DNA from: Maribacter hydrothermalis
Lineage (GTDB): Bacteria > Bacteroidota > Bacteroidia > Flavobacteriales > Flavobacteriaceae
Direction of reading: 5' to 3'
DNA length: 64,000 nt
NCBI RefSeq assembly: GCF_001913155.1
Contig: NZ_CP018760.1
Coordinates: 2,108,001 to 2,172,000, forward strand
Positions within the stretch are counted from its first letter, which is position 1. Every line of letters begins with the position of its first letter. The notes under the pieces are model-generated. The model ran no database searches, was not told the DNA's origin, and saw only the letters and a list, made by a program, of their open reading frames with translations. The position numbers and the translations under genes are program-made. Below, piece by piece: positions 1-64,000 of this stretch.

Positions 1-411
1 TAATGCTATGCCATGAATAATCATTCTACGTGCTATGTACGGAAAATCGAATTCCTTACCATTATGTGCACAGAGTACATGCTTTACATGGTTAAAATGC
101 TCTTCCAATAAATCTTTAAAATCCTGTAGTAATTTTATTTCATCACCGTGAAAAGTGGTGATTCTAAAACTGCGCACCTCTTTTTGAAACGTAAAATAAC
201 CTACAGATATACAAATAATTTTACCGAATTCTGCCCAAATACCTGCGCGGTCATAAAATTCTTCAGCGCTTACTTCATCTTTTCTTTGGTATTGAGATTT
301 ATGCGCCCATAGCTCTTGAGTAGTTTTGTCTAATTGGTCAAATGAACTTTTTTCGGGTACGGTTTCAATATCTAAAAACAAGATATTTTCAAGATGTATT
401 TTATCTGCCAT
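1..411 (-). CDS. 3'-5' exonuclease of the PolB-exonuclease-like family (C-terminus off the left edge)
   Basis: Only the first 137 codons lie in the window; the gene runs off base 1. The ATG is at 411-409. The N-terminus has the exonuclease I signature LFLDIETVPE (residues 11-20), with the metal-binding D-x-E. The Exo II region CAHNGKEFDFPYIARRM near residues 114-130 has the N-x-x-x-F/D pattern of DnaQ-like 3'-5' exonucleases. Both fit the family called predicted 3'-5' exonuclease related to the PolB exonuclease domain (ribonuclease H-like fold), of unknown substrate, probably acting on cytoplasmic DNA or RNA. The missing C-terminus should hold Exo III. It points the same way as the MGMT gene at 9529-10005, from which the accessory block may have separated it (inference). 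Confidence 0.85.
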   Translation of the reverse strand, partial: MADKIHLENILFLDIETVPEKSSFDQLDKTTQELWAHKSQYQRKDEVSAEEFYDRAGIWAEFGKIICISVGYFTFQKEVRSFRITTFHGDEIKLLQDFKDLLEEHFNHVKHVLCAHNGKEFDFPYIARRMIIHGIAL

Positions 412-517
412 AGTAAGGTAAGATACTAATAAGTAGGAAATTATGGCAATTTTAATGTAGATGAGCTTATTAAATTTTGATTAAAGATGAGTATATAACA
501 TTTGTAGTATAATAAAA

Positions 518-1960
518 TTACTTGATGTTTTTCATTTTTAGTGTAATTTCTCCAATGTTATAGGCATATATAGAAGCCGGTAGAAAAGTGAATTTTAAAT
601 TTTGAATTTCTTTTAATCCTAATTGGTCAATTGATGTCACAACGGCTGATTCAAATTTATTTGTTGTACAAAATTTAATTAAACTTTTCAGCTCTTGTGG
701 TTTATCAAAATACCTGTTACTCCATTTGATTTCTACTCCCCACACAGGTTTATAATTTTTGTCATCTACTAAAACTAAATCAACTTCACCCTCATTTCTC
801 CCTTCTTTCCACCGAGCGTATGTTAGGTCTAACTGTTCTCTATGCATCCATTGAGACAAAATTGCTGTTTCTACCATGTTTCCCATTTCTTGGTCCGTTT
901 CTATTATCGGAGAAAATAATGCGGTACGAAGGGATGGATTTGTTAGGTATACTTTAAAACTTGTAATTCTTTTCAATCTCTTTGCATTAACACCAACCTT
1001 GTTCAACACTTTAATTAGAAAAGCAGCTTCTAAGTATTCTAGATATTTTTTTAGTATTTCTTTTTGAATTCCACTTTCTCTGGACATTGTTTCATATGAA
1101 AATTCATTTCCAGTATTGTAAGCAATGTATGTAAAAAACCTATTTAGTTCTTGTACATCTTTTATTCCGTACAAACTGGGTAGGTCTCTGAGTAAAACTT
1201 TATCTACAATATCGTTTTTTACATATCTACCCATATCTCCTTGTATTTTTTCGTTTAAAACAACCTCTGGATATCCTCCAAAATTTAAGTAATGAATAAA
1301 TTCTTTATTCAGTGCTTTGGTATCATGAGATAAGCAATATGGTATATCCTTATTTCCATATTGAATAGCACCTTCAAAGATTAAATGATTTAATTTTTTT
1401 AGATGAATGTATTCTTGAAATGTTAGTGGAGGTAGTAAGAAATCGGTAAATCTACCAGCTCCACTTTCAGTACTATGCCATTTTAAAGCTGCAGCTGCTG
1501 AACCAGAAACAATGAATTTAGTCTTTGGGTAAGTATCAACTAATACTTTTAAATGTCTTTCCCAATCTTTTAAGTATTGGATTTCATCAAAAAACACAAA
1601 GCAACCATCAAGATTTTTGAGATTTAGAGCATTGTTACAAAGTATTAATATATCATCTAAGCTTAAATTGACATAAATTGGGTTATCAATGCCAATAAAA
1701 AAGAGTTGTTGTGGATTTGTCCCTTCGTTCAGTAGGTTTTCTATACAATGAAATAACATTACTGTTTTACCAACTCTTCTTGGTCCCATTAATACCAGTG
1801 CTCTATTTATACTTCTTTCAAGTACAAATGGATAAAATAAGTCAAAGTATAATCTCTTGGACATAGAACTATAAGTACTGGGTACCTCTTTGGTAACCCA
1901 CCATGGATTTTCATAACGCAAACGTTCAATGATTTTTTCCGTCGGAATAAGATTGTTCAT
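518..1960 (-). CDS. AAA-type ATPase with DUF4143 C-terminal domain
   Basis: A 480-residue cytoplasmic protein. The N-terminal P-loop domain shows Walker A GPRRVGKT (residues 59-66), Walker B FVFFDE (121-126) and the SGSAAAALK sensor segment near 152-160. The C-terminal half matches the DUF4143 domain that usually follows this ATPase, ending in an E-V-D ... E-I-K pattern (around 395-420) like a PD-(D/E)XK nuclease fold. The family is widespread, often sporadic in genomes, and its role is not established. The gene stands alone: about 100 bases separate it from the exonuclease gene downstream and 240 from the next gene upstream. A perfect 9-base inverted repeat lies 38 bases upstream of its start. 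It could be part of the accessory block or an older resident. Confidence 0.88.
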   Translation of the reverse strand: MNNLIPTEKIIERLRYENPWWVTKEVPSTYSSMSKRLYFDLFYPFVLERSINRALVLMGPRRVGKTVMLFHCIENLLNEGTNPQQLFFIGIDNPIYVNLSLDDILILCNNALNLKNLDGCFVFFDEIQYLKDWERHLKVLVDTYPKTKFIVSGSAAAALKWHSTESGAGRFTDFLLPPLTFQEYIHLKKLNHLIFEGAIQYGNKDIPYCLSHDTKALNKEFIHYLNFGGYPEVVLNEKIQGDMGRYVKNDIVDKVLLRDLPSLYGIKDVQELNRFFTYIAYNTGNEFSYETMSRESGIQKEILKKYLEYLEAAFLIKVLNKVGVNAKRLKRITSFKVYLTNPSLRTALFSPIIETDQEMGNMVETAILSQWMHREQLDLTYARWKEGRNEGEVDLVLVDDKNYKPVWGVEIKWSNRYFDKPQELKSLIKFCTTNKFESAVVTSIDQLGLKEIQNLKFTFLPASIYAYNIGEITLKMKNIK

Positions 1961-1997
1961 AACTACATTTTATGCTTAAATGTACAAATTTTGTGAT

Positions 1998-2023
1998 AAT
2001 AGATATATTTAAAAATATCTATT
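1998..2023. promoter_or_regulatory. Inverted repeat upstream of the AAA/DUF4143 gene
   Basis: AATAGATAT at 1998-2006 is repeated as ATATCTATT at 2015-2023, a perfect 9-base inverted repeat with an 8-base AT-only spacer. Its place 38 bases before the start codon at 1960 suits an operator or a leader hairpin. In DNA this AT-rich it could be chance. Confidence 0.25.
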
Positions 2024-2200
2024 TGTGCAATTAATGTAGATTTAAAGATTAATAAGGAAGAAAAATAATTTATTTAGTAATTAGGTTTTTTTTAAAAAAG
2101 TACATTGGTAAGCTTAATAGGATTAGCCAAGTGTGTGTTGAAATTCAGAAATTAATATTGCGAAATTTAAACATTTAAAATAATAGGTTAATCGGTGAAT

Positions 2201-2578
2201 TTACTTCTTTTCTACCCGTAAAATCTTCTCCATTTTACGACCGTTTGCAAATTCATCTATCAGCTTTTCCATTTGTCTACATAGTTTGTAGACATCAAAC
2301 TCATCTTCAATTTCTTCTATACGATAGCCACAAACAACCCCTTTAATTAGGTGTGCATTAGTATGTATTTTTGCTTCTTTAAAAAACTCCCTAAACGTTA
2401 CTTTCTCTTCAAGAAGCGTTTGTAATTTGTTTTCGTTAAAGCCCGTAAACCATTCAAGTACTTGGTGGAATTCTTCTTTAGTTCTCCCGTTTTTTTCCAA
2501 TCTATTCCAATAGAGAGGGTAAATAGATGCAAAAATCATATTCGCTACTTTTTCATTTTTTTCGGGAGTAACTTTCAT
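2201..2578 (-). CDS. DUF2200 family protein
   Basis: A 125-residue soluble protein, full length for the family. I recognise the DUF2200 pattern: IFASIYPLYWNRLEKNGRTKEE at the start (position 15 onward), WFTGFNENKLQTLLEEKVTF in the middle, then IKGVVCGYRIEEIED and a closing KLIDEFANGRKMEKILR. No enzymatic role is known; members occur singly in very diverse bacteria and are typical of mobile accessory sets. ATG start at 2578. It is the most downstream gene of the one-directional block. A 62-base spacer separates it from the preceding gene (2641-2919) and about 240 bases of non-coding AT-rich DNA follow it. Confidence 0.88.
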   Translation of the reverse strand: MKVTPEKNEKVANMIFASIYPLYWNRLEKNGRTKEEFHQVLEWFTGFNENKLQTLLEEKVTFREFFKEAKIHTNAHLIKGVVCGYRIEEIEDEFDVYKLCRQMEKLIDEFANGRKMEKILRVEKK

Positions 2579-2640
2579 TTTTGGTGATTATAAGTTGTAT
2601 TTGTCGGTTCAGCTTAAGACTTTCTTTCTATTTTTAAACA

Positions 2641-2919
2641 CTATTGGCTTCTTTGTTTTAAGTTAAAGATATCAATGAATTTGTGCAATTCATCTTCCAT
2701 ATCTGCTGTAGGAAAGTATTTTCTCATTTCAGAATCGTATTCTATCCACTTTTCTAATCCAGAATCTTTTGCAAAAGAATACATAATTTGCTCTATATCA
2801 TCAGTTTCTTTTGAGATGTCGTCATCATTATCTTTATAGCTGTTAAGCATCCATTCTCCGCAATACATTATCGTTAGTAAAGTTTTATATTGTTTTTTTG
2901 TCAATTCTATTTTCATCAA
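2641..2919 (-). CDS. Small hypothetical protein paired with the 2885-3166 gene
   Basis: A 92-residue acidic soluble protein with no signal peptide or membrane segment. I do not recognise a named domain. It begins MMKIELTKKQYKTLL, and its C-terminal half is rich in Asp, Glu and aromatic residues (PTADMEDELHKFIDIF). Its start overlaps the 3' end of the preceding gene by 35 bases, so the two are probably translationally coupled and may act together. My recollection is that similar 90-100 residue pairs occur side by side in unrelated bacteria, but I cannot name the family. Two adjacent ATG codons are possible starts (2919 and 2916). Confidence 0.7.
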   Translation of the reverse strand: MMKIELTKKQYKTLLTIMYCGEWMLNSYKDNDDDISKETDDIEQIMYSFAKDSGLEKWIEYDSEMRKYFPTADMEDELHKFIDIFNLKQRSQ

Positions 2920-3166
2920 ATGGCTGTTTTGGGAGTTTTTTTAAATTCTTAATATATCTGGCATTATTGTACGGTTCACTAGTTTTCATTATTTGAAATA
3001 ATTCAACTGAGATACATTGTCCAATCATTTGTCTAGTTTGAGAATCATCAAACTCCTGACTTCGCAATCTATCGAAAGTGGTTTTTGTTTCAGGAGGATT
3101 GTTTTCCTTGATTTGATTTTTTACTATTTCAAGAATTTGATTTCTTAATATTTCGTTTGTCTCCAT
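2885..3166 (-). CDS. Small hypothetical protein, first gene of a two-gene cassette
   Basis: I place the start at the ATG at 3166 (METNEILRNQ...), giving 93 residues. A TTG at 3193 would add nine residues, but these would be encoded by the recombination-core-like sequence of the upstream spacer, so the extension is unlikely. The protein is charged and soluble. It has a conserved-looking core, NQIKENNPPETKTTFDRL (about residues 16-33), then MIGQCISVELFQIMK and a closing IKNLKKLPKQPFDE. I have seen the NPPETK...FDRL pattern in short proteins of unknown function, but cannot attach a name. It overlaps the next gene (2641-2919) by 35 bases. Confidence 0.7.
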   Translation of the reverse strand: METNEILRNQILEIVKNQIKENNPPETKTTFDRLRSQEFDDSQTRQMIGQCISVELFQIMKTSEPYNNARYIKNLKKLPKQPFDENRIDKKTI

Positions 3167-3240
3167 AAATAGATGGTTTAGATTGTTACCCAACGTTTTT
3201 TCTGTCCGAGTTGGCTTTTTCGCATCAGTGGTAAGTCCAT
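3167..3240 (-). repeat. Cassette-boundary (attC-like) spacer with core TTGTTACCCAACGTT
   Basis: The core at 3183-3197 reads TTGTTACCCAACGTT on the plus strand. On the coding strand it is AACGTTGGGTAACAA, containing GTTGGGT, which fits the integron core consensus GTTRRRY. It lies just upstream of the 3166 start, as do related cores at 4423-4433 and 5901-5913 before their genes. The rest of the spacer holds the stretch GCCAACTCGG without an obvious long stem. Assignment as a recombination site is inference. Confidence 0.45.
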
Positions 3241-3585
3241 TTATTCCAATCGAGTAATTTTTTCATCAAACCAAACATCTTCATAACCTTTACTATCAAT
3301 TTGAAATCTAAATCCGATATCAAGACCTAAATACTTTGATATTTCTGGTTGCATTTCAATTAAATGCTCAATACAAATTGGTTTAAAGAAATCATCAGAA
3401 TCAGACCATTCTCCGCTCCAAATATACCAACCATTCATTGTTCCGTGTGCTGGATGTCTTAATCCATTTATTGGTTCAATCTCTAAATCAGTTGCTATTC
3501 CAACAAAGAGTTGTCCGTCTAAAGGCTTAAATTCCGAATTATATTTTTTACAAATTGACTTTTGAGATTCAATATTTTCCTTCAA
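3241..3585 (-). CDS. Imm33-like (immunity protein-like) domain protein
   Basis: A 114-residue soluble protein. The pattern INGLRHPAHGTMNGWYIWSGE (positions 39-59), DDFFKPICIEHLIEM, YLGLDIGFRFQIDSKGYEDVWFDE matches proteins I know as Imm33-domain or immunity-protein-like, which were defined as immunity partners of polymorphic toxins. No toxin gene is adjacent, so it may be an orphan immunity gene. The start is a TTG at 3585: a TAG lies in frame five codons upstream, and the next ATG falls inside the conserved core. The coding strand enters this gene directly from the 84-base repeat at 3606-3689. Family assignment is from memory of the motif order. Confidence 0.65.
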   Translation of the reverse strand: MKENIESQKSICKKYNSEFKPLDGQLFVGIATDLEIEPINGLRHPAHGTMNGWYIWSGEWSDSDDFFKPICIEHLIEMQPEISKYLGLDIGFRFQIDSKGYEDVWFDEKITRLE

Positions 3586-3605
3586 TATTTCGATTTTCTA
3601 AAATT

Positions 3606-3689
3606 GCGCGGACTTGAAAAATATACCCAAGCCCTTAAATTAAGTACTTTCCGCCCTATTTGCTACAGGTATTGTTGTCGCACGTTTTT
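3606..3689 (-). repeat. 84-base attC-like repeat, copy A
   Basis: This spacer aligns along its length with 7831-7914, about three quarters identical by eye. Shared blocks on the plus strand are GCGGACTT, CCCAAGCC, TTAAAT, CCCTATTTGCTA, AGG and ATTGTT ... CGTTTTT. In both copies it sits directly after the stop codon of one gene and before the next, with the same orientation relative to transcription. Its gene-proximal end GTTGTCGCACGTTT resembles the 5' boundary of its own cassette, GTTGTAGAACATTT before 4403, at 11 of 14 positions. That match is expected if both ends derive from one recombination site. Confidence 0.6.
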
Positions 3690-3695
3690 ACTTAA

Positions 3696-3872
3696 TTAAT
3701 CGTTTTTTATTTTCTCTCTAATTATTATATAACTCAGAGTTATAAAAATGCATATTCCGACTGTCAATAATCCGTATTGGAGTAATCCTGTAAAAACAAG
3801 TGTAACAAATCCATAATAGCGAAAATTACTCGATTTTTCAACTAGTTGATTTATTACATTATTATTTTCCAT
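3696..3872 (-). CDS. Small membrane protein, 58 residues
   Basis: An open reading frame of 58 codons from ATG 3872 to TAA 3696. The N-terminus is polar (MENNNVINQLVEKSSN); two hydrophobic stretches follow, YYGFVTLVFTGLLQYG and LTVGICIFITLSYIII, and the end is basic (REKIKND). It may be a helical hairpin in the inner membrane. I recognise no family. Only 63 bases separate it from the pseudopilin-like gene upstream, with no repeat between, so the two may share one cassette. The 84-base repeat copy A begins within about six bases of its stop. Confidence 0.5.
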   Translation of the reverse strand: MENNNVINQLVEKSSNFRYYGFVTLVFTGLLQYGLLTVGICIFITLSYIIIREKIKND

Positions 3873-3935
3873 TAAGAAATAGCAGACAATACAGACTATA
3901 CTAATTATATAAAGTCTAACAATTTTTAATTTTTT

Positions 3936-4403
3936 TTATTTCGATTTAATGTCATCCTCAGTTTTAAATTCGCCATCAGGACCAGCAGACATAATTAAAA
4001 ATCCTTTTCCGTTTTCCGTAATTGTAAATTCATATTCCCTATTCCAAGCGTCTTTTTTCCAATCTTGTCTTATTGGATTATTTCCGATTAGTTCTTTCAG
4101 GTCTGATGGGTATTGTCCTAATTTTTCATTCCAATTTTCCATTCTTTGGCTAATTTCGGCTATTTCTTTTTCAGTTTTATCCGGATAGATAGAAGTTCGT
4201 TGATAACCGAAAAATAGAAATGCGCTTATACTTCCAACTACTACAAACAAAATGACCATTATTGAACTCGGTTGCAAAAAATATTTTTGAATAGGTCTTT
4301 TATTACCGTCTTCTTTTTCTTTTTTACCTATTAGTTTACGATGTTTATAATCTTCACGAATTAGGCCAAATTCTACCAAAGTCGAAAGTATTAATTCAAT
4401 CAT
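3936..4403 (-). CDS. Membrane-anchored protein with pseudopilin (GspG)-like C-terminus
   Basis: A 155-residue protein. After about 48 polar residues comes one membrane segment (IMVILFVVVGSISAFLFFGY, about 48-67). The C-terminal part has the order YPSDLKELIG, DAWNREYEF and SAGPDGEFKTEDDI, which closely follows the C-terminal half of type II secretion major pseudopilins (GspG), including the Asp-rich calcium-binding loop SAGPDGxxxTEDDI. The usual prepilin cleavage motif and N-terminal pilin helix are absent, and no secretion genes are near, so it is probably not a pilin. ATG start at 4403. The core-like sequence TTCTACAACG (4424-4433) lies about 20 bases upstream. Confidence 0.65.
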   Translation of the reverse strand: MIELILSTLVEFGLIREDYKHRKLIGKKEKEDGNKRPIQKYFLQPSSIMVILFVVVGSISAFLFFGYQRTSIYPDKTEKEIAEISQRMENWNEKLGQYPSDLKELIGNNPIRQDWKKDAWNREYEFTITENGKGFLIMSAGPDGEFKTEDDIKSK

Positions 4404-4420
4404 TTTGTTGATTTTGGTAA

Positions 4421-4460
4421 ATGTTCTACAACGTTACGGCTAAGCGCAGTGCGGAGGCAA
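4421..4460 (-). repeat. Cassette-boundary (attC-like) spacer with core GTTCTACAACG
   Basis: On the plus strand AAATGTTCTACAACGTT (4420-4436) is followed by AGTGCGGAGGCAAGG. The same order, AAATGTTGTACAACGGT then AGTGCGG and CAAGG, appears in the spacer at 5898-5944. Both lie immediately upstream of a minus-strand gene. The coding-strand reading CGTTGTAGAAC matches CGTTGTACAAC there at all but one position. Function as a recombination site is inferred. Confidence 0.45.
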
Positions 4461-4469
4461 GGAAACTTT

Positions 4470-5103
4470 TTAATTCCTTAACCATAGGGTGTCATTTTTA
4501 TTATATGCCACAAGACCTAAATTCCTTGCAATAAATATCTGGTTGGGTTCCCTAACAGGATTGGTTATTTGCAGGATATTTTGATATGTTTTACCCTCGA
4601 GGGATAAAGTAACGAATAATTGAAAGATTGAAGATTCCAGACCATCGTTTAGAGATTCAAAACTTTTTACGGAAATGGAATCATTTATAATTTCCAAATC
4701 AAATCTTAAATCATCGATTGCGAATGAGTTAAGAACCAATTCTCCTTTATTAAAATTTCGTACTTCATTAAAAAAAACTTGTATTTCCATCAGGGGTCTT
4801 ATGAAATGAGAGATATGAACTAAAACATTCCCTATTTCGACCTCCAATTGGAATTAAGGCACTTAGTCCAGGGTTTTCAAATTCTATCGTGAAAGGTTCA
4901 CTTATTTGGTATTCAGAAGAAAGTTCAATAGTTTTTCCCTGTCCCTGAAAATGATATTCCGGCCCCCTTGGAAGTAAAATCCATTCACTGTCTGCGATTT
5001 CAAAATCGAACCCATCACATTCTAGTGTTATAATTTCAGGTCCATCATCAATAGTACAACCTGAGACAAAAGCCATTAGAAGATAGATACTTATTTTTTT
5101 CAT
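4470..5103 (-). pseudogene. Lipoprotein gene interrupted by a frameshift in a T8 tract
   Basis: The reading frame starting at ATG 5103 encodes a lipoprotein signal (MKKISIYLLMAFVSGCTID, lipobox SGC) and runs 111 residues to a stop at 4768. A second frame, open from before 4847 to 4470, continues to ...LGLVAYNKNDTLWLRN. On the coding strand the first frame ends in a run of eight T (plus-strand A8 at 4770-4777). Removing one T joins the two frames as ...GNTSFF-NEVRNF... into a single protein of about 210 residues. So this is one lipoprotein gene that is disrupted, phase-variable by slippage, or carries a sequencing error. I do not recognise the family. Read alone, the downstream frame would be a 125-residue protein from 4847 without a signal peptide, which seems unlikely. 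Confidence 0.65.
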
Positions 5104-5163
5104 TCAAACATTTGCTAAATTATTAAAGAAAAAACTTTTTTTTTGACACAGTACCTATGATTT

Positions 5164-5277
5164 CGTTGCGGACTTTTACAACGGAAATTGTCCGGGAGAA
5201 ATCGGTCCCTGTTAATGGTTGATAGGTTTAAATTTAACGATTATTTAGCAATGAATTATAGCCGGTGGTGCGCAACG
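5164..5277 (-). repeat. 114-base attC-like palindromic spacer bounded by CGTTGCG/CGCAACG
   Basis: CGTTGCG at 5164-5170 is inverted as CGCAACG at 5271-5277. The inner part holds GGAC at 5170-5173 against GTCC at 5190-5193, and CCGGGAGAAATCGG, so a long imperfect cruciform is possible. The right end touches the stop codon of the 5278-5883 gene. The total length falls in the size range known for attC sites (roughly 55-140 bases). It is a different variant from the 84-base repeats. Confidence 0.5.
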
Positions 5278-5883
5278 TTATTTATTATATTTCCTATTGA
5301 TTTTCTCTCTGATTTTAATTCTATCGTAACTCTCAAAAAATAAATTATTCAATTCAGGCTGATAATCACTTATCCTAAGATCTATCTCTGAACCTTCACA
5401 TTTTGAAACTACAATGCAATCTATACTGTCTTTATGTTTTCTTGTTCTAAATTCGTACCGCTCTCCAAGAAAATTATAAGATATATACAAATCAAGATAA
5501 GTATTTGAGGGATAAGCTATTCTTTCTATTTTCCCTTTTATTTTCTTTCCTTTTTCTATCAAATCTAAAGGATTGATAGATTTTCGGGTAAGTAAAATGT
5601 CGGAGTATTCGGGGTTGTTTCGGTCATATATTACTTTATAGAATTCATTTTTTTCTGCTTTTCCATTCCAGGAATCTGTTTCATATATCCATTTATCATT
5701 ATGTAGGAATTTATAACTCACACGACTTCTTTTACCTTTTTTTACGCTAAGGATTTTCGCATAAGAAAAAGCTTTGTTTTCATTTATTCTTTTTTCTTTA
5801 CTACTTTCATTCCAATGTATTACAGTTATTACAGCAACAACGAGTAAAATGGAACCTAAATGTTTCCTTAAAACTTCTTTCAA
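5278..5883 (-). CDS. Membrane-anchored protein with two DUF3592-like repeats
   Basis: A 201-residue protein. One N-terminal membrane segment (LGSILLVVAVITVIHW, about 9-24) is followed by a polar domain. Two similar segments can be seen: AKILSVKKGKRSRVSYKF ... YKVIYDRNNPEYSDILL (about 42-99) and a second from GKIERIAYPSNTYLDLYISYNF onward. The Y-x-V-x-Y-D-x-x-N-P-E pattern is that of DUF3592-like extracytoplasmic domains. The role is unknown. The start is a TTG at 5883, with no in-frame ATG before the membrane segment. The stop codon lies inside the palindromic spacer at its 3' end, and the core GTTGTACAAC lies about 18 bases upstream. Composition is very AT-rich, as in the rest of this block. 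Confidence 0.55.
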   Translation of the reverse strand: MKEVLRKHLGSILLVVAVITVIHWNESSKEKRINENKAFSYAKILSVKKGKRSRVSYKFLHNDKWIYETDSWNGKAEKNEFYKVIYDRNNPEYSDILLTRKSINPLDLIEKGKKIKGKIERIAYPSNTYLDLYISYNFLGERYEFRTRKHKDSIDCIVVSKCEGSEIDLRISDYQPELNNLFFESYDRIKIREKINRKYNK

Positions 5884-5895
5884 TAAATATAGGTT

Positions 5896-5950
5896 TAAAT
5901 GTTGTACAACGGTCTCGAATAGGCAAAGTGCGGGATTTCAAGGCACTTCA
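5896..5950 (-). repeat. Cassette-boundary (attC-like) spacer with core GTTGTACAAC and AAGTGC hairpin
   Basis: The self-complementary 10-mer GTTGTACAAC is at 5901-5910. A 6-base stem follows, AAGTGC (5926-5931) with GCACTT (5943-5948), loop GGGATTTCAAG. The order core, AGTGCGG, CAAGG is shared with the spacer at 4421-4460. It stands directly before the 5278-5883 gene. On the coding strand, GCTCAAC near the stop of the 6039-7703 gene fits the RYYYAAC end expected for an attC site. Confidence 0.45.
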
Positions 5951-6038
5951 CTATCAAACCACTACTTTGTTATTATAGTCTTTAAAGTTCAAATTTACCT
6001 AATCGCCCGTATTGCTTATATTTATTGTTGAGCTTTCG

Positions 6039-7703
6039 TTATTCTTTTTCCTCAGTTCCCATTAGTCTTTCTCTAATCTGAGATTTCTTATGATAAAATC
6101 TATGATTCAGCTTTGTAGATTCAACTACTACATATTTCAATCTACCATTATTATAAAGTTCAATAGTCTTTCCAATCAAATTGAGGATATATTTTTGTAA
6201 GGTCAAATTAATGATTCTAGCTGGAACTTGTAGAATCATTGGTTTATTATTCTTTTCTCCAGTAACTAATGAACCGTCAGAACCGACATTAATTTTAATT
6301 GTACTATCTTCAAATCCTTCTGACTTAAGTACTAGATAATTACAAAAAACAGACTGAGTAAATTGTTCTGAAAATTCCTTAATAGAAATTCTCTCGCCTT
6401 GTTGAGTGAGGAAGCCACTTTTTAGTTTTTCTAATTCCTCAGGAAAGTTTATTGTATCAATAGGGTTAATATCTTGGTATTCTTTGATGTGAGGAGTAAA
6501 CTTTACATTTTTAAGCATTTTACTAAGAGTGCTTTTCTCTGATGAATCAATAAAACCTTTATTATCAATTTCAGATGTAAAAAATTTCTCTCCATTAAAT
6601 AATTGATATTCAACTTGTAAATATTCTGATTCTGTGTATAGCCAGAAATTATATAAAAACTGTGAAGAATGAATAGCTCTTTTTATAAAGTCGCCATAAG
6701 GTTCTAAATCTTTTAAAACGAGCATTGATTTTCTATCAGATGTTTTTAATTCAACTATTCTAAAGCCTTGTGATTCAATTCCAGAATAAAAGTCTAATAA
6801 TTTGCCATCATCTCTTATATTAATTAAGGTTTTATAATATTTATTTACTTCGGATTGTACATTTTCTAGGTTGTCAAATCCGAAAATTGTCTCAGAAATC
6901 CGAACTAACTTGAAAATCAGTAGAATTCTTTTTAATATTTCAGATAATTCCTGTCGTGTTAATTTGAATTCAAAAACATTTCCACTTTTATTGAAGCCAC
7001 AAATTATTTCATTGTTTATTATTCTTGAGTTATGGTGATATGCAATATTTCTCCATTGATTTAATCTAATATCATGCGGTTGCAAAATCAAAAGTTCTGT
7101 CAACTCCGTAGTATTTATTAACTCATCAATTACGACACCTAAATCTTTCTGTTTTATCTCTGTGATATCATATTGCTTATTTCTTTTTATCTTATTGAGT
7201 TGAAGAAGCATTTTAAAAAAGGATTTTGACAATCCTTCAATTGTTTGACCAATCATATGCAATGATTCTTCAACGAAATCTTCAATACACAATTTATGAA
7301 GTTTCATTTGATTGTTATGTAGACTCCAAAACCTTGAAACACTCTGAGTTGTTTCAGGCATCCATTGTGCATATGATTCAATTGTTAGTTTTTCGTTCTT
7401 TTCTTTAGCTCCATTAAAAATGTCTAATATATTGTCAAGAAACCTCAAAGAATCTGGATATTCCTTATAAACCGATAAATATGCTAACCAATTGGATGTT
7501 AAATCAGAAACAGCGTATTTTTTTAAGTTTTCTTGATTTGAGAAATATGGAGCAAATGAATCTATTATTGAAACTTTAATATCATCAGGGGTTAGTCCAA
7601 AGTCATAAAAATGAGAAAGAGGACTTACTTTGTCATAATATTTTACTTTCTTATTCTCCATCAGTTTGCAGTACGGTTTTTCATAATGTTTGTTAAGGCA
7701 CAT
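6039..7703 (-). CDS. Large orphan protein with HEPN-like R-x4-H motif
   Basis: A 554-residue soluble protein with no signal peptide. I recognise no named family. Around residues 188-262 there is a helical segment, DLGVVIDELINTTELTELL ... IRLNQWRNIAYHHNSRI. R218-N-I-A-Y-H223 fits the R-x4-6-H catalytic motif of HEPN ribonucleases, with the usual Asn after Arg. HEPN domains are common in phage-defence and toxin proteins, so an RNase role is a reasonable hypothesis only. The remaining ~300 residues show no motif I can place. A second possible start is the ATG at 7661 (MENKKVKYYD), which is perhaps preferable. Very AT-rich: one 60-base line (6601-6660) has 14 G+C. It sits between two attC-like spacers. 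Confidence 0.6.
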   Translation of the reverse strand: MCLNKHYEKPYCKLMENKKVKYYDKVSPLSHFYDFGLTPDDIKVSIIDSFAPYFSNQENLKKYAVSDLTSNWLAYLSVYKEYPDSLRFLDNILDIFNGAKEKNEKLTIESYAQWMPETTQSVSRFWSLHNNQMKLHKLCIEDFVEESLHMIGQTIEGLSKSFFKMLLQLNKIKRNKQYDITEIKQKDLGVVIDELINTTELTELLILQPHDIRLNQWRNIAYHHNSRIINNEIICGFNKSGNVFEFKLTRQELSEILKRILLIFKLVRISETIFGFDNLENVQSEVNKYYKTLINIRDDGKLLDFYSGIESQGFRIVELKTSDRKSMLVLKDLEPYGDFIKRAIHSSQFLYNFWLYTESEYLQVEYQLFNGEKFFTSEIDNKGFIDSSEKSTLSKMLKNVKFTPHIKEYQDINPIDTINFPEELEKLKSGFLTQQGERISIKEFSEQFTQSVFCNYLVLKSEGFEDSTIKINVGSDGSLVTGEKNNKPMILQVPARIINLTLQKYILNLIGKTIELYNNGRLKYVVVESTKLNHRFYHKKSQIRERLMGTEEKE

Positions 7704-7812
7704 AGTTTACACAAGTTAAAGATTAAGGTTTACACTAAATTAATTTCTAATCTTGTTGCCTGGTCTGCGAGCCAAAGCTTTTTGTTTTATTTTTATCTTT
7801 TTCATTTTAAAA

Positions 7813-7833
7813 GCCAAATCAAAAAGATTTGGC
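7813..7833 (-). terminator. Perfect 8-base-stem hairpin after repeat copy B
   Basis: GCCAAATC (7813-7820) and GATTTGGC (7826-7833) form a perfect stem with a five-base loop. On the coding strand the hairpin is followed by TTTT, so it could terminate transcription leaving the 7913-9139 gene. It abuts the 84-base repeat and could instead be part of a recombination structure. Confidence 0.45.
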
Positions 7834-7914
7834 GGACTTAGCAAACACGCCCAAGCCTTTAAATATAGGACTTTATACCCTATTTGCTATAGGAATTGTT
7901 AGCAAGCGTTTTTT
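7831..7914 (-). repeat. 84-base attC-like repeat, copy B
   Basis: The second copy of the repeat seen at 3606-3689, in the same orientation and directly after a stop codon. It contains the small hairpin CCTATAGCAAATAGG and the gene-proximal end AATTGTTAGCAAGCGTT (7894-7910). That end is inverted at the other side of the gene (9149-9165) with one mismatch. The pairing of a gene's own two ends is what integron cassettes show. Confidence 0.6.
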
Positions 7915-9139
7915 ATTCCACCTCTATACTCAGCCGATTAAATTTATCGAAATAGTCAATATTCAGCTCTTCAAGTTCTTCATAAGTGACCACTTCAATG
8001 CCATTAAACATTCTATTTAGGTCTCCTGAAAATTTGTCTTTCATTTCAAGTTTTTCCTCTTTTCTGCCCGCAAGCAAAATATGGTCGAAATTTTCTGTCT
8101 TATATCCCAATTTGAATTCTATTTCTTGTTGGTTGTCTTCCCTTTCTGAATATTCTTTGTATCTCCATACTTGTTCTAAATGTGATAAATAATTGCTACT
8201 GAACTGAGGTCTTTTCGTTTTCTTTTTTACATAAAAAGTTACATCTTCTTTTTTGACTTCAAAAAAAGTTGTTTTTAGAAATTCAGGAAACTCAGTTTTG
8301 AGGATGTAATCACATTCTTCATTCGTTTTTTCATTTAAGTCATATAGATTTTTTTCATATTCCAAATCAATAAATGCGTCTCTTAAAAGAATCATTTTAT
8401 TCTGATTAAAAAACTTGTGTAATATTGTGCGTTCATTATTTTTTCTATCGTACTTGATATGTTTGTTGTAGGTTGAATTGAACTTCATTATTGATTGTTC
8501 GATTTCCTTTCTTTTTATGATTAACCAATCGTAAATCAATGGTGTTGGTAGCTTAATAAATTCTTTAGATACGATACCAGTTTTGAGTACAAAGTAATTT
8601 TCAAAATTTTTACCGATTTGATTTTTGTAACGGTTTTTATAAAAAGTTGATTCTTGGAAATTGTGAATGTTTTTATTTAGTATTTCTAGATTTTCTAAAT
8701 CTGTTATTAATCGTTTTCTCCAAGTCCTTATTGCGTTTTCAAATTCTAAAATAAAATTGTCGTGTTGACCAACTTTATTTTTCTGTATGACAGCTTGCCA
8801 TATATCTTGGGATACAGTTCCTCTCGTTTCTATATTTGTATAAAGTATTACAGGAATTGAACTTATTCTAAAATTTTCCTTTGAGTAAGATGTATCAAAA
8901 CTATTTCTGAATCTAATAATTTTTGATGCTTGTAGGCTATCTACATTACTTGCAGATGATTCGTTAGTGATTATTGCATCTATATGAAGTTTCTTGTTTT
9001 CTAATTGCTCAACAATGAATAATTTGAGTTTTTCAAATGAATTACAAAAGATTAATTCGTTTTCTTCATATCCATAATTCCTGAAAATATTCTTGTAAGT
9101 TTCCTCCGATGATTTAAAATCGTTAATTAATATTTTCAT
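7913..9139 (-). CDS. Shedu-like (DUF4263) nuclease with receiver-like N-terminal domain
   Basis: A 408-residue soluble protein. The C-terminal half follows the Shedu/SduA DUF4263 nuclease. Its parts are a helix ERTILHKFFNQNKMIL (237-252), the catalytic pattern D277 ... E294-V-K296 (CDYILK, FFEVKK), Q323 in LEQVWRY, then FDHILLAGR (351-359) and LNRMFNGIEVVTYEEL (374-389). That order of D, E-x-K, Q, GR and TYEEL is diagnostic to me. Shedu proteins are anti-phage nucleases with variable N-terminal sensor domains. Here the N-terminus (1-103) looks like a response-regulator receiver: MKILINDF, IDAIITNES and IPVILYTN strands. Asn or Ser stands where the phospho-acceptor Asp would be, suggesting a pseudo-receiver. 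No other defence subunit is adjacent. ATG start at 9139. Its flanks are 17-base inverted repeats. Confidence 0.78.
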   Translation of the reverse strand: MKILINDFKSSEETYKNIFRNYGYEENELIFCNSFEKLKLFIVEQLENKKLHIDAIITNESSASNVDSLQASKIIRFRNSFDTSYSKENFRISSIPVILYTNIETRGTVSQDIWQAVIQKNKVGQHDNFILEFENAIRTWRKRLITDLENLEILNKNIHNFQESTFYKNRYKNQIGKNFENYFVLKTGIVSKEFIKLPTPLIYDWLIIKRKEIEQSIMKFNSTYNKHIKYDRKNNERTILHKFFNQNKMILLRDAFIDLEYEKNLYDLNEKTNEECDYILKTEFPEFLKTTFFEVKKEDVTFYVKKKTKRPQFSSNYLSHLEQVWRYKEYSEREDNQQEIEFKLGYKTENFDHILLAGRKEEKLEMKDKFSGDLNRMFNGIEVVTYEELEELNIDYFDKFNRLSIEVE

Positions 9140-9148
9140 TTTTTGTCA

Positions 9149-9165
9149 AATGCTTGCTAACAATT
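9149..9165 (-). repeat. Right boundary of the Shedu-like cassette: inverted copy of 7894-7910
   Basis: AATGCTTGCTAACAATT here is the inverse complement of AATTGTTAGCAAGCGTT at 7894-7910, except for one base. The two copies bracket the 1.2-kb gene, each within about 10 bases of its start or stop codon. This is the last such site; nothing similar is seen to the right of it. Confidence 0.6.
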
Positions 9166-9359
9166 ATATATATGTACAATTACACTTATACCCTTATATC
9201 TCAGAATATATGTAAGAGATTATTTATCCAAGTTACTAATTTACTAGTAAAGAATAAACCTACAATTAACAGCTCACATGCCATTACGGGAAACCATAAT
9301 CATCATAAATTTTATACGGCTAAAGGAGGTAGGTAAGTAAATTATCCTAAAATCAACTA

Positions 9360-9377
9360 ACCGACCAACTAGTCTGT
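9360..9377. promoter_or_regulatory. TetR-operator-like imperfect palindrome
   Basis: ACCGACCAACTAGTCTGT is symmetric at 14 of 18 positions about its centre. The ACCGACC ... form is common among operators of TetR-family repressors. No TetR gene is visible on either side, so it would be an orphan site or the leftover of a lost gene. Confidence 0.3.
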
Positions 9378-9484
9378 TTTTTACTTGCAAAATGAGTTGA
9401 GAATTGCAGAAATTAACGACGGCATTTGTAATTGTATCGATAAAATGCGAAGTAAACGAAGTTAAATTGATGTTTTGGGCGCTA

Positions 9485-9504
9485 AACAAACCAAGCAGTT
9501 TGTT
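9485..9504 (-). terminator. Hairpin downstream of the MGMT gene
   Basis: AACAAAC (9485-9491) and GTTTGTT (9498-9504) make a 7-base perfect stem with a 6-base loop, 25 bases past the MGMT stop codon. There is no clear T run on the minus strand, so termination activity is uncertain. Confidence 0.35.
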
Positions 9505-9528
9505 TTGTGATAAGGAAAAGTTGCTGTT

Positions 9529-10005
9529 TTAGAATAAACTTTGCTGTTTATGGGGACTTTCATGTTCCAATAACCACTTTTTTCTATGTAATCCGCCGGC
9601 ATAACCAGTAAGTGCTCCATCAATACCAATAACTCGGTGACAAGGAATAACAATCCAAATGGGGTTTCTTGCATTTGCGGATGCGGCAGCTCTAATGGCT
9701 TTTACATCTCCTATTAATTTTGCCACTTCTAAATAGGAGGTAGTTCTTCCATACGGAATTTGTTGTAACTGCAACCATACCTTTTTTTGAAATTTAGTGC
9801 CTTCAGGATTAAGGTCCAATTGAAATTCTGTTCTTTCTCCTTTAAAATATTCATTTAGTTGGTAGACGGCATCTTCAAGAGATTCGGGAATTATATCCGT
9901 AAGTGTTTCGTCAGAGTCTAAAACAGTAATAGCGGAAATGCCTTCTGTAGTGCCAACGATTTTAGCAATTCCTAGCGGTGTATTAATATATGCAACATCG
10001 TCCAT
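9529..10005 (-). CDS. Methylated-DNA-[protein]-cysteine S-methyltransferase
   Basis: A 158-residue DNA-repair protein that transfers the methyl group from O6-methylguanine to its own cysteine. The acceptor motif I-P-C-H-R-V-I is complete (C122), the Asn hinge and recognition-helix region GRTTSYLEVAKLIGDVKAIRAAASANARNP precedes it, and GYAGGLHRKKWLLEHE follows. Length is normal for Ogt-type proteins with a short N-terminal domain; no AraC/Ada domain is fused. ATG start at 10005, 15 bases after the CNNM gene, so it is probably the last gene of an operon with the CNNM protein, serine hydrolase and hemB. Confidence 0.95.
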   Translation of the reverse strand: MDDVAYINTPLGIAKIVGTTEGISAITVLDSDETLTDIIPESLEDAVYQLNEYFKGERTEFQLDLNPEGTKFQKKVWLQLQQIPYGRTTSYLEVAKLIGDVKAIRAAASANARNPIWIVIPCHRVIGIDGALTGYAGGLHRKKWLLEHESPHKQQSLF

Positions 10006-10020
10006 TATGTCTTAGATAAT

Positions 10021-11145
10021 TTATTCGTCTGGTGAAGTAGGATTTTCAATTACTCCTGTTGCCTGTGCGCGTTTTTCCCAATTTTTACGAGCAAGACTCT
10101 GTAAATCGGCAATATTATCGCTCTCGTCCATTATTTCTAGCCCTAGTAGCGTTTCTATAACATCTTCCATAGTTACAATACCACTTACAGAACCATATTC
10201 ATCTACAACAAGAGCAATAGCTTCTCGCTTTTGAATAAATATTTCGAATAACCTTGGTATGGGCGTACTTCTTCTTGTTACTAGTAATTCTCGCTTAATT
10301 TCCTTTAACGGAATTTCTCCGTTTTGGTTAATCATTTCTTCAAGTACATTGTCCTTTAAAACAAAACCAGTAATATTATCCATATTACCTGTATAAACAG
10401 GTATTCTAGAAAAACGTAATTTAGGATTATCATTAAAAAAATCGCCTATTGTCTTTTCTTCAGAAGCAATTTTCATCACTGCTCTAGGTGTCATAATATC
10501 CTTAACTAAAACTTCATCGAACTTTAATAGGTTTTTTATAATGGTAGATTCTGATTTTTCGAAAACACCTTCTTCATGTGCCATATCTGTCATAGCATGA
10601 AAATCCTCACGACTTAAAACGCTACCATGGTGCTGTCCACCGCCTACCATTTTGGTAAAAAGACGAAGTAGCCATAACAAGCCTGTGTATTTTAGACCCA
10701 AAACCATAATGTTTAAAGCTTTGGTTGAAAAGTTGGCCAATTGTTTCCAATACGTTGCACCAATAGTTTTTGGGATAATTTCAGACGCCACTAAAATAAG
10801 AATGGTCATAATGGTAGATACAACTCCGACCATTAAATCTTCGGTAAACGATATGCCTAATATAGTTTTGGCTTCACTACCGTATAATTCGGCATAAGCA
10901 GCCTTTGCTTGTACACCTACTAAAATGGCACCAACGGTATGGGCAATAGTATTTATGGTTAGTATAGCAATTAACGGTTGGTCAACATCTTTTTTAAGTG
11001 CCTCTAGCGTTTTAGCATACGCATGGCCTTCTTTCATTTTTACATTAATGAATGTCGGAGTAATACTTAACAAAACGGCTTCTAAAATAGAACACAGAAA
11101 TGAAAAGAAAATGGAAATGAATGCGTAAAAAAGTAGTAAGCCCAT
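10021..11145 (-). CDS. CNNM/CBS-domain membrane protein (CorC/HlyC-like)
   Basis: A 374-residue inner-membrane protein. The N-terminal CNNM (DUF21) domain has four hydrophobic segments (starting LLLFYAFISIFFSFLCSILEA), including SEIIPKTIGATYW, a hallmark of the family. A CBS pair follows from about residue 210 (VKDIMTPRAVMKIA) to about 340 (VDEYGSVSGIVTMEDVIETLLG). The usual CorC C-terminal domain is missing or reduced to a short tail. Members are linked to Mg2+ and Co2+ efflux or homeostasis; older annotations say hemolysin. It lies between the serine hydrolase and MGMT genes on the same strand, with gaps of 37 and 15 bases. Confidence 0.9.
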   Translation of the reverse strand: MGLLLFYAFISIFFSFLCSILEAVLLSITPTFINVKMKEGHAYAKTLEALKKDVDQPLIAILTINTIAHTVGAILVGVQAKAAYAELYGSEAKTILGISFTEDLMVGVVSTIMTILILVASEIIPKTIGATYWKQLANFSTKALNIMVLGLKYTGLLWLLRLFTKMVGGGQHHGSVLSREDFHAMTDMAHEEGVFEKSESTIIKNLLKFDEVLVKDIMTPRAVMKIASEEKTIGDFFNDNPKLRFSRIPVYTGNMDNITGFVLKDNVLEEMINQNGEIPLKEIKRELLVTRRSTPIPRLFEIFIQKREAIALVVDEYGSVSGIVTMEDVIETLLGLEIMDESDNIADLQSLARKNWEKRAQATGVIENPTSPDE

Positions 11146-11182
11146 AGGGTTGTTTTATAAATCTAAGATATTAATAAAAATA

Positions 11183-12526
11183 CTAAGGTTTGTGCTGTTT
11201 TGCCTTATCAAATGCCTGATAAAATATTTGTTGGATGGATGAACGAATATTTAAGGTGTAAAGATTTCTGTTTTCACGGGTAGGATACACACGGTTCGAT
11301 AGAAAAATATATACCAATTGATGCTCGGGATCAGCCCAAACAAAAGTACCTGTAAAGCCGCTATGCCCAAAACTTGATGCACCAACTTCTGGGGCAGGGT
11401 ATGCGTCCGCAATTTTAAAAGTGTTGTTCTCTAAATAGGGTTTGTCAAAACCCAAACCTCTTCTGTTATCGTTTTCAGGATATTGAACTTTGGTAAATTC
11501 CTGTATTGTGTTTTCGGAAATATAACGCTTACCAGCATAAAGTCCGTTTTGTACAAATAGTTGCATAATAATCGCTAAATCATTTGCAGTACCAAATAAA
11601 CCTGCGTTACCCGAAATACCGCCTAGTAAAGAGGCATTTTCATCGTGTACCCAACCTTGTGTTAAGGTATGTCTGAAGATAGAATCTTCTTCTGTCGGTA
11701 CTATTTTGTTCGGGAAATTTTTGGTGCTAGGCAGAAAACCAAAAGTTTTCATACCAAGTGGTTTGTAAAATTCCTGTTCCATATAATCTTCATACGGTAT
11801 ACCTGTAATTTCAGTAATGAGCTCAGGAAAAATAAGAAATGTGAGTCCGGAATATTTATATTTTTTCTCAGCGGAAACTTCAGAACGATTTATGATGCGG
11901 AACATTTTTCTGTTGAATCTATTTTTAATATAGATTCCCTCAAATGCTTCATTACTAAATCTATTACTGTATTTATTACGAATAAATCTATTCTTATACC
12001 GACCGTTATTTTTTAAGGTTTCGTTTAAAAATACAATATAAGGTTCAAGTCCTGCTTGGTGCGCCAAAATTTCCCTAAGCGTAATGTTTCTCTTGTCCTT
12101 TTGTCTTTTCCAAGGTTTCCAGTAGGTGCTAAAAGGAAGGTCTAAATTCAACTTCCCTTCATCTACTAATTTCATAATGGCGGGTAGTGGACCTAAAATT
12201 TTGGTTACGGATGCTAAATCGTAAATATCATTTATAGCTACAGACTGAATGCTATCATACGTATGAAATCCGTAAGACTGATGAAATATAATATTACCTT
12301 CTTTAGCTATTAAAACCTGCGCCCCTGGAAACGCATTATTTTTTATACCAGTTGTTACAATACTATCAATTTTATGATTAATAGATAAGGAATCTAACCC
12401 ATAGTTTGTTAATGAGGATTCTTGTAAACTAGAACCAACAGGAAGCAGTAATGTTTTGGGTATTGGTTCTTGAGAAACAACAATGCCACTAAATAAACCA
12501 AAAAGTATAAAAAATAATTTATTCAT
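11183..12526 (-). CDS. Secreted serine hydrolase, beta-lactamase/PBP-type (PF00144)
   Basis: A 447-residue protein with signal peptide MNKLFFILFGLFSGIVVSQ. The catalytic S-x-x-K is SVTK at 106-109, the Tyr motif is Y225-S-G, and the third motif is H-S-G in SFGHSGFTGT. All three active-site motifs of class C beta-lactamase-like serine hydrolases are present. In Bacteroidota the closest relatives are often the C-terminal domain of family 3 glycosidases (beta-N-acetylhexosaminidases), so a role in peptidoglycan turnover in the periplasm is plausible. It follows hemB by 22 bases on the same strand, a spacing that suggests co-transcription. Confidence 0.9.
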   Translation of the reverse strand: MNKLFFILFGLFSGIVVSQEPIPKTLLLPVGSSLQESSLTNYGLDSLSINHKIDSIVTTGIKNNAFPGAQVLIAKEGNIIFHQSYGFHTYDSIQSVAINDIYDLASVTKILGPLPAIMKLVDEGKLNLDLPFSTYWKPWKRQKDKRNITLREILAHQAGLEPYIVFLNETLKNNGRYKNRFIRNKYSNRFSNEAFEGIYIKNRFNRKMFRIINRSEVSAEKKYKYSGLTFLIFPELITEITGIPYEDYMEQEFYKPLGMKTFGFLPSTKNFPNKIVPTEEDSIFRHTLTQGWVHDENASLLGGISGNAGLFGTANDLAIIMQLFVQNGLYAGKRYISENTIQEFTKVQYPENDNRRGLGFDKPYLENNTFKIADAYPAPEVGASSFGHSGFTGTFVWADPEHQLVYIFLSNRVYPTRENRNLYTLNIRSSIQQIFYQAFDKAKQHKP

Positions 12527-12548
12527 CGAAAAAAATATAACATACTGT

Positions 12549-13538
12549 CTAGCCTAATAACTTTACAGCATCTTTTGCAAAATAACTTGCTATAATATTG
12601 GCACCAGCTCTTTTAATAGCCGTTAACTGTTCTATCATAACCGCATCATGATCTAGCCAGCCTTTTTCAGCTGCAGCTTTTACCATGGCATATTCACCAG
12701 AAACTTGGTAAACGGCAACAGGAACATCAACTTCATTTCTAATTTCGCGAACAATGTCCAAATAACAAAGTCCTGGTTTCACCATTACGATATCTGCGCC
12801 TTCTTCAATATCCATTTGTGTTTCGCGAATGGCTTCAAAACGGTTTGCAAAATCCATTTGATAGGTTTTTTTATCCTTAGGTACATTTTTAATAGCTACA
12901 GGAGCGGAATCTAAGGCATCTCTAAACGGGCCATAAAAAGCACTTGCATATTTGGCGCTGTATGCCATAATACCGGTATTTAAATATCCTTCATCTTCTA
13001 AAGCTTCGCGAATACTTAAAATACGACCATCCATCATATCACTAGGAGCAACGAAGTCTGCACCTGCTTTGGCATGTGAAACACTCATTTCCGCCAAAAC
13101 TTCAACACTATCATCATTAAGAATTTGTCCGTCAGCAACAATACCGTCATGTCCGTAAGAAGAGTAGGGGTCCAAGGCAACATCTGTCATTACCAACATT
13201 TCCGGACATGCATTTTTAACCGTTTTAATAGCCAATTGCATTAATCCGTTTTCGTTCAGAGCTTCAGAGCCACTGTTGTCTTTTAAATTGTCAGGTACTT
13301 TAACAAATAGTAGAACAGAGCGCAAACCCATTTTCCAAAGTTCTTTTACTTCTTTGGTTAAATGATCAAGACTAAGACGATAGTAATTGGGCATGGACGG
13401 AATTTCCTCTTTAATTGCTTTTCCTTCAACTACAAAAAGCGGGACTAAAAAATCACTTGGTGAAATAATGGTTTCCCTCACCAAACTACGTATAGCTTCT
13501 GAACTTCTAAGTCTTCTATTTCTAATAAGTGGGTACAT
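12549..13538 (-). CDS. hemB: Porphobilinogen synthase (delta-aminolevulinic acid dehydratase)
   Basis: Condenses two 5-aminolevulinate molecules into porphobilinogen in the haem pathway. The 329-residue length is normal. Schiff-base lysines are K196 (AYSAKYASAFYGPFRDA) and K254 (MVKPGLCYLDI). The metal region reads TDVALDPYSSYGHDG (118-132): the zinc-binding cysteines of the zinc class are replaced by Ala, Asp and Asp, so this is a magnesium-type enzyme. Starts at ATG 13538, 22 bases after a 49-codon basic ORF. The other haem genes lie at 21-43 kb, mostly on the same strand. Confidence 0.97.
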   Translation of the reverse strand: MYPLIRNRRLRSSEAIRSLVRETIISPSDFLVPLFVVEGKAIKEEIPSMPNYYRLSLDHLTKEVKELWKMGLRSVLLFVKVPDNLKDNSGSEALNENGLMQLAIKTVKNACPEMLVMTDVALDPYSSYGHDGIVADGQILNDDSVEVLAEMSVSHAKAGADFVAPSDMMDGRILSIREALEDEGYLNTGIMAYSAKYASAFYGPFRDALDSAPVAIKNVPKDKKTYQMDFANRFEAIRETQMDIEEGADIVMVKPGLCYLDIVREIRNEVDVPVAVYQVSGEYAMVKAAAEKGWLDHDAVMIEQLTAIKRAGANIIASYFAKDAVKLLG

Positions 13539-13560
13539 AATTCAATTTTTGTTTCTTTAT

Positions 13561-13710
13561 TTATTCAGATTCCTGACTTTTTTTGATAATGTTTTTTAGC
13601 CGTTCTTTTCTTAGCTCAGCTTCTTTTTTCAATTTGTTCTTCTTCCTATTCATTAGCTTGGCATGCTTTGCTTTGTTCAATGTATTTTTAGCCTTGCCTT
13701 TTTTAGCCAT
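13561..13710 (-). CDS. Small lysine-rich protein upstream of hemB
   Basis: A 49-codon frame from ATG 13710 to TAA 13561. It is extremely basic (about 17 Lys, 3 Arg), beginning MAKKGKAKNTLNKAKHAK and then charged-helix sequence up to IIKKSQESE. No named family comes to mind; a nucleic-acid- or ribosome-binding peptide is possible. Support: a good -7 box at 13731-13738, ATG start, and tight placement 22 bases before hemB with the same orientation. Confidence 0.5.
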   Translation of the reverse strand: MAKKGKAKNTLNKAKHAKLMNRKKNKLKKEAELRKERLKNIIKKSQESE

Positions 13711-13730
13711 ATCTATCTTTCTAGTTTCTA

Positions 13731-13738
13731 CAAAAATA
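13731..13738 (-). promoter_or_regulatory. Putative -7 box for the 49-aa ORF/hemB operon
   Basis: On the minus strand TATTTTTG fits the Bacteroidota -7 consensus TAnnTTTG and lies 21 bases before the ATG at 13710. No clear -33 TTG is visible at the usual distance. Confidence 0.45.
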
Positions 13739-14307
13739 CGTGAATTTGAATAATAGCTACAGTCGTTAGTACTTATTTTTATAGGCTTAGAGACTTAGTG
13801 ATTATAGATGAAAATTTTAAAATGCAAGTAAACCTGGCGAAATTGCTAATAGAAGTTTTTAGAACGTTTTCATGAACATTTAAAAAATGAAGATTTACAA
13901 GCTATTGGTCACCATTATCTGTTAAAACTATACTTGGACTTAAAAAGTGAATACATATGGGAAAGCCAATAGTAATACTTTCCCTAACCTTAACGATTAA
14001 AAATCAATGAAAAAGTGATTGTTGGAGTTTTTTATCCCAAAAAGAAAGTTCCATTCAGTTTCTTATCAATAGATATGTGCGTTATTCTTTTTCAAAAAGA
14101 GAAACCCGTTTAAACATTCCATTTCCAATTTAAATGAGCATTTTTTTTAACAAGTTTTCGATTGTACGTTTAAATAAGAATAATTACTTCTATTTTGTAG
14201 GTTTAATAGTATAATTAAAATTAGATTTTTTATCACTATTGTAACTTTAATATAGTTTTAGACACCTATTGGACAATTGAATACTAACCATGAAAACCGA
14301 TTAAATT
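13739..14307. other. Intergenic region between divergent units, with a possible gene remnant
   Basis: No intact gene. A 17-codon frame from ATG 13822 is followed, in another frame, by about 40 codons to a stop at 13970-13972 (...LKNEDLQAIGHHYLLKLYLD...). This reads more like protein than random DNA and may be the frameshifted remnant of a short gene. The right half should hold the promoter of the ABC operon at 14308, but I find no exact TAnnTTTG there. Confidence 0.3.
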
Positions 14308-15183
14308 ATGCTTTCGATTACAAATTTGAATAAAACGTACCCGAACGGTACACAAGCTTTAAACAATGTCAATTTAGAAATTGGCACGGGTATGTTTGGA
14401 CTACTTGGCCCAAATGGAGCAGGTAAATCATCTTTAATGAGAACTATTGCCACGTTACAATTAGCGGATAGTGGTGAAATTATGTTTAACGATATTGATG
14501 TCTTTCAACAGCCAGACGAGCTTAGGAAAGTGTTGGGTTACTTACCTCAAGATTTTGGAGTGTACCCTAAAGTATCTGCAGAAATGATGCTAAATCATAT
14601 TGCAAAAATAAAAGGTATTCAAAGTAAAACGGATCGCAAGGCGTATGTAGCCGATTTATTGAATAAGGTAAATCTCTATAAATTCCGTAAACGTAATCTA
14701 GGGGATTATTCCGGGGGTATGAGACAACGTTTTGGTATTGCCCAAGCCTTAATAGGCAATCCTAAATTGATTATTGTGGATGAACCAACAGCAGGACTTG
14801 ATCCGCTGGAACGTAATCGTTTCCATAATTTGCTAAGTGAGCTTGGTGAGGATGCTGTGGTCATATTATCTACCCATATTGTAGATGATGTAATAAATTT
14901 ATGCACGAATATGGCGGTATTTAATGAAGGTAGGGTGGTAGTGCAAGGGCATCCTTTGGAACTTTCAAATACCTTAAATGGTAAGGTGTATCGCAAAAGC
15001 ATTGCAAAGGAAGAAACAGAATTATACCAATCAGAACATAACGTGTTGTCCACTTATTTACGTAGTGGTAACCTGTATGTAAATGTATTTGCAGAAGGTA
15101 ATCCTGGTGAAGGGTTTGAGAAGGTTGCCAATAATTTAGAGGACTTTTATTTCTATAGTATTAACCAACCACAAGCTGTATAG
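14308..15183 (+). CDS. ABC transporter ATP-binding protein
   Basis: A 291-residue ATPase. Walker A is GPNGAGKSS (34-42), the signature is DYSGGMRQR (about 133-141), and Walker B with its catalytic Glu is LIIVDEPTAGLDP, followed by the STHIVDD switch His. The last ~70 residues (ALSNTLNGKVYRKSI onward) resemble the accessory tail of ABC-2-type ATPases. It is two bases upstream of the permease/M1 gene and surely forms one transporter with it. The transported substrate is unknown. Start ATG at 14308. Confidence 0.95.
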   Translation: MLSITNLNKTYPNGTQALNNVNLEIGTGMFGLLGPNGAGKSSLMRTIATLQLADSGEIMFNDIDVFQQPDELRKVLGYLPQDFGVYPKVSAEMMLNHIAKIKGIQSKTDRKAYVADLLNKVNLYKFRKRNLGDYSGGMRQRFGIAQALIGNPKLIIVDEPTAGLDPLERNRFHNLLSELGEDAVVILSTHIVDDVINLCTNMAVFNEGRVVVQGHPLELSNTLNGKVYRKSIAKEETELYQSEHNVLSTYLRSGNLYVNVFAEGNPGEGFEKVANNLEDFYFYSINQPQAV

Positions 15184-15185
15184 AC

Positions 15186-18100
15186 ATGAAAGAAATATTC
15201 TTATTTGAGCTTAAGTATAGGCTTAGGCGTCCGGTGACCTATATCTACATTTTTATTATGTTTCTTATACCATTTTTAATGGCGGTATTTGAAAAATCTG
15301 TGACTGCCGAGTTTACCAATAGTCCAAGCAATATAGTCGGAGTTCTTGGGGTTTTAAGTGTTATATCACTATTCTTTTACGCGGCTATTATGGGAGTACC
15401 TGTGTATAGGGATGAGGAGCATAAAACTGCACAAACGTATTTCACTTTTCCAATTTCGGAAAAGAACTATATAATGGGTCGTTTTTGGGGTAGTTTCACC
15501 ATAGTTACCCTAATGAATTTAGCGGCCATGTTCGGAGCTATTTTTGGTTTTGTACTGGGGGCTTTATTAAATAGACCAGATTATGGTACGTATGCAGATT
15601 TTAATTTTTGGTCTTACTTTTTGCCATTTTTATACCTGTTAGTTTTTAATTCATTTTTTATAGGCAGTCTTTTCTTTTGCCTAATGACATTCTTTAGAAG
15701 AATGCCAATTTTGTACTTAGGTGGCATTGTAATTTTTATTATAAATATGTTGTCCGGTCAACTGTTATCAAGTTTAGATACCGAATGGCTAAGTGTTTAC
15801 GTAGATCCTTTTGGAGGATCTGCATATGGCTACCTTTCTAAATATTGGTCTGTAAACGAACTAAATACAACGCAACTTTCTTTAACGGGTAAATTTATGC
15901 TAAACCGACTATTATGGTTAAGCATTGGTATTATCATATTCTTGTGGACACTTTTTAAATTTTCTTATAAAGGATTTCTGTCTTCTAACAAAAGGAAGAA
16001 AATAATAGAGGATAATGAAATTATAGCATCTTTTGAGCCAATTAGCGTGGTCCAAGAATTTAGTACAAAGGCACGTCGTCAAAATTTGTGGTCTTTAAGT
16101 AAGATTGAATTCTTGTCCATAGTTAAGGAACCTGTATTTCTTATTTTAATAGTTATCGGGGTTATTGTTGCAGGGTTTATTACCTATCAATCAAATCAAT
16201 ATAACGGTACTTCATCTTTACCGCTTACTAGGTTTATGGTTTCTTTTATTTCTGCCGGTTTGGCCTTGTTTTCAACCATTATACTTATTATTTATGCTGG
16301 CGAAGCGGTGCATCGTACTCGAAATAATAAAACCTTTGAGTTCTATGATGCACTTCCTGTAAGTAATACCACACTGTATTTATCAAAGATCATATCTCTC
16401 ATTGGAGTATCGATTTTATTGGTATTAATCAATATTTTGGTTGGTATAATATACCAAACGGTTAATGGATACTTTACTTATGAGTTAGGCATGTATCTAA
16501 CTTATAATTTTACCAGTCTTTTTCCGTCTTACATTGCAACATTACTTCTTGCGTTTTTTATACACGTGCTCGTAAACAATAAATTTTTAGGTCATTTCAT
16601 TGTAATTATTGTTTATATCGGAGTGCCAATTTTAGTGGATTTAGTACTAAAATCTAGTAATCCACTTTTAAGTTTCGCAGCTACTACACCTTCTTTTTTA
16701 AGTGATTTAAATGGATTTGGACATTACCTAACCGGTCAGTTTTGGTTAAACTTATATTGGATACTTTTCACCTGCTTTTTAGCGGCAATAGGAAAAGTAT
16801 TTTGGAGTAGAGGTTTCTATTCTTCTGCAAAAGAACGTTTAAAATTGGCAAAGAGTAGATTTAAAGGTAAAACCATTGCGTATACATTGTTCTTTCTTTT
16901 AGCCTTTATTTCAGTTGGGGCACATAGCTTTTATAATTTAAAGGTTTTAAATCATTTAGAAGATGAAGATTATAGTAATAAACTTTCTGCCGATGCTGAA
17001 AAGATATATGGGAAGTATATTGATAAACCACATATTCAGGTAATTGATTTAAAAGCTGATATAGATATATATCCAGATACTCGTGGAGCAGATGCAAAAG
17101 GGGTATTTAAAGTGGTAAACCCATCAGAAAAGGCAATTGATACGGTGTTAATGGAAGTGATGTTTCCTACGTATGATACAAAAATCACAAAGGTGATTTA
17201 TAATGGTGAACAAATTAAACCGGTTATTAGTGATTCTTTATATCGACTGTTTATTTATAAATTGCCCAAGGCCCTGCAACCTAAGGACACTGCTAATTTG
17301 ATAATAGAGACTAAAGTTCGTACACATGGTTTTGCAATGGATAGGGAGACTGCCGTTTTAGGTAATGGCACCTTCTTTGATCATGGTATTTTTCCTAGGT
17401 TTCATTATGAAGCGGCACTCACAGAAAATGGTGTTCGTAAGAAGTACGGTTTAGAAGAATTAGATTTTATTTTCCCGCCTAGAACGGATAGTGTTGCTTT
17501 AAAAAAGAATTTGTTTAATGAGGACAGCAATTATATGAATTTTGAAGCAACCATTAGTACATCAAAAGGTCAGACCGCCGTGGCGCCTGGTGTTTTAGTC
17601 GATACATGGGATAAAGAAGATAGAAGCTATTTTAATTATAAGATGGAAGACAAATCTGACTACTTCTTCAATTTTGTTTCTGCCGCTTATGATGTAGAAA
17701 AAGATGTTTGGACTGCACCAAGCGGAAAGAAAGTAACTATCGAAATCTATCATTCTCCTAAGCACAAAAGAAATTTGGCTTCTTTTATAAAAGGAATTAA
17801 AATTTCGATGGAATATAATTCTAAGAATTTTTATGAATATCCATATTCTGTGATTCGGATAATTGAATTTCCTGCCCATTCTGCTTTTGCACAATCTTTT
17901 GCCACGACCATTCCATATTCTGAAGATTTTGGATTCGTAGCTGACTTTTCGAGTGAAGAGGATTTCAATTATGCTTTTAGTACCACATCGCATGAAATTG
18001 CGCACCAGTGGTGGGGACATATTGTAACCCCTAGTAATACCACAGGGGCTAATATTATTTCCGAAACCTTGGCAGAGTATGTTTCTTTAATGACATTAAA

Positions 18101-18788
18101 ACAAGAATATGGTGAAAACGGAATTAAAGGGTTCTTAAAACCTTCTCTAGATGTATATCTCTCTAGAAGATCATTTAGCTTTAAACCTGAACGACCGTTA
18201 ATCGATGTTGAAACGGCACAGCATATTTGGTACCAAAAAGGTTCTATGGTTATGTATGATTTACAGGATGTAATTGGTGAGGATGTTATAAATGCCGGCC
18301 TTAAATCCTTTTTGAACGAATACAAGTATTTTGAAAAAGGGGTATATGCAACTTCTGAGGATTTTTATAAAGCAATTTATAATGTTGCGCCAGATTCTTT
18401 AAAGTATAAGGTAGATGACGGTTTCAAAGAAATAGTTCTTTATGAAAATCGCGTAATGAATGCGAAAACTAAAAAGCTAGATAGTGGAAAATGGGAAACA
18501 ACATTTACTGTAAACTCTAAAAAAATATATTATGACGATAAGGGTAAGGAGAAGTTAATAGATGATAAAAAGAACTTGGTAGATATTGGACTCTTTGGAG
18601 AAGATGTTACCGGAGAAGATGGTGTTACTATTAAGAACCCATTTTACTTTGAACTAAAGTGGCTTTCTGCTGGCGATAATACATTTACTATTATTACAGA
18701 TGAAAAACCCTTAAAAGCGGGTATAGATCCTTATAATAAGTTAATTGATCGTAATTCTGACGATAATTTAGAAACAGTAGAAGAGTAG
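15186..18788 (+). CDS. ABC-2-type permease fused to an M1-family metallopeptidase
   Basis: A 1200-residue fusion. Residues 1-600 hold two ABC-2-like permease halves, with about 12 hydrophobic segments (for example TYIYIFIMFLIPFLMAVF at the start and TIAYTLFFLLAFISVGA near 560-580). The extracytoplasmic C-terminal half is an M1 (gluzincin) aminopeptidase-like domain: H936-E-I-A-H940 with Q-W-W-G-H, and Glu E960 in the SETLAEY motif as the third zinc ligand. The usual GAMEN motif is not obvious; EFPAHSAFAQSFATTIPYSED occupies that region. Such permease-M1 fusions occur in Bacteroidota next to an ABC ATPase; their substrate is unknown. A terminator-like hairpin follows at 18811-18855. Confidence 0.92.
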   Translation: MKEIFLFELKYRLRRPVTYIYIFIMFLIPFLMAVFEKSVTAEFTNSPSNIVGVLGVLSVISLFFYAAIMGVPVYRDEEHKTAQTYFTFPISEKNYIMGRFWGSFTIVTLMNLAAMFGAIFGFVLGALLNRPDYGTYADFNFWSYFLPFLYLLVFNSFFIGSLFFCLMTFFRRMPILYLGGIVIFIINMLSGQLLSSLDTEWLSVYVDPFGGSAYGYLSKYWSVNELNTTQLSLTGKFMLNRLLWLSIGIIIFLWTLFKFSYKGFLSSNKRKKIIEDNEIIASFEPISVVQEFSTKARRQNLWSLSKIEFLSIVKEPVFLILIVIGVIVAGFITYQSNQYNGTSSLPLTRFMVSFISAGLALFSTIILIIYAGEAVHRTRNNKTFEFYDALPVSNTTLYLSKIISLIGVSILLVLINILVGIIYQTVNGYFTYELGMYLTYNFTSLFPSYIATLLLAFFIHVLVNNKFLGHFIVIIVYIGVPILVDLVLKSSNPLLSFAATTPSFLSDLNGFGHYLTGQFWLNLYWILFTCFLAAIGKVFWSRGFYSSAKERLKLAKSRFKGKTIAYTLFFLLAFISVGAHSFYNLKVLNHLEDEDYSNKLSADAEKIYGKYIDKPHIQVIDLKADIDIYPDTRGADAKGVFKVVNPSEKAIDTVLMEVMFPTYDTKITKVIYNGEQIKPVISDSLYRLFIYKLPKALQPKDTANLIIETKVRTHGFAMDRETAVLGNGTFFDHGIFPRFHYEAALTENGVRKKYGLEELDFIFPPRTDSVALKKNLFNEDSNYMNFEATISTSKGQTAVAPGVLVDTWDKEDRSYFNYKMEDKSDYFFNFVSAAYDVEKDVWTAPSGKKVTIEIYHSPKHKRNLASFIKGIKISMEYNSKNFYEYPYSVIRIIEFPAHSAFAQSFATTIPYSEDFGFVADFSSEEDFNYAFSTTSHEIAHQWWGHIVTPSNTTGANIISETLAEYVSLMTLKQEYGENGIKGFLKPSLDVYLSRRSFSFKPERPLIDVETAQHIWYQKGSMVMYDLQDVIGEDVINAGLKSFLNEYKYFEKGVYATSEDFYKAIYNVAPDSLKYKVDDGFKEIVLYENRVMNAKTKKLDSGKWETTFTVNSKKIYYDDKGKEKLIDDKKNLVDIGLFGEDVTGEDGVTIKNPFYFELKWLSAGDNTFTIITDEKPLKAGIDPYNKLIDRNSDDNLETVEE

Positions 18789-18810
18789 AATAGTTAAATT
18801 CATTTAGTTT

Positions 18811-18855
18811 AAACCTGTTCGTATATGGCAATAGTCATCAACCGGACAGGTTTTT
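18811..18855 (+). terminator. Terminator-like hairpin after the ABC/M1 operon
   Basis: AAACCTGT (18811-18818) pairs with ACAGGTTT (18846-18853), followed by further T residues (GGTTTTTGCTTTT). The loop is long, about 27 bases. It lies 23 bases past the stop codon. Confidence 0.5.
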
Positions 18856-18921
18856 GCTTTTATAAAGTACTATTTTCATTGTTTTTATGTTTAATAAAAG
18901 TATTTAACCAACGCTTTTTCA

Positions 18922-21564
18922 TTGCAAGATCTAAGTAAAATTCTAAAGTTTAAGTTTTCTTGGCGTACCTATCAACAGAAGTTTCTAGATGGTTTTCAAG
19001 AGCATATTAAAGATGAACATTTACATGTAATAGCTCCACCGGGGTCAGGTAAAACCATACTAGGTTTAGAAATATTAATTCGTATTGGGAAACCTACATT
19101 GGTTTTAGCACCAACACTTACCATTAGAAATCAATGGCGCTCTAGATTAATGGAGTTTTTTACGGGTGATAATGAATTCAATGGATATTCCCTAAATATT
19201 AAAGCACCTAGCCAAATTACTTTCTCGACTTATCAATCTTTATTTTCACTTTCTAAATCGTTCAATGAGAATGCAAAGGAAAAGCTGTTAGCGTATGTAA
19301 AGAAACATAAAATTGAAACATTGGTGTTAGATGAGGCGCATCATTTAAAGAATGAGTGGTGGCATTGTCTATATCATTTAAAGGAAATAGAAGGTTTAAC
19401 GGTGGTTTCGTTGACCGCGACGCCGCCATATGATAGTACGGCAACTGAGATTAACCGTTATTTTAGTTTATGCGGACCTATTGATGATGAAATTGGTGTG
19501 CCAGACCTTATTAAGAATGGAGACTTATGTCCGCATCAAGATTTTGTATACTTCTCAAGACCGGAAGAAGCCCAAATTCAATATATCATCAATTATCGGG
19601 AACAAATATTGAATTTTACAAATAGGTTAATTGCGAACACAGGGTTGCAAGAAAAGTTGATAACCTCAAATTTTTATACAAATCCTAAAGAATCATTAGA
19701 GTACATTTATCAATATCCAAGTTTTTTCTCTTCCGTAATTATTTATCTAAATTCATGCGGGTATGCTGTAAATGAAGAGAATTTAAAGATACTTGGCTTT
19801 TCTAATAATGATGTTACTTTCCCTAGTTTCACATATGAATGGTCCGAAATATTCTTACAGCAGCTTTTAATAGACCAGCGAGATAATTTTATTGATTTTG
19901 AGGATGTTTTATTGCCTATTGAAAAGGAAATGAAGCAAATAGGGGTTTTAGAAAATAAGCGGGTAAATTTTGTGGGTGATGAGGTGTTGTATAGAAATTT
20001 ATCTAATAGCCCAAGTAAGTTAGAAAGCATATTTGAAATCGTAAGGAACACCGATGAAAATTTAGGTGATACTGCCCGAACTGTTATTTTGGCAGACTTT
20101 ATTCGTAAAGAATTTTTAAATTTTGAAGGTAGTGAAACCAAAACCTTAAATAAATTAGGGGTTGTTCCTATTTTTAAATACATATTGGCTAAGGAAGCTA
20201 CAAATACTTCGTTGGGTGTATTAACAGGTTCGTTAGTTATTCTTCATGAAACTGCAGTAGTTCACTTAAAGCAATTATTGTCAATTAAAGAACTGGCTGT
20301 AAACCCTATGGACGGCTCAGAGGGGTATGTTTTTATTAAAGTGCCTAATGCGCTAAAAAATAAAATCGCGGAATCTGTTACACAGCTTTTTGAAGACGGA
20401 GTTATTAAGACATTAATAGGTACGAAAGCTTTTTTGGGAGAAGGTTGGGATGCTCCTTGTATTAATACATTATTACTTGCTTCTTATGTTGGTTCATTTG
20501 TTTCGTCTAACCAAATGAGAGGACGTGCCATACGTGTTGATTCTAAAAATCCTGATAAAATAAGTGCCATTTGGCATTTAGCATGCTTAGATCCTACCGC
20601 AATTGATGGTGGTAAGGATATGGAAAAACTTCAACAACGTTTTAAAGCTTTTACAGGTGTTTCTTTACGTGGCGAAGTTTATATTTCTAATGGAATAGAC
20701 CGATTGGTATTACCTTTGAAGTGGTCTGAAACTACCGATTTATCAACGATTAACAGAGATATGTTGGCTAAAGCACAACAGAAATCAGTTATTGGCGATA
20801 GATGGAATGAAGCAATTAAAAAAGGAAACATTTTAGTTCGAGAGCTTAAGATTCCTTTTAGCCAGGACCAGCCTTTTGCTAAAACGAAGCGACTACATGC
20901 CCTAAATGCTGGTAAATATGTTATGCTTGAAGTGGTTTTGGGAGTGTCATTATTTGTGCCAGAATTTATACTGAAGAATATGGGTGCCGTTTTGAATAAA
21001 GGCATAGTGCAAATTGTTTATTTATTCTTTGTGGCACTTATTCTAGGTTTTGGACCAAAGACTTTTAAAGCTCTAAAACTTTACTTCTTGTTTGGAAATC
21101 AATACAAGAAAACTAAGAAAATAGGAAAAGCTGTATTTGAATATTTGTTGAATACTAAAAGCTTGAATTTTGAATCTAATACTGCTGTGATTAATGCCGA
21201 ACAAAATAGAAAAGGAACGTTTTCAATTTATCTGAAAAATGCAAGTCAGCATGACAGTACTATTTTTATTTCAATTTTAGAAGAAGTTATTGCGCCCATA
21301 GACAACCCCAGATATTTACTGATTAACGGAAACTTTATAAAGAGGAAGCTTGGTATTCGTAATTACTATGTTGTACCAAAGGAAATTGGAAAAAATAAAA
21401 CAGAAGCCATAAGGTTTAAGAAATATTGGAATAAACATGTTGATGGTTCCAAGATAATATTCACCCGAACGTTAGAGGGAAGAAAGGAGCTGTTAAAAGC
21501 TCGGTTCTCGCATCTCAAATATCAATTTGAAGAGGTCTCCCAAAAAGCGATTACTTGGAAATAG
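18922..21564 (+). CDS. SF2 (DEAD/DEAH-like) helicase with C-terminal membrane segments
   Basis: An 880-residue protein. The helicase core has Walker A APPGSGKT (38-45), motif Ia LAPTLTIRNQW, DEAH (137-140), motif III LTATPP (about 164-169), a ~200-residue insert, then motif V GTKAFLGEGWDAP and motif VI NQMRGRAIR. Around residues 668-715 come two long hydrophobic stretches (VMLEVVLGVSLFVPEFIL and IVQIVYLFFVALILGFG), unusual for a helicase and suggesting attachment to the inner membrane. The start must be the TTG at 18922: a TAA lies in frame at 18895-18897, and the next in-frame ATG is after Walker A. The gene is monocistronic. I cannot name its substrate; phage defence and repair are both possible. 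Confidence 0.88.
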   Translation: MQDLSKILKFKFSWRTYQQKFLDGFQEHIKDEHLHVIAPPGSGKTILGLEILIRIGKPTLVLAPTLTIRNQWRSRLMEFFTGDNEFNGYSLNIKAPSQITFSTYQSLFSLSKSFNENAKEKLLAYVKKHKIETLVLDEAHHLKNEWWHCLYHLKEIEGLTVVSLTATPPYDSTATEINRYFSLCGPIDDEIGVPDLIKNGDLCPHQDFVYFSRPEEAQIQYIINYREQILNFTNRLIANTGLQEKLITSNFYTNPKESLEYIYQYPSFFSSVIIYLNSCGYAVNEENLKILGFSNNDVTFPSFTYEWSEIFLQQLLIDQRDNFIDFEDVLLPIEKEMKQIGVLENKRVNFVGDEVLYRNLSNSPSKLESIFEIVRNTDENLGDTARTVILADFIRKEFLNFEGSETKTLNKLGVVPIFKYILAKEATNTSLGVLTGSLVILHETAVVHLKQLLSIKELAVNPMDGSEGYVFIKVPNALKNKIAESVTQLFEDGVIKTLIGTKAFLGEGWDAPCINTLLLASYVGSFVSSNQMRGRAIRVDSKNPDKISAIWHLACLDPTAIDGGKDMEKLQQRFKAFTGVSLRGEVYISNGIDRLVLPLKWSETTDLSTINRDMLAKAQQKSVIGDRWNEAIKKGNILVRELKIPFSQDQPFAKTKRLHALNAGKYVMLEVVLGVSLFVPEFILKNMGAVLNKGIVQIVYLFFVALILGFGPKTFKALKLYFLFGNQYKKTKKIGKAVFEYLLNTKSLNFESNTAVINAEQNRKGTFSIYLKNASQHDSTIFISILEEVIAPIDNPRYLLINGNFIKRKLGIRNYYVVPKEIGKNKTEAIRFKKYWNKHVDGSKIIFTRTLEGRKELLKARFSHLKYQFEEVSQKAITWK

Positions 21565-21587
21565 AGATTTACTAGTTCACTAATAAC

Positions 21588-22382
21588 TTAAATTTCTATT
21601 TCGCCTATCAAATAACAAACCGCGTATCCCGATATTTTTACGCGGTCTCCAAGATACTCACATTGTATATCGCCACCACGTTCAGAGAGTTGTTTTGCGG
21701 ATAATTTTGTTTTATTGAGTTTTACTGACCAATAAGGCGTTAAAGTGGTATGCGCAGAACCTGTAACAGGATCTTCAGGAATACCGCATTGAGGGGCAAA
21801 AAAACGGGAAACGAAATCAACGTCATTTCCTTTTGCAGAAACAATTATACCTCTACAATCTAGTTCATTTAATAAATGAAAATTAGGAGTTATGGCTTCT
21901 ATTGCTGCTTGGGATTCATAAATAAGCATGTAATCTGTTTTGCCTTTATAGGTCTCTAGAGGTTTCTTGCCTATCGCTTTTGATATGTTTTCTTGCTCAT
22001 AAACAGCCGTTAAATCATCCGTAGGGAAATCCATTGTTAATAGTCCCGATTCACTTTTTTGAACCAATAATTCACCACTTCTAGGCGAAATAAACCGTAG
22101 CGAATTTTCTTTGAAACCGTAGTAGTTGAACAGAACGAAGGCAGTTGCAAGGGTAGCATGTCCGCAAAGGTCAACTTCAATTTCTGGGGTAAACCAGCGA
22201 AGTTCAAAATGGTCATTTTTTTTTACAGCAAAAGCCGTTTCCGCCAAATTATTTTCCGCGGCTATCTTTTGCATTAAATTGGTATCTAACCATGATTCTA
22301 GAATACAAACTGCAGCCGGATTTCCGCCAAATAGTTTTGTTGTAAACGCGTCGATCTGAAATATTTTTTGTTTCATTTGCAT
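21588..22382 (-). CDS. PhzF family isomerase/epimerase-like protein
   Basis: A 264-residue enzyme of the PhzF/diaminopimelate epimerase fold. Typical motifs are FQIDAFTTKLFGGNPAAVCIL (8-28), the Glu of NLAETAFAV (active-site Glu about 46), DLCGHATLATA (about 71-81) and CGIPEDPVTGSAHTTL (about 199-214). The family isomerises small metabolites; the substrate here is not predictable. Two starts are possible, ATG 22382 or ATG 22376; the second gives the usual N-terminus. It is three bases downstream of the DUF4421 gene at the tail of the haem operon. Confidence 0.93.
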   Translation of the reverse strand: MQMKQKIFQIDAFTTKLFGGNPAAVCILESWLDTNLMQKIAAENNLAETAFAVKKNDHFELRWFTPEIEVDLCGHATLATAFVLFNYYGFKENSLRFISPRSGELLVQKSESGLLTMDFPTDDLTAVYEQENISKAIGKKPLETYKGKTDYMLIYESQAAIEAITPNFHLLNELDCRGIIVSAKGNDVDFVSRFFAPQCGIPEDPVTGSAHTTLTPYWSVKLNKTKLSAKQLSERGGDIQCEYLGDRVKISGYAVCYLIGEIEI

Positions 22383-22385
22383 AGT

Positions 22386-23330
22386 TTATTCTAACCCAAA
22401 TTTACGACTTAGCTCATCGGCTTTTTCAATCCATTTTTTTGGAGCATCAAATCTATATCCTACATAAAATTCAAGAAAACTTATAGAATCGTCTAAAATG
22501 AAGTTTTCATCGGAAGCGTGACTTAATAATTGTGTATTAATATTGACACCGCTAAAAAATGTTTCGGAATTATAACCTCCTGTCATTCTAAATACTAATT
22601 GAGCTAAACCATTTAATGAAGATTCACCATCCGCTTTTGAATAGTTGAAGCCCAAGCCACCAGTAGCGCCTGCAGATAAAAGGTAGTTTTCATCAAATAC
22701 CCAATTATAGTAATACCCAGGACCTATGGCCAATTTAAATGAATGTTCAAGTTGGTTTTCTATTAATGGATCTTCTAACTTAAATTTCGTGTAATAATAG
22801 GAAACCCCTGGAATAAAGCTGCCAACACTTTCTGTCTGCCATTCGTTTTGAAACCCAATGGCACGAAAAGAAAAATCAGGATTAAAAATATAGCTCGATG
22901 TTCCTCCAATTTTAAATGTTTTTAAATCATCTATAGGTAGGGTTAAATCTTGAGTTCTAAAAAAAAAACCTTTTTGTTTATAGAGGTCAATAGTTTGCAT
23001 GTATTGTCCAAAAAAGGTACGAATATTAAAGGTTATAAGTTTCGAGTCCCCATTGTCTTTATTTTCAGATAGAAAGTTTGGGGCATAACCAAAATCCACT
23101 TCTAAAAATCGAAATAGAACCGACAAACCTAAATAACTTTTGTCATTGGGTATAAACTCGGTCTTATTGCGTGTAATCTTATCTCTAAGGGTGAAACTAT
23201 TAGAAGTCGTCTGTAAAGACAGTCTAACGGTTACCTTGTCAGGAAAGGCTTCTTTATGTTGTGAATTTTGCGAAATACTTAATTGCGCAAAGCATAGCAA
23301 AGTCCAAAATAGAATGATTCTTAAACCCAT
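22386..23330 (-). CDS. DUF4421 family outer-membrane-like protein
   Basis: A 314-residue protein with signal peptide MGLRIILFWTLLCFAQLSISQ. The pattern PDKVTVRLSLQTTSNSF, FIPNDKSYLGLSVLFRFLEVDFGYAPNFL, FNIRTFFGQYMQTIDLYKQKGF is that of DUF4421. It is rich in alternating aromatic strands ending in EFYVGYRF, so it is probably an outer-membrane beta-barrel. Function is unknown. It overlaps the end of hemF by 10 bases, so it is translationally coupled to the haem operon, although no haem function is known for the family. Confidence 0.85.
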   Translation of the reverse strand: MGLRIILFWTLLCFAQLSISQNSQHKEAFPDKVTVRLSLQTTSNSFTLRDKITRNKTEFIPNDKSYLGLSVLFRFLEVDFGYAPNFLSENKDNGDSKLITFNIRTFFGQYMQTIDLYKQKGFFFRTQDLTLPIDDLKTFKIGGTSSYIFNPDFSFRAIGFQNEWQTESVGSFIPGVSYYYTKFKLEDPLIENQLEHSFKLAIGPGYYYNWVFDENYLLSAGATGGLGFNYSKADGESSLNGLAQLVFRMTGGYNSETFFSGVNINTQLLSHASDENFILDDSISFLEFYVGYRFDAPKKWIEKADELSRKFGLE

Positions 23331-24223
23331 TCTTTTGGTTTCATCAATATGTCAATTAAACGCTCTTCTTCACTTCCCTTTTCTGGTCGATGATCATATC
23401 GCCACTGTACATGTGGGGGTAAACTCATTAAGATACTTTCTATTCTACCATTTGTTTTTAATCCGAACAGGGTACCTTTATCATGGACAAGATTAAATTC
23501 TACATACCTTCCTCTTCTAATCTCTTGCCAATCCCTATTTTCCTTGGTGTATTCGAGGTCTTTTCGTTTTATAACAATCGGTACATAGCACTCTAGAAAA
23601 CTATTTCCTACTTCCGTAACAAAGTTGTACCAGTCTTGCATATCCATCTCAGGAGTTGCTTTACAATAGTCAAAAAATAATCCTCCTAGCCCACGAGCTT
23701 CGTTTCTATGCGAGTTCCAGAAATATTCGTCGCAACGTTTTTTATAGGTATTGTAGAAAGATGGATTATGTTTATCACATGCTGTTTTACAAACTTCATG
23801 AAAATGAACCGCATCTTCATCAAATAGGTAATAGGGAGTTAAATCTTGACCGCCGCCAAACCATTGGTCTACTATTTCGCCATCTTTGTCATACATTTCA
23901 AAATAACGCCAGTTTGCATGAACGGTAGGCACCATAGGATTCTTTGGATGTAATACTAAACTTAATCCGCAGGCAAAAAAATTAGCGTCTTTTACTCCAA
24001 AATAGGCTTTCATGCTTTCGGGAAGTTCTCCATGTACACCAGATATATTTACGCCACCTTTTTCAAAAACATTTCCGTTTTCGATAACCCTGGTTCTACC
24101 GCCACCTCCTTCTGGTCGAACCCAGATATCTTCTTTAAAAGTAGCTGTGCCATCTACCTGTTCCAATTTTGAAGTGATCGTATCTTGAAGTTGTTCTATG
24201 TAAGCGTAAAATTTATCTTTCAT
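23321..24223 (-). CDS. hemF: Oxygen-dependent coproporphyrinogen III oxidase
   Basis: Decarboxylates coproporphyrinogen III to protoporphyrinogen IX using O2. The 300-residue length is normal. Signature segments are GGGGRTRVIENGNVFEKGG (38-56), the conserved HPKNPMVPTVHANWRYFE and GGGQDLTPYYLFDEDAVHFH, then GRYVEFNLVHDKGTLFGL. It overlaps the GNAT gene upstream by 11 bases and the DUF4421 gene downstream by 10, so it is tightly coupled in the operon. It implies an aerobic haem route. Confidence 0.97.
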   Translation of the reverse strand: MKDKFYAYIEQLQDTITSKLEQVDGTATFKEDIWVRPEGGGGRTRVIENGNVFEKGGVNISGVHGELPESMKAYFGVKDANFFACGLSLVLHPKNPMVPTVHANWRYFEMYDKDGEIVDQWFGGGQDLTPYYLFDEDAVHFHEVCKTACDKHNPSFYNTYKKRCDEYFWNSHRNEARGLGGLFFDYCKATPEMDMQDWYNFVTEVGNSFLECYVPIVIKRKDLEYTKENRDWQEIRRGRYVEFNLVHDKGTLFGLKTNGRIESILMSLPPHVQWRYDHRPEKGSEEERLIDILMKPKEWV

Positions 24224-24755
24224 TCTGTAAGACGTATAGTTCCATATCTAACGGGTCTTCGTTAGGTGGTGTGTGCTCTTTTAACAAAGTTTCTTCCCAA
24301 ATATAATCACAATTTTCTGCTACTTTAATACTGGAAAGGTTAGTTTTATGTGCAATTATTCTAAGTCTATTTAAACCTTGTTCATTAAAGCCCCACTCTG
24401 AAATGGTTTTAACGGCTTTAGAAGCAAAACCTTGGTTTTGATGGGTATAGCCGATGCAATAGGCAATTTCAGCTTCTTTGGCTTCTCGCTTTAATTCTTT
24501 AAGATAAATAAGACCTATAATTTTTCTATGCTCAGGCTCCTTTAACGTAAACAGGTATTCTTTGCCCAGAAGAAAATCGGACATCTTTTCTAGCACGAAT
24601 AGATTGGATAAGGTTGGATTTAAATTTGACTCAACTGTTTTTGGGAAGTAACGTGTTATATCATCTGCATTGGCAGAAATAAAATCACACAATCGCCATC
24701 CATCTTTCTCTGAAATCGGATTTATTTCGAATTCTGGAAATTGAAATGAGTTCAT
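24213..24755 (-). CDS. GNAT family N-acetyltransferase (RimJ/RimL-like)
   Basis: A 180-residue acetyltransferase. The acetyl-CoA-binding region is YCIGYTHQNQGFASKAVKTI (about 107-126; the Q-x-x-G/A motif appears as QNQGFAS), followed by GLNRLRIIAHKTNLSSIKVAENCDY, typical of the RimJ/RimL branch. The substrate is unknown. It lies between hemE and hemF on the same strand: 49 bases after hemE and overlapping hemF by 11. That makes it an operon member without an evident haem role. Confidence 0.9.
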   Translation of the reverse strand: MNSFQFPEFEINPISEKDGWRLCDFISANADDITRYFPKTVESNLNPTLSNLFVLEKMSDFLLGKEYLFTLKEPEHRKIIGLIYLKELKREAKEAEIAYCIGYTHQNQGFASKAVKTISEWGFNEQGLNRLRIIAHKTNLSSIKVAENCDYIWEETLLKEHTPPNEDPLDMELYVLQNER

Positions 24756-24804
24756 AGTATTATTGAAATATCGGCCGCTTTTTAACTATGCAAAATCCTA
24801 TAAA

Positions 24805-25836
24805 TTAGCCTTGCTTATATTCCTTTACCGCATCAATAAACGCCTTGGCATTTTCAACAGGAACATTTGGCAGAATACCGTGACCTAAATTAACCACGTA
24901 ACTATCTTTGCCAAATTCATTGATCATTTGATGTACCATCTTCTTAATTTCAGAAGGTGGAGACAACAAACGCGATGGGTCAAAGTTACCTTGTAGCGTA
25001 ATTTTACCACCACTTAGATAACGTGCATTTCTTGCAGAGCATGTCCAGTCAACACCTAGTGCCGCAGCACCAGATTTTGCCATATCGCCTAAAGCAAACC
25101 AACATCCTTTACCAAAAACGATAACCGGAGTTTCGTCTTTTAAAGCATCAATAATTTGCTGAATATATTGCCATGAAAATTCTTGGTAATCTGTTGGCGA
25201 TAACATGCCGCCCCAAGAATCAAAAACTTGAACAGCATTAACACCAGCGGCTACTTTTGCTTTTAAATAGGCAATGGTGGTATCTGTAATTTTCTGAAGT
25301 AATTCGTGAGCAACAACGGGTTGTGTAAAACATAATTCTTTAGCCTTATCAAACGTTTTGCTTCCTTGACCTTGTACACAATAACATAAAATCGTCCAAG
25401 GGGAACCAGCAAAACCGATTAAAGGAACTTCATCGTTCAGTTTTTCTTTAGTGGCTTTTATAGCTTCCATTACATAACCTAATGTTTCGTGAACATTTGG
25501 TACGATAACGCTGTCTAAATCTTTTTGAGAGCGAATCGGATTAGGTAAGTAGGGACCAAAATTCGGTTTCATTTCCACATGAATGTTCATGGCCTGTGGT
25601 ATTACCAGTATATCACTGAATAATATAGCGGCATCCATTCCGTATCTACGTATAGGTTGAACCGTAATCTCTGATGCCAGTTCCGGAGTCTGACATCTGG
25701 TAAAGAAGTCATACTTTTCTTTGATGGCCATGAATTCAGGTAAATATCTACCTGCTTGACGCATCATCCATACTGGTGGTCTTTCTACCGTTTCACCCTT
25801 TAAGGCCTTTAGAAATAAGTCGTTTTTTAAGGTCAT
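24805..25836 (-). CDS. hemE: Uroporphyrinogen decarboxylase
   Basis: Removes four carboxyl groups from uroporphyrinogen III. The N-terminal signature [17 protein letters not shown] (19-35) is intact, as are [12 protein letters not shown] with the catalytic Asp, [20 protein letters not shown] and the C-terminal [18 protein letters not shown]. Length 343, as usual. A 153-base gap separates it from hemCD upstream, the only sizeable gap in the operon, so it may have its own promoter. Confidence 0.97.
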
Positions 25837-25846
25837 ATTCTTGTAA

Positions 25847-25880
25847 TAGCTTTTAGCTGCTAGCCATTGGCTTTTAGCTA
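25847..25880. repeat. AGCT-rich degenerate repeat between hemCD and hemE
   Basis: TAGCTTTTAGCTGC at 25847-25860 is repeated imperfectly at 25861-25880 (TAGCCATTGGCTTTTAGCTA), and AGCCAAAGGCTAA recurs at 25981-25993. The units are overlapping variants of GGCTTTTAGCTA. It is probably a simple intergenic repeat. Confidence 0.4.
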
Positions 25881-25989
25881 TTCTTTATCTTATTAATTGG
25901 ACTATTGATCATTTTAGATACTGTTTCAATCTATTGAAAAAATGATTTTAAGTCTCTTATTCTATTGTAATAATGCCAACAGCCAAAGG

Positions 25990-27570
25990 CTAATCTTTAT
26001 AATCTGCATTCACCAACTCAATTACACTTTCTACAGTAGGTATTTTGGCAACTTTTACTTCCTTGAAATGTTCTCTGGCAGCTTTTGCAGTGGTTTCGCC
26101 AATGCAATACGCAACTCTATTTGTTGAATTTTCTTTTAAATAACTTTCTACGTTCGACGGACTAAAGAACATAATGCCTTTTGCGCTTTTCGGTATTGCT
26201 TTGCCAGAAAGTTTGGTTCTATAAGCTTCTATTGCTTTTACTTCAATATTGTTTTCCTCTAGAATACTTGGTAACTCGTCTAAACTTAAATTGCCATGAA
26301 AATAAGTAATATCTGTACCGTCAATATATTCGACTAAATAATTGGCTAGATCTTTTGCATTATTTTCATAATGCGTGATTTTACCGAATACATTTTTTAT
26401 TAATCTTCGGGTTTTTCTACCCACGCAGTAAATATTTTCGAAATCTAATTCTGTGGCACTTTTACTCGCTAAAACTGCTTCAACCGCATTTTTACTGGTG
26501 AATACAACGTTTTTATGTGCCTTTTTCAACACAATTGGTGAAATACGATTCGGACTAATTTTTATAAAATCATCTGAATCTGCATTAACAGAAATGTTTA
26601 ATAATAATTGTTGTTGCGGAGTCAGTTTTTTGGTAGAGAAAACGTTGACTTCTAATCCGGCATTTGCCAGTTCGGTCATTAATCGTTTACCACCTCTCGC
26701 TAAAATACTTTTAGCACAGTCTACACCTAAGTTTTGATGTTTACCTAATGGTGCGGTCAATTCTGCTTCCAGCTTTTTGCTACCGTCAACATTTAACAAC
26801 ACCCCTTTTAGGGTAACAATATTTTCTTTGTTGATATATGATAAAGCTCCGATCGGTGCACTACAACCACCCTCTAATTCTCTAAGAAATTCTCTTTCTA
26901 ATGTTACACAAGTATCCGTCTCTTCATGGTTCAACTGTGCACAAGCTTCACGAATTTCTTCATCGTCTTCCATGGCAACTACCATTATTGCTCCTTGTGC
27001 AGGTGCGGGTAACATCCAAGTTAGCCCTATGGTGTTTTCTGGTTCTAAACCAATACGTTCTAACCCGGCAGCGGCGAAAATAGCCCCGTTCCATTCGTTG
27101 TTATACAACTTTTCTAATCGGCTATTAATATTTCCCCTTAAATCTACCACGGTATGTGTTGGGTATCTATTTAGCCATTGCGCTTGTCTACGTAAACTAC
27201 CTGTGGCTATTACACCATCACGTGATCCTAAAAATTCTTCATTGTCCTTAAAAGCCAAAATATCCATGTAATTTCCGCGCTTTATAACTGCGGCTTTTAC
27301 TATACCTTGTGGTAAGGAAGTGGGTACATCTTTCATGGAGTGTACTGCAATATCAATGTCACCATTGATCATGGCAACATCCAATGTTTTGGTAAAGACA
27401 CCGGTAATACCTAATTCGTATAGAGGTTTGTCCAATATTAAGTCTCCCGTAGATTTTACAGGCACCAATTTTACGTTATAACCTAATGCTTGTAATTGAC
27501 TTTTAACGGTATTTGCTTGCCATAACGCTAATTCGCTATCGCGTGTGCCTAATCGTATTACTTTACTCAT
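25990..27570 (-). CDS. hemC: Hydroxymethylbilane synthase / uroporphyrinogen-III synthase fusion
   Basis: A 526-residue bifunctional protein. Residues 1 to about 305 are porphobilinogen deaminase: the start RLGTRDSELALWQAN, AVHSMKDVPT, GSLRRQAQ, VDLRGNINSRL, and the dipyrromethane-binding Cys C236 in LEGGCSAPIG. Residues about 310-526 are the HemD cyclisation domain, with VVFTSKNAV, YCVGRKT, TYFHGN, MFFSPSNVESYL and YCIGETTAKA. The fusion joins two consecutive steps, from porphobilinogen to uroporphyrinogen III. Its ATG overlaps the hemA stop by four bases, so translation is coupled. It can also be called hemCD. Confidence 0.95.
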   Translation of the reverse strand: MSKVIRLGTRDSELALWQANTVKSQLQALGYNVKLVPVKSTGDLILDKPLYELGITGVFTKTLDVAMINGDIDIAVHSMKDVPTSLPQGIVKAAVIKRGNYMDILAFKDNEEFLGSRDGVIATGSLRRQAQWLNRYPTHTVVDLRGNINSRLEKLYNNEWNGAIFAAAGLERIGLEPENTIGLTWMLPAPAQGAIMVVAMEDDEEIREACAQLNHEETDTCVTLEREFLRELEGGCSAPIGALSYINKENIVTLKGVLLNVDGSKKLEAELTAPLGKHQNLGVDCAKSILARGGKRLMTELANAGLEVNVFSTKKLTPQQQLLLNISVNADSDDFIKISPNRISPIVLKKAHKNVVFTSKNAVEAVLASKSATELDFENIYCVGRKTRRLIKNVFGKITHYENNAKDLANYLVEYIDGTDITYFHGNLSLDELPSILEENNIEVKAIEAYRTKLSGKAIPKSAKGIMFFSPSNVESYLKENSTNRVAYCIGETTAKAAREHFKEVKVAKIPTVESVIELVNADYKD

Positions 27571-28823
27571 TTTTCGTCCAATTCTAATTGAAATACTTTT
27601 TGGATAAATTCTAAACTTGAATTGGAATCTACCGAGTCATCTTTAAGATGATTTGCAAATTGTGTTGTTATTTTTTGAATGATGCGATTGGTAATTACAT
27701 CGGCCTGGTCAGCATTAAAATTGACCGTTTTTTTAGATTGATAGTTAAGCTCTTCATCCTTCATGGTTTTTAGCTTTTTCTTCAATGCTTTAATAACAGG
27801 AGCAAATTTTCTAGTTTCTAACCATTGGTTAAATTCATGCTTTACTTCTTCATTGATTGCCTCCGCTTCTGGGATAAACAGCTTTCTTCGCTCTAAAGTT
27901 TCATCGGTCATTTGAGATAAATGATCTAAATGAATTAGCGTAACATTTTCTATTTCTGATATAGAATCGTCTACATTTTTAGGTACGGAAAGATCTAAAA
28001 TTAATAATGGCTTATTTGTATAAATTAATTCTTTTGTAATCGTAGGTTTCTGTGCTCCTGTAGCTACTACCAAAATATCCGAAGTTCTTATTTCTGACTG
28101 TAAATCGCCATAATCTTTCACTTTAAGATTAAACTTGCCTGCAATTTGCTCGGCTTTACCTTTAGTTCTATTGATTAGGGTGATATGCGGATTCTTGGTG
28201 TGCTTTATTAAATTTTCACAGGTATTGCGACCAATTTTTCCAGTTCCAAATAAAAGAATATTCTTGTCGGTAACATTTTCTACATTTCGCAGAATGTATT
28301 GAACCGAAGCGAAGGCCACAGATGTAGCGCCAGATGAAATTTCAGTTTCATTCTTAATACGCTTGCTCGCTTGTATAATGCTATTACAAAGTCGCTCTAT
28401 AAAATGATTGGCAATTCCCAATTCTTTAGAACGCTTAAAACTTTGCTTTAATTGACTAATTATTTCAAAATCACCAAGTATCTGGCTATCTAATCCTGTA
28501 CCTACACGGAACAAGTGATTAATAGCTTCTTTGTTTTTATAAACATATGCCACTTCTTGAAATGCTTCAACGGTTCCGTTAGAGTGGTCGCATAATAATT
28601 TTATAAGCTGAAAAGGATGTTGGGCAAAGCCATGCAATTCTGTACGGTTACAGGTAGATGTTGCCAGTAAACCGTCAATACCTTGATTTTTAGCTTCTAC
28701 CAATAGGTTATTTACAGCAACTTCATCCAAACTAAATTTACCACGTGCCTCAGCATCTGCCTTTTTGTAGTTAAGGCCGATGGTGTAAAACGAGTTGTGT
28801 TTAGAAATATGGTAGTCTTTCAT
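27567..28823 (-). CDS. hemA: Glutamyl-tRNA reductase
   Basis: Catalyses the first committed step of the C5 haem pathway, reducing glutamyl-tRNA to glutamate-1-semialdehyde. The 418-residue protein has the catalytic Cys C58 in ATSTCNRTELHGF, GLDSQILGDFEIISQLK, and the NADPH-binding ILLFGTGKIGRNTCENL (about 194-210). It is the first gene of the minus-strand haem operon. A -7 box at 28834-28841 lies very close to the start, and an AraC regulator is divergently transcribed 191 bases away. The partner aminomutase hemL is not in the window. Confidence 0.97.
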   Translation of the reverse strand: MKDYHISKHNSFYTIGLNYKKADAEARGKFSLDEVAVNNLLVEAKNQGIDGLLATSTCNRTELHGFAQHPFQLIKLLCDHSNGTVEAFQEVAYVYKNKEAINHLFRVGTGLDSQILGDFEIISQLKQSFKRSKELGIANHFIERLCNSIIQASKRIKNETEISSGATSVAFASVQYILRNVENVTDKNILLFGTGKIGRNTCENLIKHTKNPHITLINRTKGKAEQIAGKFNLKVKDYGDLQSEIRTSDILVVATGAQKPTITKELIYTNKPLLILDLSVPKNVDDSISEIENVTLIHLDHLSQMTDETLERRKLFIPEAEAINEEVKHEFNQWLETRKFAPVIKALKKKLKTMKDEELNYQSKKTVNFNADQADVITNRIIQKITTQFANHLKDDSVDSNSSLEFIQKVFQLELDEK

Positions 28824-28833
28824 AAAGCGGATA

Positions 28834-28841
28834 CAAAAGTA
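28834..28841 (-). promoter_or_regulatory. Putative -7 box for hemA
   Basis: The minus strand reads TACTTTTG, matching TAnnTTTG, followed by TATCCGC, 10 bases before the hemA ATG. The implied leader is very short. A -33 element at normal spacing is not clear. Confidence 0.4.
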
Positions 28842-28972
28842 TAAGCATCAATCAAATAAAAGTAACGCTTGCGGTACAATAAGTATCGTCTGCAGAATTT
28901 TTGGTCAAAAAATGATATTTATCAGTTAAATAGCTATAATTTTATAGTGTTGACAGCTAAATTGAATTCGTT

Positions 28973-28993
28973 TATTTAGATGCTTTCTAAATA
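28973..28993 (+). promoter_or_regulatory. Inverted repeat before the AraC regulator gene
   Basis: TATTTAGA (28973-28980) is inverted perfectly as TCTAAATA (28986-28993) with five bases between, 21 bases before the ATG at 29015. It may be an operator or leader hairpin; AT-richness makes chance possible. Confidence 0.3.
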
Positions 28994-29014
28994 GATAAAA
29001 ATAATTTTTATAAT

Positions 29015-29905
29015 ATGGATGTTAAAAATAACGCTCAAGGGTCATATGACGAAGTTTTAATTGAAGACGGATTTTACGTTCTTAAATTTCAGAACGAAGA
29101 GGATATGATTATGCAGTATACTCGTGAAATTAATAAAAGATTTATACAGTTTCATTTTTGTTTAAAGGGTAGTGGCACCTATAATTTTAACCAAGGAAAT
29201 TATAGTTTAGATGTTAAAGAAGAGAATTCTTTGTTACTGTATAACACGCAGTTGGATCTGCCATTGAATTTGAACCTTAACCCTAAATCATCATTGGTTT
29301 CTGTTGTAATGACCTTGCGAAAATTTCATTCGTTGTTTACTGCAGAGGCAGATTATATTCCGTTTTTAAGTGCTGATAATAAGGAGAAAAAGTACTATGC
29401 TCAAGAGCCATTTTCACCTTCAATTGCCGTTATTTTGAGTCAAATTGTGAATTATAATCTGCATCCATCTATAAAATCACTTTATGTAAAAGGAAAAATT
29501 TACGAGTTGATAGCCTTGTATTTTAATAGAAGCCCAAATGCCGATATTGAACAATGCCCTTACTTGGCTGATGAAGAAAATGTAAAGAAGATAAAAAAAG
29601 CCAAAGAAATTATTTTGGCGAATATGGCCGAACCACCAACTTTGGCAGAATTATCAAGCGAAATAGGATTAAGTTTAAAACGTTTAAAAGAGGGTTTTAA
29701 GCAAATTTATGGCGACTCGGTCTATAGTTTTTTGTTTGATCATAAAATGGATTATGCAAAGCGACTTTTAGAAACCGGTCAGTATAATGTCAATGAAATT
29801 GGACTTAAAGTTGGGTATAGCACCTCTAGCCACTTCATTGCTGCTTTCAAGAAAAAGTATAATACCACACCTAAGAAATATTTATTGGCACTATCAGGAA
29901 GTTAA
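29015..29905 (+). CDS. AraC family transcriptional regulator
   Basis: A 296-residue regulator. The C-terminal ~95 residues form the double helix-turn-helix: IKKAKEIILANMAEPPTLAEL, LSSEIGLSLKRLKEGFKQIYGDSVYSFL, then NEIGLKVGYSTSSHFIAAFKKKYNTTPKKYL, the classic AraC signature. The N-terminal part resembles a cupin-like sensor. The gene is divergent from hemA, sharing a 191-base intergenic region, so control of the haem operon or of iron/haem responses is a fair guess, not shown. The next gene is convergent, four bases away. Confidence 0.93.
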   Translation: MDVKNNAQGSYDEVLIEDGFYVLKFQNEEDMIMQYTREINKRFIQFHFCLKGSGTYNFNQGNYSLDVKEENSLLLYNTQLDLPLNLNLNPKSSLVSVVMTLRKFHSLFTAEADYIPFLSADNKEKKYYAQEPFSPSIAVILSQIVNYNLHPSIKSLYVKGKIYELIALYFNRSPNADIEQCPYLADEENVKKIKKAKEIILANMAEPPTLAELSSEIGLSLKRLKEGFKQIYGDSVYSFLFDHKMDYAKRLLETGQYNVNEIGLKVGYSTSSHFIAAFKKKYNTTPKKYLLALSGS

Positions 29906-29909
29906 TAAC

Positions 29910-30752
29910 TTATAACGGTCTAGCAACCATAATACCCGTATTGCTTTTGATCCCTTTTAGGTAATCTGCCAAAGGCTTTTTAGAAACCTCGACTTCCATT
30001 GACCCTGTTGATGCATGTAGTAAATGAATTCTGCCATCTTTTTCGCGAGTTGCAATTCCTGTATGGGTAACATCTAATCCCTTGATAGAGGTAGCCAAAG
30101 CAATGATATCTCCAGACTGAATTAAATGTTCGTTCTCCGCAATTTTATCTTGTGCCAGTACACAAATAGCCTGACTATTTAAATAATTTTCAGATGCTTT
30201 AATCTTTGAGAAATTAGTGTCATCTGCCAAAAATGGATACAAATCTCGGTGGGTGCTCATGAAATTAATGTCCTTCGTGATTTCTGCACCTCCAATTTCA
30301 CCCGTTATATCTTTAAGTAGGCCTTTTTTGGCATTATTTGCAATCCATTCAGAAAAGTAATGTAAGCGAGAAGCATAACCGTCTAATGCTCCATCTTTAT
30401 ATCGTATAATTTCCAAATTTTTTAGGTAGGCCTCAAAAGACTTTTCTTGCTGACGGAGCAGAAGTGAAAAAGCAAGTACATTTTCAACAAATGTAGTACA
30501 ATCCAATCCTTGTAGATTTACTACAAGAGTTTCAGTATCGCCTATTTCAAGTGTTTTGGCTACATAAGGAGTTTTCATAAACGACTTACCTACGTTTACC
30601 ATGGTTTCACCGAAATTTCCTTGAAACATTCCGTCGATTTCAATTAGTTTGTTTTCAACGGCTGTTTTGTCTTTTGGAGAGCAGGTAATTTTTTGGGCGG
30701 AACTAAAAGTAATAAATCCTAAAAGTAAGATGGTTAAAAATGTTGTTTTCAT
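29910..30752 (-). CDS. DUF1460 family (N-acetylmuramoyl-L-alanine amidase-like) secreted protein
   Basis: A 280-residue protein with signal peptide MKTTFLTILLLGFITFSSAQ. The DUF1460 pattern is present: LQGLDCTTFVENVLAFSLLL (catalytic Cys about 80), then YKDGALDGYASRLHYFSEWI, and the catalytic His in GLDVTHTGIATR near the C-terminus. The family adopts an NlpC/P60-like cysteine peptidase fold, and some members cleave peptidoglycan or related amide bonds in the periplasm. The substrate here is unproven. It lies 71 bases upstream of the end of the mechanosensitive channel gene, which has its own promoter signal. Confidence 0.9.
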   Translation of the reverse strand: MKTTFLTILLLGFITFSSAQKITCSPKDKTAVENKLIEIDGMFQGNFGETMVNVGKSFMKTPYVAKTLEIGDTETLVVNLQGLDCTTFVENVLAFSLLLRQQEKSFEAYLKNLEIIRYKDGALDGYASRLHYFSEWIANNAKKGLLKDITGEIGGAEITKDINFMSTHRDLYPFLADDTNFSKIKASENYLNSQAICVLAQDKIAENEHLIQSGDIIALATSIKGLDVTHTGIATREKDGRIHLLHASTGSMEVEVSKKPLADYLKGIKSNTGIMVARPL

Positions 30753-30823
30753 AAAGTAAAATAATGAATTGTTATTTCTTGTTTCGTAAATTAGATTTAA
30801 AATATGCCCCGCATGCCCTGAAG

Positions 30824-31873
30824 TTACTTACTAGTGTCTTCCAACAAAACTCTATTTCGTACAATACTCTCTGGATAATTTTCCTGTAAAAAAGTAATTA
30901 GTTTCTCGCGTACAAATACCCGTAAATCCCAAAGTGTAGAAGCGTCTTTGGCACTGACCATGGCCCTTATTTCAACACATGTTGGCTTTGAATCGGTCAC
31001 TTGAATGTTTTGGTTTACGCCATCCCATAAATCGGTGGTTTTTAATACTCGCTCCAGTTCTGTTCTAAGAGCATCGAACGAAACTCTATAATCGGTATAC
31101 AAATAAACAGTACCTAAAAGGTCAGCGGATTTCTTGGTCCAGTTTTGAAAAGGTTTTTCAATAAAATAGGAGGTAGGTACAATTAATCTTCTCTTATCCC
31201 AAATATTAACCACTACATACGTCAATGTAATTTCCTCAATTCTACCCCATTCGCCTTCTACTATAACAACATCATCTATTTTTATGGGCTGCGCAATGGC
31301 AATTTGTATACCGGCCAAAATACTGGCAATCATTTTTTGGGCAGATAGACCTACAATTATACCCGCTACACCTGCTGAGGCAAATATGCTTACCCCAACT
31401 TCTCTTATACTTTCAAAACTCATTAAAGCAATACCAAGACCTAAAACTATAATGATAACAATTACAATGCGCTCAAGAATATTAAATTGGGTGTATATTT
31501 TTCTTGCTCTATAATTGTCAACGGCCTCAACATCATAGTTATTAATGATTTTTCTTTTTATAATTTTTAAGCCCGCAATAAGCAGCCAAGTAAATGCGAA
31601 AATTATGGTTATAGTGCTAATTTTACTTAATACATAGGTCATTTCTTCATAACCAAGAATATTGTGTAAGGGCTTTATTCTAATTGCAATTGCTATAAAA
31701 ATTATAAATATTGGAGCTGATACTTTTTTTATGTTCTCCTTGTCAAGCAGGTACTTAGGGTTTTTCCCTAATCTTCTTAAAATTTGAATCGTAATTAATT
31801 GTAAAAACAAAAGAATAAGAATTGCTCCAACAATGTAAATTAATAAGGTAGGGTTTTCGGTTAATTTTTGCAT
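30824..31873 (-). CDS. MscS family mechanosensitive ion channel
   Basis: A 349-residue inner-membrane protein with about four to five membrane segments before the pore. The pore/beta-domain signature is SIFASAGVAGIIVGLSAQKMIASILAGIQIAIAQPI (about 165-200), then DDVVIVEGEWGRIEEITLTYVVV, the MscS beta domain. The C-terminus KLITFLQENYPESIVRNRVLLED completes it. It probably releases osmolytes on hypo-osmotic shock. ATG start at 31873; a -7 box is at 31901-31908. Confidence 0.93.
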   Translation of the reverse strand: MQKLTENPTLLIYIVGAILILLFLQLITIQILRRLGKNPKYLLDKENIKKVSAPIFIIFIAIAIRIKPLHNILGYEEMTYVLSKISTITIIFAFTWLLIAGLKIIKRKIINNYDVEAVDNYRARKIYTQFNILERIVIVIIIVLGLGIALMSFESIREVGVSIFASAGVAGIIVGLSAQKMIASILAGIQIAIAQPIKIDDVVIVEGEWGRIEEITLTYVVVNIWDKRRLIVPTSYFIEKPFQNWTKKSADLLGTVYLYTDYRVSFDALRTELERVLKTTDLWDGVNQNIQVTDSKPTCVEIRAMVSAKDASTLWDLRVFVREKLITFLQENYPESIVRNRVLLEDTSK

Positions 31874-31900
31874 TTTGGAAACACTTTCTAAGGTTACTTA

Positions 31901-31908
31901 CAAACTTA
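31901..31908 (-). promoter_or_regulatory. Putative -7 box for the mscS-like gene
   Basis: The minus strand reads TAAGTTTG, matching TAnnTTTG, 28 bases before the ATG. No clear -33 element at the usual distance. Confidence 0.4.
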
Positions 31909-32010
31909 CACATTTATATTCCTATAATTTTTATAGGTGTACCATCAGTTTTACTTATGAAATCATTAAAAGAATTTTTGGATCTATTACGATGGTCCTC
32001 GTACAAGTCT

Positions 32011-32018
32011 TATTTTTG
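32011..32018 (+). promoter_or_regulatory. Putative -7 box for hemH
   Basis: TATTTTTG matches TAnnTTTG exactly and lies 20 bases before the hemH ATG. The nearest upstream TTG (31978-31980) is about 30 bases away, longer than the usual spacing. Confidence 0.45.
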
Positions 32019-32038
32019 CAATTGAAAAATCAACAGCT

Positions 32039-33082
32039 ATGAAAGGAGTATTATTGGTCAATTTGGGTTCACCAGAGAGTCCTACCGCAAAAGATGTTAA
32101 GCCGTATTTAGATGAATTTTTAATGGATGAGCGCGTAATTGACGCTCCTAAATGGTTAAGAACTATCTTGGTAAGAGGTATTATTTTGCAGACTAGACCA
32201 AAGAAATCTGCTGAAGCATATGCTAAAATTTGGTGGGAAGAAGGTTCTCCGTTAGTGGTAATATCTGAGCGATTCTCCGATAAATTGAAAACACAGACCG
32301 AAATGCCAGTGGCTTTAGGTATGCGTTATGGAACAATGTCTATTAAAAAGGCAATGCAAGAACTGAAAGAGAAGGGTGTTGATGATGTACTTTTAGTTCC
32401 GTTATATCCTCATTATGCCATGTCTAGTTTTGAGACGGTAGTCGTAAAAGTTTTAGAAGAGCAAAAAGCTGGTTTTCCGGAAATGAAAATTACTACACTA
32501 CCTGCTTTTTATAAGCATCCGGAGTATATTAAGGCACTTTCAGAAAGTATTAAAGACGGACTAGAAGGTTTTGATTATGACCATATTTTATTCTCTTACC
32601 ACGGTATACCCGAACGTCATATTCGTAAAAATGATCCTACCAGTTTTCATTGTAAAATAGATGGTACGTGTTGTAAAGTAAATTCTGTTGCGCATAATAC
32701 CTGTTATAGACATCAGGTTTATGATACTACCGAAATGGTAAAGGCATATTTGGGTTTACAAGAAGAACAAGTAAGTTCCTCTTTTCAGTCTCGTTTAGCT
32801 GGCGACCCTTGGTTAAAGCCTTATACCGATTATGAATTCGAACGCTTAGCAAAAGAAGGAAAAAAGAAACTAGCAGTAATTACTCCCGCTTTCGTTAGTG
32901 ATTGCCTAGAAACATTAGAGGAAATTGCCATGGAAGGGAAACATCAGTTTATAGAAGCTGGTGGTGAAGATTATAAGCATATTCCTTGTTTGAACGATAA
33001 TGATTTATGGGTTAAAGTAATGGCAAAATGGGTGAACGATTGGCAAGCAACTAATAAACTAGATGTAGTGCCCAGCACTTAG
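32039..33082 (+). CDS. hemH: Ferrochelatase
   Basis: Inserts Fe2+ into protoporphyrin IX, the last haem step. The 347-residue protein begins MKGVLLVNLGSPESPTAKDVKPYLDEFL, typical of the family. The active-site His is in FSYHGIPERHI (about 183-193), preceded by VPLYPHYAMSSFETV. The C-terminal Glu pair appears in PAFVSDCLETLEEIAMEG. A Cys-rich insert (CKIDGTCCKVNSVAHNTC) follows the His motif. It lies about 3 kb from the haem operon on the opposite strand. A MATE gene follows after 32 bases and may be co-transcribed. Confidence 0.97.
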   Translation: MKGVLLVNLGSPESPTAKDVKPYLDEFLMDERVIDAPKWLRTILVRGIILQTRPKKSAEAYAKIWWEEGSPLVVISERFSDKLKTQTEMPVALGMRYGTMSIKKAMQELKEKGVDDVLLVPLYPHYAMSSFETVVVKVLEEQKAGFPEMKITTLPAFYKHPEYIKALSESIKDGLEGFDYDHILFSYHGIPERHIRKNDPTSFHCKIDGTCCKVNSVAHNTCYRHQVYDTTEMVKAYLGLQEEQVSSSFQSRLAGDPWLKPYTDYEFERLAKEGKKKLAVITPAFVSDCLETLEEIAMEGKHQFIEAGGEDYKHIPCLNDNDLWVKVMAKWVNDWQATNKLDVVPST

Positions 33083-33114
33083 AATATTAATTTTTTATAA
33101 ATAGTAAAATTTAA

Positions 33115-34494
33115 ATGGCAAACGTTTCCGCAGAACAATTGGGTACGGAATCAATATCGAGTTTGCTTATTAAACAGGCGTTACCAGCAAGTATAGGGAT
33201 ATTGGTAATGTCGCTGAACGTTCTTGTCGATTCCATTTTTGTCGGTAATTGGATTGGTTCTATTGCCATAGCAGCTATCAATGTAGTACTGCCCATTTCC
33301 TTTTTTATTGGTGCTTTAGGTATGGCAATTGGTATTGGGGGCGCCAGCATCATTTCTCGTGCATTAGGGGCTAACAATAAAGAAAAGGCACTACGAACTT
33401 TTGGAAATCAAATTTCATTTACCATTCTTATTACTGTCATTATGGTGGTATTAGGGCTAACGTTCGTAGATACGCTTATACCTGCATTTGGTGGTAAAGG
33501 CTCCATTTTTGAATTGGCTAAAATCTATTACGTTATTGTGTTGTACGGAGTGCCGTTTTTAGCGCTTAATATGATGGGTAATAATGTTATCCGATCAGAA
33601 GGGAAACCCAAGTTCGCCATGATCGCTATGATTATACCATCCGTTGGTAATCTTATTCTAGATTATATTTTGATTAATGTGATGGATTATGGAATGGAAG
33701 GTGCTGCTTGGGCGACTACCATCAGTTATTTACTATGCTTCCTGTATATTTTTTACTTCTTTTTATCTGACTTTTCAGAATTAAAACTGAATCCAAAATA
33801 TTTACCCATCAACTTTTCCATTTTAAAAGAAATAAGCTCACTTGGTGGAGTTACCCTTGCTAGGCAGGCTGTGGTTAGTGTCATCTATCTATTGATGAAC
33901 AATATTCTTTTTGATTTAGGTGGCGAAGCTATGGTAGCTGTTTATGCAATTATTGGTAGAATGTTGATGTTTGCTCTTTTTCCAGTTTTTGGGGTTACGC
34001 AAGGATTTCTACCCATTGCAGGGTTTAATTACGGAGCTCAAAAATATGATAGGGTAAAGGAGTCTATATACACTGCAATAAAATTTGCGGCAATATTGGC
34101 GACAATAGTTTTTGCGGGACTTATGATTTTCCCTGCTGAAATAGCGGGACTCTTTTTAAGTCATAAACCGGGCATGAGCGAATTTGAATTGGCAACCAAT
34201 GCTTTTGTATTGGAAAACACGCCATCAGCAATGCGGTGGGTGTTTGCTGCCACCCCAATTATTGCACTTCAGCTTATTGGTGCCGCTTATTTTCAAGCAA
34301 TAGGAAAAGCAGTACCAGCATTGTTATTGACTTTATGCCGACAAGGCTTTTTCTTTATTCCTTTAATCTTAATTCTACCCAACTATTTGGGTGAGCTTGG
34401 TGTTTGGATTTCCTTCCCCATTGCAGATGTACTTGCCACTATAGTTACTGGATATTTTTTACGTAAAGAGATTAATAGAACGTTGGTGGGTTAA
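33115..34494 (+). CDS. MATE family efflux transporter
   Basis: A 459-residue inner-membrane protein with about 12 hydrophobic helices in two MatE halves. Typical points are ALPASIGILVMSLNVLVDSIFVGNWIG at the start, GIGGASIISRALGANNKEKA (about 73-92), and in the second half PVFGVTQGFLPIAGFNYGAQKYDRV. Probably an Na+- or H+-coupled exporter of drugs or metabolites. ATG 33115 is 32 bases past hemH, on the same strand, so one transcript is likely; a role in porphyrin export is only speculation. Confidence 0.93.
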   Translation: MANVSAEQLGTESISSLLIKQALPASIGILVMSLNVLVDSIFVGNWIGSIAIAAINVVLPISFFIGALGMAIGIGGASIISRALGANNKEKALRTFGNQISFTILITVIMVVLGLTFVDTLIPAFGGKGSIFELAKIYYVIVLYGVPFLALNMMGNNVIRSEGKPKFAMIAMIIPSVGNLILDYILINVMDYGMEGAAWATTISYLLCFLYIFYFFLSDFSELKLNPKYLPINFSILKEISSLGGVTLARQAVVSVIYLLMNNILFDLGGEAMVAVYAIIGRMLMFALFPVFGVTQGFLPIAGFNYGAQKYDRVKESIYTAIKFAAILATIVFAGLMIFPAEIAGLFLSHKPGMSEFELATNAFVLENTPSAMRWVFAATPIIALQLIGAAYFQAIGKAVPALLLTLCRQGFFFIPLILILPNYLGELGVWISFPIADVLATIVTGYFLRKEINRTLVG

Positions 34495-34565
34495 TTTCTG
34501 ATGTAAAACCAAACCCTATTCCAAAATCATTCGTAAGTAGTGTTAGAAACGCTAAAGAATATATT

Positions 34566-34706
34566 ATGAATTTCATTTTATCACAACTAATCGCCAGTGC
34601 CATTTTTTTATTGGTATGGAAACTTAAAGAATTGATAAATAACCACATAACCTATGGAAAACTACTTAAGGAAAATGTTGTTAAAGTTTCTAAAGTTAAA
34701 TATTAG
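34566..34706 (+). CDS. Possible small membrane protein, 46 residues
   Basis: An ATG at 34566 opens 46 codons ending at TAG 34704-34706. The sequence has one hydrophobic stretch (FILSQLIASAIFLLVW) followed by a basic, polar tail. It follows the MATE gene by 71 bases and its end overlaps that of the convergent alpha/beta hydrolase gene by three bases. No homologue is known to me; it may be a chance frame. Confidence 0.3.
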   Translation: MNFILSQLIASAIFLLVWKLKELINNHITYGKLLKENVVKVSKVKY

Positions 34707-36007
34707 TTGGTAGGTAGTGCATGTAGCAATTCCATCCCCGTTGAAGATCTAGGCTTAAAACCTGTCCAATCTTTTTCATTTGAATTTTCTTGTACGTCTA
34801 AGAACTTGGCGTTGTCTTGATTTTTAAGATGCTTACCTATGAACGCAGTTACAAAATGCTGATTTATATTGTTTATTTTACGTTGATCCCAAGATGGTTC
34901 TGCATATCTGTAGTATTCGTCAATATGAAGTCCTGGAGCTAAAGATTCTGTTGGTGGAGGGTTGGGAGCTACGTTATGTCTTGCGTTTTCGTAAGTTAGT
35001 AAGTAACGGTCGGCATTTATTGCTCCCTCGAAAATTGCTTTTATTCCTTTTTCATAACCTGAAATATCATCTTGGCTCCCGGCAACAAAGAAAGTAGGTG
35101 TTTTTAATCCTTTTAGTCCTTCGGCGTCCCAAACACCCCGTTCCATTCCCCATGGGGCAAAAGCTACGATTGCTTTAATTCTAGAATCTGCCATTTTCTC
35201 GTATTCTGCATTTCCTGCTGTGTTTACCGAGATTGCAGTGCTACCTCCTGTCATTCCTGTAAAGAATTGTCCTAAGCCTGCACTATAACCGGCTCCGCCA
35301 ACATTTAAAACTCCATAACCACCCATGGAATACCCTATTATTGCGGTGTTGTTGGCATCTACCAATCCTTCGATTTTACTCATTGAACCTTTTGCTCCTA
35401 ATTTTTCCATTTCATTAATTACAAAGCGGATGTCTTTAGGCCTATTCAATAAGGTGCTTTGAAAAGCATTGGCATCCTTAAAAGTAGAATCTGTATGATC
35501 AATAGCCGCTACGATATATCCTTTTGATGCTAGATTTTCTGTCAAGTAAGTCATTAAGTATCTAGAACCTACATATCCGTGAGAAACTATTACCAAAGGA
35601 AATTTATTTCCTTGTAATGCGTCTGCATCTCTGTAAGCTCTTCCTTTGAAAGTGAAAGGTACAAGTGGTCTCAACGAATCTCCTTTAGTTCCCATTACTT
35701 CATTATAATCTACCGTTTTTGCATTATTGCTTACACTCGCTGGGTACCAAACTTCTATGGTAATAGGTCGGTCATAAGTAGGATCTTGACCTTCTTTAGA
35801 ATTCAAAATATCAATTTGATCAGGGTTGACAAGATTTACTGTTTGCACGCCAACTTTGTACTCTCCTCTTGCACTTAGTTCTGGAGCGTCGGGCATTTCA
35901 TCTCCATATAAAAAGTCCTGCGTTTGGGCATTTACAGTGCTAATAGTAAATCCATTAAAAAAAATGACAATTAACGATACCGAAAATAATAGGATTCTAA
36001 ATTTCAT
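34703..36007 (-). CDS. Secreted alpha/beta hydrolase (dienelactone/PAF-acetylhydrolase-like)
   Basis: A 434-residue protein with signal peptide MKFRILLFSVSLIVIFFNGFTISTVNAQ. The oxyanion region is LVIVSHGYVGSR (about 137-148), the nucleophile elbow GYSMGG (about 225-230), an acid candidate lies in FVAGSQDDISG, and the His in ARHNVAPNPP. The layout matches platelet-activating-factor acetylhydrolase or dienelactone hydrolase-like predicted dienelactone hydrolases of Bacteroidota. Likely a periplasmic or exported esterase; the substrate is unknown. Monocistronic by spacing, with about 275 bases before the next gene. Confidence 0.88.
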   Translation of the reverse strand: MKFRILLFSVSLIVIFFNGFTISTVNAQTQDFLYGDEMPDAPELSARGEYKVGVQTVNLVNPDQIDILNSKEGQDPTYDRPITIEVWYPASVSNNAKTVDYNEVMGTKGDSLRPLVPFTFKGRAYRDADALQGNKFPLVIVSHGYVGSRYLMTYLTENLASKGYIVAAIDHTDSTFKDANAFQSTLLNRPKDIRFVINEMEKLGAKGSMSKIEGLVDANNTAIIGYSMGGYGVLNVGGAGYSAGLGQFFTGMTGGSTAISVNTAGNAEYEKMADSRIKAIVAFAPWGMERGVWDAEGLKGLKTPTFFVAGSQDDISGYEKGIKAIFEGAINADRYLLTYENARHNVAPNPPPTESLAPGLHIDEYYRYAEPSWDQRKINNINQHFVTAFIGKHLKNQDNAKFLDVQENSNEKDWTGFKPRSSTGMELLHALPTN

Positions 36008-36282
36008 AATTACTGATTTCTTGGCCTAAATATAGGAATACTTTAAATAATTAATACTTTAGGTGTTGAATGTTGAATCATTATTATTTTGGATGGATGA
36101 CTCTCTGACCCGTTTTGTGATGCCTGAAAATTTGAATTATAATTGTAGATTATTTATAGATAAGTCCAAAGAATTATTAATTTGATAATTACGTTTTTAT
36201 GGAAATGCTAATTAAATCTTAAAATCAACATTTCAACTACAAAATGTTTAATTTTAGAGAAGACTAACTTCAAACTATCAAA

Positions 36283-39200
36283 ATGAAAAAGCACCTTACC
36301 AATGCTGGCATTATTATGCTTGCACTTTTACTATTGCCTTTATCCTTATTATCACAGAGAAAAAGCAAATCTCAAAGTAATTCCCCAACCTATCCAGAAG
36401 AATTATATTCTAGTTTAGAATATCGTTCCATTGGTCCATTTCGTGGTGGTCGTTCAGCAGCTGTAACGGGTGTGCCTGGCGAACCTAATTTATTTTATTT
36501 TGGCGCAGCAGGTGGCGGAGTATGGAAAACTTTGGATGGAGGTCGTACCTGGGATAATATTTCCGATGGATATTTTGGAGGTAGTATCGGTGCCGTGGAG
36601 GTAGCTAAAAGTGACCCGAACGTAATTTATGTAGGTGGTGGCGAAAAGACCTTAAGAGGTAATGTATCTTCTGGTTACGGTGTATGGAAAACCGAAGATG
36701 GTGGAAAAACATGGGCTACTGCAGGACTAGAGAAAAGCAGGCACGTACCACGACTTCGCGTGCACCCTACAGATTATAATACGGTATATGCAGCGGTACT
36801 AGGCGATATTTATAAGCCAACCAAAGACCGCGGAATTTATAAAAGTACCGATGGTGGTAAAAATTGGAAACAGGTTTTGTTTGTTAATGAACAAGCGGGT
36901 GCGGTAGACTTAACTTTCGACCCGAACAACCCAAGAATTTTATATGCTTCTACATGGCATGCACAACGTACGCCATATAGCTTAATTAGTGGTGGAGATG
37001 GTTCTGCTCTCTGGAAGAGTATGGATAGCGGTGAAACCTGGACTGAGATTTCTAAAAACGAAGGTTTCCCGAAGGATACTTTAGGAATTATTGGTGTAGC
37101 TGTTTCACCAAAAGACTCTGAAAAGGTTTGGGCAATTGTAGAGAATAAAGACAAAGGTGGTTTATACCGTTCAGAAGATGGTGGTAAAACTTGGTCTCTT
37201 GTTAATGAGGAAAGAAAAATTAGACAAAGAGCATGGTATTACACTAGAGTGTATGCAGACACACAAGACGAAGATGTGGTTTATGTGTTGAACGTAAACT
37301 ACCATAAATCTACGGATGGAGGAAAATCTTTTAATACATTCAACGCGCCACATGGTGATCATCACGATCTATGGATTTCTCCAGAAGATTCGCAGCGTAT
37401 GATTATTGGTGATGATGGTGGTGCACAAATTTCTTACGATGGTGGTGAAACTTGGAGTACGTATTACAATCAGCCTACGGCACAATTTTACCGCGTAACA
37501 ACGGATAACTCTTTCCCGTACAGAATTTATGTTGCCCAGCAAGATAATTCTACGTTACGTATTGATCATAGAAGCGATGAAAGCACTATTGGTGATGGTA
37601 ACTGGGAAGAAACTGCTGGTGGCGAATCTGCCTGGATAGCTGTGGACCCTAAAGATAATGATATTGTTTACGGCGGTAGTTATGACGGATTCTTAACCAG
37701 AGTAAATCATAAAACAGGTACTGTTAGAGGAATAAATGTTTGGCCAGATAACCCAATGGGTGCAGGGGCCGAAGCTATGAAATATCGTTTTCAATGGAAT
37801 TTCCCTATCTTATTTAGTAGACATGATTCTAATAAATTATACACCTTTTCTAACTATGTACATGTTACGGAAAACGAAGGGCAAAGTTGGGAGGTTTTAA
37901 GTGGGGATTTAACTAGAAATGATCCAACTAAATTAGGTTCTAGTGGCGGACCAATAACCCAAGATAATACGAGTGTTGAATATTATTGTACCATATTTGC
38001 GGCTAATGAGAGTCCGTTGAAGGAAGGTATTCTTTGGGTTGGTAGTGATGACGGATTAATACATGTTTCTAAAGATTCTGGTGCTACATGGGATAATGTT
38101 ACCCCTGCAAATATGCCAGAGTGGAATATGATAAACAGTATTGAACCTTCTAATTTTGATGAAGGTACATGCTACGTAGCCGCGACTAGATATAAGCTAG
38201 GTGATTTTCAGCCATATTTATACAAGACCACTGATTATGGTAAAACATGGACAAAAATAACCAACGGGATTCCTTCTGAGCACTTTACAAGAGTAGTTCG
38301 TGAGGACCCTAAAAGAAAAGGTTTATTATATGCAGGTACAGAGACAGGCATGTATATTTCCTTTAATGACGGTGCTAGTTGGTCTCCTTTTCAAATGAAC
38401 TTACCAATTGTTCCTATTACCGATTTAACCATAAAAGATGATAATTTAATTGTAGCTACTCAAGGTCGTAGCCTTTGGATAATAGATGATTTAACCGTGT
38501 TACATCAATTAGATGAAAGTAAGAAGAATGTGAACACTGTATTGTTTAAACCAAAAGATTCGTATCGTACAAAAGGTAGAGCTTCTAAAAAACCTTCTAA
38601 GACTTCAGGACAAAATTTAGAAAATGGTGTAATCACTCATTTTTTACTAAAGAATTATTCGGAAAAAGACACGGTACAGTTGACCTATACAAGCATGGCT
38701 GGTGATACATTGGCTCTTTATAAAAACCATTTGAAGAAAGGTGGGTCGCTGAGCGGAGTCGAAGCGAAGAAGTTGGAAGTAGAAAAGGGCGGCAACACTT
38801 TTGTTTGGGATACCCGTGGAAAAGGAGCTGAAAAATTAGAAGGAATGATCTTATGGTGGGCAAGTTTAGATGGTGCTAAAGCGGTACCAGGTAATTATAA
38901 AGTCCATTTAAATGTTAACGGAACCAATAGCAGTGAAACGTTTACCATTTTACCAGACCCAAGAGCAGAAAGTTCGGTAGCCCAAATGCAAGAGCAGTTC
39001 GATTTTATTACTGATATCAATACGACAATCGAAAATGCGCATCAATCGATAAAGAAGATTAGAAACGTTACCGAACAATTGAATTCATTTACCGAGCAGT
39101 ATAAAGATGATGCTAGAACCAAAGATTTGATAGAGAAAGCTAAAGTAATGAAAGAGAAGCTTGGCGAGGTAGAAAAAGCATTATACCAAACTCAAAACAG

Positions 39201-39447
39201 AAGTGGTCAAGATCCTTTAAATTTCCCAATTAAATTAACCAATAAATTAGGTCATTTAAATAGTTTGGTTTCAATTGATGATTTCCCACCAACCGAGCAA
39301 GATATTGCGGTTAAGAACGAATTGACAGCTAAAATTAATAAAGAGCTACAAATTTTTAATAGTGTAATATCATCAGAACTTAAAGAATTTAATAAAAGTT
39401 TTAATGATCTGAATTTGAACTACTTATTTATTGATGAAAGTAAGTAA
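36283..39447 (+). CDS. Secreted sortilin/VPS10-like BNR-repeat protein, first of two paralogues
   Basis: A 1054-residue exported protein (signal MKKHLTNAGIIMLALLLLPLSLLSQ). Repeated BNR/Asp-box units run through residues 60-730 ([47 protein letters not shown]), forming a sortilin/VPS10- or glycosyl-hydrolase-like beta-propeller pair. It begins with the family motif [18 protein letters not shown]. The C-terminal ~200 residues are helical and polar. Enzymatic activity is not predictable; members are often annotated as glycosyl hydrolase or WD40/YVTN/BNR-like. A small palindromic element appears to be inserted in frame at 38746-38767 (residues about 822-829). The paralogue follows after 171 bases. 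Confidence 0.88.
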   Translation: MKKHLTNAGIIMLALLLLPLSLLSQRKSKSQSNSPTYPEELYSSLEYRSIGPFRGGRSAAVTGVPGEPNLFYFGAAGGGVWKTLDGGRTWDNISDGYFGGSIGAVEVAKSDPNVIYVGGGEKTLRGNVSSGYGVWKTEDGGKTWATAGLEKSRHVPRLRVHPTDYNTVYAAVLGDIYKPTKDRGIYKSTDGGKNWKQVLFVNEQAGAVDLTFDPNNPRILYASTWHAQRTPYSLISGGDGSALWKSMDSGETWTEISKNEGFPKDTLGIIGVAVSPKDSEKVWAIVENKDKGGLYRSEDGGKTWSLVNEERKIRQRAWYYTRVYADTQDEDVVYVLNVNYHKSTDGGKSFNTFNAPHGDHHDLWISPEDSQRMIIGDDGGAQISYDGGETWSTYYNQPTAQFYRVTTDNSFPYRIYVAQQDNSTLRIDHRSDESTIGDGNWEETAGGESAWIAVDPKDNDIVYGGSYDGFLTRVNHKTGTVRGINVWPDNPMGAGAEAMKYRFQWNFPILFSRHDSNKLYTFSNYVHVTENEGQSWEVLSGDLTRNDPTKLGSSGGPITQDNTSVEYYCTIFAANESPLKEGILWVGSDDGLIHVSKDSGATWDNVTPANMPEWNMINSIEPSNFDEGTCYVAATRYKLGDFQPYLYKTTDYGKTWTKITNGIPSEHFTRVVREDPKRKGLLYAGTETGMYISFNDGASWSPFQMNLPIVPITDLTIKDDNLIVATQGRSLWIIDDLTVLHQLDESKKNVNTVLFKPKDSYRTKGRASKKPSKTSGQNLENGVITHFLLKNYSEKDTVQLTYTSMAGDTLALYKNHLKKGGSLSGVEAKKLEVEKGGNTFVWDTRGKGAEKLEGMILWWASLDGAKAVPGNYKVHLNVNGTNSSETFTILPDPRAESSVAQMQEQFDFITDINTTIENAHQSIKKIRNVTEQLNSFTEQYKDDARTKDLIEKAKVMKEKLGEVEKALYQTQNRSGQDPLNFPIKLTNKLGHLNSLVSIDDFPPTEQDIAVKNELTAKINKELQIFNSVISSELKEFNKSFNDLNLNYLFIDESK
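38746..38767 (+). repeat. REP-like element inside a coding region
   Basis: TCGCTGAGCGGAGTCGAAGCGA has complementary ends (TCGCT/AGCGA). The string GCTGAGCGGAGTCGAAGC resembles a dispersed palindromic repeat that I recall from Bacteroidota intergenic regions. It is in frame, coding GSLSGVEAK, in the linker where the paralogue has an unrelated loop. G+C content is far higher than around it. Confidence 0.45.
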
Positions 39448-39495
39448 AATACAAAACTGTCATTTCGAGTGAATTTTTGAAGAATGAAAAAATTA

Positions 39496-39534
39496 GTATC
39501 GAGAAACTTTTATGTTCCAAATGGTTCTCGATAC
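39496..39534. repeat. 10-base inverted repeat between the two BNR-protein genes
   Basis: GTATCGAGAA (39496-39505) and TTCTCGATAC (39525-39534) are perfect inverses with 19 bases between. It is preceded by TCATTTCGAGTG at 39462-39473. The layout resembles a dispersed intergenic repeat. As RNA it could form a hairpin that weakens read-through from the first to the second gene. Confidence 0.45.
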
Positions 39535-39618
39535 AATTTTACTTCACGTTTTACTCGGAAAAAAACTACGCTCACAGACAATTTAGGATACCTAAAACAG
39601 CAAACAAACTAACGAATA

Positions 39619-42600
39619 ATGAAAAAACAACTACTCTTATTTATGGCGGTACTCGCAACCACCATAACTTTTGCCCAAACAGCTAATGATTATTTTGAAC
39701 CTTTAAAATTTAGAAATATTGGTCCATTTAGAGGTGGGCGCTCGGTGACTGCTACAGGAGTTATTGGTGACCCTATGACGTACTATATGGGTACAACAGG
39801 TGGCGGAGTATGGAAAACAGAATCTGCAGGGCAAAGCTGGGAGAATATTTCAGACGGATTTTTTGAATTAGGGTCTGTAGGCGCGGTTTCCGTATCGGCA
39901 TCTAACCCTAATATTGTTTATGTGGGTATGGGCGAACATGCGCCACGTGGGGTAATGACATCTTACGGTGACGGAGTCTATAAATCTACAGATGCCGGTA
40001 AAACATGGAAGAAAATGGGTCTAGAAAAAACCCAACATATTTCACGAATTATCATCCACCCAACAAATCCCGATATTGTATATGTGGCTGCGCAAGGTGC
40101 TCTTTTTGAGGGAAATGCTGAACGTGGAATCTATAAATCCATTGACGGTGGTAAAACATGGGTAAACACGTTGTTTGTGAACAATTTAACGGGTGCTTCT
40201 GAACTTTCTATGGATGCTAATTATCCTGAAATTATGTATGCCGCCATGTGGGAGCACCAACGTATGCCGAATATGGTGGTAAGTGGTGGTGTAGGTAGCG
40301 GATTATATAAATCTACCGATGCTGGGGATACTTGGAAAAAAATTCATGACGGTCTACCTGAGGAAAAAGGAAAAATGGCGATAGCTGTGAGTCCGTCAAA
40401 TTCGAACAAAGTTTATGCACTAATAGAAAGTGATTCTAACGCTGATAAAGGCGGATTATTCGTTTCTAACGATGCTGGTGAGTCTTGGACTATGGCTAGT
40501 GGGGATAACAGGCTAGTACAACGTGCTTGGTATTATATTGAGGTTTTTGTGGATCCTAATGACGAGGATACTGTCTATGTTTTAAGTGCCCCTGCATTAC
40601 GTTCTGAAGATGGCGGTAAAACATGGGAGAATGTGGAGGTTGCCCATGGCGATACGCACGATTTATGGATAAATCCAGCCAATTCTAAAAACATGATTTT
40701 GGCAGATGATGGGGGTGCTTCGGTATCTTTTGATTATGGTTCTACATGGTCTACACAAAGCAATATGCCTACTGCGCAGTTTTATAGAATTAGTGTAGAT
40801 AATTTGTTTCCCTATAATATTTATGGTGGTCAACAAGACAATACCTCGGTAAAGATTGCCAGTTTATCTACGGGTAGTTATAGTATTACAACAAGAGATT
40901 GGACGGACTCTGCAGGTGGTGAAAGTGCTTTTTTGGCTTTTGACCCAGATAACCCGCGGTATGTTATGGGTGGTCAATATTTAGGGACGGTAGAGGTAAT
41001 GGATATGGTTTCCAAAGCATCTACTCAAATTATGCAAGCACCTATTCAATATTTAGGTCGCGAGGCTAGAGATATGAAATATTTGTTTAATTGGAATGCT
41101 CCTATAATTGCTTCTACACATGAATTGGGTACATTTTATCATGGAGCACAATATGTATTTAGAACTCGGGACATGGGTGTTACATGGGATAAAATTTCTG
41201 ATGATTTAACACGTGATATCGATGCAAAACAAGGTAATGGCGGCGGACCATATACGAACGAAGCTGTAGGTGCAGAAAACTACGGTACGTTGGCTTATAT
41301 TTTAGAATCGCCACACGAAAAAGGACACATCTGGACAGGTAGTGATGACGGATTGGTTCATGTAACGAAGAACGGTGGCGAAACATGGGAAAACGTGACT
41401 CCTAAAGGATTAAAAGAATGCTTGATCAATGCCATAGAGGTTTCTCCTCATGATCCAGCAACAGTTTACATTGCTACAACAAGATATAAGTTCAATGACT
41501 ATACGCCAGGTTTTTATAAAACAACCGATTATGGTAAAACTTGGACTGCTATAAATTCAGGAATCCCTTATGGTGCTTTTACACGTGTAGTGCGTGAAGA
41601 TGAGTTTAAGAAAGACTTATTATATGCAGGTACGGAAAAGGGAATCTATGCATCATGGAATGGTGGAAAATCTTGGGAACCGTTTCAATTAAATTTGCCG
41701 AAAACACCTATTACCGATTTAAAAATGCACAAAGGCGATATGGTGGTTGCTACATCAGGTCGTTCTTTTTGGATTCTTGATGATGTGGTTGCTCTGGGAC
41801 AGTATCAACCTTCGAAAAAAGGACTTCAAATTTTAAAACCTAAAGATACTTATAATGGTTCTTGGGGGAGTCCGTTAAATGGTAATTCCGAGGAATTTAC
41901 AGGTAGTGATACGTTTGATGGTATAAACCCAGCTAACGGCATAGTTCTATATTATGAACTTCCCAAAATAAAAGACAGTACGGCTATTACTTTAGAAATT
42001 TCAGATGCCAAAGGAAAGGTGATTAGAACTATCAGTTCAGAAAAAGACCCTAACTATATTCCTCATAATGGAGGTGGCGCACCACCAGCGCCAGTTTTAA
42101 GTAAAAATACAGGATTAAACCGTTTTGTTTGGGATATGAAAAATGCGATAATGCCAGGTATTCCAAATGTGTATATTGAAGCTGGTTTTAGCGGACACAA
42201 AGTATCTCCTGGAACGTATACTTTTAAATTAAAGGTCGATGGGCAAACAGTTTCAACAACAGGAACAATTAAAGAACTACCTACCTATGAAACAAAGCCT
42301 GGTCAGTACGAAGAGTTTGATGCGTTTATGACTAAGGCAGAAACAGAGTTGACCGAAATGCATAACATGATCAATCAACTATATGCTGCTCAAAATGATT
42401 TGGTAGAGGTGTTGAAAAAAGTTACGGACCCGACAGTGAAAACTGCTGGAGAAAAATTACTTGCTGACATGAAAGCTTGGGACGGCGATATGGTACAACG
42501 TAAATCTCAAGCATATGATGATGTAGAGAATTTTCCTAATAAGTTTTCAGCAGAATATATATTTATGATCAATCAAACGAATAGTAGTATTCCAAGATTG

Positions 42601-42744
42601 AACAAGGCGAGTAAAGACCGAAAGGCTGAGTTAGATGCACAATGGTCTACTTTAAAGGTAAAAGGGAATCAACTAAAGAATACTGCAATACCTGCCTACA
42701 ACAAAACCTTGTGGGATGCAGGAATTGGCGCTATACGATTATAA
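39619..42744 (+). CDS. Secreted sortilin/VPS10-like BNR-repeat protein, second paralogue
   Basis: A 1041-residue exported protein (signal [20 protein letters not shown]) built like its neighbour: [18 protein letters not shown] at the start, then BNR units ([47 protein letters not shown]) to about residue 720, then a linker with [10 protein letters not shown] and a helical C-terminus. Sequence similarity to 36283-39447 is obvious along the full length, so they arose by tandem duplication, but they are well diverged. The role is probably extracellular; many family members lie near peptidases or glycan enzymes. Confidence 0.88.
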
Positions 42745-42834
42745 AATAGATTCTATTCACTTTTACTAACTTTGAGCTTAATTTATATTATTAATGAGAA
42801 GTTAGTATAAAGTATTGAGATTTAAGTTTTAAAA

Positions 42835-42884
42835 AGCACTTGAAACTTGTTTCTTGAACTTGAATTTTGAGTTTGAAATTGTTT
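42835..42884. repeat. Low-complexity CTTGAA/TTTGAA tract before hemJ
   Basis: The stretch repeats CACTTGAAACTTG, TTTCTTGAACTTGAA and TTTTGAGTTTGAAATTG. It is a degenerate simple repeat in the leader of the hemJ gene, with no clear function. Confidence 0.3.
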
Positions 42885-42893
42885 TTTAATCCT

Positions 42894-43445
42894 ATGACAG
42901 AATATTACAACTATATAAAATCCCTGCATCTGATTTTCGTAATAACGTGGTTTGCAGGGCTTTTTTATATCCCTAGATTGTTCATTTATCATATAGAAGC
43001 CAATTTAAAACCATCTCCTGAAAAGGAAATTTTATCAAAACAATTGAAGTTGATGACAAAACGGTTGTGGTTTATTATTACATGGCCTTCTGCGGTTTTA
43101 GCCACTTTTTTTGCGGTGTGGCTTTTAATTATTTACCCAGGTTGGTTAACACAACCATGGATGCACGTAAAACTAGGATTTGTGTTGTTATTGATTATTT
43201 ATCATCTAAAAAACCATCAAATATTCAAGAAGTTTCAACGTGATGATATTCAGTACACCTCTAAATTCATGCGTATATGGAATGAGGGCGCAACGCTAAT
43301 TTTGTTCGCTGTTGTTTTTTTAGTGATTCTAAAGAATTCTTTTAATTGGATTTTTGGAGTGATAGGTATCCTAGTGTTGGGAGTTTTACTGATGTTGGGC
43401 ATTAAGCTTTATAAAAGGTTGAGAAATAAGAACCCGGAGGTATAA
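42894..43445 (+). CDS. hemJ: HemJ-type protoporphyrinogen IX oxidase (CopD/UPF0093-like)
   Basis: An inner-membrane protein of 183 residues from the ATG at 42894; a TTG at 42867 would add nine residues, but HemJ proteins normally start as MTEYYNYIKSLHLIF. Four hydrophobic segments are visible (LHLIFVITWFAGLFYIPRLFIYH, FIITWPSAVLATFFAVWLLII, HVKLGFVLLLIIYHL, LILFAVVFLVIL). Conserved features are His of SLH, RLFIYH, HVKLG and RIWNEGATL. HemJ oxidises protoporphyrinogen to protoporphyrin, filling the gap between HemF and HemH in this genome. A TAACTTTG -7 box candidate lies at 42767-42774. Confidence 0.88.
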   Translation: MTEYYNYIKSLHLIFVITWFAGLFYIPRLFIYHIEANLKPSPEKEILSKQLKLMTKRLWFIITWPSAVLATFFAVWLLIIYPGWLTQPWMHVKLGFVLLLIIYHLKNHQIFKKFQRDDIQYTSKFMRIWNEGATLILFAVVFLVILKNSFNWIFGVIGILVLGVLLMLGIKLYKRLRNKNPEV

Positions 43446-43450
43446 TATAT

Positions 43451-46400
43451 CTATGTCTGTAACGATTTTTTAGCTTTTTGTGCGGCAATTTTGGCTTTAG
43501 GTAAAATAAACTTAAATGTTGACCCCTGGTTTTTTCCTTTAGATGTGGCGGTTATGGTACCATTATGAGAAGCCGCTATTTGTTTTACCATATAAAGCCC
43601 CAGGCCAGCACCCTCAACATGATCATGAAATCGTTCAAAAGGAGTAAACAACTTTTTCAGGTCGAGCTCATCCATACCCGACCCATTGTCTTGTATCAAA
43701 AAAGTTGTATAATCACCATTATCTTCGAAATTTACGGTTATTTTAGGATTAGGTTGATTTCCCATATATTTTATGGCATTATCTAAAAAGTTGCTAAAAA
43801 CTTGAATTATTCTTTTACGATCACCAAAAATTTCGGGCAGATTTTCCGCGACGGTAAGTTTTATATTTTCTTTTTGGAGTTTACTCTCAATAAGATTTCT
43901 TGATAAATTTAATATTTCATTGGTGTTTAATAATTCGTTTTTATTCTCAATTTTACCAAGTCGTGCAATTTCAGTGATATCGGCTATTAATTCGTTCATA
44001 TTGTTGCATGAAATATCGATTAAGCTCAAGTATTCGACTACATTTGGGTTTTTTTCTAATTCCATTTCTAATGGAATTAGACTGGCTAGTCCTTTAATGT
44101 TGCCTAGCGGACTTTTTAAATCATGTGATACTGCGAAGGTAAAGCGTTGAATTTCTTCGTTTTTTGATTTTAAATTGTCTGCAGCCTCTAAAAGTTTGTT
44201 TTTTTGATGTTGTAATTCTTTTGTGCGTTCCCCTACCTTTAACTCCAATTTTCGTTGAGTCCCTTTAATAGTTTTAAGTTTAATATAATAGGCTATATAT
44301 AAAAGTAAAAAAACTAAAACAGCCATTAAAAATTGAAACCACCATGTTTGCCAATATGGAGGAGTAATGGTTATATGGAGGTCTATTTCATTATCTATCC
44401 AAACGCCATCAGAATTTGTCGATTTAATTTTGAGTGTATATTCTCCCGGATTTAAGTTGGTATATGTCGCAGTGGGATTATTACCCACATAATTCCAATC
44501 CTTTTCAAAACCTTCTAGAAAAAAAGCATAATTGACACTTTCGGGGTGCCTAAAGGTGAGCGCTTTAAAATCAAAGTTTATTACAGATTGGTCGTAGCTA
44601 AATGTAAGGGAATCTAACTGACTTATATCTTTCTCTAACACCCCAAAATTATCATTAGGCAATACGGGTCGATTAAAAATTTTAAGCCCTGAAATAAATA
44701 AGGTAAGGGTGTCTTTACGCTTTTCAACATCACTGGAAGAAAATATGTTAAAGCCGTTTATTCCTCCAAATACATATTCTCCTTTACTGGTAGTTAAAGT
44801 TGAACTTGCTATAAATTCTTTAGATTGTAAACCTTCGCCAACCTCATAATTAATTGTTTCTGATGAACCTGTATCATACTTAATAATACCATTTTCAGTG
44901 CTTAACCATAAATGATTATCATGATCATCAATAATTCCTTTAATGGCATCATTTTTAAGACCTTCAAGTTCTGTGATTGCTAGGAAAGAGTCACTTTTTG
45001 GCTGGTATTTATTAAGACCACCCTGTGTGCCTACCCAAATAGTGTTTGTATTATCCTGGATAATAGTATTTATGAAATTATTACTCAATGAATTTTCTAT
45101 ACTGTAATGCACAGTTTCCCAAGTACCATTACGGTCGGTCATTTTAAAAAGACCAGAATTTAAAGTGCCAATCCAAATATGACCCTCGTCATCTTCAAAT
45201 ATTTTGTAAATAGAATTGATTTCGCTGCCATCTATTTCTGATGTAAGACTAATATTTTCATGAGTGTTTGTTTTCGGATCAAATATTTGTACCCCTGCAA
45301 AATAATTAATGATCCAAATACGTCCTTTTTTATCCTTTAAAAAATCAACTATAATGTTCGAGTTTAAAAATGAATTTTCGGTGTTTAATTCTTTGAATTT
45401 TTTAGTTTTGGTATTAAATACCGTAATTCCATTAGTCCATGTTCCTGCCCACAACTCATCTTCTTTGGTCTGTATAACTGATAGTATTACATCACTATTT
45501 AAAGTTTTATTTTTTAAGGAATAATGCTCAAAAGAATCTAAAGCCCTGTTCCAATAATTTAAACCACCACCGTCTGTTCCTATCCATAGATTACCATTAA
45601 CATCCTCTAAAAAACAATTTACGAGTTTGTTGCTTAGAGAATGGGAGTTAAAGGGATCCGAGTTTATATGTGTAAATTTATAATATTCAGGATCATAAAA
45701 ATTAAGTCCGCTTTTATATGGAGCTACCCACATAATGCCATTACGTGTACATAAAAGGGACCAAATGGAGTTACCTGAAATTGAATTTGGACGAGAGGCA
45801 CTGTATTCTATATGTTGTATAAAGTTTAAATCGTTATTATAAATATATAAACCATTATTTTCTGTACCTATCCATATATCTTTCGTTATATTCTGTGCTA
45901 ATGAACGTATGCCAAAACCAGGACTTATAGCCTTTTTTTTAAGTATTAATTCTGAGTTGGGGTTTACGTTTAACTCAATTAATGAACCATCGCCGGTGCC
46001 CAATAAAAAGTTGTTGTTCTTAATTTGAATTGCAGTAATTATTTCATCTGTTTCTTGAATATCACGAACTATCTCAAGGTTGTTGTTCATTACTAGAATA
46101 TTATAAGTTGCAACAACTAATATTCTGTTGTTATCCAACTTAAAAACGTTCGTAATTTGGTTGATTCTTGGATTTTCAACTTTTATATGGTCATCAGGAA
46201 GAGAGAAATGGTTAAGTTTTCCACTTTCTGGGTTGTAAGTATATAATCCTTCAGATTCGGTTCCTAACCATAAGGTTTCATTTATTTTAGTTACTGTCTG
46301 AAACCTTGTATTTTTTATAGATTGTCCTTGATTTTTAAATGGAAAAGGAGTTACAATATTTAAACTACGGTCATATAAGCTTAAACCATAGTTTGTACCA

Positions 46401-46702
46401 ATTAATATATTTTCATCATCTTCATATAATGCAACAATATATTCGTGCATAAGACCGGTTTTACCATCTAAACTTTTGGTAAATATTTCAAAATCTTGCC
46501 CATCATACCGGTTAAGTCCATTTCTTGTCCCCACCCATATAAAGCCAAACTTATCCTCTAATAGCACTGTAGCACTGCTTTGAGACATACCGTCTTGAAT
46601 ATGCTTAAAGGGAATAAACTTTTTATTTTGGGATTGTGCCGTATTTGTAAAAAAAACTAGTATGTAAAAAGTAAGAAACGGAATTAAATATTTAAACAAC
46701 AT
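43451..46702 (-). CDS. Two-component propeller sensor histidine kinase
   Basis: A 1083-residue protein. After a signal peptide (MLFKYLIPFLTFYILVFFTNTAQS) come about 14 Reg_prop repeats (GFIWVGTRNGLNRYDG, NLWIGTDGGGLNYWN, HIWIGTLNSGLF and others) forming two periplasmic propellers. Then a Y_Y_Y domain (about 690-790) and one membrane segment (WWFQFLMAVLVFLLLYIAYYI) follow. The cytoplasmic part has a HisKA H-box FAVSHDLKSPLGN (about 857), N-box NFLDNAIKY, G1 DNGSGMD and G2 GAGLGLYMVK. It lacks the receiver and AraC domains of hybrid regulators, so it needs a separate response regulator, which is not adjacent. The ligand is probably a polymer or its fragment. Confidence 0.93.
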   Translation of the reverse strand: MLFKYLIPFLTFYILVFFTNTAQSQNKKFIPFKHIQDGMSQSSATVLLEDKFGFIWVGTRNGLNRYDGQDFEIFTKSLDGKTGLMHEYIVALYEDDENILIGTNYGLSLYDRSLNIVTPFPFKNQGQSIKNTRFQTVTKINETLWLGTESEGLYTYNPESGKLNHFSLPDDHIKVENPRINQITNVFKLDNNRILVVATYNILVMNNNLEIVRDIQETDEIITAIQIKNNNFLLGTGDGSLIELNVNPNSELILKKKAISPGFGIRSLAQNITKDIWIGTENNGLYIYNNDLNFIQHIEYSASRPNSISGNSIWSLLCTRNGIMWVAPYKSGLNFYDPEYYKFTHINSDPFNSHSLSNKLVNCFLEDVNGNLWIGTDGGGLNYWNRALDSFEHYSLKNKTLNSDVILSVIQTKEDELWAGTWTNGITVFNTKTKKFKELNTENSFLNSNIIVDFLKDKKGRIWIINYFAGVQIFDPKTNTHENISLTSEIDGSEINSIYKIFEDDEGHIWIGTLNSGLFKMTDRNGTWETVHYSIENSLSNNFINTIIQDNTNTIWVGTQGGLNKYQPKSDSFLAITELEGLKNDAIKGIIDDHDNHLWLSTENGIIKYDTGSSETINYEVGEGLQSKEFIASSTLTTSKGEYVFGGINGFNIFSSSDVEKRKDTLTLFISGLKIFNRPVLPNDNFGVLEKDISQLDSLTFSYDQSVINFDFKALTFRHPESVNYAFFLEGFEKDWNYVGNNPTATYTNLNPGEYTLKIKSTNSDGVWIDNEIDLHITITPPYWQTWWFQFLMAVLVFLLLYIAYYIKLKTIKGTQRKLELKVGERTKELQHQKNKLLEAADNLKSKNEEIQRFTFAVSHDLKSPLGNIKGLASLIPLEMELEKNPNVVEYLSLIDISCNNMNELIADITEIARLGKIENKNELLNTNEILNLSRNLIESKLQKENIKLTVAENLPEIFGDRKRIIQVFSNFLDNAIKYMGNQPNPKITVNFEDNGDYTTFLIQDNGSGMDELDLKKLFTPFERFHDHVEGAGLGLYMVKQIAASHNGTITATSKGKNQGSTFKFILPKAKIAAQKAKKSLQT

Positions 46703-47003
46703 GTCTGACTTTTAAAGAAATACAAAAGATTAACGTAGTTAAATGTAAGAAATTACACCTGAATAATGTTTTTTTATGAAGCTTACTTAAATATTTTTTT
46801 ATTATCGGTCTATGCGCTACACTAAATAGCATGTTCGTGAAATAATTTAATGTAATTGGTTGTGGTTGTAGTTATTATGAAGGAGGAAGAATGTTTTCAA
46901 TAATTCAGTGAATTTAGATTTCATATTTGCTTTTTTTGCCTGAACATGGTGTTTGACTGTTTTTGGTGCGATATTTGCTAACTTTGAACGAAACGCATAA
47001 CTT
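46703..47003. other. Intergenic region with a promoter for the NtrY-like kinase
   Basis: No gene. A short frame on the minus strand (46847-47089) lacks family features and overlaps the kinase start. The right end holds the -33/-7 promoter described separately. An AT-rich stretch near 46760-46830 shows nothing else that I can name. Confidence 0.4.
46952..46986 (+). promoter_or_regulatory. Putative promoter: TTTG -33 and TAACTTTG -7
   Basis: TTTG at 46952-46955 and TAACTTTG at 46979-46986, with 23 bases between. The -7 box matches TAnnTTTG exactly. It is 17 bases before the TTG start at 47004, which supports that start codon. Confidence 0.5.
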
Positions 47004-48458
47004 TTGTTAACAAAGTTTTCTCTTAGGACACGCATATTTGTATCAATGATTTTATTGGTGTTAATTGCATCTGTCTTAATTTTTGGCATTACTGTTTATC
47101 AGTTTAGGGAAATCAATATAGATTACCACGAAAATAGAATGGAGCGTAAGGAGGAACAGATACGCCAAAGTATTGACCTTGCCATTCAGAAAACAACTTA
47201 TCCTGTTACCACTGAAAACTTAGGCCTTATTTTTAAAAATGAAATTTATGAGATTGCCGTAGTGCAAAACATGAATTTTAATATCTATAGCTTAGAAGGC
47301 GAGCTTATAAAAAGTTCACGACCAAAATTTGCCAATGATTCAATATCTATGTGTTTAGACGCTGAGGTTCTAAATAAATTAGAAGTAAGTCCTATTAAGC
47401 GTTATGTACGTGAAAATGCTTTAGCTGGCGATAATTACCAAGCCTCATTTACCTACATAGCAGACCAGAAATTTAAACCCATTGGTATTTTAAATCTACC
47501 TTATTTTGAGGATAATTCTTTCAACGACCATGAATTAAAAGAGTTTTTATTACGGTTATTAGGTGTGTATTTGTTGATGTTACTTATGGCGATATCATTC
47601 GCATTTTTTATCTCAAAATATATAACGCGATCTCTAGAAACAATATCTACTATGATGGGTAGAACGAATTTAAGCAAACAGAATAAAAAGATTTACATTG
47701 ATAATCCTGGTGAAGAAATAGAAAAATTAATTGCTGCTTATAATGGAATGATTGATGAGTTAGGGCAAAGTGCAGTAAAATTGGCTCGTAGCGAACGAGA
47801 GCAGGCATGGCGGGAAATGGCAAAACAAGTGGCACATGAAATTAAGAACCCTCTTACGCCCATGCGATTAACGGTACAGAGTTTTGAACGTAAGTTTGAT
47901 CCTAATGATCCTCAAATTCATGAGAAACTTAAGGAATATTCAAATACTTTAATTCAGCAAATAGATACTATGAGCAGTATTGCCTCTGCCTTCTCTAATT
48001 TTGCCGAAATGCCCGCGCAACAAAATGAAACATTAAACGTGGTTAAAATTGTAAAATTAGCTTTGGATATTTTCAATGAAGATTATATACATTTCATAGC
48101 TGATGAAGAAGAAATTATTGCGAAATTAGACCGTACACAATTAATACGCGTGGTTACCAATTTGGTTAAAAATGCCATACAGGCGGTCCCAGATGTGAAG
48201 TCGCCGAGGGTTTTGGTAAGTGTAGCATCTGAAGGGGATATGGTTAAAATATCGGTAGCAGATAATGGGCACGGTATAGAAAAGGATAATGAAGAAAAAA
48301 TATTTGAACCTAAATTTACAACCAAGACTAGTGGTATGGGATTAGGTTTAGGTATGGTTAAAAATATAGTGGAAACGTACAAAGGAACTATTAAGTTTAC
48401 ATCGCATCTGGGCAGGGGAACAGTGTTCTGTGTTAAGTTTCCTAAAGAAAATATATAA
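47004..48458 (+). CDS. NtrY-like sensor histidine kinase
   Basis: A 484-residue membrane kinase. Two membrane segments flank a periplasmic sensor (IFVSMILLVLIASVLIFGITVY at 12-33; LLGVYLLMLLMAISFAFFI around 185-203), then a HAMP-like region. The H-box is AREMAKQVAHEIKNPLTPMRL-like (WREMAKQVAHEIKNPLTPM, His about 278), typical of the NtrY branch. N-box NLVKNAIQAV, G1 DNGHGIE and G2 GMGLGLGMVKNI follow. The start is a TTG at 47004, as a TAA lies in frame two codons upstream; the first in-frame ATG would cut the first membrane helix. No response regulator gene is adjacent; an enoyl-CoA hydratase follows after 18 bases. Confidence 0.9.
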   Translation: MLTKFSLRTRIFVSMILLVLIASVLIFGITVYQFREINIDYHENRMERKEEQIRQSIDLAIQKTTYPVTTENLGLIFKNEIYEIAVVQNMNFNIYSLEGELIKSSRPKFANDSISMCLDAEVLNKLEVSPIKRYVRENALAGDNYQASFTYIADQKFKPIGILNLPYFEDNSFNDHELKEFLLRLLGVYLLMLLMAISFAFFISKYITRSLETISTMMGRTNLSKQNKKIYIDNPGEEIEKLIAAYNGMIDELGQSAVKLARSEREQAWREMAKQVAHEIKNPLTPMRLTVQSFERKFDPNDPQIHEKLKEYSNTLIQQIDTMSSIASAFSNFAEMPAQQNETLNVVKIVKLALDIFNEDYIHFIADEEEIIAKLDRTQLIRVVTNLVKNAIQAVPDVKSPRVLVSVASEGDMVKISVADNGHGIEKDNEEKIFEPKFTTKTSGMGLGLGMVKNIVETYKGTIKFTSHLGRGTVFCVKFPKENI

Positions 48459-48476
48459 ATCAAAAAAGCAATAGCA

Positions 48477-49259
48477 ATGTCATACGAAACTTTATTAATT
48501 GAAAAAGAGGCAACCACCGCTATAGTGACTATTAATCGTCCAAATAAATTAAACGCTTTAAATAAAGAAACTATTGGGGAGTTGCAAAGTGCCTTTAAAG
48601 ATTTACAAAAAGATAAGGCCATAAAAGCTATCATATTAACCGGTAGTGGAGAAAAGGCATTTGTTGCAGGTGCGGATATTTCAGAATTTTCTGATTTTAG
48701 TGAAAAGGAAGGAAAGAAATTAGCAGCTGATGGTCAAAAAAAGTTATTCAATTTCATTGAGAATTTAAACACTCCGGTAATAGCGGCTATTAATGGTTTT
48801 GCATTAGGTGGTGGATTGGAGTTGGCAATGGCATGTCATTTTAGAGTGGCAAGTGATAATGCTAAAATGGGCTTACCGGAAGTATCTTTAGGAGTAATAC
48901 CAGGTTATGGCGGTACACAACGTTTACCTAAGTTAGTAGGGAAGGGTAGAGCAATGGAAATGATCATGACAGCAGGCATGATTTCTGCGGAACAAGCACT
49001 TTCATATGGTTTAGTAAATCATGTAACAACACAAGAAGAGCTGTTGTCTCTATGCCATAAAATTATTGGTAAGATTACCAATAACTCCTCAGTTGCCATT
49101 TCTTATGCAATAAAAGCGATAAATGCTGGTTTTAAGAATACTGTAAATGGTTATGACAAGGAAATTGAGGCTTTCGGCGCCTGTTTCGGTACTGATGATT
49201 TTGCCGAAGGCACTACTGCATTTTTAGAAAAAAGAAAAGCAGAATTTCCGGGTTCATGA
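48477..49259 (+). CDS. Enoyl-CoA hydratase/isomerase (crotonase family)
   Basis: A 260-residue enzyme that hydrates trans-2-enoyl-CoA (often crotonyl-CoA). Oxyanion-hole segments AFVAGADISEFSD (about 60-72) and GFALGGGLELAMACHFRVAS are present, as are both catalytic glutamates: ELAMAC (about 118) and LPEVSLGVIPGYGGTQRLP (about 138). Length is normal. It is 18 bases downstream of the NtrY-like kinase, so it may share its transcript. Role: fatty-acid beta-oxidation, butyrate or amino-acid degradation. Confidence 0.93.
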   Translation: MSYETLLIEKEATTAIVTINRPNKLNALNKETIGELQSAFKDLQKDKAIKAIILTGSGEKAFVAGADISEFSDFSEKEGKKLAADGQKKLFNFIENLNTPVIAAINGFALGGGLELAMACHFRVASDNAKMGLPEVSLGVIPGYGGTQRLPKLVGKGRAMEMIMTAGMISAEQALSYGLVNHVTTQEELLSLCHKIIGKITNNSSVAISYAIKAINAGFKNTVNGYDKEIEAFGACFGTDDFAEGTTAFLEKRKAEFPGS

Positions 49260-49276
49260 CATAAACCAAACTGGTT

Positions 49277-50830
49277 ATGTTAAAACGTAGCGTATTCTTT
49301 TTCTTATTCATAATCAATATATTAAGTTCTTTTGGCCAAGAAGAGCTTGTCTCGTACACTATAGGCGAAAAATTCCACGATAAATACAGGTATTCCAATA
49401 TGCTTGCCATGGCAGATGATGGCAATGAAGGTATAGTAGTCGTACGTGCATATTACACAGGTATTATACTACGCCCTAAAGGATACTTTATTGAGCATTA
49501 TAATAAAGATTTAGAACTAGTTACGGAATATAATTATAAGCTGAAGGATGCAAACTTCATAGATGCTTACGTTCGTAACGGTCAAGTATATCTGTTATTT
49601 TTAGAATATAGTTATAGAAACAAGAGTTACCAATACGAAGTTCATAGAAGTCCTTTTACTCAATTTCAATTTACTAAAGAAACTATATTGTCCATAGAGT
49701 CGGACCCGGTTGAACAACCATTAGATAGAAATTTTTATAATAGAAACTTCTCATCTGGCTTTACAACATCTATTTTATTTAACGATGAAAAATCAGCCTT
49801 TGCCATAACTACACATTATAAGAAAAGAAAGGTTGATCAACATATAATTCATGTGTTCAATGCCAACTTGAATAAGATAATGGAGCACGATTTTTCTGAT
49901 GAGGTGGAAGAAAAGAACTATGCATTTGAAAATATAGCCTTTTCGAAAGATTTGCAGAATGTGTATTTGGTTGGTAAGGCATACTTTAAAAAGAAACGTT
50001 TTAATGCTACTGAGCGTAAGTTTCAATATGAAATGGTTAGAATTTCCAATAGTAGTAGAAGTGTACAGTCCTTTTATACTCCAGGAAAATTTCCAGAATC
50101 TCTTAAACCTATTTTTAAAGAAAATGAATTGCTATGTATAGGTTTTTATGCAGATAGAAAAGATAATAGATATAATGGCATTTCTTATTTTAATCTAGAT
50201 TCTAAAACGTTAGAACTGAAGTCCGAAAAATTTAATCCTTTCTCAGAACAGTTCATGATGGACAAGTTTGGAAGGGAAGATGATAAGTCTATTAAAGACT
50301 TAGTTTTTAAAGGAATGAATATTACGAACGAAGGAACTATTCTATTTAACGCAGAAGAATATTTTACTAGTAATAGTGTACAGTCCAATTCTAGCGGTGG
50401 GCGTGTATTGGTAACAAGATATCACCATAATGATATTATTAGTGCAAAATTGAGCCCAACAGGAGATTTAGTTTGGGCAAGAAATATAAATAAAACAGAA
50501 GTTACACAAGGCGATGGTGCTTATGCATCATATAGTGCATACACTAAAAATAATACAACTTACTTTTTTATTAGTACATCGTCTGAGAATCCGCAACAAT
50601 TAAGTGATGATCGAATTATGTTTAAGCAAGGGCTAAGTAGAAATAGAAATGTCTTTTTAATTCGATTAGATGAAAATGGGCATATGAAATATAATAAGGT
50701 TATTGATGATACCGAGGCACGTTTGCCGTTAATGGTATCTGCTCCCTATATTGATCGCCAGAATAATGAATTAATGTTCTACGCAAAAAGAGGAACTAAA
50801 AAACAATTGGTTCTGGTGACAGTTAAATAA
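49277..50830 (+). CDS. Secreted protein of unknown function
   Basis: A 517-residue protein with signal peptide MLKRSVFFFLFIINILSSFGQ. No family that I can name. The mature part alternates strand-like segments with polar loops (for example ISYFNLDSKTLELKSEKF and GTILFNAEEYFTSNS), looking like a beta-propeller or similar all-beta fold. No lipobox, and no C-terminal sorting domain is obvious. It is 17 bases after the enoyl-CoA hydratase gene, hence probably in the same operon. Its 3' end overlaps that of the convergent pseudogene by a few bases. Confidence 0.75.
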   Translation: MLKRSVFFFLFIINILSSFGQEELVSYTIGEKFHDKYRYSNMLAMADDGNEGIVVVRAYYTGIILRPKGYFIEHYNKDLELVTEYNYKLKDANFIDAYVRNGQVYLLFLEYSYRNKSYQYEVHRSPFTQFQFTKETILSIESDPVEQPLDRNFYNRNFSSGFTTSILFNDEKSAFAITTHYKKRKVDQHIIHVFNANLNKIMEHDFSDEVEEKNYAFENIAFSKDLQNVYLVGKAYFKKKRFNATERKFQYEMVRISNSSRSVQSFYTPGKFPESLKPIFKENELLCIGFYADRKDNRYNGISYFNLDSKTLELKSEKFNPFSEQFMMDKFGREDDKSIKDLVFKGMNITNEGTILFNAEEYFTSNSVQSNSSGGRVLVTRYHHNDIISAKLSPTGDLVWARNINKTEVTQGDGAYASYSAYTKNNTTYFFISTSSENPQQLSDDRIMFKQGLSRNRNVFLIRLDENGHMKYNKVIDDTEARLPLMVSAPYIDRQNNELMFYAKRGTKKQLVLVTVK

Positions 50831-51478
50831 CTTGACTGCGAGTTTTAAAATTATAAGAGATTCTAATACCAAGACCTACCGTTCTTGTATTGAAGTTGTT
50901 TTTTGAGAATTGTTGTTCGTTAAATTCAAATTGATTAAGGGCTGTGCCAGCATTTAACCATTATAAATAAGGTATAACCCGTAAGTGGCGTTATTAGACC
51001 ATTTAGACTCCTCAATACCTAAAGAAAAAGACCAATAATTTACTTTCGATTTTATTTCTTGACTTAATTCTATAGCATCAGAGTCTAAAAAATTACCCTT
51101 TGCACGTATTTTTCCGAAGTGATATTTTGTAATTAGTACAATTCGCGTGCCCTCTTCTTCGTAAAATAACTTTAGAGCAATACCCCACATAAAACCTTCA
51201 AAATATTCATTTGCGTAGGCAATATAAGTAGGAGGTCCGGTTTGTTCTGTAAAATGTTTTTCTTAAGAATTTATACCGTAATAATAAGAAATATCAACTT
51301 CTGGGGTAATACATTTATATGAGGTTAATTCTGAACCAAAAGTTATTTTATGATAAATGTTGTCATTAAATTCTTCATCAATGAATACATCATATTCACC
51401 ATAAGGACTTGGTGAGGCTAATTGGCAAAAACAATAACAGTTCAAAAAAAGAAGGACTACAAAGGGTATGCTTTTCAT
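50823..51478 (-). pseudogene. Degenerate outer-membrane beta-barrel gene (one stop, one frameshift)
   Basis: From ATG 51478 the frame encodes a signal peptide (MKSIPFVVLLFLNCYCFC) and 71 codons, then a TAA at 51263-51265. The same frame continues as GPPTYIAYANEYFEGFMWG to a second stop at 50954-50956. Beyond this, the neighbouring frame carries the evident C-terminus (LNAGTALNQFEFNEQQF ... VGLGIRISYNFK) to a stop at 50823. Restoring one codon and one base near 50957 gives a single protein of about 217 residues. The amphipathic strands and final VGLGIRISYNFK look like an outer-membrane barrel. Both lesions could be real decay; a sequencing error would explain only one of them. Confidence 0.75.
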
Positions 51479-51568
51479 TCAGCCAATTTAAATATTTGAT
51501 TTCTTTAATGTATAAAAATTTAAATAAATAGGATAATTTCCATATTTTTGGATAAAATCCTAAATTTA

Positions 51569-52642
51569 ATGAATTCTAATTCCTCGATTAAAGGAAGAGG
51601 TTCCCAAAAAAATACCAGTAATAAATTTTCTGCATATAGCTATGAAACTAGAAATGATTTTCTCGAATTCTGCCGTTTAGAAGGGGAAGTTGCTGATAAA
51701 AATAAAACCCAATACATTCCTATTTTTCCTAAAACCATAGTGAATAAAGTAACTAGCCCAGATGTGGGCATGAGTTATTCTATGAATATGTATCAAGGTT
51801 GTGAGCATGGTTGCATTTATTGTTATGCTAGAAATACACATGAATTTTGGGGCTATAGTGCCGGACTAGATTTTGAGCGAAAAATTCTGGTAAAGCGTAA
51901 TGCTCCCAAACTTTTAGAAGCTAAACTAAAAAGTAAAAAGTGGAAGGCCTGTACCATTGTATTATCCGGCAATACAGATTGCTATCAACCGGCGGAACAA
52001 GAATTTCAGTTAACTAGAAAATGTTTAAAGGTATTTTTGAAATATAGGCATCCTGTAGGTATTCTTACTAAGAATTCTCTAATCTTGCGTGATTTGGATA
52101 TTTTGAAAGAATTAAATGAATACGGACTAATTGGTGTTAATATTTCAGTTACTTCTTTATCAGAAGAAACTAGAAGAATATTAGAGCCTAGAACTACTAC
52201 CATTAAAAAAAGACTTGAGGCCATTCGCATTTTATCTGATAACGGTATTCCCGTAAATGCAATGCTTGCACCAATAATACCAGGTATAAATAGTCACGAA
52301 ATTTTAAACCTAGCAAAGGCAGTATCAGACAATGGAGCTTTATCTATGGCATTTACTGTAGTTCGGTTAAATGGGGCCATTGGTGAAATTTTTACAGATT
52401 GGATTCGCAAAGCCTTACCTAATAGTGCTGATAAAGTTTTACATCAAATTCAAGAATGCCATGGAGGTAACTTAAATGATAGTAGGTTTGGTTTACGCAG
52501 CAAAGGAGAAGGTAAAATTGCGACTCAAATTCATGATTTGGTGCGCTTAGCAAAGCAAACCTATTTTAAAAACAAAAATTTCCCTAAACTAAATACAAGT
52601 TTACACGAGTCTTATAAATGTGGTCAATTAAAACTATTTTGA
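51569..52642 (+). CDS. PA0069-like radical SAM protein (Rv2578c/SPL-like)
   Basis: A 357-residue enzyme from the ATG at 51569; a TTG at 51548 would add seven residues. The start IKGRGSQKNTSNKFSAYSYE is typical of the PA0069/Rv2578c family. The radical SAM cluster motif is C-E-H-G-C-I-Y-C in MYQGCEHGCIYCYARNTHEFWG (about 75-96). SGNTDCYQPAEQEFQLTRKCL and LTKNSLILRDLDILKEL follow. The conserved family is related to spore photoproduct lyase but its reaction is not known. The gene stands alone between a pseudogene and a glycosyltransferase. Confidence 0.9.
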   Translation: MNSNSSIKGRGSQKNTSNKFSAYSYETRNDFLEFCRLEGEVADKNKTQYIPIFPKTIVNKVTSPDVGMSYSMNMYQGCEHGCIYCYARNTHEFWGYSAGLDFERKILVKRNAPKLLEAKLKSKKWKACTIVLSGNTDCYQPAEQEFQLTRKCLKVFLKYRHPVGILTKNSLILRDLDILKELNEYGLIGVNISVTSLSEETRRILEPRTTTIKKRLEAIRILSDNGIPVNAMLAPIIPGINSHEILNLAKAVSDNGALSMAFTVVRLNGAIGEIFTDWIRKALPNSADKVLHQIQECHGGNLNDSRFGLRSKGEGKIATQIHDLVRLAKQTYFKNKNFPKLNTSLHESYKCGQLKLF

Positions 52643-52904
52643 CTTCATTTTTTTTAAAGAATTAAAGTGACTGCATGAAATTATATTTACTGTCCGAATT
52701 TTCATTTTATCAATATAACCACATGATTATTAGAAGAATATTTTAAATAAGTTAAAAAATAAAGGATATAAGTTATAATCTTAATTTAAAATTAAGTGCA
52801 GAAACGATACTTAAAATAAATCTTTAAAAAGTTTTGTTAAAATAACATCCAAAAGTTGATTGTAAGCGTAAATAGGTGGAATTAAATAAATACTAGAACC
52901 ATTT

Positions 52905-54338
52905 ATGAACACCGAAAACACTACCAAAATAGGAACGGAAAAATTAAAGCCAGGTATAACCAATACCAAGAAAAAATCTTTTTTCTCTAGAATTAAACAT
53001 CTTATAGAAAATGCCAATGCATGGGGTATCTTCGTAATGGGCAGCACATTTGTGTTAATGTTTGGTTCAGCTTACTTGGCATATATATTACAAAACGATT
53101 TTACCCAATTACATTTAGAAAGAAGAAGCACCATGATCGGATTAATTTTTATGATTGTAGCTGCTGCCTTTTTTGTGTTTAAACTTAGTTTTTTCGTATA
53201 CACATTTGTAAGATTCTTAAAGTATAAGGCAATACCATCAGTTTCAGATAAGGAATTACCAACCGTTACTGTAATTGTGCCAGCTTACAATGAAGGAAAA
53301 CAAGTGTGGGCAACTTTAAAAAGTTTAGCTAATAGTGATTACCCAGAGCATAAAGTTCAATTACTAGCTATTGATGATGGTAGTAAAGATGATACATGGA
53401 ATTGGATGTTAGAGGCCAAAAAGGAATTAGGTGACCGAGTTTCTATTTGTCAGCAACCTAAGAATATGGGTAAACGTCATGCATTGTACAGAGGTTTCAA
53501 AGAAGGTAATGGTGAAATATTCGTTACAGTTGATAGTGATTCAATTGTTGATAAGGATACTTTGAGAAATTTAGTGAGCCCGTTTATCGTTGATGAGAAC
53601 TGTGGTGCAGTTGCTGGTAATATTCGAGTATTGAATAATGAGAATAAAATATTACCTAAGATGCTAGACGTAAGTTTTGCTCTTAGCTTTGAGTTTGTTC
53701 GTTCTTCTGAAAGTACTTTAAATTCTGTATTATGTACTCCTGGGGCTTTAGCCGCATATAGAGCAACTGCTGTTTTTGGTTGTTTAGAGGCTTGGATCAA
53801 TCAAACATTTATGGGTCAGGCATCAGATATCGGTGAAGATAGAGCAATGACGAATATGATTTTGAAACAAGGTTTTCATGTATTGTTCCAAAGAAATGCA
53901 TTTGCCTATACTAATGTTCCTGAAAAATATAAAGGACTTTATAAAATGTTTATTAGATGGGGTAGAAGTAATGTTCGTGAAAATATTCAAATGTCTAAAT
54001 ATGTATTTACAAACTTTAGAAAAGGACCAAAAGCAGGAACTAGATTGTTGTTCTTTAGTCAATTCTCAAGAATTGTACTTTGTTACCCATTTGTACTGTT
54101 CATGTTAATTTTTGTTTTTACACATCCTTTATTGTTCTTAAGTTCTACGTTCATAAGCATATTGGTTTTATCAACATTCCCAGTTATTTTTTATGCAAAA
54201 CGTTATACATTAGTGGAGTCTTTTTGGGCATATTCATACAGTGTTCTTTATACTTTTGGTTTATTTTGGATAACACCTTATGCAATTGCAACAGCAAGTA
54301 GAAGTGGTTGGTTAACAAGAGAGTTGCCACAGAAATAA
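52905..54338 (+). CDS. Family 2 glycosyltransferase (hyaluronan/cellulose-synthase-like)
   Basis: A 477-residue membrane glycosyltransferase. Two N-terminal membrane segments (about 40-65 and 80-100) precede the GT2 domain: TVIVPAYNEGKQVWATLKSL, AIDDGSKDDTW, DxD in VTVDSDSIVD, TPGALAAYRA, the acceptor-site DIGEDRAMTN, and RW in MFIRWGRSNVRE. C-terminal membrane segments LCYPFVLFMLIFVF and following close the channel. The layout is that of processive synthases of NodC/HasA type making an exported beta-polysaccharide from UDP-sugars. A perfect 54-base palindrome, presumably the terminator, follows 12 bases after the stop. Confidence 0.92.
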   Translation: MNTENTTKIGTEKLKPGITNTKKKSFFSRIKHLIENANAWGIFVMGSTFVLMFGSAYLAYILQNDFTQLHLERRSTMIGLIFMIVAAAFFVFKLSFFVYTFVRFLKYKAIPSVSDKELPTVTVIVPAYNEGKQVWATLKSLANSDYPEHKVQLLAIDDGSKDDTWNWMLEAKKELGDRVSICQQPKNMGKRHALYRGFKEGNGEIFVTVDSDSIVDKDTLRNLVSPFIVDENCGAVAGNIRVLNNENKILPKMLDVSFALSFEFVRSSESTLNSVLCTPGALAAYRATAVFGCLEAWINQTFMGQASDIGEDRAMTNMILKQGFHVLFQRNAFAYTNVPEKYKGLYKMFIRWGRSNVRENIQMSKYVFTNFRKGPKAGTRLLFFSQFSRIVLCYPFVLFMLIFVFTHPLLFLSSTFISILVLSTFPVIFYAKRYTLVESFWAYSYSVLYTFGLFWITPYAIATASRSGWLTRELPQK

Positions 54339-54350
54339 GAAAAGATATTT

Positions 54351-54404
54351 TAAAACTTAAAAAGGGTCGTTATAGCTAGCTATAACGACCCTTTTTAAGT
54401 TTTA
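54351..54404. terminator. Perfect 54-base palindrome, bidirectional terminator
   Basis: Every base from 54351 to 54404 pairs with its mirror position, centred on TAGCTA with no unpaired loop. The arms include A-run/AGGGTCGTTATAGC and its inverse, ending in T runs on both strands. It lies between the convergent glycosyltransferase and HD-hydrolase genes, as expected for a shared terminator. Confidence 0.85.
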
Positions 54405-54424
54405 TATTTTAATAGTTGTAGTAA

Positions 54425-55102
54425 TTAACTCAAGTTTTTTAGAGGATTCCATTCTTTATAAAATTGCTCTAGAAAAAGCAACATATACTGATGTCTTTCT
54501 TCCGCTAAACGTTTACCAGTTTGGGTATTCATTTTATCCTTTAATAAAAGAAGCTTTTCATAGAAATGATTTATAGTCGGTGCAGTAGATTTTTTATATT
54601 CAGCTTTAGTCATTTCTAAATTCGGTGGAGTGCCAGGATCATACAATGCACGATTTTTGAATCCGCCATAATTAAATGCACGAGCAATTCCAATTGCACC
54701 AATGGCATCAAGTCGGTCAGCGTCCTGTACTACTCTTAATTCTTTAGAAGAAAAGAGCTTCTTTTTTATTTTACCGTCTGTTAAGCTGGCCTTAAACGAA
54801 CTATATTTAATTATGTTGGTAACATGGTTAACTGTACGTTTTGGTACGGTCAATGAAAGTAAAAAATCTTCGGCCATTTTAGGTCCAAGAGATTCATCAC
54901 CATCATTAAATTTTGCATCTGCTATATCGTGTAGCAAAGCACCAAGACTAACGACTAAAACATCTACATCTTCTTCTTTTGAAATTAGTATAGCGTTATT
55001 GAAAACACGTTGAATATGAAACCAGTCGTGGCCACCTTCCGCGTTTTGTAAAGTTTTTTTAACAAAATTGATCGTAACCTCTACAATTTCAGAATTTGTC
55101 AT
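54425..55102 (-). CDS. HD domain phosphohydrolase
   Basis: A 225-residue cytoplasmic protein. Metal ligands of the HD superfamily are visible: GGHDWFHIQRV (His about 20), LLHDIADAKF (HD about 53-54) and the distal Asp in VQDADRLDAIG (about 128). Length and motif spacing match the YedJ/YpgQ-type HD hydrolases. The substrate is unknown, probably a nucleotide. Its ATG overlaps the stop of the acyltransferase gene by four bases, so the two are translationally coupled. Confidence 0.92.
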   Translation of the reverse strand: MTNSEIVEVTINFVKKTLQNAEGGHDWFHIQRVFNNAILISKEEDVDVLVVSLGALLHDIADAKFNDGDESLGPKMAEDFLLSLTVPKRTVNHVTNIIKYSSFKASLTDGKIKKKLFSSKELRVVQDADRLDAIGAIGIARAFNYGGFKNRALYDPGTPPNLEMTKAEYKKSTAPTINHFYEKLLLLKDKMNTQTGKRLAEERHQYMLLFLEQFYKEWNPLKNLS

Positions 55103-55836
55103 TTAAAGCTATTTATACCACTGTTTACTGAAGCTTCTATTTGTGAAATAAGGGTATCTAAATCTCCTTTGTTTTCAATGGGTTCTTGTACATCAAAAGA
55201 AACTTTTGCACCTAAGCCCATGGGAAATTGTCCAAATTGCACTAGTTTCCATGAATTATTTATGCTAATGGGTACAATTAATGCTGATGGTGCTTTTTTA
55301 AGCAGCATTTTTAACCCCATTGGTTTAAATGGTTTAGGGTGTCCATCTCTACTTCTTGTACCTTCTGGAAATATTACAGCACTTCTAGTATGTTCTTCGA
55401 TATAACTACCGAGTTTACCGATCTCCATAATAGCAGATTTACCATCTTTTCTATCAATTAATACAGAGCCACCGTGTACTAGGTTAAAAGAAACACTGGG
55501 TATACCTTTTCCTAATTCTTTTTTACTCACAAATTTTGGGTGATACTTACGCATGTACCAAATAATTGGCGGAATATCATACATACTTTGGTGATTAGTT
55601 ACAATAATTAACGGCCTGTCTGTGGGTAACTTATGATTATTGGTAAACCTGTATGTAGTGCCTAAAATATTGGTACATCGCATTAAGCAAAAGTTAAGTT
55701 TGCTTACTACAGGCTTAAGGCCGTTGTAACCGAATAATTTAAATCCTAGCCATTGTAAGGGGTGAAAAATTAGAAGGCAGAGGCCAAAGGCCACAAAAAA
55801 TACGGGTGTTATAATATAGGAAATCAACTTCTGCAT
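55099..55836 (-). CDS. 1-acyl-sn-glycerol-3-phosphate acyltransferase (PlsC-like)
   Basis: An acyltransferase of 245 residues from ATG 55836 (MQKLISYIITPVFFV). A longer frame to 55896 exists, but it would run through the terminator hairpin at 55849-55876, so I choose the later ATG. Motifs: NHQSMYD (HX4D), the Gly/Phe block KELGKGIP, FPEGTRSRDG and VPISINN. The N-terminal hydrophobic stretch anchors it to the inner membrane. It probably makes phosphatidic acid. Coupled to the HD gene by a four-base overlap. Confidence 0.92.
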   Translation of the reverse strand: MQKLISYIITPVFFVAFGLCLLIFHPLQWLGFKLFGYNGLKPVVSKLNFCLMRCTNILGTTYRFTNNHKLPTDRPLIIVTNHQSMYDIPPIIWYMRKYHPKFVSKKELGKGIPSVSFNLVHGGSVLIDRKDGKSAIMEIGKLGSYIEEHTRSAVIFPEGTRSRDGHPKPFKPMGLKMLLKKAPSALIVPISINNSWKLVQFGQFPMGLGAKVSFDVQEPIENKGDLDTLISQIEASVNSGINSFK

Positions 55837-55848
55837 GGTACAAAAATA

Positions 55849-55876
55849 AAAAACCGCTCTATTTAGAGCGGTTTTT
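55849..55876 (-). terminator. Rho-independent terminator after the bacilliredoxin gene
   Basis: AAAAACCGCTCT (55849-55860) and AGAGCGGTTTTT (55865-55876) form a perfect 12-base stem with a four-base loop, with T runs on each side. It lies 44 bases past the bacilliredoxin stop and just before the acyltransferase start. Confidence 0.85.
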
Positions 55877-55919
55877 ACTACTATTATTTTATTCAATTAT
55901 AGTTATATACTATAAAAGA

Positions 55920-56330
55920 CTAGCAAAACTCTTCGTAAGCTTGTACTAAGTTTTGTGCAATCATTTCAGCTGGTCTACCTTCAATATGGTGACGCTCAAT
56001 CATATGAACTAATTCACCATCTTTAAATAACGCCATTGAAGGTGATGATGGAGGAAAAGGTATCATTAAGTTTCTTGCCGCATCCACAGCTTCTTTATCT
56101 ACACCTGCAAATACAGTAACTGCGTAATCAGGTTTTTTGCTGTTCTGCAAGCTCATTTTAGCAGCAGGTCTAGCATTTGCTGCTGCACAACCGCAAACAG
56201 AGTTTACAACTACCAAAGTAGTTCCTTCTTTATTAATGGCATTTACTACCGCATCTGCCGTATATAATTCTTCAAATCCGGCAGAAGCCAGATCGTCTCT
56301 CATTGGTTTTACTAATTCCGCAGGGTACAT
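55920..56330 (-). CDS. BrxA/BrxB family bacilliredoxin (YphP/YqiW)
   Basis: A 136-residue thioredoxin-fold protein starting MYPAELVKPMRDDLASAGFEEL, the exact family opening. The redox motif is C-G-C (VVNSVCGCAAANARPA, about 54-56), followed by FAGVDKEAVDAARNLM and IPFPPSSPSMALFKDG. These proteins reduce bacillithiol-protein mixed disulfides in Firmicutes; the homologue in Bacteroidota likely acts in general thiol homeostasis. A -7 box is at 56358-56365 and a strong terminator follows it. Confidence 0.95.
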   Translation of the reverse strand: MYPAELVKPMRDDLASAGFEELYTADAVVNAINKEGTTLVVVNSVCGCAAANARPAAKMSLQNSKKPDYAVTVFAGVDKEAVDAARNLMIPFPPSSPSMALFKDGELVHMIERHHIEGRPAEMIAQNLVQAYEEFC

Positions 56331-56357
56331 ATTCTAAATGTTTAAATTAAACTAGTA

Positions 56358-56365
56358 CAAAGATA
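56358..56365 (-). promoter_or_regulatory. Putative -7 box for the bacilliredoxin gene
   Basis: The minus strand reads TATCTTTG, an exact TAnnTTTG match, 27 bases before the ATG at 56330. Confidence 0.45.
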
Positions 56366-56433
56366 ATCAATTAGTCGTAGAGGTGCCTTACACCTTAACT
56401 TTTCCTTACACTTACTTTTAATTGGTAATATTT

Positions 56434-56441
56434 TATCTTTG
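56434..56441 (+). promoter_or_regulatory. Putative -7 box for the TerB-DnaJ gene
   Basis: TATCTTTG matches TAnnTTTG, 19 bases before the ATG at 56461. Together with 56358-56365 it makes a divergent promoter pair about 70 bases apart. Confidence 0.45.
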
Positions 56442-56460
56442 GCGAAATTGAAATTACGAT

Positions 56461-57201
56461 ATGATAAAATGGTTGGGAGCCGTAATAGGTTTTTCTTTAA
56501 GAGGGCTGTCTGGTGCAATTTTAGGTTTTTTTGCAGGCAGTATTATAGACGGTTTTTTTGGAAATAAAAAAGGGAATGCTCGTAGTGTCTTTGAAGATTA
56601 CACTAGACCAAATGTAAGTGCTGCGGATTTTGAATTGAATTTACTATCCTTATGCTCATTAGTTATAAAGGCAGACGGCCAAGTAAGTAAGTCTGAGATG
56701 GACTATGTTCAACAGTACTTTGTAAGCACCTATGGTAAAGAAAAAGCGAATGCCATTTTCAGAAATTTTAATGAAATAAATAAAAAGGGTGAAATTTCTG
56801 CCCAAAAAGTGTGTACCTTTTTAGCACAACGTACGCGTTATGAAGTACGTTTACAATTACTTCACTTTTTATTTGGTATTGCACAATCAGACGGTACTAT
56901 CAGTAATCTAGAAGTTCAAAAAATAAGGGAGATCGCCGGTTATTTACGAGTTTCACTTAATGAATTTGATAGCATTAAAGCGATGTTCATAAAATCTGCT
57001 AATAATTCGTACAAAATTTTAGATGTTGAAAAATCGGCAAGTGATTTAGAAGTTAAGAAAGCATATAGAGAAATGGCCAAAAAATATCACCCAGACCGTG
57101 TAAATACACAAGATGAAGCTATAAAGAAAGGAGCTGAAGAAAAATTTAAGCAGGTACAAGAAGCTTATGAAACCATTCAAAAGGAACGTGGATTAAATTA
57201 A
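56461..57201 (+). CDS. TerB-domain/DnaJ-domain protein (DjlA-like)
   Basis: A 246-residue protein. The N-terminus is a glycine-rich membrane segment ([20 protein letters not shown]). Then comes a TerB-like helical domain (about 55-160: [21 protein letters not shown] and [18 protein letters not shown]), and a C-terminal J-domain with the HPD motif in [10 protein letters not shown] (about 215). The domain order matches DjlA, a membrane-anchored co-chaperone of DnaK. ATG 56461; HupE-like gene 26 bases downstream. Confidence 0.92.
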
Positions 57202-57227
57202 ATTACTTAAATCTTAATACAAGTACA

Positions 57228-57812
57228 ATGCAAGAATTTTGGTTTTATATACAATTAGGGTTACAGCATGTTTTAGATATAAATGCATATGACCATATTT
57301 TGTTTTTATCTGCGTTAGCACTCCCTTTTACTTTTAAAAGTTGGAAAAAAGTTTTGCTTTTAGCAACCGTTTTTACATTTACACATTGTTTGGCATTGGT
57401 ATTGTCAGTTTATGAAATCGTAATTGTAGAAGCTAGTTGGATCGAGTTTTTAATACCTGTTACTATTATATTAACAGCTATATATAATTTATTCTATAAA
57501 GACTCTAAAGAAGATAAAAAAGCTATTTGGTTTCATGCATTGGCCACAGGTTTTTTTGGGTTAATACACGGCTTCGGATTTTCTAATTATTTTAAAATGA
57601 TGATTATGGGTGAAGAGGATAAATTGGGACCTTTATTTGGTTTTGCTGCGGGCATAGAAATTTCACAAGTGGTTATTGTTTTGATGATTCTTGTATTGGC
57701 TTTTATTGCTCAATCTATTTTAAAAATAAATCAGAGGGTGTTCATTACAGTTGGCAGTATTTTGATTGCATTAATAACGCTGCCATTGTTATATCAAACT
57801 TTACCAGTTTAA
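57228..57812 (+). CDS. HupE/UreJ family membrane protein
   Basis: A 194-residue inner-membrane protein with six to seven hydrophobic segments. The signature GLQHVLDINAYDHILFLSALALPF (His-rich G-x-x-H-x-x-x-x-x-D-H) near 12-35, FTFTHCLALVLSVY, and GLIHGFGFSNYF near 105-116 fit the HupE/UreJ family (putative Ni2+ or Co2+ transporters linked to hydrogenase and urease). No hydrogenase or urease genes are visible here, so the substrate is uncertain. It follows the DjlA-like gene by 26 bases. Confidence 0.88.
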   Translation: MQEFWFYIQLGLQHVLDINAYDHILFLSALALPFTFKSWKKVLLLATVFTFTHCLALVLSVYEIVIVEASWIEFLIPVTIILTAIYNLFYKDSKEDKKAIWFHALATGFFGLIHGFGFSNYFKMMIMGEEDKLGPLFGFAAGIEISQVVIVLMILVLAFIAQSILKINQRVFITVGSILIALITLPLLYQTLPV

Positions 57813-57895
57813 CATTGTTAAATTTTAGCCTAAGATTTTGTCCCTGTATAACAAAGCAGGTACCTTAGTGCTTTAAGCTTTTGAAAGCTAGTGGA

Positions 57896-58333
57896 ATGAA
57901 AAAAGAGAAACAATTAAAGTATGACAGGGCTTATTTAAGAATGGCCAAAGAGTGGGGGAAACTATCTTCATGTAAAAGAAAACAAGTTGGGGCTATTATT
58001 GTAAAAAATAGAATGATTATTTCTGATGGTTATAATGGTACACCAACAGGTTTTGAGAATTTTTGTGAAGATGAAGAAGGATATACAAAGTGGTATGTTT
58101 TGCATGCCGAAGCCAATGCAATTCTCAAAGTAGCAAGTTCTACACAGTCTTGCCAAGGGGCTACACTTTACATTACATTATCGCCCTGTAGAGAATGTAG
58201 TAAGTTAATACATCAGTCTGGCATTAAACGTGTAGTGTATCAAATAGGTTACAAAGACGATTCTGGATTAAAATTCTTAAAAAAAGCAGGAGTAGAAATA
58301 GAACACATGACAGAAATAAATGCAGCGATCTAA
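57896..58333 (+). CDS. Deoxycytidylate (dCMP) deaminase family protein
   Basis: A 145-residue zinc deaminase from ATG 57896; a TTG at 57881 would add five residues, but the usual start is near KYDRAYLRMAKEW. Zinc motif: H-A-E in LHAEANAIL (about 75-77) and P-C-R-E-C in LSPCRECSKL (about 104-108). Together with GAIIVKNRMIISDGYNGTPTGFENFCED they identify ComEB/dCMP deaminases, which convert dCMP to dUMP for thymidylate synthesis. Adjacent to the S41 protease gene (11 bases). Confidence 0.93.
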   Translation: MKKEKQLKYDRAYLRMAKEWGKLSSCKRKQVGAIIVKNRMIISDGYNGTPTGFENFCEDEEGYTKWYVLHAEANAILKVASSTQSCQGATLYITLSPCRECSKLIHQSGIKRVVYQIGYKDDSGLKFLKKAGVEIEHMTEINAAI

Positions 58334-58344
58334 CGTTTAAACTT

Positions 58345-59973
58345 ATGATGAATAAAAAATATAGTTTCCTTTTACCTATAATTATAGCCTCAGCTATTGC
58401 TATTGGCTTTTTTATAGGAGGAAAACTTAATTTTAATGATTCACCAGAAAGACTTTTTTCTACCAATTCTAAAAAGGATAAACTTAATAGACTTATAGAT
58501 TATATCGACTATGAATATGTTGACGATGTTAATACAGATAGTATAGTTGATGTTACGGTAAATAGTATTCTCGAAAAATTAGATCCACATTCTGTATATA
58601 TTTCCGAAAAAGAAATGGATCGTGTTTCCGATAATATGAAAGGCGATTTCGTGGGTATAGGAGTAAATTTTTATGCATATAAAGATACTATCACAGTTAT
58701 TAAAACGGTTAAAGATGGTCCTAGTTTTGTAAAGGGTATTTTGCCAGGCGACCGTATTTTAATGGCTGATAACGACACCCTATTTGGCAAAGATTTCCCT
58801 AGTGAGATCATTGTTGAAAAGCTAAAAGGCAAAGAGGGTACCACAGTAGACCTAAAAATATTCAGAAAAGCTGAAAATAAAACATTTAATATAAAAGTGA
58901 AACGTGGTGTTGTCCCTTTAAAAAGTATAGAGGCTTACTACATGCTTACCAAAGATATTGGCTATATTAAAGTCAATAGATTCGCAGAATCTACATATAA
59001 AGAGTTTAAAATTTCTTTGATAGAATTACAAAAGAGGGGAGCAAAAAAACTAGTTCTTGATTTGCGTGATAACCCTGGTGGATACTTAGGAATGGCTGAA
59101 GAAATTGCCGATGAATTTTTAAAGGATGGGAAGCTAATTTTATTTACAAAGAATAAAAAGGGTAAAATAAACAAGAGTTTTGCAACTGATGAAGGTAGTT
59201 TTGAAGATAAACCTGTTTACGTACTTATTAACGAAAGGTCTGCTTCTGCAAGTGAAATAGTTGCCGGTGCGCTTCAGGATAATGATATAGGCACTATTAT
59301 TGGTCGTCGTTCTTTTGGAAAAGGTTTAGTTCAGCGAGAAATGGCTTTAGGTGATGGTTCTGCAGTTCGTTTAACGGTTTCAAGATATTATACACCCACT
59401 GGGAGAAGTATTCAAAAATCATATGCAAATGGTACTAAAGATTATTATCAGCGCTTTACGGATAGATATCATAGTGGAGAAATGATTTCAGTTGATAGCA
59501 TTAAAGTTGCAGATTCCTTAAAATTTACAACTCCTTTGGGTAAGGTTGTTTACGGCGGTGGAGGTATAATACCTGATGTTTTTATTCCAATAGGAAGTAA
59601 TGAGGAGGAGGCAGTTGAGAGTATGGATAATTTGGGCTTTCTTTCTTTTTTCGTGTTTGAACATTTAGAAGAAGACCGAGAACGGTATGCGCAATACAAC
59701 CAAGAAGAGTTTGTGAACGATTTTAAAGTAGATGATATTCTTTTTGAAAAATTTGTGGAGTACTCTGTAGATCGAAATTTACGAATGAACTTCTATGACC
59801 ACGAAAAAAGCATTAAATTATTTTTAAAAGCAAGTATTGCAGAGCAATTGTTCAATACCAATATACATGCTAAAATTAAAGCTGATGAAGACACTATGCT
59901 TCAAAAAGTTTTAGAATTAGACGGTAGCGTGGTTCAACAACAGGATTCTGGCTTAATAAAAGCCAATAACTAA
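58345..59973 (+). CDS. S41 family C-terminal processing peptidase
   Basis: A 542-residue periplasmic serine protease. An N-terminal signal/anchor (YSFLLPIIIASAIAIGFFIGG) is followed by a PDZ domain (VGIGVNFYAYKDT ... GPSFVKGILPGDRILMADND, about 100-175), then the S41 catalytic domain: LVLDLRDNPGGYLGMAEEIAD, the nucleophile Ser in NERSASASEIVAGAL (about 303) and the Lys in GRRSFGKGLVQ (about 328). It degrades or trims exported proteins. It lies 11 bases after the dCMP deaminase gene. Its stop overlaps that of the convergent small membrane protein gene by four bases. Confidence 0.95.
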   Translation: MMNKKYSFLLPIIIASAIAIGFFIGGKLNFNDSPERLFSTNSKKDKLNRLIDYIDYEYVDDVNTDSIVDVTVNSILEKLDPHSVYISEKEMDRVSDNMKGDFVGIGVNFYAYKDTITVIKTVKDGPSFVKGILPGDRILMADNDTLFGKDFPSEIIVEKLKGKEGTTVDLKIFRKAENKTFNIKVKRGVVPLKSIEAYYMLTKDIGYIKVNRFAESTYKEFKISLIELQKRGAKKLVLDLRDNPGGYLGMAEEIADEFLKDGKLILFTKNKKGKINKSFATDEGSFEDKPVYVLINERSASASEIVAGALQDNDIGTIIGRRSFGKGLVQREMALGDGSAVRLTVSRYYTPTGRSIQKSYANGTKDYYQRFTDRYHSGEMISVDSIKVADSLKFTTPLGKVVYGGGGIIPDVFIPIGSNEEEAVESMDNLGFLSFFVFEHLEEDRERYAQYNQEEFVNDFKVDDILFEKFVEYSVDRNLRMNFYDHEKSIKLFLKASIAEQLFNTNIHAKIKADEDTMLQKVLELDGSVVQQQDSGLIKANN

Positions 59974-60173
59974 TTCTTGTTTATTTTGTCCTGAATCTTT
60001 TTACTGGTTACAAACACCAAAAGTAAAATAATTGCACATAACGAGGCCATTATGCCAATAAGGGCTATTGTGCTATCTTTCTCAAATGGGTCGCTAAAAT
60101 CTACCATAGTTACATTATAGGCAATTAATGCTACTGCAATTGCTATAAAAATGAATGATAATGTTTTGCTCAT
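59970..60173 (-). CDS. Small two-helix membrane protein
   Basis: A 67-residue protein from the ATG at 60173 (MSKTLSFIFIAIAVALIAYNV). A longer frame to 60239 exists but its start overlaps the end of the marC-like gene and adds unlikely sequence. Two membrane segments, LSFIFIAIAVALIAYNVTMV and IALIGIMASLCAIILLLVFV, then a lysine-rich tail. No named family. Follows the MarC gene on the same strand, probably in one operon. Confidence 0.65.
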   Translation of the reverse strand: MSKTLSFIFIAIAVALIAYNVTMVDFSDPFEKDSTIALIGIMASLCAIILLLVFVTSKKIQDKINKN

Positions 60174-60210
60174 ATGATTGGTTTGTTTAAAAATACAACC
60201 TTCCCTTGTT

Positions 60211-60789
60211 TTAGAAAAGTTGATTAATATTCGCTGCAAATAATTTAACAGCTATAGCCATTAAAATTACGCCAAATACTTTTCGAATTACATTAACGCC
60301 GTTTTTACCTAACATTTTTTCGATTTTAACCGATGACTTAAGTACAATAAAAACAAAAATTATATTGATTATAATTGCAACAATAATGTTCTCTACAAAA
60401 TATTCTGCTCTTAAAGATAATAAAGAAGTCAAAGTACCGGCTCCAGCAATTAAAGGAAATGCAATAGGTACAATTGAGGCACTTTCAGGCTCGTCATCCC
60501 TATATAACGTAATGCCTAAAATCATTTCTATGGCAAGAAAGAAGATGATAAATGCTCCTGCAACCGCAAATGAGTTTACATCAATGCCAATTAGGTTTAG
60601 GATTTCTTCTCCTAAAAATAAAAATGATACCATTATAATTGCGGCGACTATGGATGCTTTTTCAGATTGAATATGGCCAACTTTTTTTCTAAGGCCTATT
60701 ATAATTGGAATACTACCAAGAATATCGATAACCGCAAAAAGTACCATACTGGCCGTAGCTATCTCTCTTAAATTAAAATGAAAATCCAT
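60211..60789 (-). CDS. MarC family integral membrane protein
   Basis: A 192-residue inner-membrane protein with six hydrophobic segments. Family motifs: FAVIDILGSIPIIIGL (about 18-33), AIEMILGITLY, IVPIAFPLIAGAGTLTSLLSL (about 107-127), and the C-terminal VIRKVFGVILMAIAVKLFAANI. MarC was once linked to multiple antibiotic resistance, but its function is not established. ATG at 60789; a -7 box lies at 60805-60812. Confidence 0.93.
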   Translation of the reverse strand: MDFHFNLREIATASMVLFAVIDILGSIPIIIGLRKKVGHIQSEKASIVAAIIMVSFLFLGEEILNLIGIDVNSFAVAGAFIIFFLAIEMILGITLYRDDEPESASIVPIAFPLIAGAGTLTSLLSLRAEYFVENIIVAIIINIIFVFIVLKSSVKIEKMLGKNGVNVIRKVFGVILMAIAVKLFAANINQLF

Positions 60790-60804
60790 GCTTCAATTTT
60801 TTTG

Positions 60805-60812
60805 CAAATTTA
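60805..60812 (-). promoter_or_regulatory. Putative -7 box for the marC-like gene
   Basis: The minus strand reads TAAATTTG, an exact TAnnTTTG match, 15 bases before the ATG at 60789. Confidence 0.45.
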
Positions 60813-60906
60813 CGTTTATAAATAGCGGTTTGGATGTTTATTCTTGAAATATTCTAAAGCCACAACCTTTTTAAAATAATGTATCTTGCGCCTTTTAAAT
60901 AATGCT

Positions 60907-61476
60907 ATGTTTCAATTAGGAAAAACTATTGTATCAGAAGAGATTATAGAAAGGGATTTTGTTTGTAATCTTAACGCTTGTAAAGGGGGGTGCTGTGTTG
61001 ATGGGGAGGCCGGCGCACCAGTTGAAGATTCTGAAACGGAGATAATGGTCGATATTTACGCTAAGGTAAAACCATTTCTACGACCCGAAGGTATTAAGGT
61101 AATTGAAGAACAAGGAGCATTTGTTAAAGGCGAAGATGGGGAATGGGAAACTCCTTTAGTAAACGGTAGTGAATGTGCTTATGTAATTTTTGATGACCGT
61201 AAAATTGCCAAATGCGGTATTGAGGAAGCTTATAATCAAGGTAAAATAAAGTGGAAAAAACCAGTTTCATGTCATTTATACCCAGTAAGAGTTAAGGAGT
61301 ATACAGAACTAACCGCTGTAAATTATCATAAATGGCAAATTTGTGATCCTGCCTGTGCCTTAGGTGACGAATTGAAAGTACCAGTTTATAGGTTTGTTAA
61401 GGAGGCTTTAATAAGAAAATTTGGTGATGATTGGTACAAGGAATTGGAAGTAGTCGCTAAGGACCATCTTAAATAG
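60907..61476 (+). CDS. DUF3109 family protein (cysteine-rich)
   Basis: A 189-residue soluble protein from ATG 60907; a frame extending to 60886 has no ATG. The start MFQLGKTIVSEEIIERDFVCNLNACKGGCC matches DUF3109. Cysteines in CNLNACKGGCC (about 20-30), then C in GSECAY, KCGIEE and the closing SCHLYPVRV and ICDPACALG, may bind an iron-sulfur cluster or zinc, as in YkgJ-like proteins. Function unknown. Its 3' end overlaps that of the convergent LytS-like gene by eight bases. Confidence 0.9.
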   Translation: MFQLGKTIVSEEIIERDFVCNLNACKGGCCVDGEAGAPVEDSETEIMVDIYAKVKPFLRPEGIKVIEEQGAFVKGEDGEWETPLVNGSECAYVIFDDRKIAKCGIEEAYNQGKIKWKKPVSCHLYPVRVKEYTELTAVNYHKWQICDPACALGDELKVPVYRFVKEALIRKFGDDWYKELEVVAKDHLK

Positions 61477-63451
61477 TTGGGATATAGATAATTATTTGTG
61501 TGCCTATAGGGTTAGTTTCATCATCGAATTTATCTATAATTTCTACATGAAAAAAGTTCTCGTAATCCCTAGAAAAATTAGCCAAGCGCTCTTTAGTTAT
61601 ATCAATACCGACCGATTTTCTTTTTAAAACTTTTCCGTCTTTTATCTTTTCAGCAGCTTCCCTGCCTACGCCGTTATCGGTGATTATTATTTCAATAAAT
61701 TCGTTTTTTCCTTTCTTTATTTCTAAGTCTATATTCTTAATACCATCTTTAGATGATAAGCCATGCCATAAGGCATTTTCTAAAAAAGGCTGTAATATTA
61801 AGGAAGGTATTTTTATGTTATGCGTATTTATATCATCTTTTATGTGTACGTTAAAATTAATTTCGTTAGAGAATCTTATATTCTCAATGTTCATGTAAAG
61901 CGCTACTGTTTCTAATTCTTCTGCTAATGATATTTCTCGTTGAGAAGATGCTTCTAGTATTTTGCGAACTAATTTGGAGAATTTGTTTAGATAATGAACC
62001 GCATTTTTCTTTTCATTATTTATAATGTATAGCTTAATAGAGTTTAATGAATTAAATAGAAAATGAGGATTCATTTGACTACGCAACATACTTTGTTCAA
62101 GTGTTAGTAGTTTCTTTTCAGCATTCAATTGACTTTGTCTGTATAATATGTACAAAATGCCTATGAGTAGCACTAAGAAAACGCCAATGATGATTAATAT
62201 AGTTTTGTTTTTTCTAAGTTTTAAACGGACAGATTCATTTTCTTCGGCTAGTCTCTTAAGTTGATTTGTTCTCATTTGAGACTCGTATCTTAATATCATG
62301 TCGTTTACATAGCGCAAGTTTAGAGAGTTGGTAATACGATCCTCATACTTTTTAGATTCTTTAAAATAGCTCATACCTTTTTGGTAATCATCCTTTTTAA
62401 TCCAAAGTTCGGATAAGAACTTATTTGCCTCTGCAATTTCAGCGTTAAGATTATATTTTTTAGCTAAGGATAAACCGTTTTCTAAATTGGTTTCTGCAGC
62501 ACTATAATCCCCAAATCTGGTTAAGGCCCAACCAAGGTTAATTAAAATAGTAGTAACTATTTTTTGATCTCCTAATTTTTGAGCTTTTTTTAGGTTTGTT
62601 TGTAACAGTAAAACAGCTTCATTTATTTTACCATTATGTACATAAACATGAGCAATACTATAATTACAAATAATTTTTCCTTTTTCGGAATTGATGATTT
62701 CATTATAGACTAAAGATTTTCTAAAATTTTGAAGCGCAGGTTCTAGCATTCCTTGGGCTTCGTAACATTCGCCTAAATTTTGATGATTAATGGCTAGGCC
62801 AAGTTTGTTATCCAATTCTTTTTCAAGAATCATGGAACGTTCAAATTTTTCTATAGCCAAATCGTATTGTTCAAGCATTTGATAAATATTACCAATACTA
62901 TTTAACGAAACATTTATACTACGTTTTAGCCCTATACTTGGCTCAACTACTGTTTCCGCTAATTCTAATGCTTCTTGACTAAAATCTAGCGCAGATTTTA
63001 TGGCGTCAGTTCTTCTATATACAACGCTAATCATGTTTAGACTATAGACTCTGAATTCAAGACTGTTGGCCTCGAACGATATTGACAATGCTTCTTGAAA
63101 TAAGTCTAGGGCTTTTTGATATTCAGAAATATCACGATATATTCTACCTAATTGATTTAAAGCATAAGCTTGACCGCTTAAGTAATTCTTATCTTCTGAT
63201 TTTTGATTTACATAGCGTATTAAAGTACTGTCCTTTCTAAATGGTCGAAGAACTTTATCAATTTCCGCGTATGTTTTAGGGGCAGCTTGTATTAGACTAT
63301 CTGTTTTCTTTTCAAATTCTGGTGTTATTGATTGAGAATAACTTTGCGCCGAATGAAGTAATAAGTAAAGTATTAAAAACAATAGATTCAACTTGTTTTC
63401 AATAGCAACTTTTGTAGGAAAAATATTAAATATACTGTGGTTTTTATTCAT
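61469..63451 (-). CDS. TPR-containing LytS-type sensor histidine kinase
   Basis: A 660-residue protein. Signal/anchor near 20-40, then about seven tetratricopeptide repeats (for example GQAYALNQLGRIYRDISEYQKAL and SLNSIGNIYQMLEQYDLAIE) in the periplasm, a coiled segment, and one membrane helix (TILIIIGVFLVLLIGILYILY, about 410-430). The cytoplasmic kinase is of the His_kinase (LytS) type: RSQMNPHFLFNSLNSIKLYI (phospho-His about 465) and a HATPase with LILQPFLENALWHGL and ITDNGVGREAAE. It is seven bases upstream of the end of the LytTR regulator gene, its partner by position. The signal sensed is unknown. Confidence 0.93.
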   Translation of the reverse strand: MNKNHSIFNIFPTKVAIENKLNLLFLILYLLLHSAQSYSQSITPEFEKKTDSLIQAAPKTYAEIDKVLRPFRKDSTLIRYVNQKSEDKNYLSGQAYALNQLGRIYRDISEYQKALDLFQEALSISFEANSLEFRVYSLNMISVVYRRTDAIKSALDFSQEALELAETVVEPSIGLKRSINVSLNSIGNIYQMLEQYDLAIEKFERSMILEKELDNKLGLAINHQNLGECYEAQGMLEPALQNFRKSLVYNEIINSEKGKIICNYSIAHVYVHNGKINEAVLLLQTNLKKAQKLGDQKIVTTILINLGWALTRFGDYSAAETNLENGLSLAKKYNLNAEIAEANKFLSELWIKKDDYQKGMSYFKESKKYEDRITNSLNLRYVNDMILRYESQMRTNQLKRLAEENESVRLKLRKNKTILIIIGVFLVLLIGILYILYRQSQLNAEKKLLTLEQSMLRSQMNPHFLFNSLNSIKLYIINNEKKNAVHYLNKFSKLVRKILEASSQREISLAEELETVALYMNIENIRFSNEINFNVHIKDDINTHNIKIPSLILQPFLENALWHGLSSKDGIKNIDLEIKKGKNEFIEIIITDNGVGREAAEKIKDGKVLKRKSVGIDITKERLANFSRDYENFFHVEIIDKFDDETNPIGTQIIIYIPTI

Positions 63452-63458
63452 AAACGGA

Positions 63459-64000
63459 TTACAACAAATCTAAAAAATCTGATTTCTTTTGTCTAGAAAC
63501 AGGTATTTTATGGTTAGATTTTAGCACCACATAACCATCGGTTTTTAAAAATTCTTTAATTTTATATAAATTTATTATATACGAATTATGTATTCTGAAA
63601 AAAGAATCGGAAGGTAATAATTCATTCACTTCTTTAAGTTTTTTAGTGAGTACAATTTTTTGTCCGTCGGTCAAATATATCGTGCTATAATTACCATCAG
63701 ATTCTGCGTATAGTATTTCTTCACTTTCAAGAAATAACAATTTGCCGTCTGTATTAAGAGTTATTCTTTTATGAATGGCCCTAGAGTTAAAATTAAGAAG
63801 GGCTTTCTCTAATTTTTCTACCGAAAAATTTTTATTATTAAATTTCTTAATTTTAAGAATAGTATCTTCTAAATCATCTGTATCTATTGGTTTTAACAGA
63901 TAGTCCAACGCTTCATTTTTTATAGCTTTTAAGGCATATTGATTATATGCTGTAGTTATAATTACGGGAAAATTTTTATTTATTAGTTTTCCTATAAATT
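63459..64000 (-). CDS. LytTR-family response regulator (N-terminus off the right edge)
   Basis: The frame is open to the window end, so the start and phospho-acceptor Asp are missing. The visible receiver end includes PVIITTAYNQYALKAI with the conserved Thr, then DYLLKPIDTDDL with the conserved Lys-Pro. The LytTR DNA-binding domain follows (KRITLNTDGKLLFLESEEILYAESDG, VLTKKLKEVNELLP, FFRIHNSYIINLYKI). It is the cognate regulator of the adjacent kinase (61469-63451), whose ATG lies seven bases after its stop codon. About 180 codons are present. Confidence 0.93.
   Translation of the reverse strand, partial: FIGKLINKNFPVIITTAYNQYALKAIKNEALDYLLKPIDTDDLEDTILKIKKFNNKNFSVEKLEKALLNFNSRAIHKRITLNTDGKLLFLESEEILYAESDGNYSTIYLTDGQKIVLTKKLKEVNELLPSDSFFRIHNSYIINLYKIKEFLKTDGYVVLKSNHKIPVSRQKKSDFLDLL

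Follow-up and report, generated by a model that had tools for sequence, protein, structure and literature searches.

A probable integron-like gene cassette array behind an attI-like leader in Maribacter hydrothermalis

What accounts for a run of small genes on one strand, mostly orphans, in the chromosome of Maribacter hydrothermalis? The run lies in a stretch of 64,000 nucleotides (positions 2,108,001 to 2,172,000 of NZ_CP018760.1; hereafter, the window), and a preliminary description had proposed that it is a cassette array without an integrase. We compared sequences at five points: cassette ends, 5′ breakpoints, pairing within the bodies of sites, the point of divergence at the attI-like site, and loci where a recombinase, a dyad and cassettes follow one another. 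On these comparisons, the genes very probably form a series of mobile gene cassettes that follow a fixed docking site.

Layout of the array

The window holds a one-directional, partly decayed cassette array on the minus strand, running from about 9161 down to 2640. As had been described, it comprises about ten genes, most of them without a Pfam family above cut-off. A search of the window against Rfam gave no match. The features are as follows.

9529 to 10005, minus strand: ogt, which precedes the leader and anchors it in the chromosome (34 of the 36 Maribacter genomes have a close match)
9236 to 9265, minus strand: candidate array promoter in a conserved block of the leader, with TTG (9265-9263), 19 nt and TAAATTAG (9243-9236)
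9149 to 9193, minus strand: attI-like site, with a degenerate dyad (GTGTAATTGTACATATAT), ATAATT and G|TT (9161-9159), continuing into the 5′ core of cassette 1, GTTAGCAAGCATT (9161-9149)
7898 to 9160, minus strand: cassette 1, 408-aa gene (7913-9139); the 3′ core AACGCTTGCTAAC (7910-7898) and the 5′ core are complementary
7760 to 7917, minus strand: attC-like body of dispersed type B (at least dozens of places in the genus; listed matches 73-91%)
6039 to 7703, minus strand: 554-aa gene, no family; 5′ core not found, degenerate 3′ end AACGAAAGCTCAAC (6040-6027)
5267 to 5910, minus strand: probable cassette, 201-aa gene (5278-5883); cores 5′ GTTGTACAACATT (5910-5898) and 3′ AACGTTGCGCACC (5279-5267)
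5155 to 5288, minus strand: attC-like body of type D (87% match in genome G009, 0.7 kb past an integrase gene)
4470 to 5103, minus strand: two overlapping ORFs (111 and 125 aa), apparently a single gene split by a frameshift
3674 to 4432, minus strand: cassette with a 155-aa (T2SSG-like) and a 58-aa gene; cores 5′ GTTGTAGAACATT (4432-4420) and 3′ AACGTGCGACAAC (3686-3674)
3185 to 3604, minus strand: Imm33-like cassette (gene 3241-3585); 3′ core AACGTTGGGTAAC (3197-3185), 5′ core lost
2641 to 3193, minus strand: overlapping 102-aa and 92-aa genes that probably make up a single cassette, its ends eroded (86% matches from near 3179 in genomes G017 and G044, the latter being locus L195)
2201 to 2578: DUF2200 gene, matched in many Maribacter genomes

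The array had been drawn down to 1998; we end it near 2640, because the DUF2200 gene is probably not a cassette. Several boundaries are eroded: the 554-aa and Imm33 genes lack a 5′ core, bodies are truncated, and what follows the 111- and 125-aa ORFs is no more than the tail end of such a body (attC-like, 4470-4433). The 408-aa protein, previously called Shedu-like, had no match of note in Pfam, NCBIfam, PADLOC or PDB sequences, and that label is not supported.

Cassette ends and recurrence of cassettes

The ends follow a simple rule: a cassette starts with G|TT-N7-ATT and ends with AAC-N7′-AAC, where N7′ is the reverse complement of its own N7. Exact end pairs numbered 19 among 170 sites (0.67 expected), and the 7-nt complementarity is exact within each cassette yet different between cassettes. 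Canonical attC ends read GTTRRRY and RYYYAAC. That consensus, to which the preliminary description had appealed, is not the rule here, and its RRRY part often fails (e.g., GTTAGCAAGC). The six boundary cores picked out in that description fared better, since all hold a core that fits the N7 rule on the minus strand (AACGTTGGGTAAC to AACGCTTGCTAAC in the list above). The first reading had overlooked the leader and GTTAGCAAGCATT, with which the first cassette opens at its 5′ side.

It had also been claimed that the two ends of one gene resemble each other inversely. Own-end complementarity reached 12/13 in the 408-aa gene and 10/13 in the 155/58-aa unit, in both cases more than in any of 38 control ORF 3′ ends from the window, the best of which scored 9. 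The 201-aa gene gives no support to the claim, because its 9/13 equals the best control and its scores against two other cassettes. Taken over all 190 genes, own-end statistics were diluted (mean percentile 0.58; within-locus, 0.56), the own pair ranking best in 5. With up to 2 mismatches, the bare motif TGTTnnnnAACGTT occurred 130 times in the window against 118.7 expected, and 21 of 100 shuffles reached 130. The bare motif is thus not enriched, and the decisive evidence is therefore comparative.

Cassettes of the window recur in other Maribacter genomes. A copy of cassette 1 (80% identical; locus L187) has ATTAGCAAGCATT as its 5′ core, and similarity ends at AACGCTTGCTAACAA. For the 155/58-aa cassette, similarity to copies at L189, L190 and L192 starts at query positions 4709, 4708 and 4709, that is, at GTT, and the DNA upstream is unalike. 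Among six fetched copies, similarity begins at GTT in three. The Imm33-like cassette has a 92% identical copy (L191) directly behind an attI-like dyad with GTTACCCAACATT. A single window cassette is thus found at other loci of related species, in keeping with the single-gene mobility that had been proposed, and mobile single-gene cassettes in one orientation, as in integrons, are what these sequences suggest. The stretch of G009 that holds the type D match (L203) contains no exact cassette pair.

A rival account is a variable island of the ordinary kind, whose spacers are chance-like and which homologous recombination between repeats has shaped. Such exchange is possible, given that the bodies recur throughout Maribacter, and the lack of motif enrichment is in keeping with such an island. 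However, it is largely contradicted by the cassette-specific 7-nt complementarity and by the breakpoints at GTT next to unalike upstream DNA, and we regard it as highly improbable.

Leader and attC-like bodies

The array has its own attI-like leader, in which ogt is followed by a promoter-like block and by a dyad ending ...AATTG|TT at 9161. When ogt-downstream stretches were compared between species, the leader was alike up to GTT and divergent beyond it. The architecture of the site resembles that found after integrase genes at other loci. These observations point to an attI-like site that is fixed and takes insertions at G|TT, a hallmark of integrons. The block TTGTAGGTTTATTC...TATATTAG is present in the window and in 12 of 20 aligned ogt-downstream stretches; it may resemble Bacteroidota promoters and is a candidate for a promoter that would read into the array, as Pc does in integrons.

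Leader copies reach 12 full or partial matches per genome, and the genes behind them differ from species to species. The leader is nearly confined to Maribacter: any match was found in 7 of 249 genomes of the family, and a nearly full leader outside Maribacter in one genome of those searched. No empty leader was found; short intervals at L056 and L069 were without a leader.

The array could be a relic, of the same origin but no longer moving since its integrase was lost. Eroded cores, truncated bodies, the frame-shifted gene and the lack of an integrase nearby would all suit a relic, but the leader recurs with other genes behind it in other species, cassette 1 beside the attI-like site has both ends intact, and a whole-genome PF00589 search found neither a match nor a recombinase remnant at the locus. 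We consider this unlikely, and prefer an array whose recombinase is encoded elsewhere.

The attC-like palindromic bodies measure about 125 or 190 nt. It had been expected that spacers would fold better than shuffled sequence; four window spacers (90-330 nt) folded whole did not (z, +0.83, −1.77, +0.60 and −0.38), and whole-spacer folding did not separate spacers with a core (mean z, −1.85; n = 18) from those without (−1.28; n = 53; p, 0.07). In an earlier pairing test, end pairing gave z < −2 in 6 of 9 bodies. The remaining three had probably been cut at the wrong GTT, so the test was repeated on 10 bodies lying between two exact cassettes. A single common register paired only 53%, because two registers occur; in the final test each body chose among four registers, as did the control. 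The ten bodies then shared a helix that covaries and contains two A.C mismatches; 138 of the 150 cells paired, and there were changes on either side. Because two of these bodies served to draw the helix, and the ten are related, they do not count as ten independent cases. Imperfect palindromic helices of this kind are what attC sites of integrons have.

Recombinase and related systems

Elsewhere in the same genome, three loci carry a gene for a tyrosine recombinase of 375-381 aa followed by an attI-like dyad, with cassettes at two of the three. The proposal of an integrase-less array is supported by these loci together with the inverse ends and the recurring cassettes. The search for an integron integrase elsewhere in the genome succeeded in part: the recombinase has the dyad and cassettes beside it and lacks the integron-specific insertion, the IntI additional domain. 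Its TIGR02249 scores were 219, 214 and 201 bits (cut-off, 265), with profile positions ~179-241 unmatched. It aligned to the integron integrase 2a3v in two pieces, on either side of the insertion, and to the XerC-like 4a8e in one; residues 176-243 of 2a3v stand opposite only ~26 of its residues, and its N-terminus has ~100 extra. At default sensitivity TIGR02249 matched in all 31 genomes and in all 14 controls, never over the cut-off, so these matches do not discriminate. Standard tools would probably miss the system, because the recombinase has no additional domain and scores below the integron-integrase cut-offs.

We are confident that the locus is an integron-like cassette array, with a recombinase that most likely acts in trans from the three other loci. 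The fixed leader behind ogt would take up circular single-gene cassettes at G|TT, each consisting of a gene and an attC-like site (AAC-N7′-AAC, palindromic body, GTT-N7-ATT), and the candidate leader promoter would read into the array. The enzyme would most likely be the 375-381 aa integron-like recombinase. Since the hairpin covaries, we infer that the enzyme works on a single strand in folded form, as happens in integrons; the excision of circles, folding in vivo, the promoter and action in trans are likewise predicted. Three observations sit uneasily with this scheme: the window has no integrase, an insertion on which known integron integrases depend is missing from the recombinase, and no excised circle was seen.

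Alternatively, the host Xer or another recombinase may move the cassettes, the recombinase beside other arrays being a mere neighbor. The genome encodes two further recombinases (300 and 296 aa), which we take to be Xer-like, and the top structure match of the 375-381 aa recombinase was XerA (match rows spanning residues 103-371); this match did not separate integron integrases from Xer. However, exact cassette-end pairs lay behind the recombinase at 17 of 30 loci (control, 0.65) and 14 of 23 loci (control, 0.31), and in these 31 exact cases the first-cassette GTT lies 12-130 nt past the recombinase stop codon. We therefore hold a mere neighbor to be improbable. No exact pair was found at 13 of the 30 and 9 of the 23 integrase loci tested.

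Of 296 Bacteroidota genomes sampled, 70 contain a relative of the recombinase, and the sequences indicate that related systems are present in many Bacteroidota. We think it likely that three things hold jointly: a widespread second integron class in Bacteroidota, whose integrase would have an extra N-terminal domain and no IntI additional domain; recognition by this integrase of attC hairpins that carry A.C mismatches at regular places and a 7-nt core particular to each cassette; and docking at a dyad attI, with many integrase-free attI-plus-promoter platforms of the same genome served in trans. If so, the additional domain would be unnecessary for cassette exchange at palindromic sites, and free-standing docking sites could rely on an enzyme encoded at another locus. 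Should the system be present in most of these 70 genomes, they would hold a large unlabelled pool of mobile orphan genes.

Integrons have already been recorded in Bacteroidota (PMC8618304, PMC9668308 and PMC2426708). For Bacteroidetes, the IntegronFinder 2.0 paper (PMC9024848) names no more than In0 elements reported earlier and a single complete integron, that of Salinibacter ruber. Among the matches listed in the open-licence literature, preprints excluded, there was no description of these arrays, though one may exist elsewhere. With canonical integrons (IntI, attI, attC, Pc; 2a3v) they share insertion at an attI-like G|TT, one-directional single-gene cassettes, mutually complementary cassette ends, a palindromic attC-like site and a tyrosine recombinase that aligns to 2a3v. 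They differ in the recombinase (no additional domain, ~100 extra N-terminal residues), the variable 7-nt core in place of GTTRRRY, the A.C mismatches, bodies near 125/190 nt and a dyad attI. In Treponema integrons with co-directed intI (PMC3607928), the integrase is likewise transcribed towards attI and co-directed with the cassettes, but the phylum and the site rule are different and the Maribacter recombinase lacks the additional domain. CALIN, attC arrays without an integrase (IntegronFinder 2.0; PMC9024848), also have no neighboring integrase, whereas the Maribacter array has an attI-like leader.

A conserved AAAGAACTGAG directly follows the AAC of attC-like sites and may mark an element like the IS1111-attC insertion sequences; transposase-like genes near some of these loci are presumably of IS110 type. 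The gene labels exonuclease, ClC channel, Xer and IS110 are putative. A second type of end, considered for last cassettes without a body, was dropped, as the recurring AAAGAACTGAG makes insertion at the start of attC the simpler account.

The ogt-linked locus and its attI-like leader

The window (G000:C1:2108001-2172000), from a one-contig genome of 4.27 Mb, carries an array of genes to most of which no family could be assigned.

Features of the window locus
9139 down to 2641, minus strand: array genes of 408, 554, 201, 111/125 (frame-shifted), 155, 58, 114 (Imm33-like), 102 and 92 aa
9529-10005: ogt, the upstream neighbor of the array
downstream of the array: a DUF2200 gene and an AAA_14/DUF4143 gene
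start near 411, beyond these two genes: a gene that we take, from its look, to encode a 3'-5' exonuclease

The AAA_14/DUF4143 ATPase gene (518-1960), which adjoins the array, matched the PADLOC candidate defense family PDC-S01.

We found an ogt match in 35 of 36 Maribacter genomes (in one of these, a distant paralogue only) and fetched the region past ogt for 20. No window array gene had a protein match (E 1e-4) in any of these 20 stretches, one of which is just 3.6 kb. The exonuclease-like neighbor lay within the fetched stretch in 12 of the 20, at ogt-side intervals of ~130 bp to 13.6 kb; in the six longer ones (L057, L060, L062, L063, L064 and L066) the genes were mostly co-directed.

A promoter-like block after ogt is common to the window and 12 of the 20 stretches, and is joined in the window and 9 of these 12 by a dyad (consensus about ATATGTGTAATTGTACACATAT); the window, L055 and L063 carry a degenerate form of it. 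L053 and L060 have a different dyad in the leader, and L066 has no clear one. Leader similarity between species extends to the GTT after the dyad and ends there, a different gene starting at that point. Behind another gene, presumably encoding a ClC channel, the dyad of three species (L127, L131 and L133) is common up to GTT before divergence. Judged from sequence, this is the behavior of an attI site. Full or partial leader matches, some of the dyad core only, numbered 1 to 12 per genome in 26 of the 36 genus genomes, and an exact leader pattern hit 24 stretches; the named genomes that they come from are Maribacter without exception, which places the window in this genus. The window genome has three leader matches, with co-directed genes behind one at 962.8 kb.

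Upstream of several leader copies (L081 8036-9803; also L132 and L134) we noted divergent genes of 125 to 138 aa, alike by eye, which may serve as another kind of chromosomal anchor in addition to ogt. In several species, the ogt-linked array contains a conserved ~195-aa gene with a second leader copy after it (L053 4742-5967, L054 4395-5431, L061 9419-10504 and L062 6646-7676).

Cassette ends and attC-like bodies

In a motif-free test on 190 genes from 16 arrays, 3' flanks were reverse-complemented and each gene's 5' flank was compared with them. Own flank pairs outscored permuted pairs (0 of 10,000 permutations), their mean percentile being only 0.58. The best pairs gave a rule: cassettes start GTT-N7-ATT and end AAC-N7'-AAC, N7' being complementary to N7 of the same cassette, and the eleventh base of paired ends repeatedly differing as A/G. 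An exact upstream partner within 3.5 kb was found for 19 of 170 AACN7AAC sites, versus 0.67 expected with shuffled N7 (maximum of 3 in 200 shuffles) and 1 in a reversed-geometry control. These counts bear out the claim of the preliminary description that the two ends of one cassette are inversely alike. Cassette 1 of the window follows this rule exactly (GTTAGCAAGCATT at 9161, AACGCTTGCTAAC at 7910). Complementarity is imperfect for the 155/58-aa unit and for the 201-aa gene, and other boundaries are eroded.

Ten bodies, the attC-like stretches between cassettes, each had an exact cassette on either side and were found without use of the body sequence itself. They are 123-125 or 188-191 nt long, and their ends pair as helices of 6, 4 and 5 pairs with single mismatches between; both mismatches are A.C in 10 of 10, and several helix columns have both-side changes. 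Under a helix model drawn from two of the bodies, 138 of 150 cells were paired (best of four registers each) over ten bodies whose effective number is smaller because some are close relatives. With swapped 3' ends and the same register freedom, the mean was 98.4 and the maximum 126; 0 of 2,000 reached 138. The spacers had been called palindromic, which holds for these paired ends; whole-spacer folding energies were not telling.

Many Maribacter genomes carry further copies (79-96%) of two short stretches, 7675-7766 and 5111-5160, with several copies of the latter near a contig start, which suggests mobile-element ends within the window array.

Cassettes in relatives and relation to integrons

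We searched the window array against 36 genomes; among the matches listed, pieces of it are scattered across genomes, and body types B, D and E are repeated over the genus. Six matches to the 155/58-aa cassette were compared, at least two more at 68% being left out. In L189, L190 and L192, DNA similarity starts at most 1 base from GTT, and each has unalike DNA upstream. The start of similarity lies 33 bases before GTT in L188 and 21 bases before it in L193, within an attC-like tail of similar type, and L197 matches the coding part only. On the 3' side, similarity stops at AACGTGCTACAACAA(T) in L188 and L189, continues into a similar body in L190 and ends past the 155-aa gene in L192 and L193. 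A copy of the Imm33-like cassette in L191 (92%) directly follows an attI-like dyad with GTTACCCAACATT, its own end reading ACGTTGGGTAAC; this 3' core is retained in the window copy, and the 5' core is lost there. The 408-aa cassette has a copy in L187 (80%) ending at AACGCTTGCTAACAA. A 239-aa cassette (98.4% identity over 755 bp) is found at a leader in L058 and, in L059, within an array; only its 5' breakpoint is informative, since the 3' comparison stops at AAAGAACTGAG in L058. The placing of cassettes at other loci, with 5' breakpoints at GTT in three of the six copies of the 155/58-aa cassette, agrees with the single-gene gain or shuffling at cores proposed earlier. In G009, a type D body lies 0.7 kb downstream of a recombinase gene, in a stretch that yielded no exact cassette pair.

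Sequence comparison establishes the architecture, cassette movement and palindromic sites, and the window reads as a free-standing attI-like platform with a cassette array, some cassettes having decayed. The integron-like tyrosine recombinase family of 375-381 aa encoded elsewhere in the genome most likely moves these cassettes in trans; we infer this trans action, as we do cassette circles, strand choice and a promoter. The proposed likeness to integrons stands for the way of working, with attI-like behavior and cassette movement. However, tests for the defining additional domain and the GTTRRRY core of canonical integrons found neither, which sets the system apart as a variant.

The recombinase genes of L152, L153 and L154 all adjoin a module that comprises another tyrosine recombinase-like gene, longer than the first and split in L154, together with a gene for a 226-249 aa protein and two for small zinc-finger-like proteins, one of them divergent from the recombinase. 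A conserved AAAGAACTGAG directly after the AAC of attC-like sites, with transposase-like genes near in some loci, is likely the mark of an attC-targeting insertion sequence.

Recombinase-adjacent modules and AAAGAACTGAG sites
L152 8993-11955, L153 9935-12897, L154 4779-7724: module
L058 array 7587, L055 array 9305, L153 array 8123, L127 1932: AAAGAACTGAG
L080 3863 and 6722, reverse: AAAGAACTGAG
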